Shown piece after piece: positions 1 through 64,000 of a DNA stretch of 64,000 nt; position 1 is the first letter of the stretch, and each line of letters opens with the position of its first letter. Position numbers and translations under genes: made by a program. The DNA comes from Pagrus major (taxonomy: Eukaryota > Chordata > Actinopteri > Spariformes > Sparidae), in contig NC_133215.1 of the NCBI RefSeq assembly GCF_040436345.1, positions 25,583,806 to 25,647,805 on the forward strand, in the 5' to 3' direction. Under the pieces are notes generated by a model. It was not told the origin of the DNA. It saw nothing but the letters and a program-made list of their open reading frames with translations, and ran no database searches.

Positions 1-3000
<3,000 letters not shown>

Positions 3001-6000
3001 CAGTTTTATACAGCTTTGGGACCTGCACTTTGGAACAGGGGGAATGGAAGTCTATTTGTCTTCATTATTAAAAAGAGAAAGAGAAATAAAACACTTAAAG
3101 GGGCACTTTGTAGTTTCGGAAAATAAATAAAAACTCAAAAATATGTTTTTTTCCTCCATAACTGAATAAACAAGCTGTTCTCAGAGGAAAATAAGGTCCA
3201 AGATCACTGTTTGAAGCTAGAAAGGTGGCAGGGTCCGCCACATATAAACAAAGTAAAACTGTGTTGTCCTAACCCTAAACCCTTCCCTAAAAATACATTG
3301 GGCACTTTTTAATTTGGTTTTTAAAAAAGTATAAAAGTTTCAGTTTCAGTTTGCGTGTCACTGCCACTATACATTCTTCAGCAGCGGGCAGGACGAGAGA
3401 AGCAGGCCTCTCACAGAGTTATATTAGTATTTTGCATGTCCTGTCACTATTTAGTAACAATCCTCCTGTTTTCAGAACTGATCTGCTTGTTTCTTCTTGA
3501 TACTTTGCTGTGATATGTTCACCTTGGCTGGCTCTGGGAAAACTTTATTATCGCAATTTCTTTGACATTTCATAGACCAAACAATTAATCGGTTAATCAA
3601 GAAAATATTCACAAGTTTGATCGCATAATACGCAGCTCAATCAAACCAAAGGCATACTGTGATGATGCTGTGAAGGGATCATGGGAGTTGCTGTCTTCAA
3701 TGTTGAACATCCAACATTTGCTGACGAAAGTCTATCTGAAGTGAGGTCACTACCTTCAGTCTCATTAGCTCACTCTCTGACTCTTTCATGGAAGTCATAG
3801 TGACAGGCGACCACATGAAACGCACCGTTACCTTGAATAAAACAATAGATTGGATCTGGGTTTGAACATTGTTGGAAACATCTGTGATAATGTAAGAACA
3901 CAACTCAACGAAATGTTTACCAACAGTCTGGTCGTTTTTAGACATTTAAATGCATAAATTTAGCATAGTATACCTTTAACTGATCGTGAAAACAATCTGT
4001 TAGTTTGGTTTTAACTTGATAGGACATTTTTTGTGCATGAGCTCTTTAACTTTTGTATTTTCCATTCACTTGTTAAAACCACACATGCACCTGTAAAAAC
4101 ATACATTTCATTCAATATGTGTAACTTGTATTATTTTAATTTTACTCTCATTTTAAAGATGCACTATGTAGTTTTGGAGGAGAAATTTTAATCAGAAGAG
4201 AAAAGTCTTCATTGACTGTGTGGTATGGTAGATTTTCATAATTCTACATAAAAATAACCTGCAGGTAATGTGCTGTCAGCTGTACACCATCTTCAAACCT
4301 CATCTATGACTCTGACTGCTCCTGTAACCTGTTATACTAAAGTTTTCTTCTGATACAGTGATGCTTTGACAGAGCCACAAACATTAACATTATCTTCAAC
4401 CATCTCACAACCTTCCACTTGTATTATCTTTTTCATACATTCATGAACTGTCAGCCAGACACAGAGAGTTTGTCTATCTGTACTTGTCAGGTTGCTTCTA
4501 CCAGGATTTAACAGATAAAACGATGCCTGACATTCACTGACAAACTGATCAGCGGGATTAGTTTACCCCATATAATATCAGTGTCATGACACATGAAAAT
4601 ATAACTATTGACTTAAAACAATCACCAGGTGCTCATATGAACACTGAAGCAGACTTTCATTGCTGTAATCATTCCTCCTGTTCACACTGGAGGTTAAAAG
4701 ATGCCTTCTTAATGTGGGCTAAGTGCTGGGGCACAAAATCTGAAGTCCTTTTCTTGTGCAACAATATATTCAGGTGTTTATCTGAAACTCATATGATATA
4801 AATAAAGTGAAGCCTCAGAGAGAAAAATATAAAAAGACAAGCTCTGTTTTTGTCCATCTCAGGTGGAGGTATTCCGGGATGTTGAACATGTTTGTGAGCT
4901 GGTCAGAGGTCACTCCAGCTGATCTCCACTTCAGCCAGAAGAGGGCGCTGCAGAGCTTAACAAAGTCAATGCCAAATGTCCTGTTGTCAATACAAACACC
5001 CTGTGAGCTTCAATAGAACATGTCATGATCCACTGAAAGTGCTGACATAAGTAACACTGAACATTTTCTGTCGTGATAAGATGAGGGCACTCGATTATGT
5101 TCATTTGCAGGAGAGCTCAAATCTCCACAACGGTTTTAAAATAACAGAATATCATAAAAAATGTGTTTGCATGCCGGTGAAGACACACTGAGTGTATTGT
5201 GATCCTGAAGCTAGTATGAGCTATCAGTTTCTGCCTGGTTCACTATATTTAGCTATTTAAAGGTGCAATATGTAATAACTGGCCACCAAACAAAAAGGGG
5301 TTGGCATATCACCAGAGTAACCGCTAACTGCTGCTACCATTAGCTTGTAAGCTCAGTTAAGCATGCAGCTAGCAGGTGCCTTAGCTGACTGAGAGCTCAG
5401 AGCATCGGGGGAGTGTTGGTGTTGTTTACTATTGGACTTTCACCTCTAAAGAGGAAAAGTGGCCAGGGGCTACGTGGTTAGCATGCTATCTTAAAATAAC
5501 TGTCTATGCAACACAATACATCGACGTGTTCTACATAGATTTCTTCAATTTCTCCATTGTTGATGGTTTTACACAAAAATTGTATCCAAATAGTGATATC
5601 AAATCCTCTCCCCTGGTTATAAATGATCTAGTAGCTACAGATCATCTGTGAATCAGGGATTATATAGTTTTATGAGAACAAGCTGCCAAACTGTTAATAA
5701 ACCAGTCTATCATGTACATTTTGTATCAGAGCACTTGTTTGGATATTCGTCTTCTTTACTACGTGTTTTTTATGGGAAATGTATAATTTCCAATGACTGT
5801 GTTACCAGAACTTTATATTATTTTATGGTAAGCTGCAGTGAAGTATAGCATCGTCCACCCGTACTAATATACACTCAGTGGCCACTTTATTAGGTACTCC
5901 TGCATAATTCGAATACAACAGCTCCACCATAAACTCTACCTTATAAAGTGTATAATGTTCAGAAATGTGCAATGAATATAAGTGTGAGTTGAGTTTGTTG

Positions 6001-6134
6001 CTGAGGTTATAGTTAAAGGTGGTGTGCATCATATAGAGAGGCGTTTTTATTATATGTCCTCTCTATTTAATACATCAGTGGGGCAAGGATATTAGAAACA
6101 CATCACTTACTATGACTTCAGTGCTGAATCATAT
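3001..6134. other. Intergenic dnm2 / receptor F, repeat fragments
   Basis: No supported gene. Holds fragments of dispersed repeats: partial copies of the TTAA-ended family with core ctatgtagttttgg at about 3095-3262 and 4155-4235, a partial copy of the family beginning aaaggtgcaatatgta at about 5258-5430, and a widespread fish repeat motif (actcagtggccactttatt) at about 5874-5893. A block at 4842-5020 has an open frame but no domain or splice context. Confidence 0.5.
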
Positions 6135-6137
6135 TAT

Positions 6138-6143
6138 TTTATT
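6138..6143 (-). promoter_or_regulatory. Candidate poly(A) signal of receptor gene F
   Basis: AATAAA on the minus strand, about 590 bases past the stop codon of gene F. If used, the 3' UTR would include the MITE at 6307-6624. Confidence 0.35.
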
Positions 6144-6306
6144 AACATTTCTATGACAGTGTAAAACAAATTGAAAGTTACAGGCATCATAAAAATATTC
6201 TCACACATTATTTTTATCATCATACTCAGAGCACATTTACATTCATTTCATATACGTCACAACATTAGCTACACAGCCGTTATATATACGCTAACTAGCA
6301 AACTCA

Positions 6307-6624
6307 TAGACCATATTCACATGGCAGCCATTTTCCTCTGACGTCGGGGTAGGAAGCCCAATTGTCATACTGCTGTGCTCTAGGGTGCAAGTCATATAAA
6401 TGTTGGTAATCTGACAAATGATGTCCCTCTGGATTTTCACTATCCCTCGCCTTTTCAGTTGGTGACTAATCTGTAAGCGGGTAAATGACAAAAATATGCC
6501 AGATTTTTATATTACTATATTTATAAGATCTGCAACCTGGAACACAGCAGCATAACATTATCCCAAGCCTCCTGCCCTGAGTGTGACATCAGAGGAAAAT
6601 GGCTGCCATGTGAATATGGTCTAT
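6307..6624. mobile_element. MITE with CCATTTTCCTCTGACGTC ends
   Basis: Terminal inverted repeats: atagaccatattcacatgg at the left is mirrored by ccatgtgaatatggtctat at the right, followed inward on both sides by gccattttcctctga and its complement. About 318 bp, non-coding. Related copies lie at 28276-28919 and from 43620. Confidence 0.8.
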
Positions 6625-6734
6625 TGTGCCAAATTATAGGGTCCATCACTCACAAGTTTTGCTATATTACTTTTCTATATTCTGGGTGAATGGACAGTAT
6701 GTATATACTGCACAGTTAACACCTACTATCTATC

Positions 6735-9700
6735 TCATGGCTCCCGAGGCTTTGTGACTGTAGTATAGATAGTCTGCTCTGCTGCTGGAGGATGGACGGC
6801 CCCCTGAGCCCTAATGATGGAGGAGTAGTCACAGGCCGAGGAGCCGTTTCTATCCGCGCCAGGAAGCCCGTTCCCATCTGCGGAGACCTTGACAGATTCA
6901 CTCGGGAAGTTGACGCTGGCATAGAGGAGCTGATCAGCGGGACGGTTGACGGTGGCATAAACAGTCGGCAGTGCGGTTCTTGAGCTCGCCTGCTTGTTCT
7001 GCATCTGGATCTCGTCATAGTGGTGAACTCCATGATTTCCCTGCAGAGGACGAAAGGGAGCGGTGTGACAGATGAAGCTGCTCATATGCAAACTCATGAA
7101 GACAGAAACACGCACACAAACACACCTCTGTGTTATGTTGAGTGTTTGTCCTTGGCTCTGATGACCCTCCTGCAGCACAGCACACTGACAGAAACAATAT
7201 TTGAATAGATGGAATCAACAAGATATTTTTATCTGCATTCAAAGTTACTCCTCCGGGCAAAATATTTGTGCATGTAAAGCTGTGCAAGCTGTTCATTTTG
7301 TTTAGGAAAATGTCCTTAATATTCAGCGTTGAAACCACAGGATCTGTTTTGTGAGTAAATATGAAGTTTCAGAAATATGTTGATCAACTACAAACTAGTG
7401 CTGCACGATTAATCTAATCGCAATCGCGATGTCATGCTGTGCAATTATGTAATCGCATAAAAGACTGCGATTTGCGATTTAATGTAAACAAATGTGCGTG
7501 TGTGCCTGTGAACAGGACTCTCTCTCTCTCTCTTTTTTAATGAAAATCTTTATCTAACATTTTGAAAAATACAGACATTCAACATGTAGCCTACATGAAA
7601 ATAGAGTCATATCAGTACAAATATTACAATGAACGGGACTGTCTCCCGTGCGGTGTGGAGCACGGTGACACCACATCCACACTGTGTGCAGCTGCAGGTA
7701 TAGTCACGTGACTACCCGGCTTTCAGCAGAGCAGAGCAGCCGACAAGGACGCCGAAGAGGAACTCGAGGAGGGACAAGCTCAGTTGGTGGCGAAAAAAAA
7801 TGCAACTTCTAATATATGGCGATACTTTGGATTCAGGTACGACGACACTGAACAGCAAGATGTGCTGTGTAAAACATGCAAAGCTAAAGTCGCTACGTCC
7901 CGCGGCAATACGACCAATCTATATCAACACTTGAAACACCACAAAGAAAAATACGAAGAATGCATTCAAATGAAAGCCCAACAAAGTAACGTGAAAGATA
8001 CAACTGAAAAACGCCTGAAACGACCACAACAACGCACAATTACGGATACATTTGCAAGTGTCACACCATACGAAAATACCTCGAAAAGACACAAGGAAAT
8101 CACTGACTCCATAAGTTATTTGGGGAAAAAATACAGTACTGTAAACTTCAGGTTTTGTATTTTTTGTGTCATATTTGTATGTTTTGAGTTGAGAAATATA
8201 CAATCTATTGTAATTCTCTGTGTTGTCCTTGATATTCAAGCAAGTAGACTCATGACACCATTCATTTATAATATCGTAATCGCAATCGCAAATCGCAATA
8301 TAGTCCACAATAATCGCAATCGCATATTTTCATCAAATCGTGCAGCACTACTACAAACCAGTCAAAGGGGACTTCAAGACAAGAAATCTACATAAACAAC
8401 AGTATGTGTGTTGTATGTGGGGTTTTTGCATCCCTCACCTTGTGTCCCTGGGAATTTGTGTCTGACCACTAGGACTACAACCACGAGTATCAGTACGAAT
8501 GCCAAACTACCCACCACACCGCCGATTATAGCTGCAATCAAGAGACAACAGAAGAAACTGTTAAAGTACACTGTCAGCAGAGGTTCACTGTCTTCAGCAT
8601 TCATGCTTCAATGAGGTGTGTGTGTGTTTGTGCAGCAGAGGTGTGTGTATATTAAAGGGAGGTATGAAAAGGAGCTGTTTGTAGCATTAATCATCAAAGT
8701 GATGTGGTTACCTTGAGTATTGTCTGGAGGTGGTTCACTTCGTTTTCTGTTTGATGATTGGGTTGTGATGTGGCTTTCAGCTGTGCAGGTGCAGTAAACC
8801 AGAAGATTAGAGATGTGGTGAAAGGTGAAAGTGAAATGCTAAAACCATAGGCGCACACATGTTTAAGTAAAGTAAATACAATTAAGTAAATATAAAAAAA
8901 TATTTCATGTATCGGCAACAAAATTGACTTAAGGCATCAAAAGTAAAAGTACTTAGTCTGTGGCAGAATGGCTCCTGTCAAGGTTATATTAATACATTAT
9001 TACATTATCCTATTTTATTTTGATCACTTATACATTAACATGTGAGCAGCATTTTATAGATACAATTCTTAAAGTGGAAACAGACAACTCCCGCACCCAA
9101 CCAAATGATTATTCTTGGCACCTGAAGGCATCTGAATTGTTTTCCGTATTCCACAGAGATGCAACCTCTAACACCACAGGACAAAACATGAGTTTATTCA
9201 TTCATTTAGTCTATAATGAGGACGTGAACGCAGATAGAAATGGTGCCAGGCTGGATCTTCAGTCTGCCTTCATTTTGTTGGTTTTGGTGCCTGGTGATGC
9301 ATAGCGAGGTTTATAGGAACCAATCTAAACTCCAATGGTGTCATCATTTTATAGCCGTTACATTGTGATTTCAACAGTTACTTCATAATGACAAGTTAAA
9401 GCAAAGAAACTTGTCCATTGCCAGGTTTTGATTTTCAGGAAATCAAACTCCTTTTTTGATTTGCTGTTTAGTTTTCTGTTTTTGCAATAGCCTTTCAATT
9501 TATTTATATCCTGTAATTACCTCAGTGGCGGAGTCTGCCACTCCCACCCTTGATTCCAACACGTACCTTCAACATGAGTTTGTCTGGCTGCACTGGAAAC
9601 AGATACACAGTTGCTCTTCTGTTGTATTTCTGACAAAATCAGGGTTGGCTGTGGTATTAAACAGTGTTTCCTGTTATCATGGTAACCATGGTTGTCGCTA

Positions 9701-10808
9701 AATCACCAGGGCTGAAATCTTAAGGATTTAACCTTTAATGATGCTGCAAGTAGTTTTACACATAATCATATGGAAAAACTGTATAAACTGATTGTTTTGT
9801 AGCTTTAATCTCAGAAAATGGAAAAATTCAAGTGACGTACAAGTATTTTCAAAATTGTACTTAAGTACAATACTTGAGTAAATGCATTTTCTAATTGCAG
9901 CCGTGCTCCTGGATGGATGTCTGTTCATCCTTTTTAATTTTGTCACAGTTATGCAGCTGTTAGAGACAAAAACTACTTGAACGTACCTTTTTTCTTGGTG
10001 AATAATAATAAGTAACTGTACGTCTATTCATCGAGAGCAGCACAGACTTTCTTTTGCTTAAATAGTTGTTTTGCTTTTGCTGCATATTTACAGAGTGAAT
10101 AAGTTATATTTGTGTCAGTATAACAGTAAAGCGCTCAATTTACTCACCTACACTAAGGAGGATTTTCCTGCTTGGCTGACTTGTCCTGTCAGAGCCACAC
10201 CAGTAGGTTCCAGAGTCGGCTGTGTTCATATTCTTGATTGTTACATAGAAGTACTTCAGTCTTTGATTATCCCTTATAACAAACCTGCCTTCAGCCACAT
10301 ATCTGTCCTGTCCTGTTGTCTGTATTAGGTTCTCGCAGTCCAAAGGATTCTCCCCTTTGCACAGGTATTTCTCATTGCTCTCATGGCTGTCTGGATAGTG
10401 ACAGTCGATTTGTACAGTGTCCCCAGTGCGAAAAGTTTCTGTAATGTCTTCCCAGTCTGAAAAAATAGAGATAAATGCTACCACCTTTTTGTTGAAATGT
10501 GCTTTTTGCCATATATTAGCTCGTGCTATGTTGGTTATTTTGACACCCAACAAGCTATCAAGTCTCGGAGCAAAAATATTTTGCATGACGCTTTACATCT
10601 TAATTGTACTTACAGTCAGGTCCTTCTTTGTTTCCTGTCACAGACAATAAACTCACGCTTGCTGTCGAAAAGAAAGAAAAAAGTTATTTCATCATAACAA
10701 AGTCAAAAAGTTTTTGCCAAAATATGTTTCACACTCACAGAAAAACACAAAGAGAAGAACTCCATTACCTGTCATCAGGTAGATGAAGATCTTAAATGAT
10801 ACTGCCAT
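6735..10808 (-). CDS. CD300/pIgR-like Ig receptor F, ITIM/ITSM tail
   Basis: Predicted type I membrane receptor, 307 aa, seven coding exons: 10808-10769 (signal peptide MAVSFKIFIYLMT), 10661-10614, 10456-10148 (V-type Ig), 8780-8712 (stalk), 8531-8439 (transmembrane), 7184-7126, 7040-6735 (tail). The Ig domain (residues about 30-132) shows VQIDC, the family motif KYLCKGENPLDC (extra cysteine pair) and ADSGTYWCG. The membrane segment is about 156-178 and has no charged residue. The tail has five tyrosine motifs: HYDEI, TVYATV, LLYASV, DYSSI and TIYTTV. LLYASV fits ITIM; TVYATV and TIYTTV fit ITSM. This suggests SHP-1/SHP-2-type signalling (family knowledge). Phases are 1,1,1,1,1,0. The 48-base second exon is in phase and skippable. 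A hAT element sits in the intron between the membrane exon and exon 6. It is the leftmost of six tandem genes. Ligand unknown. Confidence 0.88.
7396..8350 (+). mobile_element. hAT transposon, internally deleted, BED finger
   Basis: Starts tagtgctgcacgatt and ends with the exact complement aatcgtgcagcacta, flanked by a perfect 8-bp target duplication, ctacaaac (7388-7395 and 8351-8358), as expected for hAT. An open frame on the plus strand (about 7745-8395) encodes a BED-type zinc finger: WRYFGF, then CKTC, then HLKHH. The catalytic core and dimerisation region are missing, so it is non-autonomous. Inner ends repeat the 'aatcgcaatcgcaa' motif. It lies inside intron 5 of receptor F. Confidence 0.88.
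8781..10147 (-). other. Receptor F intron 3
   Basis: No exon seen between the Ig exon and the stalk exon. Contains dispersed-repeat debris of the common fish type rich in 'aaaagtaaaagtactt' and 'acttaagtacaatacttgag' (about 8935-8960 and 9840-9890). Confidence 0.45.
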
Positions 10809-12600
10809 CGTCTCAATTCAGCTTTTTCCAGTTTAAATCCTGTCTGATCAAATATTAAATAAAATGTCTCTACTGTCATTCATCATGACATGAACTCTAC
10901 TCTGATCTCTCTGTTTTACTACCGCTGTCACACCTTCTGTCTTTCTGCACAAACAAGATCGTGTCAGCTTCTCCTTTCTAGCACACAACTTGAATAATTT
11001 GCATCCAGGATGAGGATGTGCTTTTATTATGCAGTGAGAGTGAAACAGGTGGGCAAAAGCAGATGAGAAAGAAACAGAGATAGAGAGATATCATATTCAG
11101 AGTAATTATTCACCTGCTGCATCTCATGATCTCTTCCTCGGTGTATACGTAAAGCCAAATGCTATGGCTGTACTTCACAGAACAATGACCGCAATGTCCC
11201 TCTTATCTTCGGATCAAAATAATTACAGCACCAGCTATTTATATCAAGACTTTCAGTATTGTAGTTATGCAACTGATACAGTATGTGGCCGGATACTGAT
11301 CAATTCCCTGAAGACAGAGAGATGGAAATGCAATGGAATATTCAAAACTTGTTTTAATGGACAAATAGAGACCTGTATGAATATATCATCCTCATATTGT
11401 GAGTTAACCTTGTAGAAATAACTAAAAAATAAATAAAAAAATAAAAAAATTCTTGCAATAATGAGCCTTCCTTCTCTATGCCCCGCTCTTTCACTTCCAG
11501 TAAAATATGCATCTATTATTGTAAAAACTCACAAAGAGGAAATTAAGACTGAACCCATTGAGGCTTAACTGTAATGGCCAGCCTAGTAGACTGTAACTAA
11601 CTAATAATTATGTTATGACGTTGCCAGGTGACAGAATGAGACTGAAAAACCTCTTAACATCCTGACAGCAATCAACAAGTGAAATGAAGACTTGAACGAA
11701 GAATTAATATGATTACAACTAAAGTAGAGTAAGTTTAATCATCAGGTTGACAAAAATCCATACAATTACACTTCACTTCCCTTTATTAATTGTTTTGTTT
11801 TGTTTTATCTTTTAAGTCTGTATGTTTAAACCATCAGAAGTATGCCAAATTTGCGGTTTATAATATATCCATGTTCTGGAGTTATAAGGAGCACATTTCT
11901 TCTATGGTTTCAAAGTGGATTTATGGATGTTTATTCTGAATGGACATCTGATATCCTCAGAATGTGTGAGTCACACTGAATCTACATGTAACATGTGATT
12001 GTTGAGTTATGACTCCAAGACAGAGAACACATTTTGACACACCTGTTCCTCACCTTACAGTGTCGTATGAGCGGCAAAAAGCTAAAGGTAGAGGATGAAT
12101 TAGACCTGCTGTAATCCTAACAGAGTGTAAAGCCACAGACTATATTAAAAAGCCAAATGAGACACTAGGTGGCAGAAACTCCATTCTTGTACAGCAAATT
12201 CTCCTCCTAAGAGATACCAACACTGTACAGTATTTAGCCGTGTATTTTATTTAGTTTACTGTGGGTGAGTCCAGTTAAAATAATCTGGAGTGCTTTGAGA
12301 CAAGTTCATTTTGAAGTGGGATCCATATTGTGGCTTTCACCTCTCCTAGATAAGCCTCCGGTTTTCTCACATTGGCTGTTTTAACTCTTCAGATCTTTTA
12401 AGTAACAAAAAATTTACAATTAAATATAAATTAACTGAAAGTATTATACATTAACTATTAGCACTGGCCTCACTTGTCAGATCAGGAGGCTATGTCTACT
12501 TCTTTTATACAGTCCATGTGTGAAGCTTGGTAAAGGTTATTCAGTGTATTTAGATAAAGATTGTGTTAAAGCGACATGTAACACAAATTTCAAATGCTGC
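10809..12600. other. Intergenic between receptors F and E
   Basis: Upstream region of F and 3' flank of E. No coding exon recognised. The open frame at 11164-11415 has no domain, no splice context and an unlikely composition. The F promoter should lie just above 10808; I see no strong TATA or CCAAT element. Confidence 0.4.
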
Positions 12601-12604
12601 ACAC

Positions 12605-12610
12605 TTTAAT
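12605..12610 (-). promoter_or_regulatory. Candidate poly(A) signal of receptor gene E
   Basis: ATTAAA (minus strand), about 150 bases past the gene E stop codon. Confidence 0.4.
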
Positions 12611-12756
12611 TTAAGAAATCCACACATAAAAGCAAATGAATGTAAAGTAATAAAATACAGTAAATTGATAAAAGTACAAACTGTCACCATTTTGATTAAA
12701 TTCACTAACAAACAATAATAAATGAGTATATAAAACAACAATAACACCAGCAGGGA

Positions 12757-15700
12757 CTATTTTTGTGGCCGTTGGACGGTGGCGTACAGCTCAGAGGGTC
12801 CGGCAGCCGACCTGATCTGTCCCCCGGGCTGGAGGGCGTCTCCCCCTCTGTTGAAGCAGACAGTGGAGTAGAGCAGATGGACGTCCTCACTGCTGGGATC
12901 AGCAACCTGAGTTTGGATTGTGACTGGATGATGAATCGATGTGTGGGCGCCTGGACCTCTGCGACTGATCACTGTAGCATACGTGGTGTCCGATGAACTG
13001 ACGTTGACTGATGGGTCCAATTCTCTGAGCTGATCCGGGCTGTGAGTCTCCACTTGTGTAAGGTGCTGGAGGGCACACACAGTGAGGGTTAAAGGCTTTG
13101 TAAAGTCAAACACAATCATGCACACAACACATAGAAAGACTTCTCACCGTGCTGCATGTGTCGATGCTTGGGGCCACTTCACATCCAACTGTTGCTAAGA
13201 CCAACACACAGTGAGCATTAGATCATTCAAACTGTAACCAGGAGGACACAATAATAAATAATATGGGTCCAATTCTCATCATTTGCAGTCGGAGAATCAT
13301 TGGGTTAAAATAATGTTGCAGAGATACTTAAGTGAAATTAGGTTCACTCACCTCTTCCTGTACCACGTCTGTGCTTCCTCAATTTGAAGTACAAAACCAC
13401 CATCAGACTCAGCAGCAGGACTGCAACAGCAGCCACAGCCACAACCACAGCCAAGGGCAGCTCCTTTTGCACCAGTGCTAGTGACACTACATCTGAGGAT
13501 ATAAAACAAACAATCCAAAACACTCTTTAATTTATCATGACTGCTCATCCCTACTTAAATTCAGTACAAATATACACTTGTCCAACATTTTTTAGTATTT
13601 TTATAACAATTTCTGCCCTGAATATACATTTCCCCTTTTCAAAACCAACCCCCTAGAAAGGAAACAGGCGATATGACAGCTGAAAATGCATTAAGCCACT
13701 ATGCTGCACACAGATGGAACCAAATTCCTGATAATATGAAACTTACTTTAAAGCTGCTACAAGAAACTTTCATTTTGTGTTGATTCTGGCGGCCCCTGTA
13801 GACAAAAGCAGTATGGGCACCAGCGTCTGCTGTGGTAAAGATCTTGATCGTGCATTTATTTGAAAGCGAGTGAAAGATTTTTGTCCTAAACGACAGAAAT
13901 CAGTTAGCATTTTTGTGCTTCCGGTTCCCTCGTCTTGAAGGCACAGGGATTATTTTGCTGAACAAAACATGTAAGTATCACAAACTAGTGTTTGCCACGG
14001 AGCTAATAATCCACAATCCAATCGAAAAATCTGGTAGGGTGTATGTCGAGGGAACCAGGGCGATGCTGACTTCCAGGTCAGCCCACAAAAATACATCGTC
14101 CTTACATGCATACTTCCTTCACACCTTTGCTTGAAGGATGCATGATTATGAGGTAATGTATCTATTTGATTAATAACTGTAATGTAGGCACATGGAAAAA
14201 ATAAAGTTTGTTTCAGTGCCGTACCACCAGACTACAGAGCAGCTTCTTTCCTTAGGCTTTAAGAACCAATTAATCTCTGCCAGTCCGCCATAAAAAATAT
14301 GTTTTAATTTTACGATTTATCCAACCCAGTGACAGACCATTTTCTTACTGATGGTCTTGTTTTCTTGTGTGGCTCATATAGATGCATCAGTATTGAAAAA
14401 GTTTTCTGTAGTACCTTAAGCTTAATTGATATATTAAGATCTTTTGATTAACACATTTTGCATATTTTGATTTTAGGTTATGTAAAAAAAAATGTTTTTA
14501 GTTGATACTTTTCCTGCCCTGTGCAGAGCACTTTAAACGTACTACAAGTGTTTTTTATTGAACATCATGAAACTGTGCCTTTGTTTGAACTATGAGACCG
14601 TCAGCAAGAGGATTGGCTATTTCTGTATAGTTATTATCGTTATTCTCAATGCCTAAAATTAAAACTACTTTTTGTGGCTGAGGATGAATTGAGGGGTCTC
14701 ACAGCCTGAGGAATGAGGCGGCTCTGTAGTCTGGTGGTGCGGCACTACTGTTGTTGGTCTTACATAGCCACAAATACATACATTACCTCATCATCCTTAC
14801 ATCATGCATCCCGCAAACAGCTGTGTTTAAAAAAGGAAAATGTGCTTATGAAATATGCATCTTTCTTTCACTCACTTTTAAAACAAATCCACAAGTTAGC
14901 CAGATCAAGAACTATACGACAGGAGGCAGAGGTGCTTTTGTCCACAGGGGCCGCCAGAATCAACAAAAAATAGTTCCTTGCAGGTGCTTTAATAGCCAGA
15001 AGGTGATGTACACATCATTATGCTAGTGTCTCCTTGCTTCCCTCACTTCTTGCTTCTTAGCTCTAATGCTGCAGTTTGTTGAACTTGGAAAAAAACAAAA
15101 TCCAACATTTAAAAAAGTTCGATGTAACGGTCATTTAAGTCAGAAATAGGCTTGAAACTTTACGTAGCTAAGATTTGTATAATCCCCAACAAAGAGGACA
15201 CATTCTTATCACACACCTCAGATTACTCCTGAATAGCTTGTTGTGTGATGTGTTACCTGTATGCATATCTCCAGGTGATGTGGACCTCAGTGTTGTACCA
15301 CTGGCACCTTTTGACACAAAGAAGCCACCAGAAAACAGACTGAAAATCAACATACAGTACATTTGTTCACATTAATAGCTCTAAAAGATGGGCCTTCCTG
15401 AACACATTGTATCACACAGTTAAAATAACCTGTAGTGCTTGTCAATTGTTGCAGGTTTCCAGTGATGGTTTGAACTGTGGTTAAAACAGGAGGATGTGAG
15501 GTCACCAGTGTGTGTTTAGGAGGTGCAGGAGCTGTCAGACCAACAAAAGGTGTTCAGGGAGGAAGAAACAATACAAGTGCAGTAATAGGGAAATAGCTAG
15601 AGATTGAAAGAGAAAAACCGACTTGGACATACCTTTGTAGACTTTGAGCTCAATTTCTGTTTTAGGATCAAACCCATATGCATCTATCAGACACCAATAT

Positions 15701-16160
15701 GTCTCGGCATCTTTCAGGTTGACGTTATGGATGGTCACATGCAGCATTCTTCGTTTGGTATCATCACAAATATAATATTTCTCTCTTTGTGCGCTCCCTT
15801 TTTTCCCAGCAGCAGTTTCAATGACAATCTTCTTATTACCAAAAATACCTTTATAGAAATATTTAGGATATGTTTCATATCCAGAGTCATATGGGCAGGA
15901 GATCTCAGCCAGTCCTCCCTCCTGGGCTGAAACATGAATCTTTGATGGTTGGCATCTGACTGCTTCCAGAGAAAAATAAACACAGGAGATTCTTATTATT
16001 ATTTAGTTTTTTGCTTAAATTATCTGCAAAATGGCTCCAAAATCAGTATTCCCAAAAGTGTAATAAAAAATATCAACAGTGTAATTTTAAACTTGCCACT
16101 GGAAGGTAGTCAGTACTCACCAGAAGACAGCCAGATGACAAGAAGGAGCGTTTTCCTCAT
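12757..16160 (-). CDS. CD300/pIgR-like Ig receptor E, ITIM/ITSM tail
   Basis: Predicted type I receptor, 336 aa, seven coding exons: 16160-16121 (signal MRKTLLLVIWLSS), 15959-15633 (Ig), 15531-15430 and 15307-15257 (Thr/Pro-rich stalk), 13492-13352 (transmembrane), 13188-13148, 13065-12757 (tail). The Ig domain (about 14-122) has AEISCPYD and DAETYWCLI. Where relatives read KYFCKG, this one reads KYFYKG, so the family's extra disulfide has lost one cysteine; an unusual cysteine sits at YYICDD. The membrane segment is about residues 185-207, without acidic or basic residues. The tail holds TTYATV (ITSM form), LLYSTV (ITIM) and ELYATV (near-ITIM). The tail organisation resembles F and D, suggesting inhibitory or switch signalling. 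Intron 4 carries a 1.2-kb TTAA-ended element. Confidence 0.87.
13748..14992. mobile_element. TTAA-ended inverted-repeat element, 1.2 kb
   Basis: Left end TTAAAGCTGCTACAAGAAAC and right end (complement) TTAAAGCACCTGCAAGGAAC. Inside both ends is the shared stretch TTGATTCTGGCGGCCCCTGT. Both ends carry TTAA, as for piggyBac-type insertion. No transposase recognised inside. Lies in intron 4 of receptor E. Confidence 0.78.
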
Positions 16161-16545
16161 CGTGATCTTTGTTAAATGATCTCTCCCCTTTAGTTTCCTT
16201 AGCGTCTAATAGTTTCTATGCCCAACTGACAGTGAGTCTGAAAACAATCTAGGCTTTTCATCCTTGTCAAGAGACACTGGCAGAGTAACACGATGGTCCA
16301 AGAAGTCTTGAGGTTTGTCACAAAGCGTGAGAAAGTTAAGTTGGACCAACGACTGTGAAGTTTGCCCTTGTAGCTTCTTCCTCTGATCATATCACTTTTT
16401 TCAGTTTCCATCTCATTCGTGTGTGTGCGTGTGTTGGTTTCCACCTATTTATTGTGGGTGGAGGGTGTGACACATTCAGCTTCTTCAACATAGTCAAGAA
16501 TAAACAAAAGCACAGACAAAATAATGATTGATTTTCCAAAGTAAT

Positions 16546-16551
16546 TTTATT
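16546..16551 (-). promoter_or_regulatory. Poly(A) signal of receptor gene D
   Basis: AATAAA on the minus strand, 200 bases past the gene D stop codon. Confidence 0.55.
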
Positions 16552-16750
16552 CAGTTAAAAGTTCAAATCTCCTGAACATAATGTATAACTTTTATCTTAA
16601 TAATTGTAAAAAAATATATATATATTCAGAATTATTCAATTATTGATCCACATCAACCTGTGAATTTAGCCTCCCAACAGGAATAACAACACAAACTCGT
16701 AGAGCAGAGGAAGATACTGCACCAAACAGTGAAGATGATCAGCACTGTCC

Positions 16751-19486
16751 TTAGACATTGCAGTACACTGTTGATTCATCTGTTGATATGTTATTAATGG
16801 TGGAGTACGTAACCACAGCCGGGCGGGGTGTGACACTGCTGCAGTGTTTGTTGAAGCTAACAGTGGAGTAGACGAGGCCGTCTGGTTGCATCTGAGACTC
16901 CAATGACACGTTGACGTTGGAGTAAATATTGTCGTCGTGACCTTTGCTGGTAAGTTGATGCCGAACGGACGACGAGCTCAAGATGCTGTTAGTCCTGCCA
17001 CCTGTCTCTTGATCCTCAGTGGCAGTTGAGGAGGAAGTAGTGATGTGGTTTGCATCTTGTTTCTGACAGAGTGGTGTTGCATAGACTGTGTCTTGGACTT
17101 TTCCTATATGGAGAGTGATGACAGGTTGACACAGTTAAAGCCTGAGAAGAGCAACAGAGGGAGAACTCTCTCAGGACACACAGACATTCAATAGTGGTCT
17201 GAGTACACAACCGACTGAAATAACAATAGTGAAAATGACAAAATGGTAAATCAGGTCCTCTTGGTGCTGGTTGAGTACACATTAGCTACCACATTGTACT
17301 TTTAAAGGTGTTATAAATACCATTCAGTCATTAAATGTGGCAAATCTCCCTGTCACTACTTGATGTGAGCGGCACATAGTACGTCCACCATCTTGGACAG
17401 TTACACCGCTGTTGTTCTCATCAGCTGCCCACTCAAATGGTTGCCAGTTGTAGCTAACATTGCTAAATGTTAACGTCGCTAACACTAACGTCGCTAACAC
17501 TAACGTCGCTAACACTAACGTCGCTAACGTTAGTTTATGTTGCTAACACTAGCTATCTTACATTAGGACAGTACAGTTTGCGCATACTGCAGAAATCAAC
17601 CATTTTAAGTTTTGTTTTGCTTTTTTTCCCCACAAACTGCCAACTACCCAAGACACTTGATGGCTGACGAAACACACATACCACGTGATACCAACGGTGT
17701 TATACTGCTGGCTCACAAACCAACCATCAGAATTGTTACACAGAGATAAACAAAACAATCATTTTGGACCCGACAAACATTTTAAAACTAGTGATTAACC
17801 TGAAAAACAATCATAATATTGTTTTTAAGGAAAAGAGATTCTTTTGATTTGGTTGCTAACTGACTGGAAATATGCACGCTATGGTTTCAAGCTAGGTGCC
17901 AGTGTTTCTAGGCAGTTGCATGGATGTACTAAGAGAGCTGGATACAGTGCCACCACCCAGCCCTGCTGTCATTTGTCCTTTGTCACGGCAGGTATTCTTC
18001 TGGTATAAATCTTCTGTTGATAGTTTAAGTTGTGTTTAGTTGTAATGTTGTCAACCTAAATTCTTACATATTGCACCTTTAAGATAAATCAGGGTGTTTT
18101 CTACTATAAGAGTTTCAAACTGCTGTCAGATTCTTAAAAAATATAACTGTTGTTTTCATACCAGAAGATGCGCTGACGTTTCTGCTTCGATGTCTGAAGA
18201 ATATTACAAGGACGATCACCAGAGCCAGCAGAACCACCCCGAGACCTGCTCCGATGTACACCAGCTTCTCTGAAAAGTGGACAATATGTCTCAGTGATGA
18301 GGTATCACTCAGGACTTTGTCTCTCACATACACTGTATGTATCTACACACATGCTTACTAGAGGATGATGCTTTTGGATTAACTTCCTCATTTGAATTTG
18401 ATTGTGGTGTATCACTGAGGTCATTTTCAGGCTCCTTTTTGTTTCCTGACAGAAACAAGAGAGAGAATAGATAGATATATGTTAATTCAGTTCCTTGTTT
18501 CTCACTCACAGTGTTTCTGCTGTGTTGGTGTCTCTTTTCTTTCCTGTGATGTCTGACTGTTGTGAAAAAGAGAAGACCAGTTTGAGACAAAAAGTGTTGT
18601 GAAATATTGGTGGAAATGGAACAAAGGTCTGTATTTTGTATATGATGATGAATAAAAGTTAATCATACAGAATCATCTCACCTTCTCTGACTGTGAGGAT
18701 GACTTCCTGGTATGTGTCCAAACCAAATCTGTCTATTCCACACCAGTACCTTCCTGAGTCCGCCTCTGTCAGGTGAGAGATGGTCACGTCGAATGTGTTT
18801 CCTTCATCGCTAATTTTGTATCTCCCATTTGAGTCTTTCTTCTCTTTTCTGCTACTTATCAGGATGTCTTCATTTCTACACTTTCCCTTGCAGAAATATT
18901 TGACGTTGGAAAATGCGTTGGCGTGTGTGCATTTTATTTTGACCGTCTCTCCCAGCACTCCTGTTACTGACAGAGCTTCAGTCTCTCTTAACCCTGCACA
19001 AGACACAGACAGCAACAAAGGTCAGATCTTTATCTGGTCGGTAGTTCCTCTTTATGACTTATTAGACTTTTGCTTTCTTGCCTCAGACATACTGTAGGTT
19101 GCATTAGTGTAGGCAGTTCATATTGATTTTCAGTGTTTCATTTAAATAACTTTAAGTCTAAAGAGGGAAAACTCTGCAGTATTTCACAAGGAATAAAAAC
19201 AGATATTAGAAAAGTCTGAAAAAATAACCCAGCTCACTCAAACTGTTTCAGAAATCAACAAGTTTACGGTCAACGCTCAAAAACAATGGCAAGACAGCAG
19301 GAAATACAGGAGTCAGGAGGAGCTGTTGGGCCCTCTGACAAAATCAGGAAGGGCAAATAAAAAAAATAAAAAAAACACATCCACCTGAGAAAACTCAAAA
19401 CCACAAAGAGACAGAGGGACAAAATAATTCATTTCAATAAACTTACCTCCCAGAAGACCGAGCAACATGAGGAAAATGGTCTCCAT
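16751..19486 (-). CDS. CD300/pIgR-like Ig receptor D, ITIM-rich tail
   Basis: Predicted type I receptor, 299 aa, five coding exons: 19486-19447 (signal METIFLMLLGLLG), 18993-18682 (Ig), 18445-18359 (stalk), 18269-18162 (transmembrane), 17103-16751 (tail). The Ig domain (about 14-117) has VKIKC, the full KYFCKGKC motif and EADSGRYWCGID. The stalk is acidic/polar, not mucin-like. The membrane segment is about 150-172, uncharged, then RHRS. The single tail exon carries five tyrosines: VYATP, IYSNV, LVYSTV (ITIM), VTYSTI (ITIM) and TVYCNV (ITSM form). This is the richest inhibitory tail of the cluster and predicts phosphatase recruitment (inference). All introns are phase 1. The last intron holds a repeat with a 15-bp minisatellite. 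Confidence 0.9.
17300..18083. mobile_element. TTAA-type repeat in gene D last intron
   Basis: Left part begins ttttaaaggtgttataaat and the right end is ttacatattgcacctttaag, matching the family whose intact copy is at 33816-34019. Internal sequence includes the tandem repeat at 17471-17530. Left boundary is approximate. Confidence 0.5.
17471..17530. repeat. 15-bp minisatellite, four copies
   Basis: The unit taacgtcgctaacac starts at 17471, 17486, 17501 and 17516, with further gctaac-type sequence on both sides. Confidence 0.85.
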
Positions 19487-20809
19487 GCTGCTCAAACGAT
19501 TTGTACGTCTTTGTCCTTTTCAGTCGCTTTTTCTTTCCTCACCCTGATTTTGAGTCTTTGTAATTCTCTCCAAATGAACAAAATTGTGCACTTGTCATAG
19601 GTTCCTCTTTGTTGTTGCACTTCCTATTTTTAGCCAGCTTCCTCTGTCAGAAATCTCCTTTTACAAAACCACTTAAGGCCAGACATCACAGGCAAAAACA
19701 CCTTCTTTTTGAGATTTTGGGCTATTTGGCTTCCATAACATGTCTTCTTTCAAACGTGTGGATAGAAAACATCCAAAATATAAAATAGGCTGTTTGTTTT
19801 ATTTCAGATTGCTGTTATAGAAATGCGCAAATTATCACATTTTTTATTTCATAATGCCTAATTTGCATATTTAAACATAAAATATCAGAAAAGTTGAAAT
19901 TCTGAATATAACTGCCTAATGTAAGTAATCTGTTGAAGTTTTATTGTGTGATGTTCACCCTATTCATCTGTATTGTCTCATTATTTTCTAACAACAACAG
20001 CACCTTACAATACATATCTTTAAAGGCAGTTTCCTCAATTTTTTTTTTCAAGAAATCTCCACTTCATTAGCACTTATACACCAAACTGTCCAGTTTCACT
20101 GCTGTCGATGTTCCAAAGGGGTTTGCTCATATATCATTCAAAGATTCATATAACATTTTCTTTTTGTATTACTGTTGACAGTATTTTCTGATTTATGGGT
20201 TAATAAAAAGAGATATCAGGTAGAAATCTGAAAAAAACCTTCAACTCTGATATGTCAACAAAATAAAACATCTGCATATATAAAGGCCCAATTTGTAAGA
20301 TAGATGATTGTTGATTGTTGTTGGTGCTAACTACAACAAAACTCATGACATCATAACAATGTTGTATGTTGAAGCAAGCATGTAAGTAAAGCTGTGATCC
20401 TACCCTCTCACTGAAGTTACATAGTGCAGAAACAAGTGATGGGAGGGCGGAGTGGCTGAGACAGAGACACCATTCACCCTGTTACAAGACACTGTACCAT
20501 CAACATGTGCAGAATGAGTGTTTATGATCAGCAAGTCCAGGACACACTCTGATATTACCACTTGGTTTATTTTCATGAGAAACATGATTCTTGGTGGATA
20601 CTTCTTCTGTACCTCTTTGGACAACACAAACAAAACACAGTAAAAAGTAACACTATAGCTACTTGACCGACTGAAGATCTTGGATCGTTTACTTTTACAC
20701 TGACAAACATCCTTTCACCTCTTTCTTTAATTATTACATAGTAAAGTTTATTTAACACTGGGTCTTATTGCTGCAGTTATATTCATCATTCCTGTCAATA
20801 ATAAACAGG
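19487..20809. other. Intergenic between receptors D and C
   Basis: No exon seen. About 20282-20700 is a copy of a dispersed repeat also found at 32419-32757 and, inverted, at about 61795-62046 (shared text: gagacaccattcaccct, then cactgtaccatcaa). Confidence 0.5.
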
Positions 20810-20815
20810 TTTATT
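20810..20815 (-). promoter_or_regulatory. Candidate poly(A) signal of receptor gene C
   Basis: AATAAA on the minus strand, about 115 bases past the gene C stop codon. Confidence 0.5.
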
Positions 20816-20927
20816 GATGAGATGTGGGAAAACGGCAAAAAGTTCTGACTCTCCGTCAGGCTCTGTTGATTAGAATAAGTAAAAGAATTAATGGTCAAAG
20901 CTTCAAAAATAAGATCCAAGCTAACCT

Positions 20928-23900
20928 TTAACAGTATGAACACCTAATCTGCTCTTTGACCCCCAGAGGTCCATCTTTAGGCCGGCCGTCTCCATGCAGG
21001 CTGTGATAGACGTGATCCTCTGTCCGGCTGAGATCCAACTGTTGGTACTGGCACAAGTGCCCCGATACATCCACATCAACGTAATCACTGAGGCCGAGGG
21101 AGACAGCGGACTCCCGATTCTTTAATGTGAAGTGGGAGCAGAGGTCAGGTGGTGGAGGCGGTGAACCTGACAGATAAGGGCAGTCTGGAGCCGAGCAGCT
21201 GCAGCACAGCTCAGGTTCAGTTGTTACACCAGGCACCATCGTCTCGTAGTCAGAGGACATCTGTGGGATGAACACAAACCTGCTGACTTTCAACTGCCTC
21301 TTGAATGAGAGTTCATATTATTCTCTGTGTATATACTGAATGGGTCTCATTCATGAAACGTTAGTAAATTTGTGCGTAGATTTGCACATAAAAGCCTACG
21401 CTACTAAAAACCTACTCCGGATTCATGACAGGGACAGGCAAAGCGAAGGCCTGGAGGGAGGTGACAGATGCCGTCAATATTGTCTCTGTAGTCCAAAGAA
21501 CCATGTCCGAGGTGAAGCGTAAATGGGTTGACATGAAACTGGAGGCAAAGAAACGCATAACCTCACACAAAAGAAATATATCAGCCACAGGAGGAGGAGG
21601 CTCACAGTCGCAGCTATCACCTGCAGACGAGCGCATCGCGGGGATAACTGGGGAGACGTCTCTGTCAGGAATTATACCTGGCGGAGACAGCGACATGCCT
21701 CCACTGGAGCCTATATTTTTATTATCATCATTCAACATGTAGAAAGAACGTGTAATCTATTGAGTCGATTTACATAGATAATTCACAATCATGAACCTAA
21801 TCTGGATCTTAAACCTGCCAATTGCCAACTACTTTAACTAAATGTGTTATATTTTTATCATATGTTTAGGCTATATCACGTGTTTCAAAGGCATCTGCGT
21901 ATTGTGTACATAACAGAGCGCAATATGAATTTAAATTGTAATTTCCAATAGTGACAAGCATTATTTATGTGCATTCTTAAATTTACACAAGCACTACGCG
22001 TGGTCAGCAGCATGTGTAGATTTTGTTAGTAGCTACGAAAAGATCGGAGCTACTAAAATATTGATGAATGCGAGATGCACGTAAATTTCCGTCTGCGAAC
22101 AGTTTACACACAAATTCGTTCTGCTCACGTTTCATGAATGAGACCCAATGTTACTATACTGTGTACTGTACTATGTTATACTGCGGTGCTTACTGGACAA
22201 GGTGCTTTATTTCCAGTAGGCAAACAACAGCCATGCTAGCAGCTCAGTGAGGCTGCATTTACAGACACAGTGCTGCTTTGAGCCAAATGCAAACATGCTG
22301 AGGCTCAAAAAGTATAATGTTTACCATGTTGTTGACCATCTTACTTTGGTGTGTTAGCATGTGAAAATCTGGATTTATAGGTTGGTTCTGCGTTAAAGGA
22401 AAAGTTCACCCAAAAATTTTAATTCAGTCAGTATCTACTCACCCCGATGCCAATGCAAAGTCAGGTGAAGTTTTGTAGTCCACAAAACATTTCTGGGGAG
22501 TTGAAGCAAAACAGTGTAGCAGCATTCTCCTAAACAATAGCCATAGATGGGGACTAAAGCTTACCCTTTGTAATCCAAGTCTCTGGAAGCCCGAGATCCC
22601 GAATTGATTTGAAAAGACGTTATTTATACCATTTTTAAGCAAAAAATCATCACTGTAGCTGCTGAGCTAAAAGCAATAGCATGCCCAAGCTTGACTGCAC
22701 ATTTTCAAATCAGTTTTGGATTCTTTGGATTCTATTTTAAAACAAGTCCCCATCTACTTCAGTTGTTTGGGACAATGCAGCGATGCAGTTTTTATGTTTT
22801 CTTTGCGTCAGTAATGTTTTGTAGACTACAAAACCTCACGTGCCTTTCCATTGACATGAGGGTGACTGGATGATGACTGAATTTTCATTTTGGGGTGAAG
22901 TTTTTTGCTTTAAGGAGCTGCCGGATACCTACAGGGGCTATGTACAGGCTCCAAAGTTACTCCGTAGGTTACAATGAAGATGACATGCACGTCTTTAACA
23001 ATGTACACTTCCATTGACGCCTTACATTTAGACAATGACAATTTTACAATTAGCACCAAACACCAAGTACAGCTGAGGCTAGCTGATGATCAACACACTT
23101 ATTAAGGCTAATTCCAATACATCCACTACTTGCTGAGATATTTCAGTCTGGACAAAAGTGGCAGACCGACCTGTACTGCTAAATGTGTCTGACATGGACC
23201 AACCTCTCTATTCTGGCGTGGTGGGCCTGATCTTTGGTGTTTAATAGCCATCAGAAGACAAAGCGTGAACAGTAACACACCCAGTATCGCTGCCACACAC
23301 ATTACTGCGGTCAGGTACAGCGGCAGGTGGAGCTCTGCAGAACAGAAAAACAACTGAAGTTTACAGGTAGAAGATCCACTCACACACATACAATTATGAA
23401 CTTTATGGGTACAGATGGACACACACACATATCACTCACTGTCCATTATAAGGTCCGTTGGAGAGATGGGTGATTCAGTTGCTGGAAAGTGTGAATACAA
23501 CAAAATGTTTATACACAAAAATGAAATAAACAAATACACAGCTGCCCAATGATTAGTTAGATCTTGCTCACTGTAACGTGCAAGGTTTTCTGACGGGCTT
23601 GCTGTTGTCAAAGGACAGGAAAAAGAATAGTAGTTACACAGATTGTTTATAGAGAATAGAAACTTCAGAAAAGAGGAACATGAATGAGAAAGGTAACTCT
23701 ACCTAGTTCTCATTTAGAGTTTCAGCAGCCTGACATTTTTGGATCGAAATCTCCAGGTGGACACAAACTGTACGCTCTATCTTGTACTACCCAGGGTTGT
23801 AGGACTGCAGGGAACTGGGCCTTCATGTGAGGAGGGCCCACAAAGTTAAAAGAATGAATGTGAGGAGGATCAGGATACAGGGTCCAGAATTTTGTGCCTC

Positions 23901-24916
23901 ACCCCTGAAGCTACCTATTTAACTTAAGCTGTGAGCCAACTAGAAACCAGATTTTACTGTATGCATATGTATGAAATGTGCATAACGAACAGTTAAATAG
24001 TGATCCTGGCGTACTGTACCTGGGACAACATTCAGTTCTATGGCACTGATATCATCGGACTGGTTGATGATGTCCACCCCGCACCAGTACTTCCCGCGGT
24101 CCTCTAAGCTGAGTTTCTTCACCCTGACAATGAAGTACGCTCCGGTGGTGTTGTCGTAAAGTGAGAACCGTCCGTCTTCCACCCACTTGTCATGTAGATT
24201 TGTCCGTATCAGTTGATGGGAGGACACATTGTCATCATCGTGGCAGAAGTTCTTAGCATTCGTCTGAAGGCCGTCTGAATATTCACACCTGAAATCAAAT
24301 CTCTGACCTTCCACTCCGGTAACTCTGGTTGTTTTGATACTGATCAGAGCTGCCAGTCAGAATAAGCTGTGTTAGTCGTGTTATCATGTAATCATGTGTG
24401 TTAAAGGTGCACTATGTAGTTTTGGGGAAGACATTTTAAATCAGAAGAGAAAGATCTTCAGTGACTGATTTCTTATGTCTGACTAAATAAACAAACTCTT
24501 AATTCTCATGACTGAACAAAATGAATAAACAAAAAAGGACAAAAGGATAACTAGATTTTTATACTGTTTTACTTTGTTTATATCTGGCAGACCCTGCCAC
24601 CTTTCTAGCTTCAAACAGTGTTCTGGGACCTTATTTTCCTCTGAGAATAGCTTGTTTATTCAGTTATGGAAAAGATAAATATTTCTGAGTTTGAATTATT
24701 ACCTCATTAATATTGTCAATATAAAAATTCTGAGTATACATTTTTTTCTCCAAAACTACTTTGTGCCCTTTTAACACAAACAGATTTTTAACTCAGCTTA
24801 AGTCTTTAACATCAGCTTTAAAAGTCTTAATGCATAGCACGCAGCCCACCTTGGATTTGTAGTATCGTAATAATGAAGGTTATAGTTGTTCTCCATGAGA
24901 TCGATGACGCTTCCAT
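20928..24916 (-). CDS. CD300/pIgR-like Ig receptor C, YxxM/ITIM tail
   Basis: Predicted type I receptor, about 310 aa, six coding exons: 24916-24850 (signal MEASSISWRTTITFIITILQ), 24349-24020 (Ig), 23601-23572 and 23481-23440 (short stalk), 23334-23204 (transmembrane; alternative end 23171), 21260-20928 (tail). The Ig domain (about 23-132) has FDFRCEY and EDRGKYWCGVD. In place of KYFCKGxC it reads KNFCHDDDN, so the usual partner cysteine is absent. The membrane segment is about residues 160-183. The tail has SDYETM (a YxxM PI3K-type site), SDYVDV (ITIM form), QYQQL and VYHSL, so its signalling may differ from D, E and F. Two in-frame donors end the membrane exon, 33 bases apart. The last intron contains a PIF/Harbinger element and a MITE. 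Confidence 0.84.
21342..22146 (+). mobile_element. PIF/Harbinger element with Myb/SANT-like ORF
   Basis: Inverted ends gggtctcattcatgaaacgt and its exact complement, flanked by the 3-bp duplication aat (21339-21341 and 22147-22149), which fits PIF/Harbinger. The plus-strand open frame about 21425-21742 (AKAWREVTDAVN, then EVKRKWVDMKLEAKKR) looks like the Myb/SANT-like DNA-binding partner protein of Harbinger elements. No DDE transposase is present, so it is non-autonomous. Sits in the last intron of receptor C. Confidence 0.87.
22393..22913. mobile_element. TTAA-ended MITE, 'aagttcaccc' family
   Basis: Left TTAAAGGAAAAGTTCACCC; right end complement TTAAAGCAAAAAACTTCACC. The two halves are inverted relatives of each other (ttttgtagtccacaaaacat versus gttttgtagactacaaaac), so it could fold as a long hairpin. 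A broken copy lies at 30057-30518. Confidence 0.75.
24401..24773. mobile_element. TTAA-ended MITE, 'ctatgtagttttgg' family
   Basis: Left TTAAAGGTGCACTATGTAGT; right end complement TTAAAAGGGCACAAAGTAGT. Lies in intron 1 of receptor C. Other copies or fragments: 3095-3262, 4155-4235, about 30095-30365, 34989-35293, 41395-41745, 63062-63401. Confidence 0.8.
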
Positions 24917-27616
24917 CACTCCCAGTTACTATCAGTCCACACAACGCAAAGTGAAGCAGAAACCTGGACTAAAGGATTAAAGTGCCTGTGCGTTCAGTCA
25001 CACGTTTTCACGTCCGTGTGTTTGTACCTCTTCCTCTTTCATGTAAAAAACCATCCACACATTACACTAAACCTCTGAAAGTGAAATCAGGGCGCCTCAA
25101 AAAGTGACCTTTGTGTGACCAGATTTGAAACCAGCAAATGACAGATCCATCCTCTACTGTAATTGACTTAAATCATCACAGACTGCTAGGAATTGGGGTA
25201 AAACTTTTTTTTTTTTAATTGTCCAGATGAGCATTTTAGCACTGTGTCGGAAATAATCTCTGTCCATTCTAACACATACCGCTAGCTATAGAAAATACAA
25301 TGATTCATATACAAAATACAATGATGCTTCAAAATCTGATAAACGTGTGCATCCTTGTTTCTAAAAGCCCGTTTCTTTTAGAGTTTTCTAAAAGCTCAAT
25401 TTTCAGTGACTTGTAAGGCTGTTAATGTGTGTACAGAAGGCCAAAACGCAGGCAAAAAGTTTTGTTTTAAGAACTATCCGTATACGTATGGACAGGGCCT
25501 CAGTCTCTTTATAAATGACCTGCCTACAAGTGTCCCAGCTTCCAGCTTTACGCAGATGACACGGTCATATTTACATCAGCTAAGTCACTGATGTCCAACA
25601 GTGGCTGAAACACCATCACTGTCAGATACTCAAAAGATATATTCTAATTAGTATTGATAATTTCTGTTTTGTTTTTTTTCAAAATAATTTTCAAATGTAT
25701 CAACAGTCTAGCCCCAGAGCCTCTTTCCAGAAATATCCAAAGACAAGAGAGAAAATAGAAGTATGGTTAATGGTAACTGTCAAATAAAAACAGCGTAGAT
25801 CTTAATCAGCTTTCTCCATAAAAAGCTTTCAACTGTGCAACACGACTGAAATCAAACTACTTCCAGATATAAAATCTTTTAATTGCTGGCTAAAAGTCAA
25901 CTAAAGCTCTACCCAGAGCTTTAGTTTATTGTACTTTGATGTCAGTTATATGTGTATTGATGTGTTGCAATGTGTGGTTTCATGATACTGACCATTGAAA
26001 GCTGTATGTTTTAATTATGTTGTGCATGTAAAAGAGTTGAAAACTAAAGCTATAAACTCTCTGTGCAGCACATCATTTGCATATGTTAAACTGCATTGTC
26101 ACTATCAAATAAAATTCCAAATAAATACAAATATATATAATGTGAATGGTATCACTTGTAGTGACGAACCCACAGAGAATTATCACCAGACTCTGCAGTG
26201 TTTTAGCATCTTTTAGCTGATTGTTTTGGTTTAACTGCCAAAAACGTTACTGTTTTCACTCTCACCAGAGAATAAACCTACTGTATAACTGCCCAGCACT
26301 AATCAACAAACAGACACAATCAGGCGCTTGTTGTGGAAGTAGAGTCTTGAGCAGCCAAAGAGCCAGATATTTTTCTTACTAGTTGATCGTGATAATATTA
26401 AAACTTACATTCAACAGATGGACAGAGACACGAATCCAGCTGAATGCTAAAGTTGCTGTGTGATTGCTGGATGTACAAATATGTTGAATCTGTTGCCCTC
26501 AAGTGACCAAAAAGCAAAAATAAAAACAATGTTTACAAACCTTTCATGAATTATGATTTAGTAAAAATTAGCACTGTTATCCTTTGCCATCATCTATATC
26601 TTAACATACATTGTTAATAACATCTGATCTGTGTAACAACAACAGGCTGCAATATTTGCTTGTAATGGAAAATTATTTTCGAGACTGTGTTGCAGAGGTT
26701 TCTTTCTTTTGTGCATACAGGTAGACAAAATGACATTAATAATAGAAATAATAATAAACGGTATTAGCATCTTTAATGCATGAAATGTAGCTCAAAGTGC
26801 CATACCTTACATTACCAATGCAAGAACAGTGTGATGTTTGAAAGGGGCAACGTGTAAGAATTTTAGTTGAAAACATTACAATCAACAAAAACTGTCAACA
26901 GAATTAGAATAAATAACAATTTTGAAATTATGGTGTCAAAAATGATATTAATACAGCAGAAATGATACATTTTAAAATCTGCCTCTAGTCAAAAGAAAGT
27001 GTTTCTTCTTGTTTCTACAGCTGAACGTTTGAGCTGCACTGTGTAGAATGATGTATGTGCAGAGTTTGACACTAGAAGGCTGTTATCACATTCATCTGCT
27101 GAAAGTGTTATTTTCTCATCTGATTTCAGGAGGCGGGGCTACGAGCATGATTTGTGACACCACAAAAAGTTTGGTAGCCAATCCTGGTCCAATATTTTGC
27201 AAACACTAGTGTTCTGTGGAAACCTGAAGCCTCCAGTACACATGAGAATGGACTGGAGGACTGGAAGTAGGAGAGATCTTGTGTCCAGCACTTGTGTTCT
27301 TTGTACTTTTTCTGCAAAAACCATGTCAGACACACAGAAGGGATTTTTTATGTATGCCTGACTGCATGAGTGGAGGGGTCATTTTCAATATATGATCAAC
27401 TCTTATTATATTGTAATGTATACATCAAGCAAAACAAATATTCAGAACTATGTCAAATAACTCAGTGAAGCTAGCTTCTCTTTCACAGGCCTGTACCTGC
27501 TACACCCAGCAGTCTGTAAAGGAAGTACTTCACAGACAAATGTTGCTTATAATTGGAGAAGCAGAATAGGACATACAGTCCACAAAAACCCCATGAATCA
27601 CAGCTTTGAGAGTAGC
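24917..27616. other. Intergenic between receptors C and B
   Basis: No gene supported. Contains a degraded LINE (25440-25930) and a dispersed repeat at about 27120-27240 (gcatgatttgtgacaccaca) that recurs near 44935-45030. Remaining sequence is AT-rich with no exon seen on either strand. Confidence 0.5.
25440..25930 (+). mobile_element. Degraded LINE reverse-transcriptase fragment
   Basis: Translating the plus strand gives LSLFINDLPT and, after a frameshift, QLYADDTVIFTSA, the YADD catalytic box of non-LTR reverse transcriptase. Further on, SLAPEPLSRNIQ matches the C-terminal part of such proteins. Frameshifts and stops make it a dead fragment. The exact clade (L2/Rex-like) is not resolved. 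Confidence 0.75.
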
Positions 27617-30600
27617 TCAGACGGTTCCGGATAAATCCAAACCAAACCAAAGTGATCTTGGTCTCACTTCTTTGGAATCACTGCGAGACCTGGAGTGACA
27701 AGCTGATCTATTGTTTGCACAGCTCTCTGTAGGTTTTCCTGTCGCATTTTTAGTTGCTGTAGGTTTATTTGTGTCTTTTCCAAGAGAGCCATCACCAGCT
27801 CTTTCAGATACTGTAGGCGGCAAAGGTTCGATGTACAGCCTAGAGCTGATGTCATGCTTGTGTTGGTCGTGTGCAGCTGAATGTCTTGAATCTGCAGGGA
27901 CTTTGGAGCAGCAGATGTTTTCATAGATAACAAGGGGAGCTCCACGTTCAGCTGCTGTAGACGCTGATATTGATGGGTCCTGTTTTGGGCGGTGAGTACA
28001 AGAGAACTTCTCTTTTTTTGTCGACTGTAGTTCTTCGCCAATCTCATCGTATTCACAGTCGACCTGTTTGAAAAGACAAAGGAAAAAATTAGCAAGTAGT
28101 GGTAGTAGTAATCCATACATAAACCAAAGTGTCAATACAAAAACTTGAGGTTTAATGATATCATTTGTTAATTAGTGAGCTTTAGAGGTGTTGCTAGGTG
28201 GATTCTTTTTTACCTTGGGATATAGGCAGCCTAGCTTGTTCTCCCTGTTCCCAGTATTTATCCAGAATGTAGCCTATAGACCTTATTCACACGGCAGACA
28301 TTTTCATTTTCATCACACTCAGGGTGAATGCTGGGTAATTCAATACCGCTCTGTTCCAGGTTACAAGTTACATAAATGTGGTAATCTGAAAAATTGTTGT
28401 CATTTCACAGTTTCCCAATCATTCAGCAACTGAAAAGATGGTGGACTGAAAATTTGGAGACACATTCGGCCATGTTTCAAGGTGAAACAACATATTTGAT
28501 AACTCATTAGCTGATGTTAGCATTTAACAACTTCTTAGCTAACATCACTGTTTAATTACATCCTGTCTGTTTCACTTCCAGGTTTAGACAAATGTCTCCA
28601 AGACGTGTGTTGATATTTCAGAATTAATTCATGCCTTTCCTAATCGTATCACATCAAAACAGTATTGTATCAAAAAGTAACATAAGCAAGAATGTCGCTG
28701 AATGCTAACGTCAACTGTTGCCTAACGGAAGCTTATCAGCTGTCAAACCTGTTGTTGAAATATGGTACGATGTCCCTCAGACTCTTTACAGTTGGTGATC
28801 AATCAGAAAGCATTGAAATGATAACAATTTGTCAGATTACGTATGTTTATATAACACAGCAGTATGACGTTTGAGAGTGATGTCAGAGGAAAATGGCTGC
28901 TGTGTCAATATGGTCTATTTGGCTCAAAGACATGAGACTGTCGTCTTCTTATCTAACTCTCAGCATCATTTCAGATTTCAAACTATTCGTTCAATGCGAC
29001 ACCGCTGTATCGATGACAGTTATCTTTAATTGTGGTTTTAAAACACCCCTTGATTCAAAAATAAAGAGAAATGTGTACTGATTTTTGGAAAACCCCTGTT
29101 CATACATTGAGTTCTGAAACCAGGAAAAGAAACTTGATCGTCATTAGCTTCATTTTATTGTCTGTTAAGACGATGGTCATGTGTCTCTAGGAAGACAGTT
29201 GTGCTATTAAAAAACACTCTGACATGCTGAGCCTCAGTTTCTGTCTCGTACCTCTCTTTCATCTGCACTGACGAGGTCTGTGTTGTTGAAGCAAACTTGT
29301 GGTCGAGGTTCGGAGTTTTTTCTGTGCTTTCTGAAGCAGATCACCAACACCCAGATAGTGAGCATGACAACAGCCCCGATGGTAGCGTACAACACAGTGC
29401 CTGACCAAAAACAAAGATGAGAAAGATGAGTCAACAATTTTACATATCCACAAATAGCCAGCTGATTTTCACATAATAACTGTGCACGTCAGATTATAAG
29501 ATAGAAACTCACCTGTGCTGATGTTTTGATCTACTCTGTCAGTGTAGTTTGACGCTGTAAGGTTGGATAGAAAATCACTTTCTGTGAGTTTATGTTTATC
29601 TATGATCCGTATTTGTAAGGACTAAACTATAACAAAGTTGTCTTCCTACCTGTTGAAAGATTTGTTGCAGGTGTTAATAGTGTTGAGTTGGAAATATTCT
29701 GATACGTCCATGTGGGAGAGAGTTCAGAAATGATAGTTGTCTCGCTTGCAACAGCTGTATGGGGAAAAGTGGAAGAGGAAGTATTCAGAATCTTTACTAA
29801 GGTAAAAGTATCAACAACAACAACTTAAAAACACCATGTTACAAATAAAAGCCCTTCATTCAAAGTCCTACATGTGTAAGTTAACAAAAATGTAAAATGT
29901 CCCCTGTGAATGATGTATTATTATATATATCAGACTGTTGATTAATAGGGTGGTAGAAGGAAAAAAGTTCTGGGTCTGGAATCCTGCCTTATCTCAGTTC
30001 AGGATGATATTTATGATTTCTGGTATTGAAGACAATCAAGTGCACAGTTTTAGTTCTTAATGGAGAAGTCCACCCATAAAAGAAAATTTTGTCATATCTA
30101 ATCAACCCCCAATCCAATGGAAAATCAGGAAAAAAGAAAAAAATATATTTTAAAAAAATGAAAAATAATAATTTCATACAGCTTGTCCGGTGTAAACCGG
30201 CAGGGTCTGCCACCAAAGTAAAGCAGTATTGTAAAATTGTGTTGTCCTTTGTTTATCTAGTTTTTTCAGTTATTAAACCAAAGAGGTTTTGTTTATAAAT
30301 ATGTCAATGAAGATCTTTCTCTTCTGATTAAAAAAATTCCAAAACTACATAGTGCACCTTTAACATTTCAAAACAAGTCCCCATCTACTTCAATTTTAAG
30401 GAGAATGCTGCAACGCTGTTTTGCAGTGAAGCTCCAGAAATGTTTTGTGGACTATGAAACTTCACCCCCATCAGCACGGGGATGAGCAGATAATTAGTAC
30501 ATTTCATTTTTGGGTTAACTAATCTTGGAAATGGTTGCTTCTGAATTCTTAGGAATTGCTCCTATAACAGGAAGCTTTTTCATAACTTTGAAACTCAAGA

Positions 30601-31412
30601 TAAGGCAAGAAAATATAATATATAATACTACTTTCTAAGATGTCACAAGCCAAAAAGATTGAGAGATGCATTGCATTATATAAACGTATTAATATTAATA
30701 ACATTAATCTGAGTAACAACTGTGAGAGATAAATGCAGTGGAGTAAAAAATATGTTTACCTTTGAAATGCAGTGGACTTGAAGTACAACATAAAATGTAT
30801 GTATTCAAGTTTACAAACACAAATACCTCAAATTTGTACTGACAGCAAGCCCAGTACTTAAGTAAATGCATTCAGTTACATTCACCACTGTTGTGGAAAT
30901 TGCAGAGACAAATATAAAAGTAATCAGTGTGTCAGTGTGAGGATAAATCTTATTCAAGGTGAGAGTGATGAGATCTTGCACGTACCCTCCTTAACAGTAA
31001 GTTGTACTCTGGTGTATGAATCAAATCCAGGCCTGTCCACCCCACACCAGTATCTCCCCGAGTCTGACAGCTGGAGCTGACTGAAGGTCACAGTGAAGGC
31101 TCCGTCCCCAGAGTCCACCAGAATTATATTTCCCGACTCCGCTCTTCTACCAGACTCTACGGTAACCAGTATATCTTCAGGCACTTCACATGGATCCTTG
31201 CAGAGGTATTTATGGTTTTTCCAAGCTAATCTGTGTCGACACTGGAACGAGACTTCACCCCGCTCGAATCCCTCTACATTGATGCTTGCTCCCACTGTCC
31301 ACAATTAAATCATGTGAGAAAAAGTTCAACAATCTCAGAGTTACATTTATGTATGTGTATTATTGGCACACTTACCATATAGAAGGCAACAGAAGACATA
31401 AATGGTCTTCAT
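27617..31412 (-). CDS. CD300/pIgR-like Ig receptor B, long ITIM tail
   Basis: Predicted type I receptor, 362 aa, six coding exons: 31412-31376 (signal MKTIYVFCCLLY), 31294-30986 (Ig), 29754-29650 and 29554-29513 (Ser/Thr-rich stalk with NIS/NST sequons), 29400-29252 (transmembrane), 28063-27617 (tail). The Ig domain (about 13-115) has VSFQC, KYLCKDPC and SDSGRYWCGVD. The membrane segment is about 167-189, uncharged, followed by FRKHRK. The 148-residue last exon gives a much longer tail than its neighbours. It carries EYDEI (Tyr about 219) and the canonical ITIM VIYENI (Tyr about 261); RLYIEP is not canonical. The last two-thirds of the tail is polar and Lys/Ser-rich without a recognised domain. 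Introns are phase 1 except the last (phase 0). A second poly(A) site could give a short-tailed form. Confidence 0.86.
28276..28919. mobile_element. MITE copy in receptor B last intron
   Basis: Inverted ends: agaccttattcacacggcag at the left and, at the right, tggctgctgtgtcaatatgg followed by tctat. Same family as 6307-6624 but longer (about 640 bp), with extra gctaacgttagc-like internal sequence. Confidence 0.65.
29154..29159 (-). promoter_or_regulatory. Alternative poly(A) signal inside gene B
   Basis: AATAAA on the minus strand, about 95 bases past the donor of the membrane exon. Read-through of that donor meets a stop at 29234-29236 after VRDRN. Together these would allow a short isoform without the ITIM tail. 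Use is unproven. Confidence 0.4.
30057..30518. mobile_element. TTAA MITE with a second MITE inside
   Basis: Outer ends (cttaatggagaagtccaccc and the complement of catttttgggttaac) match the family at 22393-22913. Inside, about 30095-30365 is a copy of the ctatgtagttttgg family, ending ctacatagtgcacctttaa. In intron 2 of receptor B. Confidence 0.6.
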
Positions 31413-32060
31413 TCTGATGAATAAAAAGCCAGTTCTTCCTTATTCTGTGTTTTCCCTCCACGTTTTGTACATTAATTTAATATTTATACCTGTTTAAAAA
31501 AAAAAGAAAGAAATGTCACTTAAGACCTGAACAGTGGTGAAATGGTTCATCACGCTCTCCCCTCTGCACACCGTGTGCACTTGACATGGCTTCTAGATAA
31601 GCTCTCAATTCTTTTGCTGTCTTCCTGTGGTTTTGACTGTACAGGCACGGAAGACGGGGGCTGTCATCAGACATCAACCCCCTTGATGTGTCAGGCAGTC
31701 CCACGCTTTGTTTCATAGCTGCCACTTTCTTGTATCCTCATTTTGAAATTCAGGTGAATGTTAAAGCAAAGCAGGAATTGAAATTGTTGAAAATGTACAT
31801 CACTACAATAACATATCAAATTACACTTCTCTTCACATCTACCACTGATATGTAGATAAACAATTCAAATTAAGCATATGAAAACAAAATGAAGTTCACT
31901 TTGGTACTGAGAATGAAAAGTTGCACAGGTGCTTCATCATCAGCGTTTTTATAATAATGTATTATAAAATGTATCCCCTGATTTGCTGTATAGCAGTTCC
32001 AGCATATGTCTAACCTGCATTTTTACTGTTTTGGTTCACTCTCACCGCTCTCATGGGACT

Positions 32061-32101
<41 letters not shown>
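32061..32101. repeat. (TTG)n microsatellite
   Basis: About 13 uninterrupted ttg units. Confidence 0.9.
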
Positions 32102-32418
32102 ACTAGCTTAGCACAAAACAGCTGACAGACATGGTTAGTAACTAGCTGGTGAACATAGTGACACATTGAAAAGCTAAAGCGCCACATACTGTATGTCCAT
32201 CAGGAGTTGGTGGAGACCAAAACAGAGCTAAAAGAGAGCGAATATTGAACTCACATTCATTAGGTGGACAGAAACGCAACTCCAAGTGATTGATAATGTT
32301 GCTCTGTGACTGCTGGATGTCTAAATAATCTGTTTCCTCACAAATTCTCCATATCAGCTTAAAAGGTGATGTCAATGTTGTGTCCATTGTTTCTGCCCAA
32401 ACAAATGTTTCATTGTGC

Positions 32419-32757
32419 TTAAAGCAACATTATGTAGAAATTGCATGCGATTTGGCACCCCCTACAGTTTCTGAGTGCAACACCACTGTCGTAAATTCAA
32501 ATCCCAACTTTGTAACAATTTGTTAGATGTAATGTAGGTGATAACTACAAATAAAACTCATTACATCAGAACACTGATACACTACGTGTTGAAAATGTGT
32601 ATCTTGAAGTAAACATGTCTGTAACGCTGTGATCCTGCCCTCTCACTGTGTGCAGGAACAAGCAACAGAGACACCATTCACCCTATTACGGGACACTGTA
32701 CCATCAAAATTGTTTTTAAGCTGTAATTTCTAAGAAAAAAGTTGCATAATGTTGCTT
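32419..32757. mobile_element. MITE, 'acattatgtagaaatt' family
   Basis: Left end TTAAAGCAACATTATGTAG; right end gttgcataatgttgct is its inverted counterpart. Copies at about 20282-20700 and 61795-62046 (inverted). Confidence 0.65.
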
Positions 32758-33815
32758 CAGAGGAGTAGTTTGACATTTTTGAGAGAAACACAATTGCTTT
32801 CGAATGGACAGCTAAACAAGGAGGTTGATACTACGATTTCCATTACATATGAAGCTACAGTCAACAGCTGGTTAGCTTAGCTTAGCATAAAGCTTGTAAT
32901 AGCTATGTCCATACCCCACCAGGAATTGTGGTTTTTATACTTATTGAACTGTTTTGTATGGATTAAACATATGTAATATTAAGAATTATTGAGCTTTAGA
33001 GGTTCTGGTAGGTGGATTTTACAGGTTACAGGTGGACTATTCTAACACAACCTGACTTTTCTCCACTGTCAGCGCTGTGGAGAAAGCTCGGAGGTTGTGG
33101 TCGTTGTTTCCTGTTGAAAAAGCTAACATGCAGATAGCAAAAGGCTTTGTACCCATAGTCTACATCCGGTCAGACTACGGTTGGACACATTCAGGTAGCT
33201 CCCTGTTTCCAGTATTTATGTTATTATTGTTATTATTACCCAAAATGTATAACTATTGCTTTAACAGTAGTTAATTAACAGACACCCACCGACAATCATA
33301 AGCACTTCTTGATCTATATGTAAGCTATATAAGCTAAACAAAATAAGAAAACACTGCAATGTTGTTTTTTAGTGCAAACATTATGGAATATCTCAAAGTG
33401 AGTCATGAATGTTTTCTGATAGCTAGTGTCTAAAAATATAATGGCAAAACACGTTCCGACTGGGCCTTTAGTTGCACTATATGTCAGTGTAAAAGGCAGA
33501 AAATGACTCTATTGTTATTTAAAGAACAAGTGGCAGACATAGAGGCAGCTGCACACATATCAGTCATTGTGTTTGAGTCACCCTTCACACAGTTTGTAGT
33601 AAAACAGCATGAGGAGAAGTGGCTCGAGAGGTTTTCTCCACCCATGTGGGCAGAGGTGTTAGAAAAGGCCTTTTCTATGCAGCCTCCTCACATCCTTCCT
33701 GGAAAGTTCATGACTCACAGTGATGTTAAGTAATAAGCACGGTTCAGCAGACTTGTGCATGTGTGCCGTAATAACATATATACCACATCAAAGTTGTCAT
33801 ATTTTCAAACACAAA

Positions 33816-34019
33816 TTAAAGGTGCAATATGTGTCAGATGACAGAAATGACAGATATGACATATTTATACTTGATACTGGACTGCTAGCTGCGCAGCTAA
33901 CCAAGCTTTCTAGCTAAAGGCAGCTGAAGTTAGCAGTAGTCACTCCGGTGAAACACTGCCCCCCATTCTTTTTCGATTTACCTTTGCCAGAGGCCAATTT
34001 TTACATATTGCACCTTTAA
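33816..34019. mobile_element. TTAA MITE, 'ggtgcaatatgt' family, intact copy
   Basis: Left TTAAAGGTGCAATATGT; right end ttacatattgcacctttaa is its complement. 204 bp. Partial copies at about 5258 and 17300-18083. Confidence 0.8.
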
Positions 34020-35389
34020 TTCTTTTCATGTTTGCTTTTGACTGATTAATAATGGGTCAAATCCAAAAATGAGTTAAACGTATTCTTTTGGAAAAAATGA
34101 ATACAATTAATCATGCTAAGCAACAACAAAAACACCCACAGCACCATTTTATATGGTAAATGGTGTTGGTGCTGTTTTGTTTCTTATGCCAGTGCATGCA
34201 GATGTCTGCAAACAACAATATACAGTATGTTTAAAGACCATTCTGCCCTCTATTGCATTTGATTTCTTCATGACAATACAGGAACAAGACAGAGACAAGT
34301 AGGGACTAAATAAATGGCAACAAGTCTCGTGAGTGTTTGCAATGTTATCTTTATGAACATATTGCACATTTTCTTCAGGAATCATGGCCATTAAGCTACC
34401 AGGGTTAGTTGTGAGAGGGAGTAATGGTCATGTTGAATTTTAACTTGTGTGTACAGTAGCACCCTCTGCAGGTCTGACTACAACACTACTGTGAATTATA
34501 TAAAGAGAAACTCGGCATCTGAAACTCTTTACAGCCCTAATACAGTGTCTAATGTATCAGCAACCTGTTTGTATGGAAGATTTAAAAATGCCTAAAGTAA
34601 AAAAAAAATTAAATAAAAGAAAATAAAAAAATAAAATCAAACTAAAGGAATAAACAATAAACAATACAAACCATTGTATGCATTTCTTATGCTTTTACTG
34701 TGTCACAATGACATGAAAAAGATTGCATTTACATGTCAGCCATTTTTGAGGCACTAAAACCAGGTATTTTAAGTCCAAACATGATCTTTTATCATATGAT
34801 CCAGACCCTAACTATGCTGTTTATATGCCTAAACCTACGCAGAACTCAAGCACAGCGTCAACATAAAATTGAAAATTGAAAGGTAATTGTTACATAAAGT
34901 TTTAACATATCCATAGGAAATGAAATGTACAAATTTAACATATCTGTGGTTTGCAGAAACGTCACAATGAAAAACAATTCATTTAGTTTTTAAAGGCGAA
35001 TTTTTTATGCCTAAACAAACCAAATAAACAAACTCCCTTTGTTTCCATGACTGAATAAACTGAATAAACAAACTGACTTTAAAGGACAACACAATTTCAT
35101 ACTGTTTTACTTTGTTTGTATTTGGCAGACCCCGCCACCTTTCTAGCTTCAAACTATGTTCTGGGACCTTATTTTCCTCTGAGAACAGCTTGTTTATTCA
35201 GTTATGGAAAAGATAAATATTTCTGAGTTTGTGTTATTACCTCACTGATATTAAGAGTTTGAATTTCTTCTCCAAAATTATTTAAACTTTTTATAGACAA
35301 AGGCAAACAAAAATATCATTAAAGGTAAAAGGTTGATTATGACATATTGAATTCATACATAAAAAGAAAGTACAAATTACAATGTGAGT

Positions 35390-35395
35390 TTTATT
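35390..35395 (-). promoter_or_regulatory. Candidate poly(A) signal of receptor gene A
   Basis: AATAAA on the minus strand, about 360 bases past the gene A stop. Confidence 0.45.
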
Positions 35396-35756
35396 TCATT
35401 TATCATTCATAATTTAATTTTCTTGCATACCTGTATGACCATATATTATTGTAGTTAAATCCTGCAAATCTACCTGCCCACACCTTTCATCTTTTCATCA
35501 TGTGTCTAGCTGAGGCTTCTTCAACATGTTAAAATCTCACTGATCTTATTCCCATTCTGAAGAATGTCCAGGACAGCAAGGATATCACTGATAATTATCA
35601 TTGCAAAAGCCTGTATTATACTGCAAAGAATTTAGTCTTGTACAAACATACACATTGTAAAGGAATAATATATATTTGAGCCAAAATATAGTCATATGGT
35701 CAATACAATGAAGAGGCTCAGGTCAGATTTGAGCTTAGAAACAGAAGAAACCCTGT

Positions 35757-38700
35757 TCAGTCCAGACTCTTGTGATCGAGTGCCTGGTAGGCGTCAGCAT
35801 ACTGGGAGTCATCCTGAGCACTGGACTCTGGATCAGCATCCTGCTGTAAAGACTGCAGCCCTACTGCAGCCTGAGTGGAGGCAACATCTGCATTTCCCTC
35901 ACAGCAATCAGCCTGTAAATAATGAAAAATGTAATTTATCTGAGCAGTAATTCTTTTAAAAGTCATTCAAGAAAGACATTTTAATCAAAATATAAAAAGG
36001 TTATGGTAAAGGTAACTCACCTCGCCCTTGTTTGCGTCAGGTTTGTTCTGATGTTCTGAAACAGATAAGCAACAGGAAATATTTAAGATCACACTGTGGA
36101 GTAGAACTAGTGTGTGCACTTTTATATCTTTATGCACCGGTCACCTCACCAGGGTTACTCCGGAAGTGTCTGTAGAATATCAGAGGTATAATAGCACAAA
36201 CCAGAAGAGCCAGGCTCACCGAGACAATGATGACGACTGTGGTGTCTGCCAACAACAGAAACAGACATACATGTGTGCTGGTGACCAAACAGTTTACACT
36301 ACTATAACAAAATGACAAAATAGTCCTGTGCTATGGTGGCCCTGTGGTCCAAATCACAATATAAAATAAAAAAAATAAAATAAATAAAATAAAATAAAAT
36401 AAAATAAAAAATAAAAAAACACAACCACAACAGTTTTGACCCATTTTCAGTTGATTTTCTACATATAAATACTAATTATGATACTACAGTTTTTTTCGAT
36501 TGCTAAGACGCATTGGTCGAAACTGAAGCGACATGTTCAAAACTCTTAACACAGTCTGCAAAACAGAAATGCATGTGGGCTAAACTGTGTCTCACTTTTC
36601 ATTGCTTTCAGACGAAGTGCATTCAGTGACCACAGTTACCAGAATGGATGAAGTCTTTTCTCATTCACTAGTTCACACCTGCAAAACACTATGCTTTAAC
36701 AGCACATTTTTCAAATGCTAACACACTCTGTTCAAAACAGTTAAAAACACACTCAAAACAGAATGATAGGGGAAAAAACACGGGGAATTTCTGCTGCAGC
36801 CACATTGAAATCTATTGAAAATTATATCAAAATATTGACAATAAAAATAAATAAAACCAAGGGCGTAGGTTTGGTCTCAGCTTTGGTAGTGACATTACCA
36901 GGGGTGGACTGGGACAAAAATTCAGCTCTGGCATTTTCTGTCCAGACCAGCCCACTATATTATCAGCGGACACCACGAAGAAGTCCACAAATCTCGTGGC
37001 GTCCTTTCTCACACATACTACAAAGGAGAGTCATATTCCTTGATAGCAGTTAACAAATAAAGCACGTAGCTATGAACTCAAGGACTAAAACTGACAGCTA
37101 TAGCAATCAACCAATCAATCTTTGTTCATTATAGTGTCAAATCACAACAGAAGTTATGTTATGACCAGGGGTGGGACGAGACTAACGGGAAGAACCCAAA
37201 ACCAGAGACGGGGTGGAGTTTTTCTCACATCATTACTTACATTTGCACAACAGTTGGTGCATTTCTCAAAACAATTAGTACAAACTGCAAAACCTTGTTG
37301 ATAACCTGCAAAAGCATGTCACATGCTCAAAATAGAGGTCATTCCTCAAAACCAAGTATTCCTATCAATGAAAGTGTGTGTGTCATAAAAAAAAGTCCTG
37401 ACACCATCATTTATGAACAAGGTAGTCAAATGGCTTTGTCGTGTTTTCATTAGGACACTTTACTAGTGTTTCCCAATGCAAAAAAGCCAGATCTTTGTGA
37501 CCTGAAAATGCTCAAGACTATACACTAACACTATACACAGCCATTTGAAAACTACAGCAAAAGTAACACATTTACACACAAATTATACCTATTAGATAGT
37601 TATCACCTCAGTAAACAATAAATGAATTGAAAGATTACAATAAATTCAATGGTAAATATTGCAAATTAAATTTATTATTTGCTATAGGTTTACTTGTGTT
37701 TTGTATGTCTGTTTACAGCTCATCAGGCCACGTGAATGTTTACTGTTGCTATGGCAACAAGAGACCGCTGACGTTAGCATCTGTTAGCTAGCTTAGCTAA
37801 ATCATCTGAACAATAATAACCCATAATATCACAATTCGGCGTATTTGAACAAAATCAACCACAACTACCAACAGTCACAGCCCTTTAACTCTGGGCTGAT
37901 GTGCTGCCACATGTTAGATTGTCAAAGTTAGAAAATAACGGCTTCAGTCCCTGAGGAGCTACGTTAGCATTAGCATTAGCTGCGTTCATCAGTATGTTAG
38001 TGAGGTCGCATCACATTCAATGTAAAAGCGTCTTTTACTTTGTTTTGGACGTGTCTCAAACATTCAGCCGAGCCAGCCCCAGGCTGACGTTACTGACCCT
38101 GTCTGCCTCCACTCGCTCATCATCGTCAGGTCCTCCTCCCTCGTCTCCCGGCGCAGCAGCACCTGTGGCTGCTGGCGGGTCGGTGTCACTGGTCCCGGCA
38201 CCAAAAAGCTCCGTCAACTTCGCACATTTAGCAGCCTCCACCTCCAGAGACTTCAACTTTTTAATCGCTGTTTCTCAGCTGTTTCTTCCTCTTATCCATT
38301 TCAAGTAGCGGACACAGTTTGGAAGATGCTCACTACTACCACTCACTAACGTTACTACTGGCTCAGCAGCAGACAAATATTGGTAGTGACTATTTTGCAA
38401 TCCTCGAACATTGGTTGTGACATGTCACGACCATCTATATAGAAACCTACGCCCATGAATAAAACGAAGATGCAATTCCAAACAGCTGATGGTAGTTTTC
38501 ACTGAAAACTGATTCAGGTGATCTGCGTTTGGCCTCATTAGAAAGCATATACAAAAAGAGTGGCTTCTGATTCTTTTTCCTGTGCAAGTATGGATCAAAG
38601 AGCAGCGGGTGAAGTTGGTAGAGAGAGAAGAGCAGCCAGGAGAGGAAGGAGAGGAAGACCAAGAGCTGTGGTCTCTGATGAAATCAGGGCCACAGTAATT

Positions 38701-41270
38701 GACCATGTGATAAATCATGGACTCTCTTATAGAGAGGCTGGTTTAAGGGTGCAGCCAAACTTGCAGCGTTCAACAGTCAGATCAATTATGAGACTTTTCC
38801 TGCAAACTAACAACTTTGTATGGTCCTGAAGTACTTATGCAAAAGCACAAATGTTCTTGAATAAATCTCTGCATTCCTGATTCAGTGTTGCTGCAATATA
38901 ATACAGCATATACAATATTCAAACTTGAAATATAAGATGTATTTGATGTAATGTTCTTTGTTGTTAGTATTTTGTCATTCCGTTTGTTAAGAGTGATTGT
39001 GTGTGTTTCCAAAGTGAGACAATGTGCTAGTGTTTTGTTGAATGAGCTTCTTTTGAGACAAGTATGAAGTGTTTTGTTGGTGAGACACACTTTTGGGCAT
39101 GAGATTAACTGTTGAGCTGAGCTGCATGATGGAAATGCAGACTGTGTTAAGAGTTTTGAACATGTCGCTTCAGTTTCGACCAATGCGTCTTAGCAATTTA
39201 AAAAAAACCTGTAATGTGTATCCAGTGTTACCGCAGTCTCGTTTTCTGTCTTGGAAGTAGCAACACTTAATTTCAATCAATAATATGCTCTGCATGCAGA
39301 GTGCAATGAAAAGTTTTAATTTACTTTCTGGTGTACCCACGGTCCCCCAACATGCCTAACACAGTGCTTTAGTTTAGCGATTTCCTTCGCATTCAGCTGT
39401 GGGTTGGCGTAAGAGAAACACAACAACATATGTTTTCCAGTTGTGGAAAAAACACTTGTCTTGCCCCTGACTCAAAACCCAACACCTCTCACCAGTTATT
39501 ACAGAAACTGCAGTCTGTGGAAACTCTGCCTCTTCAACATGTGGAAACAATCCATATTTTGATGACATTTACACTTTAAACACTGTGTGTTTTCATGACT
39601 TCACTTTTTTCAAGCAGCACATTTTAATAATACATGCCTTTTTAATCCGTTTCAATACTAAGCATTGCATACGTCTAACTACCTGGAAAATATAGTAGTT
39701 GTTATAGTATAGTCAGCCACCTCCTGACAGAAAGGTGATATATCTTTGTTCTGGTGTCTCATTAAATTTTTGTTGGGCTTTGCACAATGATTTAAGATCT
39801 ATTAGCATGTGTAGCTGTAACAAAGTCTCAAATTGTTGGCCAATAACTCCTGAAACCACAAAGGCTATGGGGTCTCTTTGGTCCTGAATTCCTTGACTCA
39901 GACTCAGGCCTCTGCATACAGGACAGGTTTGCTAAATTGAAGAGGAAAATACGTACGCGAGAAAATTATATAAATATATGCCAACAAAATAATCCAGATG
40001 ATATCCTGAGAAGAGTTTAGCCTTTTTAATGAGGATTGCCTTTAAATTAAACAACACAACTAGTAAGCATGTTTAAACCTGTTTAAACATATCCAAGTGC
40101 AAAAAAAATAAATTAAATGGTTAAAGCACATCTACTCCTCTTTTATTAAAAAGAAAGAAAAATCCAGGATCTATGAATATAGAAATATTTTTCATTTTAA
40201 AAGTTGAACTACTGGACACAAGATTCCTCCTGCTTCACGAGTTGTCTCAGTGTATGTATGTACATGACCTGGAGGCTTCCACATGACACTGGACCACCAG
40301 ACTACCAGACTAATTATGATGCCACAAATCATCTTGTACATGTATCATAATATCATAATTGTATTTATGTTTTCATTAGCTTACGTATAATTAACCTTAT
40401 AGTATATCTACAGAGTGAGTGGGTCCTCTTCCACAGAGCCCCCCTTGTTGCTGCACAGTCCAGTCACCAGGATAAAATTTAAGCAGTTAACGTTTCTGCA
40501 AACCACAGATACATTCAAGTTTGTACACATCATAGGCTATGTACCATATTGCCATGTTTGTGTTCATGTTCACAATATATGTTTTTTAATAAACTTTTCA
40601 TGGCGGAGTTAGAGGGGCTGCCAGGCCAGGGACCACAGTTTCAGTCTGCATTTTATCATTTGTGAGTGAGAAACCACTGGATATGTTTGACGAGACCACG
40701 GCATTTCAACATTTGTAAGAGGTACACCCTCGATATTTTTAAGGAGACCTCATGACAAGTGTCCGGTGCCCCCGTTAAAAAAAATGCTGCAAAAATGCCC
40801 TTTTGGATGCTCCTATGGTAGATAAAACATGATAAAATGTCCCTCTTGGGTGTCTTGGGTTCTGCTCGCTGGTGCCCCTTTTTATTTTTTTTGCTCCCGC
40901 CCCTCAAACATCCTGAGTCTGCCACTGAAGAGGAATAACTAAAACAAAACCTATTTTCAAGCAGAGAAGAACATCATCATCATTATAACATGTAAAAAAT
41001 GTTTTTCTTTTTTTTTTTCTTTTACCTTGCTATAAGAGAACCACTGCTAAACTGTGAAATACCTTTGAGTTTGGTTGCTGCTCGCTGGTTTGTCTTGTCC
41101 TGTGCAGCGGGCAGGGTTAATGCTGCTGGGGATGGTTCAGTTCTGGGTTGAAAGCTGCTCTGGGGCAGAGATTCTGCTTCAGTCCGCAGCGTGGTGGTGG
41201 TGGTGGAGGGAGGAGATCCAGGAGGAACAGTGGAAGCTTTGAGAGGACAGGGTGGTTGATGAGGAATTCA

Positions 41271-41302
<32 letters not shown>

Positions 41303-42964
41303 GTCATGTGATATTGATGCTTAATGTAGGACGCATCACAAGACAATGTACATAACTTTTAACAGCTGAACAAAAAATTTATAATATCTATTAAAGGAGC
41401 ACTATGTAGTTCTGGGGAGGAAATTTTAATCAGAAGAGAAAGAGTTTCATTGACTGATTTTTTTATGCCTGAACAAACTAAATAAACAAACGCTCTTTGT
41501 TTTCACGTCTGAATAAACTGAATAAACAAACTCAAACTGACCTTAAAGGACAACACAAATTTTATACTGTTTTACTTTGTTTATATGTGGCGGACCCTGC
41601 CACCTTTCAAACAGTGTTCTGGGGGAGCTTATTTTCCTCTGAGAACAGCTTGTTTATTCACTTATGGAAAAGAGAAATATTTGTATTATTGCCTCATTAA
41701 AATTAAGAGTTTGAATTTCTGCTTCAAAGCTACATAGTGCCCCTGGTGTAGTGTAGTGCAGTTATCTACACATTGATCATCTTTAAGTGATTTGTTGTAG
41801 CCTGTGGGCAGAATCAGTGGTATTTACAAGACAATGAGTTTTCAGTCTTACAGTCCAGACAACATGACCTAATCATCATCTAACAGTAACCCACAGTTAA
41901 CATTTTAAGCTTCATTTCATACCAAATTTGCAATCCTCTTTAGAGCATAGTTTATCGTTATCCCACAACGTCCCATAAACTGCTGAAATATTGATGCATC
42001 TAACCAAGAACTTACCGTTTAGCACTATGAGAATGACCTCCTGGTACAACACATTAAAGCTTTTCCCCACACCACAGTGATATGTCCCTGCATCCGCCCT
42101 CCTCAGCCTCTTTATGGTCACATTGAAGGCTCCAGCTCCTCTGTTGACCTCCATGCTGTACCTCCCTCTTCTTGTGATGGCCGAGGCCTTCCTCTCAGTC
42201 TGAATGAGAGTGTTTTCTCTGGAGCAGTCTCCTTTGCAGAAGTACATGTTGAAGTGTTCGGAGTCGTTGTCTGTGGTCCAGCTGCCAGAGCAGTGGATAG
42301 AGACCTCTCCTCCAACATGGCCTCTCACCTCCAGCACTGCCGAGGCCTCCGCACACACAGCTGCAGGATAAAACACAAATGCAAAAACATCCAGTCACAA
42401 CTTTTAGTATATGACATTTTTTTATTCATTCTGTTGAGTTACCATCATAACCACCCACCCACAGCTTGCCCTATAAAACACACAAGCGGTATTTTCATTA
42501 GAACAAAAATCTGTATGCTTGAGACATTACAGGATTATTCATTTAGCTTTTTGACATCCTGGGAATGTGTGTAGCCTACTTTTCTCTCTCTCTCCATCCT
42601 TATGCGCGTGTGTCTAAACACTTACACAGGTTATTGCAGTTAATCTAGTTAGATAAAACCTATCACTGTTGTTGTTTGAGCAGTCCCTTTAGTTTTACAG
42701 CAGAGGGCAGAAATAGAAACATTTTTTTTTTAAATAACAGAAGAACAAAAGCATCTCTTTTCATTTAATATATTAGTATGATTGTGAATCAATCATTTTA
42801 AAATGTTTGTCAGGTCCACAAAACAACATTTGCTCCCATTCACATATAAATTAGTGGTGAAATACAGTGCAAATAAAACATTCTAATATTAATGTTTTCT
42901 GAAGGAAAATATGTCAAAACTCACCTGAGAAGCAGCAAAAAGTGAGAACATGAAGAATCCTCAT
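35757..42964 (-). CDS. CD300/pIgR-like Ig receptor A, mucin-like stalk
   Basis: Predicted type I receptor, 281 aa, six coding exons: 42964-42925 (signal MRILHVLTFCCFS), 42360-42016 (Ig), 41236-41063 (stalk), 36245-36150 (transmembrane), 36055-36021, 35912-35757 (tail). The Ig domain (about 14-128) has VSIHC, MYFCKGDC (close cysteine pair) and ADAGTYHCGVG. The stalk (129-186) is Ser/Thr/Pro-rich, including TTTTT, so it is probably O-glycosylated. The membrane segment is about 189-211 and uncharged. The 70-residue tail has QYADAYQAL; neither tyrosine fits a strict ITIM, so this member may use other adaptors or none. Intron 3 is 4.8 kb, filled by nested transposons; joining the distal and proximal halves rests on phase (1/1) and the absence of other candidates, so the link is less certain than each exon. 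Confidence 0.8.
36361..36418. repeat. (TAAAA)n-type low-complexity repeat
   Basis: Run of ataaaataaaa units just downstream of the acceptor side of receptor A intron 3. Confidence 0.8.
36487..39211 (+). mobile_element. Tc1/mariner (IS630-type) element, interrupted
   Basis: Ends begin cag(t/g)tttttt and share gctaagacgcattggtcgaa and roughly 50 further near-identical bases in inverted orientation. TA dinucleotides flank it (36485-36486 and 39212-39213), the Tc1/mariner target duplication. An open frame on the plus strand at 38560-38829 encodes a helix-turn-helix start of an IS630-type transposase (RRGRRGRPRAVVSDEIRATV, then NHGLSYREAGLRVQPNL); the DDE catalytic part is gone. A hAT element is inserted at 36858-38457. 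Lies in intron 3 of receptor A. Confidence 0.88.
36858..38457 (-). mobile_element. hAT element nested in the mariner copy
   Basis: Ends caagggcgtaggttt and (complement) catgggcgtaggttt, with a perfect 8-bp duplication aataaaac at 36850-36857 and 38458-38465. A minus-strand frame at 38056-38256 (KSLEVEAAKCAKLTELFG) resembles the N-terminal region of ZMYM1-like/hAT transposases. The rest of the transposase is missing. Segments within about 36898-37690 look like further inserted repeat pieces. Confidence 0.82.
39214..41062 (-). other. Remainder of receptor A intron 3
   Basis: No exon seen. About 40603-40928 looks like another MITE: tggcggagttagagg at the left against the complement of ctgagtctgcca at the right. 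The rest is AT-rich. Confidence 0.4.
41271..41298. repeat. (TG)n microsatellite
   Basis: 14 tg units, just upstream of the receptor A stalk exon acceptor. Confidence 0.85.
41395..41745. mobile_element. TTAA MITE copy in receptor A intron 2
   Basis: Begins ttaaaggagcactatgtagt and ends with ctacatagtgcccct, the inverted partner. Same family as 24401-24773. Confidence 0.72.
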
Positions 42965-45900
42965 TCTTTCGCCAGGATAAAAACAAACCAAGTAAAAGAA
43001 AACTTAGTCCAGTGGCATAACACTGGAGTACCTTAAAGATCCAGAGAAGCTACAAAGATGTGATTGAGGGAAAATGATTGCAGCAGCAGTTTTGTCTTCA
43101 GCTCACGTCACCAATAAATGAGCATAATTCTGTTTTACAAAGTCACTTTTTTTACTGTGCCATTAGATTTCTTTTTAAAGTAGAGAATATACAGTATAGC
43201 CTACTATAGTTTCTTCAGCCCCTTCCTCTCCGTCACTCTGGTCTGAAGAAGCAGCTCATGACTGTGAAACTCCTTATTGTTTAAATTTATTGTTCAGGCT
43301 CCTGCAGCTGGATCTGTGTGTCTGTGTGCATCTGCAGTACAGGAAGCTGGAGGGCATCAAACTCAACAAGCTGTCTGCTGACTGTGTCACGGGGATCAGA
43401 GAGCAGTCTGAGGACTGTTTCATAAACCCCACCTCCATCACCAAATCAGGCTAATTTTCAGCTAATTTAATTTTATGAATAGGAGGGCTTATCTTTAATT
43501 TCTTTATTTTAAAAAAAGCAACACCCTCCTCCACAATAGCAGTATTTTATTTGGACAGTCCACTTGACCTAGAAAAAAACCTCTGCAATATTCTCCCCTA
43601 TATGTCATTATAATACTGTAGATCATATTCACACAGAAGCCATTTTCCTCTGACGTCATGCTCAGGATTGGAAGCTTGAAGGCTGGGGTAATGTAATGCT
43701 GTTGTGCTCAAGGTTGCAAATCGTATAAACATATGGAAACTGACAAATTTTTATCATTTCACCACTTCCCCATTGATCAGCAACTGATAAGATGATGGAT
43801 AGTGAAAATCCACTGTCATTTCCCTGGATCAAACGTGTCAAAGATTTGCAAACATATTTTGGAAATGACTCACTCCTCTCCAATCATATCCTGTAACACT
43901 ATCGAACAGTTATGTTAGCTTGGAATCGGTTGAATGCTAACGTTAGCGGAAGCTAATGGTTACCAATATGTTGTTTTATCTTGAAATACGTCGATGTCCA
44001 GATTGTCACCTTTGATTATCTTTTAAGTTGCTAATAAATAGTACCATATGTCAAGGTAAAACAAAATATTTGATAGTTATCCCCTTAGCTAATGTTAGCA
44101 TTCAACGATTACCTAGCAAATGTTACTGTTTGAATACATTCAATGTGTTTCAATTCCAGGCCTATAAATGTGTCCAAGAGGTGTGTTGATATTTTAGAAT
44201 CCATTGGGATCCATTGGGCATGAGGAAGTTGTTCAATGCTAATGTTAGCTCTCTCTAACATATGCTAACAGGATTTATCAATTATGTTGTTTTACCTTGA
44301 AATATGGCCCGTGTCCCTTTGGATTTTCACTATCCATTGTCTTTTAAGTTGTGATCAATCAGGAAGCCGTCAAGTGGCAACAATTTGTCAGATTTCCTAT
44401 GGTTATACAAAACTGCTATAAGTATGGTTAGCCAGATTAGCTGTTTCCCTCTGTTTCCAGTCTTTGTGCTATAATTTACCCACAAGTTTCCTGGGGAGGT
44501 CACAAGAGAGGTCATTGGGGAAATGATTTTGGGTGATCCTTCCAGAGCTCGGCGGAAGTAGCTTCCGTACAAAAGTATGACCACGACTTCATGGCTTTTG
44601 AAGCATTAGCTCAGTGTGTTAAACAATGTAAGTAGTATTCACTCGATAAAGGCGCTAACCTAGATCTTGATGAATGAATAGTACACTGTACCAATCGCTC
44701 TAAGAAAGAGGGCTAGCGTCCTGTTGCCATGGAAAACTGGTTCTGGTTAAGCAACAGGTCGCCCTGGAAGTCACGCCCATAATTCGCACAAGGCGGATAA
44801 TAACAGCGGGATCCAGATTTGTAATGAATGGACAGATTTAGGAGAGGTACTTATCTTCTTATCTAGCTCATGGCAAGCAAGGGATGAAGTGTATTTCCAA
44901 AATTTCAAACCATTCCTTTAAAATATGTACCTGTGAGCATGATTTTGTGACATCACAGGAGCCAATCACGGCTCAATATGCAATTTATGCAGAAGTGTGA
45001 TGTGGAAATATGAAACCTGCAGTGTTTCCACAATTTTGCAGCCAAACTACAGTTCACTACAGAGAGACTGCTTGGAAGTGTATAACAGTGTTTATTGGGT
45101 TTAACAACAGAAAAAGACTTTGGCAAGCAAACCCCGTCATTGTTCAGACACAGTGACATCAAGATATGTGAATGTGAAGGAAACTGATAACAGTGGATAT
45201 GATGGAGAAAGTTAGTGTGGGGAAAATAGCACCAACAGAGGCAAAACATGACAGGAAAGAAATATGCCAAAGCTTTATGCATACTTAAAACATTGGGTTA
45301 AAAATGTGCCCAGTGTGGGTCAACATAGCACTGACTGGATGAACTTGACCCAGTATGAACAGGGTGTTTGTGAGTGTCAGTGATAATTTTATATTACTTT
45401 TGGATTACTGGATTAAAACAACACTTCTGTGGAGTTGTTTCTACCCATTAATGAGGTAAAAATTAAACAGTATTGCATCAATGCTACATTGACCCCATGC
45501 TGAGTTAATTTTAACTCATTTTTATGTAGCATGTGTGCATCTAAATACACTAAAATCATACTAATATATGATTAAAACAAGGTCACTTTGAAAAGCCCTT
45601 TAGGCTTTGTTTTCAGAGCCTTACTGACTATCTGCAGGGGGAACACACTGACTGTAAGGCCACCCTGTTTAATGTGCACAGCACCAGTTTCCATTTCTTT
45701 GTTATTCTTTCCAAAACAATGACGATGGTCGGTTAGCAGAGTTACCCAACAACTTTTCATTTGGATGTGAAGTTGTCATTTTTCTCTGCATGAGCTGCAA
45801 AACAAGTCATTCAAATATGAAATCTTTCACAACATCTTACAAGTATAGGTTTCTCCATCCAAAAATATTTTTCTCCATCAGTATACACTTTAAAAACATT

Positions 45901-45990
45901 CCTATCCTAGCTACATTAAGCTTTCTATGCACAGCTGAGTGCATGTTGCAATTTCATACAAAAAAGAAAACATCTTTCTTAGAGAAAACC
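42965..45990. other. Intergenic receptor A / dnajb1
   Basis: Contains a large MITE relative (43620 to about 44640) whose interior includes inverted copies of a tcactatcca...cttttaagttg segment, plus a block at 44935-45030 shared with about 27120-27240. An unassigned coding-like block is listed separately. No other gene supported. Confidence 0.5.
43298..43454 (+). other. Unassigned coding-like segment with acceptor
   Basis: After a good acceptor (tttattgttcag) the plus strand stays open for 51 codons to TAA. It reads LLQLDLCVCVHLQYRKLEGI and then SEDCFINPTSITKSG. Composition and codon use look protein-coding, unlike the AT-rich surroundings. I do not recognise the protein, and no upstream exon is evident. 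It could be the last exon of an unrecognised gene, an exon relic, or part of a mobile element. Confidence 0.3.
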
Positions 45991-45996
45991 TTTATT
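45991..45996 (-). promoter_or_regulatory. dnajb1 poly(A) signal
   Basis: AATAAA on the minus strand about 255 bases past the dnajb1 stop codon, giving a short 3' UTR. Confidence 0.6.
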
Positions 45997-46249
45997 ACCA
46001 GCAAAACAGTTCCTATAGAATAATATATATATTTTATATACTACATTTATTTTTATCCAAAATATACTTGTATTCAGTAACCCAAACACCAAACAATGTT
46101 GGTCATATTTACATTTTAGCCTGTGAAATACTGTCATTCATGGTGAGCATTTTCGCAAGGTTGTTTTTACATGAATGCCCATGTGATGGAAACAATACTT
46201 GGCAGCGTAGTGCAATAGTTGTAAAGTCCTGGAGGTCCGTTGGTCTTGT

Positions 46250-49067
46250 TTAAGATCGTGGGAGGACCTGAGCGATGGTGTCCCGTGCACTCTGGCTGAG
46301 TCTTTCTGGGAACTTGACCTCATACTCCACTAGTAGGTCACCTCGACGATCGGGGCGTTTGGGGTAAGGCAGCCCCTCGCCGCTGATGCGTCGCTTCATA
46401 CCTGGCTGCACGATTTCTGTTGTTGACACGGTCACTGTTTTGCCTTCCAGGGTGGGCACGTTGACTGTGCAGCCACACAAGGCCTGATGGGACAGAAGGG
46501 AATATAAAAGGGGAACAAAAATCATAAATAAAGATCATGACAAGACACTAATAGGAACAAAATTCCACCTTTTTTCAGCAGATAACAATTGTTTGGGTTT
46601 GTTTTCAAGCACTTTTGTGAGGAAAAAAAGTGACAAAAAAGTTTTAAGTAATCTTAACTTACATCTCTGAGTGAGATCCTAGCCGGGTAAACGATGTCTG
46701 AGCCGTCACGCTTGAATACTGAATGAGGCTTGTCCTTCAACACAAAAACCACGTCAGCTGGAATGTTTGTGGGAGTCTGGTCCCCCTCTTTGGGAAACGT
46801 GATTTTTGTGCCCTCTTTCCACCCCTTCTTTATCTGCACCTCCAGGATTTTGTCTTCTGCCCGTATCGATCGCCCATCGGGGTTCAGTCGTTTACGAGAG
46901 ATCTTCATTCTCTTTGTACAACCTGACAGAACTTCCTCCAGGGTCACCTGAAGATCGTGAACCACAGGAGGGTCCTGCTGCTTCTTTACAACGCTACTGT
47001 GACTGCCCAGTCCACCCATACCAGAGCTGAATGAGCGAGGGAACCCACCCATTCCGGGGCCCCCCATCCCAAAGCGAGTGAAAGGGTCATTAGTGTCCAT
47101 TTCCTCATCCATGCCGCATCCATTGCGGGCACCAAAGAACTGTCCAAAGGGGTTACGTCCACCGAAGAACTCTTCAAAGATGGCATGAGGGTCACCCTGG
47201 AAGGTATAGCTGAAGGTGCCAGGTCCACCACCACCACCACCACCTGAGGGGCCTCCGCCTTTCAGACCTGAGTGACAGAAACATTTAGTTAGCTAATAGA
47301 TTTATCACTAAAAAAGGATATGTGTGGTATATTCCTTTTCTGTGCTGTTTTGAGAGATAAGTGTCATTGATAAGGGAGAAACATGGTGCCATTACAGGCA
47401 TGAGCCAACTAAATTTAGCTTAGAAGGGCAACAGCAAAACCGTTCATATAACAACTGACGACACAAGCAGCAGAGTTTACTGTAAGTTGCTCTTTAAATT
47501 AATCTACATAGTAAAATATAAATGCCAAAAAAGTCCCTCCGTGTTATTATCATATTGTAGATCTATTACAAATTCAGTATGGGGTCAATCTAAGGCTGGG
47601 TAATGGCCTGAAAAATAATATTGCAATATTTTTTAGGCGTTATTGCGATACACAACATATAGCTTAATATTTGCTGCACCTGGGGAGAGCTAAACATGTC
47701 GTCGCCGGTGTGGACATCTTTAACAGTTTCAGAGGAAGACAACGCGACTGACCGCAATTTGCAATACATGTTCGGCAAAGGTTCAGAGAGGAGGGAAAAA
47801 GTCCAATAGTTTTAACACTACAAATCTTATCAGCTAAAGCAATATTAAATCGCCTATTTTTGCTCGCTACATCTTATCCTTCCTTACCCTCAGGTGTGTA
47901 TGAACTACAGGTTAGGAAACTTCTTTAAACAATACAAAAATTGTAAAATGACCCGTTAAGTTATCTGTTATCTGTATCGGCTGGGGAAAAAAAATCCATA
48001 TTGTGCATCCCTGTAGAAAAGTATTGTCATGTGCAAAATGAACTGCAGCAAAATTACCTATTTTAAAAAGGGAAACAGGCCCCGAGACCTTCAACTCCAC
48101 TGTGTACAGACACCACCATAAAAAATGTGGCACAAACCTACAAAATTCTCCAGCAGCAACTCTTGCGGTTTCTATTAAGCTGTCTAGCTGTGTAGAAATG
48201 TTCTCAGCCAAGACACAAACACGATTATTGTACTGAAAGGACACATGCTTTGCTCTTTTCTGTATTACCACATCTGGCACCATATTGGAGAGCGTTAAAA
48301 TCTCATGTGTAGTAACACTTCTTACATTCTTCACATGAAGTCATGAAGTGAGCTTTGACTTTAGTTACCATGCTTACCAAACATCTGAGAATAGTAAGTA
48401 TAAATTGTGTGAGTACATGTCTGTGTCCCTGCCCAGCTGTCAGGTTGCCATGCGCCAGAGTCAACAGTGACTTCAGTGACGACACCCCTCAAACATCCGC
48501 ACGCTGTACGCTCAGCCCCGCCCCCTGCTGACGTCACACGGAGTCTTCACACTCCCCCTCCTGAACTCAGGTGAACACGTTTTCACGTTGGGGATTGTCT
48601 GTGACTTCTTGTAGAAACATGTCATGTGAGTTTCCCTGTCAGCAAAGCCTCGCCTGTCGTGGCCCAGCAAAGGAGCCGCGAGTAAAGGGCAGAGCCGAGG
48701 GGAGCTGGGAGCGCCATGACACCCGGGATAACATTAACGTCCTCTTCGGTGTAGCGCATGTTGACATGTCACCTCCACACAGTCATGTCGTGAAGCCACA
48801 CTGGCAGCTCTCTCCTAATTACCTGCACTGTTGAACGATTCATGTGACAACCTTACCTTCTTCGCCGTAACGGTCGTATATATCCTTTTTCTTTGGGTCG
48901 CTCAAAACGTCGTAAGCTTCAGCGATTTCTTTAAATTTCTCTTCGGCGTCCGGTGCTTTGTTTTTGTCGGGGTGATAGCGCAGCGCCTGCTTCCGATAAG
49001 CTTTCTTTATATCGTCCTCCGACGCTCCTCTCTTAATTCCCAAAATGTCGTAGTAGTCTTTGCCCAT
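46250..49067 (-). CDS. dnajb1: DnaJ homolog B1 (HSP40), complete
   Basis: Co-chaperone that delivers clients to HSP70 and stimulates its ATPase; cytosol/nucleus. 349 aa in three coding exons: 49067-48857, 47267-46663, 46483-46250. The ATG at 49067 is chosen because [11 protein letters not shown] is the conserved start; the in-frame TTG at 49076 is not needed. J domain residues 1-70 with HPD at 32-34. A Gly/Phe-rich linker ([14 protein letters not shown], then [11 protein letters not shown]) runs to about 150. C-terminal client-binding domains include KKMKIS-like [33 protein letters not shown] and [13 protein letters not shown]. Ends QVLPRS, slightly longer than the 340-aa human protein. Intron positions match the human gene. 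Promoter has HSE and TATA. It is divergent to tecr, as in human. Confidence 0.96.
47268..48856 (-). other. dnajb1 intron 1
   Basis: 1.6 kb with no exon. About 47585-47700 and 47985-48015 carry debris of a repeat with 'gggtaatggcctgaaaaataa'/'tattgcgatac'. The segment nearest exon 1 (48480-48840) is CpG-rich. Confidence 0.5.
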
Positions 49068-49156
49068 TTTGACCAAACGCCTGTTAATAAACTTCGCTAG
49101 CAGCTCCTCCGTCCGACTTCTGCCTCAACTCAGAGCGCCTCGTCCCGGAGATTTTC

Positions 49157-49162
49157 TTTATA
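49157..49162 (-). promoter_or_regulatory. dnajb1 TATA box
   Basis: TATAAA on the minus strand (cttataaagaaa), about 90 bases above the ATG. Confidence 0.75.
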
Positions 49163-49171
49163 AGCGGCGCA

Positions 49172-49189
49172 GAAACTTCCAGAGTTTTC
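49172..49189 (-). promoter_or_regulatory. Heat-shock element of dnajb1
   Basis: Plus-strand text gaaacttccagagttttc reads as alternating GAA/TTC pentamers (GAAnnTTCnnGAGnnTTC), the HSF1 trimer site, 10 bases upstream of the TATA box. This predicts strong heat induction. Confidence 0.82.
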
Positions 49190-49199
49190 CATAACCAGC

Positions 49200-51120
49200 C
49201 TGAACAATCTCCACTGCCCGTTCAGACCAGACACGCCCAGCGGGACGGCACGTCATGCTGCCTTCAACTGCTGTCGGAAATATCCCGGCACAGTAACATA
49301 CCATACCTTATCAGTCGCCCAGACCTCAGTATGACTATAAACACCACAACAGGAAGGAGTGGGCTATATTTTTAAACAAGCACGGGATACTTTCAGTTAT
49401 ATTTATAAAGAACAATACGGTTCCATCCCAAATGCCCATGTCCCAGTGGACATTACTGACATGTCAGGCTAATGCCATGAACAATGAATAAACCGCAATA
49501 AAATACAGCCCAGAAATACTTGTTTTGCAAGTCTTGTGCAAACTGGAAAAAGTCTGCCTCGCCTTATTGAAGCCTATCATACCTAAATTAAATGTTTATA
49601 AGCCTAGATTGCTGGCAGACTGTTATGCTCACTACCAAATCACCTGTGCACTTGCTGGTAATGCGCTCCTCATAAGAGATATGTAAGGCATAATACTGTG
49701 GCACTTTACCTTTAGGTGGCAAGGTCTTCCAAAATAAACATCTCCAGTCTGATTTCCTTTTCTTTCTGTTATTTGAGGTTAGATATGTAACTTGCAATAG
49801 TATAATAGAAGGATAAACATTTTGGTCAATACATATTCAAAGCTTCAACAAGCTCAGCTGCTGCTGACGCGGCCACAAACTGAAAAGAAATAACATTAAA
49901 TCTTAAACGTACAGACTTAACATACATGAGCTTATCCTTTGTGATGTTTTATCAACAATAACAATAAGAAATTGTGAGATTTACAGGGAAAAAGCTAAAA
50001 TACAACTGTGCATGTACAGAGAAATGCAGCCTCACACTGACCACTGGAGCTGTATCCCATTTTTCCATTTAGCCTATGTTTTAGTTAGTATTGAACTATA
50101 AAATGTCAAATGAAATTATATTATAAAATTTTCCCATTTTGTTTCATATTCTGTAACACTGCTCTGCATGGCTTTTCAAGTACAAAAACGGTGTGAGAGT
50201 GTACGAGTGGCACTTGAAGGCAGCATTTCAGATTTAATTTACACACATGGAGGCCTACGTGCTTTCACACTTAGACACAAATGTCTATCAGACATTTGTT
50301 GGGACAGGTTTACACTATATTTATAAAAAGTACCCTTACTGAAAGCAAACATAATAATGAATCAATCACACAACTTCGTACACCTTTTGGGTACTGTCAA
50401 GTGAAGCAAAACCTGTTTTTCACTGCAGGTGTTAACAGCTCTACAGACACACCCAAATCACAGTAGGAGGTTTTAAAGGTCAGAACTGTAGTCCTGTGTA
50501 TTTAAGTACATTGAAGTGACACGTAGGCTATTGCTCCTTTGCAGGCCAGACTTATCTATATAATCTGCATATTTTTACATCATTTTGTTTGGATGTGTCG
50601 TTATTATTATTCCTTAAAACGTGTTTGCACATTTCACATGTGTCCGAATTTTGTCCTCACTGTGGTGTGTTACTGTACAAGCTAATTATTTTGGGGGTAA
50701 ATGTGCCTAACTAACACAAGCAATTCATGACCTGATATTTTCCATCAGTACTGACTTTGGTTTGAGATTATAAAGTGACAGCATACAAGGTTAATGACAA
50801 ACTTTATTTATGTTAGACATTTTACACACAAAGAAAACAAAGAAATGCATGTAAACAAGAGAAGGCAAACATTGAATATTCACATAAAGTGCAACTGTGA
50901 GAAAGAGACGACGTTGCAGCATATAACTGAGAATGAGTGTGCAAAAAGAAATTGGCAAATTAATGGCATTGTGCCTGGATATAAAGAGGGGAAAAGTCAC
51001 CAGACAGATGAACACACACTGGACCAGTGAGCATGCGCACACACGGACAGAGATGCTATTCAAAGAGCAATATAACTGAAGGGATAATCCAATTATGTTA
51101 GCATAGCAGCGACCTCTCCG
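49200..51120. other. Intergenic dnajb1 / tecr
   Basis: About 2 kb between the divergent promoters. No gene supported; the open frames at 50791-51129 (minus) and 50794-51030 (plus) overlap each other and lack any domain. Confidence 0.5.
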
Positions 51121-51129
51121 TCTGCTCAA

Positions 51130-51312
51130 ACGCCATTGGCTAGGTCGCTGATAGTGTGGGCTGGATCGCCTGAATGCCGCCCGTTGTGATTGGCTGCGGC
51201 GTGGCCTTAGTGCCCGCCCACCGTGGCCTCAGCACTCCCATATTAGTCCGCTGATTGGAGGCGGCTCTGTCACTCATCTGGGATATTAAGGGAAGGGGTG
51301 CTAACTACCAAG
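51130..51312 (+). promoter_or_regulatory. tecr housekeeping promoter (exon 1a)
   Basis: GC-rich, no TATA, with three attgg boxes (inverted CCAAT, NF-Y type) at 51135-51139, 51189-51193 and 51254-51258, spaced 54 and 65 bases. Regular CCAAT arrays like this mark constitutive promoters. The exon 1a ATG follows at 51313. Confidence 0.72.
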
Positions 51313-54300
51313 ATGAAGCACTACGAGGTAAGTAGTGTCTAGGAAACTCTACACCGTCAATGAGGCGCGTTACGGGACTAGAATACAATTAATGAATCCA
51401 GTGTGGATTTTTTCTGTGATTTCTACAAGAGTAAACTCCACCAGAACAGTCACATTTAAAGCTTTAAACGTTAGCATTGAGGTACGCATGCTGCTGCAAC
51501 ATCGCCTGCCATGGGCTGGTTTCTGTGACCGGGGATTTGTGGCCTCTCATGCACGGATATGAACGCTAGTACCGGCTAATGTCGTACCTTAAAGTCAGGC
51601 TACACCTACATTTATGACGAGTTATACCTGCGTTGTGCATTTGTTAGGTCTTGAGGAAAAGCTACACGTCTCCAAGCTAAACACAAAGCCCTCTGTGTAG
51701 GATAATAGCGGGTATCATCGCCATCTCTGGCTGGAAAGAGTCATGGCGCTTCTTATCTTGTTATTACCCAATAATGCAGGTGAACAGCCAAGTGAGCAAT
51801 CTATGGCAGGCGTTTTAACATTGAACAGAACCACAGTCCAATCTGTAATTACGTGTCAGATATCCATAATACAATGTCTCCTAGGTAATGTTGTATTCCC
51901 ACTAGTCAGAATGGTAATAAAAGATATCCATAATAATATTCTTGCTGGTAGAAATGTGAATTCAAGATGTAGGAAATGTAAAAATCCTTCAAAAGTATAC
52001 GTGGCCACTTTAACATTTTAAAGCTAGACTGGATATATTCTGCAGATATCTATAATTCAATACTTCCTAGTCATAAAGAACATTTCAGTGATCCAGAATC
52101 ACAATCAAAGTCATAAAATAAGTCAGACTCTAAGTTGTCAGGAGAGACTTGCTTAGATTTAGGATGGAAAATGTGATTACTGTCTCAGAAACATCCAGGC
52201 TTGACTTAACGCAGACGCCTGTTTTATCATTAATGTGAAACATATCCTACGCTGCAGCCATTGAACTCCTGTGAGTACTGACAGCCTCGAAAACTTAACA
52301 GAGTTCCTTGAGCGCCAAAACTCATCAGACAGGATTTGAAGCAGTCTGACAGAAACTGATCCAGCCAGTGGCTGCTCCGGTTCCCCTTCATTCACTTGAC
52401 AGATGCGGCTTTTGCAACCTACAAGGGGCAAAACAACATTTATATAATGAAAAATGCATTAATGAAAACACAGCTAAGTTGATCATTATTCTCATAGATC
52501 TAAAGATTTTTGAAGTGGTGAATATGTGCTAAACTGTTAAGGTATGCATGCAATTTATCATTCGGTGGTTGCACTGGTGTCAGCATTCATTTGCACTGGC
52601 CAATGTGTCAGTCATACGCCACTCCTGCGACCCCTAATCTATCTGCTCACCTTTTCATGGCCATCTTCGGTTATCAACTTTTGAACTCAGTTACTCATGG
52701 CCATGCCCTTGACTGCATTTGAATACCAAAAGCCTACACATTGGTAGTGTGTATGAATTAGGCATGGGACGATATGAAAATTTCATATCACGATTATGCT
52801 GTTCAACATAATTGTGATTCACAGTATTATTTTTGATAATCATCAGCATTTTCTTAAAACTTTAAAATAAAAGCTAAATTTGCACTAAGACAAACTGGAA
52901 TCACTTTACCTTACATTTTGTTAAGAAACAAATATTTTTACTGCATCACAGATTGGATGCATCTTTTTTTTGTGAAAAACAATTAAAGAATCTTAAATAA
53001 GTTATAAATCTTCGGCACAAATGAAGGATAAATAAATGGTATTTACCTCATCTGCCTAATGTCTTTTAGTTTAGTATCCATAGTATCCGATTTAACTTGT
53101 TTTTGTGAGGGATACAATGTTCAAGTCATGCCTTTAGCCATGGTGACAGACCTTTGAGTGTTTTTAATTGTGATTCGCGATAAAATCTTTTATCGCACCA
53201 TCCCTAGTATGAAGCTACAGTGTGATAATCACGGCTATGATTTGTCCACATGTCACTAGTGTACCCAGTATTACACCACGACTCCTAAGAGTCTGTGAAA
53301 GTCCAAAAAATCAAAGGTTATCCACATATTGGTTGATTGTATGGTCTCTACAGACAGACCAACACCAATGGCTGCTATTCTCTCTGCTATTACAACTTTA
53401 ATTAAACAATCATAATTTGCAAACATTACTCAGTAATGATAAAGTTTATTTATATAGCACTTTTCTGAACACAAAACAGAAAATAGAGCCAGACAAGGCA
53501 GATAATATGAGAATTACTGACATGAACTGTAAAGTCAATACAACATGTGGGCGTGGTACAAACTGGTTGCAACACACCCAGGTTAGAGGTTTTTGCGTAT
53601 GTGGCCAGAAAAACTGAATAAACAGCAAATAAACCAGCATTGTTAAAGCTTTAGCTGTAACAGGTATGCCGACTGTAGTCACTGCTGGGTGTGGACTATG
53701 ACTGACATGGTCACCAGAGCACATGTTTAAAGATGAACGCTCACACCAGTGCTCTTTGAAGAATGCATCAAAAATTAACTCAGTGTTTTTATTTTATCAA
53801 ATCAAGTGTAAAATTTAGGTTCATGGATTCAATAATAATGATTTATATTCTTCCTTTATGTAAATTGCCTCCATTATAGAGACAACAAACACATCTAAGG
53901 CTAAACTGTAAAGAGAAATATTTAAATAAAGTATTTAAATATTACACTGTTCACAATATCTTGTATCATTAATGAAAGATTAAATGTTTCCCCACTAGAC
54001 CAGTTTAATCATAGTTTCATTGTATTTACACCAGGTAGCACCAGAGAGCTGCAACACTTTCACAGTGATCTGTCTTGCTTACACACCAACCAGTAGCTCG
54101 CACTTTGTTTTAAAATACTTACGGAGAAAAGACACTTCCAGATTGTCTGTTAATCTGTCTAAACAATTAATCCTACCAGATTTAAAAAAACAGCTTCTTA
54201 CCTTGGGATAGGAGGTCCAGGCAACACCAGCAAAACAGGCAAAGTCTCCACATGAGCAGTTAAAGCGTATTTCTCTCTGCTTCACCCTCACCCTCAGAGT

Positions 54301-57300
54301 GCATTACCAGCACAGACTGTCACTGCCAGCCAGAGGCTTTATATAGATGAGATGGGGGAGGTACAGTGGCAGTGGGTATGCCTGGCACACGGAAAACTGA
54401 GATGGGGTTATTTCTCCGAAGTCTCAACTGCAGTGTCAGGTGTCATGCTTCATTTAGGCATACTTGAATGTTTCATTTGTACTGTAATGAGGTAGCTACG
54501 TGGATGGATTCAAAAAAGCACTGATTGAAGTCTTAGAAAGACAAGCTGCCTTTTTCTTCAGTTTTCATGCCACAGTCTGAGGAACAATCTCGGTTTCTTT
54601 TAAAATTAAATAATTTATTTCAAAACACTACTGATGTAAAGAACACATGAGCATTTTTATTTAAAGGTGTTATGTTCTTTTGTCCCCACAACATTTCTTT
54701 GTTGGCTTTTATCAAACAGTTGCTGCCTTTCCAAACAGAAATAATCCAGAAACCAAATAATCAAAGTACAGTAAAGTACACAAAAAGTCCGGTCAAGATG
54801 CAGTTTTTGTAAGGACAAATGGAATACATTGAAAAATGGTGCAAGGCTCATTTTCCTGCTTTGTTGCCATTGTCCTGAAAGCCCAACTCTTAAATGTGCT
54901 CTGTGGAGATTCTCTGTTGTTTTATAAGATGGTCGTTAATTTATTTCAGTGGACTTCATCTCTAAACTAAAGTTAGCTACTGTTGCTTTCTGTTAGCAGA
55001 GCAGTAAATCTGACCCAAGTCCTTCACAAAGATATCCACAATCCAGCAGCATTAAACAACTTAAACAAATTGTCCACAAGCAACCAAGAGAGACAGGGAA
55101 GCTATCATTTCACGTCATGTTACAATCCTCTCATGTATGGGCAATGAAAAATGATGTATACATGTTTTGCTACAAACTGTTACATAGAGCCCCTTTAACT
55201 CACTCTATTTATAAAAATAATGTACCATAATGTCCCTTTTTTTGAAAGTGAGAAGAAGCTGGGCCTTCAAGGTTACGAAACCATGACATTTTAAACCACA
55301 GTTAATAATGAAATCAGTTCATTATGAGCGCCACTATTGCCGTTTTTCCACTAGCACTGGCCGTGCTGAATCAAACTAAGCTGCGCTGATTTGCTTTGGA
55401 ATCAAGGGTAACCTGTTACACAACCGAAAATGTTTCATACCAATTAGGGCTGGGCATTATATCTGTATTGTATTGTTATAGTGGTATGAGACTGTATTGT
55501 CTTAGATTTTGGATATTGTTATATCTTGTATGACATAATTGTTGTCTTTTCCTGGTTTGAAAGGCTGCATTACTGAACCTACTAGACTGCTCTACTTCTT
55601 CTAATTCTTGCCTTTACCCACTCAGTCATTATATCCACATTACTGCTGATTATTTATCAAATATTGCGTTGTGTTAATATTTTGTGAAAGTATCAACGGT
55701 CATCCCTACAATATATTTCGCAACATGGATATTGACGTATTTGGCAAAAATATCATGATATTTGATTTTAAACTTTTGAGGAAATTTCAAAATATGGAAA
55801 TATAGCCTAAAAAAATCACAATATTATTTATTGTCTTATTAAGACCATTTTGCCTTTCACCCCTGATACCAATACTGTGTTCATTATATTCATGCACTGA
55901 AGTACATAAATAGAATACATCTCCATCCTAAACTTCCATGTTACCACTTGTGACTGTATGTCTTTCATTCATTGCGGAAACTGTATCTCGTCTGTTGGTC
56001 ATTAGAGTCTGGAGGGGTGGGGGTTGGCTTCAGCAAAGGGAATGCCCCAACTAATCCCTCACAGTCTGGAGTATTATCACCCCTTGGAGGCAGGAGAGGG
56101 AGTCTCCCAATGTGAGTGACTGGGAGATCAGGCTGTTGAGTTTGGTTTGGAGTGGGCTGGTTACAGAGTTAGAAGTAGACGTTTATATTTAGCTGGTGAG
56201 AGGAAGAAAGGGCGTTAAACAAGGAAAGGGGCGGTGCCGTTTGTCAGAATACCTCTCGTCCATCTTGCCACTTACCCAGGGGATGAGAGGGGGTCATCAG
56301 GTGTCCATTTTTTGGGAGGGGGAGTTATGTTTCAAAACCAAGTTGGCGCAGCTCTGAAATACAGCTTCGGCCTTCTGCTCTAGAAGGTTCCCTCATGAGA
56401 TCTACACCGATGATATACTGTAGACGGTCTGCCAGGGGGATACCAGGCATTCCTGTGTATGCAACTGTGCACACACATGTGGCACAAATGTCGGCGCTCC
56501 AGGGGTCGACTGGCAGTTAAATAAAGCAGCGCACCACCAGTGAACGAATGAGAATGAGAGGGGCAAAGAGGGAGGGAGAGTGAGAGAATGACAGAGAGGA
56601 AGAAGAGGGAGGAGCAGGGGAGAGACAGATTTATTTCCACAGCTGAGTGCTGCCCCTCTCTATGGTTTGGTGTGGATCTTGGATAGGCAGTTGAGAAGAG
56701 TGACAAGAAGAGGGCAATAAAGTGAGTGCAGGAGGAGGACTGTGGACATGGACACTCTAGCGCTAGAGGCCACTGGCAGTAAAAAGGCGGCTAATGGGGC
56801 GGTGGCAGCGGCCCCGTTAGTGCCAGCTCAAGTGCCGGTCAAACGCAAACCTGCTAAAAAAGCTAAAAAGGCTGTTGTTTTCTTTGAGGTGGAGATACTG
56901 GATGCCAAGACCAAGGACAAGCTCTGCTTCCTGGACAAGGTAAGAACTTATTCAATCAGTATTTAAATATGCTTTTCTAACCTCAGCTTTGCAAAAAAGT
57001 CTTCTCCAATACTGTTTATGTATGTTTGATTTCCTTGTGCCTTTGTTGTTTGTCTGCCTGTTTACTAAATGCAGGTGCTAAGCGCAGCATGTCTGGTCCT
57101 GTGGTGTTTGTGTATGTGAGTCAGACGTTTTCTAGAACATTGTTGAGCTGCTGTAGCCCTCGCTGTCAGTCAGTGGCTGTGTGACAGCCAGTCTAAATGC
57201 ACACTGGAGCCCCTTTTATACATGCAGGGGAAAAAAGGCTGTAATGTTGGAGTTGTTTGGGTCAAATGCTTATACTGGACATCCTCCTCACATCATGAAC

Positions 57301-60300
57301 AGTTGGGGAGACAATAACAGAGTAACTCACGATACGATTCACGGTATGTTGCTGACAATCACGACAGCATCACGGTAGAGCGATTTTGCGATAATTGGTA
57401 CGTTGCAAGAGGAAAAGTGCGGGAATTATGTTTGTTTTTATTCACTGCATTGTGGTGTCAGTTTCAGAGTTTGACATGAACTGAAATGTATTCAAAAGTG
57501 CATACAGTCTTAGCTTTGTGCCTCTTTATCACACACTGACTGCAGCTTTTCCATGTTCATGTGTGCCATCATTTCAATGTAAAACAGCCAAAATCAAATT
57601 ACTGAACTGCCAGAAAGCAGAACAGTTCTGTAGGTAAAAAGTCTGAAGGAAGGGTACAACTATGGCTGACTGAAGTCTGTTAAATCAGTGTAAGTTAAGT
57701 TTACAGAAAATTTACACCGCAAGGAGTTATGTGGAAGTGACTCTGGTAAATGAAATTGTCAGAGGAGTCTTTTTAGAACATCTGCATGTATTAATAAAAT
57801 TGTCAATATTTGATGCCAGTATCGAAAATCGGATAACAACAAGTGATATGATATACTGCCGTACTTTGTCCCACCCCTAATGAACAGATTTAGTATTCTT
57901 GTCGAAGCAAGAACACAGCTGGGTGCACGACAAAAGCAGCACATGTAGGAAAAAGAAATTTGCACACAAAACAAGCTCTGTCGCTTTTACAGAAGTAATA
58001 TAACAACGAGTTTTGTGGTACAGTCACATTTGGCCAAAGTGATATTGACCGATAGACTCAAGTTGTGTTTACAGCCAGGATTAAAGTGTTTCATTGTTGT
58101 ATTAGCCACATTTATTTTGGTAGGACGTTTAAGCCTGTTGTTTTACAAGGTATATTTACAGGCGTTTGTACTTGGCTCGTACTTTGTTATTGCTGTGTTA
58201 GACAGCTTTAGTTTGTCAGTGCCAGGCCTGTAAGTCAGTGCCGTTGCATTAGAAGGGTTTAGTGCGATGTTGGTGGGAGGTCTGTCAGTGTACAGAGTTG
58301 CATCGGCCAAGTTTACAGTGGTGTTAGTCTGTCAGCCGGGGCAGACTCAGCTTATCAAAGACTGCTCCTCAGGACCACCAAGTATAAAGCGCTATCCTTG
58401 CCGGATTATACCCTGTTGTCGGATTAGCGAGTTTCCATGGTGATAGCAGGTTTAATCTTAACACCTTTTGGAGAGGAAGTTTAACAGAAGTGACCGATAT
58501 AGATCTGGATGTGGACAGGGGGGCCTTTGGGGGACTGGGCTAAACTAACAGACCGAGTTAGATATAAAACTGTATTCCTGTATCATGTCTGGGTCAGGGT
58601 TTATACAACAGACTCTGAGTGAAGCCTCAAAGAGCGGGGGGGCTGCTGGGGTTACAGAGAGGTGGCTTCTCAGTGATGTCATCCTGCTGAAAATGGCCCG
58701 TGGTGCTCAGGTCGACATCAGCAGAAGCCAAGTCACTTACAGCAGCAGACCTTCACACTTCAAACATTATGAAAGTCTAAAACATAAATTGTTTTTTTTT
58801 TTAAAGTAATGTGGTGCAACCAGAATTGATCTTAAAATTAATTCATGTCCTTTGTGCAATATGAAGTTTTTAGAAAACAAAGTAATTGCGTTTATTTTGA
58901 GTTTTTGTAAATAACGATCTCTTATTTTTGCTCTTTGGTGTCACAGTCACCTTCTTAAAATGTAGTAAACAGACTTCATTTTCCTGTATATCATATACAA
59001 CTGATAAAAATGGTTTTAAAAATAGTGTTCACATAAAGGGGGCGCTGTGAAACTTCTGTGTTGTGCTGGAAGTCGCTTGTTAGTTTATGTAAGCTGACAT
59101 TTCTAAACTTGCGTTAGCTGCTGTTGCGCTTTGTTAGCGGAGCAGAGAGAGGCACTGAGACAAGCCACTCGAGAATGTGCATTAAGTCACATCCTTCACA
59201 AAGAAATCCACACTCCGGCAGCATCAAACAACTCAAACAAACCGTCCACGCCAAGAGAGACGTGGAAGGTCACATTTTTCACTTCACGTTACAATCTGTT
59301 CACATATGGGCAATAAATAAATCACTAATACATTTCAATTAATCCATAAAGCCCATTTAAGCATACTGTAGCACTTATTGATATTTCAACCACAGAAACT
59401 TTTTTTTTTTGTGAACAACTTTTTTATTGCTTTTCGAGGAAAACAAGTACAAGTAAAAGGTACATTGCAATCTAATAGAAATTAAGATAAGGAAAATAAT
59501 GGATAAAAAAAAATAAAATAAAATAAAAAATAAAAAAGGACCAGGCGACGACCCCCCACCCCCCCAAATTTGGATCTATATAAAACTCTTACAGGATAAG
59601 ACAGACCATGTTTTAACAAGAGATGCAAATAGACATAGAAATTACAGCAATTCCTTGATCTTATCTGCCATTGTTTGCCATGCTAGAATAGTATCAGCTC
59701 CAGCACCGTGCATTCTTGCCACTGAAAGCTCCATATTTATTATGTCAATGTATGTGTTAATCCACAGAAACTTTATATTTTATTTTTAATTTAAAACAGT
59801 TGACACACGATGACTAGTAGCCGCAAATGACATGAAGACCTCATATCGTTATTTTAAGAGATCTATAAACAATAAATATATAAAAACATAGATTTTATTA
59901 ATATTTTAAATAATTTACATGAACGCAAACATTTAATTAACATTTTTTAAATAAGAATCTGGATGCAACACATATAATATTGTTATGTAGTTAATTATTT
60001 TTTTCAGTGCTCTTTGGCCTTTCACACAGTTGCGTGCAGACTGATAACCTTAGCTCGAAGGCATGTCACAGAGCACAGACAGAAAAATCAGCCTTTCTTG
60101 CTTTAGTCTCCTCCTGTGTCACACCTTTGCTTGGACAGGGTGATTGCTTGTTGGAACACATCACAGAAAAAGAATCTTAGCTCTTCTAGTTCAGCCCAGC
60201 AGGGAAGCATCAGCTTACTGCTAAAATGTTTTGAGAAACCTGTCACTGAAGTCATTAATGTCAAAGGCTTGAGAGAAATTTGATATTGATGTCTGAGCTG

Positions 60301-62679
60301 CTGTAATGATGTAATGTGTAGATAGTATTGCTGGGTTTGTTTTTTGCATTAATGAGGAATTTCCTGATGCATTTCCATTCATTTCAGTGTAGTATCTTGC
60401 AGTGACTTGAAACCTGTCTAAAACAGACAATCTATCTCTATAGATAATGAAGGAAGGGATGCTATTCACCACTCTAAAGCAAGAGTGAAATCTCAGAGTT
60501 TAATTTCATCACCTTCTGAAATGAATGGTTGGATCAATGGTTGCATAATAAATTGGTTAAAGGCATTTACAGATCCAAATATATTGTAAATGTTTGGGAA
60601 ACTGGCCAGTAATGGATGACATGTAATCAGGATTATATAATCAGATTATAAAATTAGTAATCGGGTCAGATTACATTTTGAAAAAATGTGCAATTAGATT
60701 TTAGTTATACTGCCATGGATTACTTTGATGATTTTGTCTTTAAAATATGCATTTTTTTAGTTTTTAGTTTAAAACTACTCAAACTTTTAAATAATCAACA
60801 GAGTTTTAAGAAATAAGTGTTGATTTCTACTGACGTTAGCATGCTAACACACTAGCCTCTGCCCATCCTGTCTCGCAATAAATGGTAAAGGACTGACAAC
60901 ACAAGTCAGCATTCACCCATTCACACACCCATTCATACACTGGTGACAAATGCTACCATGCAAGGTGCCACCTGGTCATCAGGAGTGATATACATCCATG
61001 GAATAGCCACCAGCAGCAATTATGGGTTCAGTATCTTGTCCAAGGATATTTCGACGACTGCAGGGGCCTGAAATCAAACCACCGACCTTCCGATTGGTGG
61101 GCCGCCCCAGTACAGCGGTACTGTATGAATTTGACTGACAGCACTAACACTGAATTTTATAATGAGACCTCGACCCAATCTTAGTCACTGAATGAGTCAC
61201 TGAGCTGAATCCTAAACTAAAAGCCATTTCATCTCACAGTGGCTGGCAGCCAGTGGGCAAATGAAATGTAGTACATTTAATTAAGTATTGTACTTGAGTA
61301 CAGATTTGAGGTACTTGTACTTCATTTGAGTACTTTTTTCCAACTTTACACTTCTACTACATATTAGAGGCAGACATTGTACATCAACACTACATTTGTC
61401 TGTCAGCTTTTGTTACCAGTTACTGTTTAGATTTTGTATAGCTTCCTTCCCAGTGAAAACCATGTATCTCCAAATGTGGTGATTTTCAATTTGAATGTTA
61501 TTGATTCTGAAATTGATTCTCCTACTTATTAAGCTAACTAAACTGTTCAAAAAACCTATTGGATTCATGGAAAACACTTGGTCACAAAGCTGAAAACAGG
61601 CTGTTTTTCTGAAACCATGAAAAGTTGAGTTCTTAGAGATTCGTGGTACTCACAGGACAGTGATGCTCAAATCACATGATGAGCTTACACACTATGGTGC
61701 AAGGCTGTGGATTAAACTAGCCAGCAGTTTATAAAGGGGTTAAATTAAGCACAGCCTTAAACTTATACAAGAGGGTGGGTGGTATCTCAGCCACTCCACC
61801 CTCCTATCACTTGTTTCTGCACTATGTAACTTCAGTGAGAGGGTAGGATCACAGCGTTACATACATGTTTTCAACACGAAACATTGTTATGACGTAATGA
61901 GTTTTGTTTGTAGTCAGCACCTACATTACGTCTGACAAACTGTTACCGACCTGGGAGTTGTATTTATGACAGTGGTGTTGCACTCAGAAACTGTGGGGGG
62001 CGCCAAATCACACAAAATGCTGATTTCTACATTATGTTGCTTTAATACAAAACACAGTAGTAAAACACTGTTAGGGATCATGTTACTGCAGGATGAGTAC
62101 TTTTATTTTTGATACTTTAAAGCGACATTATGTAGAAATTGTCTTTTTTTCTGCACACCAATCTCAGTTTTCAGGACAAATCTCAGAGCCTGGATGTACA
62201 AAATGTTAAATAAATCAGATAGAGATCTTCTATTTATAAATGGAGGCTTTGTAAGTCTACAAGAGAAGGGTCTTGGAGAGTTCTGTAAGTGGCTTCAAGT
62301 CAAACCGATTAATTTTTTTTATGAGATAATGGGATTTTGTGGTGATGTCCCGGAGGTTTCACTGGTCTGGTATCCCGCCTGTAACAACTGTGTGTGTCCA
62401 GACGTGCCTGTGTGCTCTTCATGTTTCTGGTTTGTTGTCATTGTGTTTATATTGGGGCAGTTGGGCCATAGCTGGCAGCCTGGCACAAGGTCGTGTATTT
62501 TGGCTGTGGTTATGTGTATATGTGTGTGTATGTGTGTATGAGTGTGCGTGTGCCAAGGCTCTTTGAAACCCTAATACCAGCTGTTGAATACCCCACATCC
62601 ACTGGGTGTGTGGGGCAGAGCCAGAGCTAAATTTAACATTTATCGCCATCATGAATGGAAAACAGGGTTATTATCTGTT

Positions 62680-62751
<72 letters not shown>

Positions 62752-64000
62752 CATGTCCCTCCACTTTATTTATTGTGCTGTTATTTGTAGGTCGAGCCAA
62801 ATGCCACCATCGGGGAGATCAAGTCTATGTTCCACAAGAGCCGTGAGTGCCACCTCTCTACAGGCGACTATAGCCTCATAAACCTGATTTAAGATTGAGC
62901 AAATCTTCAAGCCACACACAGAAATGCTCACTTTACACCCCGTCTTTAGATGTGTATGAAGCATTTATCTGTGTGTTTCAGATCCTCAGTGGTACCCAGC
63001 AAGACAGTCCATTCGTCTCGACCCCAGTAAGTCAGCCAAAGTGTGATCTATCGGTATACTTAAAAGGGGCACTATGTAGTTTTGGAGAAGAAATTCAAAC
63101 TCATAATTTTAATATTTCCAATATTAATGAGGTAATAATACAAACTATATAAGTTTGTATCCATAAGTGAATAAACAAGCTGTTCTCAGAGGAAAACAAG
63201 GTCCCCAGAACACTTTTTGAAGCTAGAAACAAAGTAAAACAGTATGAAACTGTGTTGTCCTTTAAGGTCAGTTTGTTTATTCAGTCATGAAAACAAAGAG
63301 TTTGTTTATTTAGTTTGTTTAGGCATAAAGAATCAGTCAATGAAGATCTTTCTCCTCTGATTAACATTTCTTCCCCAAAACTACATAGGGCACCTTTAAA
63401 GTAAATGTCGTACTACTTCTCTTTGCAATTATAATTTACTCATTAAGTAAACGATGTGTGTGTCTCAGAGGGGAAGTCTCTGAAGGACGAGGATGTTCTG
63501 CAGCATCTGCCTGTGGGAACCACAGCAACCTTCTACTTCAGAGACCTGGGAGCCCAGATCAGCTGGGTCACAGTGAGTACAACAGAAAGCAGAGCAAACA
63601 CGGGAACACTTTGTGCTGTCGCAGTCAGGTCCAACAGTCCTGACAAGCCCATATTCATCTGAATGCGAGTGGGTTTAAGCAGAACTATATTGAGATTTCC
63701 CGCTGGGTAAAAAGGGAGTGTGTGTGTCAGAAGTTTCCCTGTGACCCTGAGGTTAATTTGCTCTGGTGGAGTTCACTGTTAATGTTAAGGTTGTGTTGGC
63801 TCTGCTGGGATTTGGAAGAGGGGCAGGTAGACGAAAGACAGAGCAAGCATAGAGGAGATTGTGTATTTTTTCTTTCTAACACATCTCCAAGCCAATATAT
63901 CAATAATACCACTATATGGATTAACTGAGTCTCCAAGGCTCTGACTTATCATGTCTTTTCTTTCTTTTCTTTCAGGTGTTTCTGACAGAGTACACTGGCC
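51313..64000 (+). CDS. tecr: Very-long-chain enoyl-CoA reductase, 5' part
   Basis: ER membrane enzyme for the last step of the fatty-acid elongation cycle (trans-2,3-enoyl-CoA to saturated acyl-CoA, NADPH) and sphingosine degradation. Coding exons: 1a 51313-51327 (MKHYE); 2 56889-56939; 3 62791-62842; 4 62982-63026; 5 63469-63572; 6 from 63976, cut by the window end. The joined product MKHYE + VEILDAKTKDKLCFLDK, then HPQWYPARQSIRLDPKGKSL, SWVT and VFLTEYTG, follows human TECR closely. This is the N-terminal ubiquitin-like part up to the first membrane region; the catalytic steroid-reductase-like domain lies beyond the edge. An alternative first exon (56748-56939) is listed separately. All junctions have GT-AG and consistent phases. 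Confidence 0.95.
52759..53206. mobile_element. hAT-type MITE
   Basis: Left taggcatgggacgata and right (complement) tagggatggtgcgata; flanks gtatgaat and gtatgaag are a 7/8-matching 8-bp duplication. Internal text is AT-rich and non-coding. Confidence 0.78.
54937..55150. repeat. Dispersed repeat, copy 1 in tecr
   Basis: Matches 59035-59300 in the same orientation (ccttcacaaagatatccaca versus ccttcacaaagaaatccaca; catgtatgggcaat versus acatatgggcaat). Confidence 0.65.
56480..56747 (+). promoter_or_regulatory. Second tecr promoter (exon 1b), putative
   Basis: Region directly upstream of the alternative ATG. An AT-rich gttaaataaag (about 56516-56526) could serve as a TATA- or MEF2-like element; E-boxes cacatgtg (about 56474) and cagctg (about 56641) are near. 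None is decisive. Confidence 0.4.
56748..56939 (+). CDS. tecr: tecr alternative first exon 1b
   Basis: An ATG at 56748 (gacATGg context; the in-frame GTG at 56742 is not needed) opens a frame that runs straight into tecr exon 2 without an intron. It adds 47 residues: MDTLALEATGSKKAANGAVA, then a basic stretch PVKRKPAKKAKKAVVFFE, replacing MKHYE. The bases coding for VVFFE (gttgttttctttgag) are at the same time the polypyrimidine tract and AG acceptor used by exon 1a transcripts. The frame ends at the normal donor (aag then gtaaga). Family knowledge: TECR-like proteins such as TECRL also carry an N-terminal extension before ...FE-IEILDA. Tissue and function of this form are not visible. Confidence 0.82.
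59035..59300. repeat. Dispersed repeat, copy 2 in tecr
   Basis: Second copy of the segment at 54937-55150, preceded here by 'gggggcgctgtgaaacttct'. Confidence 0.6.
59398..59760 (-). repeat. Poly(A)-ended retroelement-like sequence
   Basis: Starts with a t-run on plus (an a-tail on minus) followed by unique-looking sequence with no open frame; a-rich and c-rich low complexity at about 59508-59566. It fits the 3' end of a retroelement, but the family is not recognised. Confidence 0.35.
61795..62046. mobile_element. MITE, inverted copy of the 32419 family
   Basis: Contains the complement of the 32419-32757 text (agagggtaggatcacagcgt, then tcagaaactgtgg) and ends ttctacattatgttgctttaa. Left boundary approximate. 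Confidence 0.6.
62692..62748. repeat. (GT)n microsatellite
   Basis: About 28 uninterrupted gt units, ending 42 bases before the acceptor of tecr exon 3. Confidence 0.95.
63062..63401. mobile_element. TTAA MITE copy in tecr intron 4
   Basis: Begins ttaaaaggggcactatgtag and ends with ctacatagggcacctttaa, its inverted partner. Same family as 24401-24773 in opposite orientation. Confidence 0.78.

Follow-up and report, generated by a model that had tools for sequence, protein, structure and literature searches.

Can the end of an intron also serve as coding sequence for a second form of the same protein? The question is raised by a tecr gene in a stretch of 64,000 nucleotides of Pagrus major DNA (the window), which is part of a chromosome-size contig. 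The genome searched has 786 megabases in 25 contigs. Exon 1a of this gene encodes five residues, MKHYE, and exon 2 opens with VEILDAKT at position 56889. Directly before exon 2, and in the same frame, lies an open frame with an ATG of its own, here called exon 1b. The gene lies on the + strand and dnajb1 on the - strand, the two being arranged head to head with a gap of about 2.2 kb. Two copies of tecr are compared below under the names tecra and tecrb, which we take to be the right ones, tecrb being the copy in the window. The features of the window are collected in Table 1.

Table 1. Features of the tecrb locus, in positions of the window
Feature	Positions	Strand	Basis
dnajb1 (copy beside tecrb)	46256..49067	-	tblastn with its own joined exons
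tecr exon 1a, coding part, MKHYE, then donor gtaagt	51313..51327	+	strict motif match, letters checked
In-frame stop TAA bounding the exon 1b frame upstream	56718..56720	+	letters checked
Exon 1b coding extension, predicted, 47 residues, running straight into exon 2	56748..56888	+	open frame, homology to tecra extension
Two CTAA branch-point-like motifs, in codons for AKKAKK (56854-56857, 56863-56866)	56854..56866	+	letters checked
Polypyrimidine tract and GAG acceptor, exon 1a to exon 2, within KAVVFFE in the long form	56869..56888	+	acceptor score
Exon 2, VEILDAKTKDKLCFLDK, common to both forms, start of the ubiquitin-like domain, donor gtaaga	56889..56939	+	Pfam TECR_N
tecr exon 3 (VEPNATIGEIKSMFHKS plus one base), donor gtgagt	62791..62842	+	exon matches, letters checked
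Further tecr exons	starts near 62982 and 63469	+	exon matches

A strict search of the window's + strand for the exon 1a motif, ATGAAGCACTACGAG followed by GTAAGT, gave this one match. MKHYE is joined directly to VEI in PDB chain 2dzj_A (2DZJ), which is labelled Synaptic glycoprotein SC2 and reads MKHYEVEILDAKTREKLCFLDK; we take this chain to be the human protein. The 90-residue N-terminus of the short form, joined and typed by us, matched PF21696 (Pfam TECR_N) with an E-value of 5.8e-40, and the 64-residue long exon alone reached 24.5 bits, where the cut-off is 27, covering the first 19 of the 77 positions. The gene shares with TECR (SC2/GPSN2), the very-long-chain enoyl-CoA reductase, the short form MKHYE-VEILDAKT of 2DZJ and the TECR_N domain; it differs from it by a second predicted start, which puts 47 residues in the place of MKHYE. 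The AG at 56887-56888 is the only one in the window that yields MKHYE-VEI, and its tract is the DNA for AVVFFE. Since the MKHYE-VEI junction needs this AG, the overlap of splice signal and coding sequence follows from the sequence, provided that the short form is made as in 2DZJ.

Exon 1b had been placed at 56748..56939 in a sequence-only reading, and when the ATG, the frame and the donor were read again from the letters, both the coordinates and the translation proved right. The ATG is the first in the exon 2 frame after the TAA, and each of the nine ATGs within 400 bases upstream of it is out of frame. From it the frame reads MDTLALEATGSKKAANGAVAAAPLVPAQVPVKRKPAKKAKKAVVFFE, then the residues of exon 2 and the donor, with 64 codons ending at 56939. 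The extension takes up the 47 codons (141 bases) before VEI, MDTLALEA...KRKPAKKAKKAVVFFE, and its replacement of MKHYE amounts to a net gain of 42 residues. It is basic, rich in lysine and alanine, and stands N-terminal to the ubiquitin-like domain. Under the start-codon context rule, the context of the ATG is the same in tecrb and in tecra exon 1b (a purine at -3 and G at +4). A predicted open frame of 47 codons is by itself weak evidence of coding.

When this genome was searched at the DNA level, exon 1b of tecra came up on another contig, where it reads MDVLALEAKSVNGADAEKKSAPRPKPKPPKKAKRIVYFE then VEIVDLKTKEKLLLLDK and the donor. The tecra extension has 39 residues (MDVLALEA...PKKAKRIVYFE), and both copies begin MDxLALEA. 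Comparison of the extensions alone gave a local score of 75 between tecrb and tecra, and none of 20000 shuffles scored as high (mean 27, maximum 64). Identical residues were found in 23 of the 39 aligned extension codons, with 8 tecrb codons left unpaired; in the exon 2 part common to both forms 12 of 17 residues are identical. The two copies differ at 44 bases of the aligned codons, and 20000 random placements of these differences kept a mean of 13.8 residues and never more than 21, a comparison which is biased towards residue identity because the alignment had been optimised on the protein. By codon position 1, 2 and 3 the differences number 9, 14 and 21, and at least 21 third-position differences occurred in 184 of 20000 random placements on this same alignment.

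A tblastx comparison of the two starts gave an E-value of 1.3e-8 in the coding frame, together with ten weaker matches under 1e-3, of which four lie in other frames of exon 2 and six outside it. These off-frame matches show that the tblastx statistics are lax on this composition, and the shuffles were therefore preferred. Upstream of the two exon 1b ATGs, blastn gave chance-level matches alone (best E 0.23). No relatives of the extension were found in collections of viral and prokaryote contigs, as expected for a vertebrate gene, and a PDB search up to E 10 gave one match, SC2, to the shared part only. The claim of a 47-residue (141-base) extension thus holds, as the frame goes beyond chance and tecra has a homologous extension.

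The same comparison bears on whether the frame is still in use. If tecrb made the short form alone, its exon 1b frame would be a remnant of an older long form now supplied by tecra, and the CpG-poor surroundings of exon 1b are what such a remnant would show; but a dead frame this old should have decayed, and in tecrb the 47-codon frame, the start context and the basic motif are intact, with a residue identity to tecra that beats all 20000 random placements. We regard a remnant as improbable.

The other exon could not be recognised in the duplicate. Motif patterns found no MKHYE-like exon before the exon 1b ATG of tecra, over the whole 2.9 kb that separates it from dnajb1, and a loose scan for such an exon before tecra gave a best score of 6, where a perfect match scores 30; tecra may have a diverged exon 1a. 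Matches to tecra exons cover residues 3 to 308 of the enzyme probe, as separate exon matches with the coding sequence unassembled. A steroid-dehydrogenase-like membrane body is a further feature of TECR, and the tecrb exons in the window reach to about residue 90. Tecra seems to make the long form only, which would make exon 1b its working start. Because tecra encodes a homologous extension and is without a recognisable MKHYE exon, exon 1b is very probably a real and old coding start, and the same homology supports the earlier claim that the intron end of tecrb doubles as coding sequence.

The tblastn search which placed dnajb1 in the window also found a second dnajb1 on another contig, head to head with tecra. 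Since both copies stand head to head with dnajb1, tecra and tecrb are taken as duplicates of one ancestral pair, the shared neighbourhood being judged on this one neighbour gene, and the duplication can probably be traced to the teleost fish genome duplication. A homologous extension in tecra and a dnajb1 beside both copies point to an alternative first exon that would predate the gene duplication.

Acceptors were scored with a table of approximate frequencies, and the scores are accordingly rough. The reference set comprised 26 acceptors placed in tecra, tecrb, both dnajb1 copies and a third member of the family described below (the C19 gene), whose last-exon acceptor could not be placed and is omitted. 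The set first had 29 rows, of which three, being second AGs at the same exon start, were dropped by judgement. The tecrb acceptor scored 5.07, with 2 of the 26 lower, and the equivalent site of tecra scored 1.21, with none lower; with all 29 rows, four fall below the tecrb site and none below the tecra site. AGs in the neighbouring introns reached 5.07 in 59 of 708 cases and 1.21 in 235. The low score of tecrb is due to the G at -3, the rarest base at this position of acceptors; with C at -3 the site would score 11.39, a level reached by 3 of the 26. This G is fixed by the glutamate codon GAG, as CAG is glutamine and TAG is a stop.

Of the 512 ways to encode KAVVFFE synonymously with a final G, 7.2% reach the score of tecrb, and for the matching stretch of tecra the share is 33% of 576. 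CTAA is a branch-point motif, and the two copies of it in tecrb, at -35 and -26 from the acceptor, are possibly used as branch point; no CTAA occurs within 45 bases upstream of the tecra site. A low score and missing CTAA motifs in tecra would fit relaxation after loss of exon 1a, as far as one gene pair and rough scores can tell. The sequence-only reading had expected the dual use to constrain every base. A weaker form of this stands, given the rank of the tecrb tract among its synonymous encodings, the two CTAA motifs and the much lower tecra site; 'every base' goes beyond what one gene pair supports.

Other candidate signals near the two sites were rejected. The TTTAC at -11 in tecra is too close to the AG for a branch point, and the AGs before 56863 and 56871 are unlikely acceptors (scores -3.71 and -6.53).

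It may also be asked whether tecrb makes the long form alone, with exon 1a or its acceptor out of use. An acceptor as weak as this one, with its G at -3, would agree with that, but exon 1a, with its GTAAGT donor, is intact and lies in CpG-richer sequence, and tecrb, unlike tecra, has tract codons and CTAA motifs that favour splicing, so that this alternative appears very improbable.

Two promoters are predicted for tecrb. The observed/expected ratio of CpG is 0.74 around exon 1a, 0.43 around exon 1b and 0.42 in the whole window, which would fit a broadly used start at exon 1a and a restricted one at exon 1b. At tecra exon 1b the ratio (0.52 vs 0.53 in the surroundings) is uninformative on a promoter.

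Some 220 bases before the ATG of exon 1b, at 56517-56525, a TATA-like stretch, TTAAATAAA, was spotted by eye. The presumed 5' leader of this exon also contains an acceptor-like AG before 56643 (TTTATTTCCACAG), with a score of 5.68, which could indicate an upstream untranslated exon.

The long form might accordingly begin in a separate upstream untranslated exon that is spliced to exon 1b at, for example, the acceptor that ends at 56642; it could then share the upstream promoter and differ from the short form by the choice of acceptor alone. The AG before 56643 scores slightly above the exon 2 acceptor, as this arrangement would have it, but its score falls within the range of intron AGs and nothing here is decisive. 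We consider such an upstream exon unlikely; were it present, the conclusion on coding would stand and the two-promoter part would fall.

The order of events is suggested by the C19 gene, the third TECR-family gene found in this genome, which is on the minus strand and is presumably tecrl2. Its exon 2 starts at the same position, exactly before VKVLDAKT, with a plain CAG acceptor (ttcttcag, score 10.23); the intron position is therefore probably older than its coding use. A candidate first exon of C19 encodes MSRPTFFE and ends in GAG before a gtaagt donor, as exon 1a of tecrb also ends in GAG. It was the single pass of the first-exon filter in the 12 kb upstream of C19, and in the window, with both strands counted, the same filter gave six passes, two of them the tecrb exons, so that the candidate is suggestive only. 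A parallel had been drawn with an extended N-terminus of TECRL; C19, with its ordinary CAG acceptor at this place and its short candidate first exon, does not bear it out. TECRL itself was compared by length alone, as the longer family member, with 363 aa in the accessible text of PMC5167130 vs 308 in that of PMC7949109, where TECR constructs extend up to residue 308.

In its sequence anatomy, the tecrb exon 1b/2 combines its own open start with an acceptor usable from upstream, and on these features it is classed here as a hybrid first/internal exon, a known exon kind. Such exons are first in some transcripts and internal in others, and are numerous in human according to PMC10256964, which cites Fiszbein 2022. 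Unlike these, tecrb has a conserved coding part before the acceptor, so that codons overlap with the tract and acceptor and possibly with the branch point, and tecr has a duplicate that is seemingly without the splicing use. The accessible text of PMC4831019 has TECR among the altered splicing events in myotonic dystrophy heart, with the event unspecified. Open-access papers were searched for TECR isoforms, promoters or these peptides, and no account of the long form was found among the papers listed; annotation databases may already list it as a predicted isoform. The word Tecr was not found in the main text of PMC7498265.

The reading that we prefer is that tecrb has two alternative first exons, a stretch with dual use as acceptor and coding sequence, and a long form older than the duplication; we put its probability at about 0.8. 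From the CpG-richer upstream start, exon 1a would be spliced to exon 2 at the AG of 56887-56888, to give the usual very-long-chain enoyl-CoA reductase. In transcripts from a second start, CpG-poor and located before 56748, the dual-use stretch would stay unspliced and be translated, and the ubiquitin-like domain of this long form would carry the 47-residue extension, which is basic, probably disordered and cytosolic. Exon 1b/2 would then open the long-form transcript and be internal in the short-form one. The extension is predicted to act as a flexible cytosolic tail, which is expected to alter interactions or localisation. The intron end probably became coding before tecra and tecrb diverged, and tecra would later have lost exon 1a and retained the long form only.

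A further step is offered tentatively, and we would not bet on it at even odds: after capture of the intron end, the need for the glutamate may have locked the acceptor as GAG and so held splicing from the upstream promoter weak. Duplication may then have freed tecra, in which exon 1a was lost and the tract and branch-point motifs decayed, with tecrb still paying for both uses.

On the preferred reading, tecr would be a compact test case for the conflict between splicing signals and protein code. Tecra and tecrb would form a natural experiment, with one copy on double duty and the other apparently without it, and the cost of the overlap would therefore be measurable by comparing tecra with tecrb, across fishes, for synonymous change in the final 12 codons of exon 1b. 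For the biology of the family, the locus suggests a longer version, with a basic extension, of an enzyme of fatty-acid elongation.
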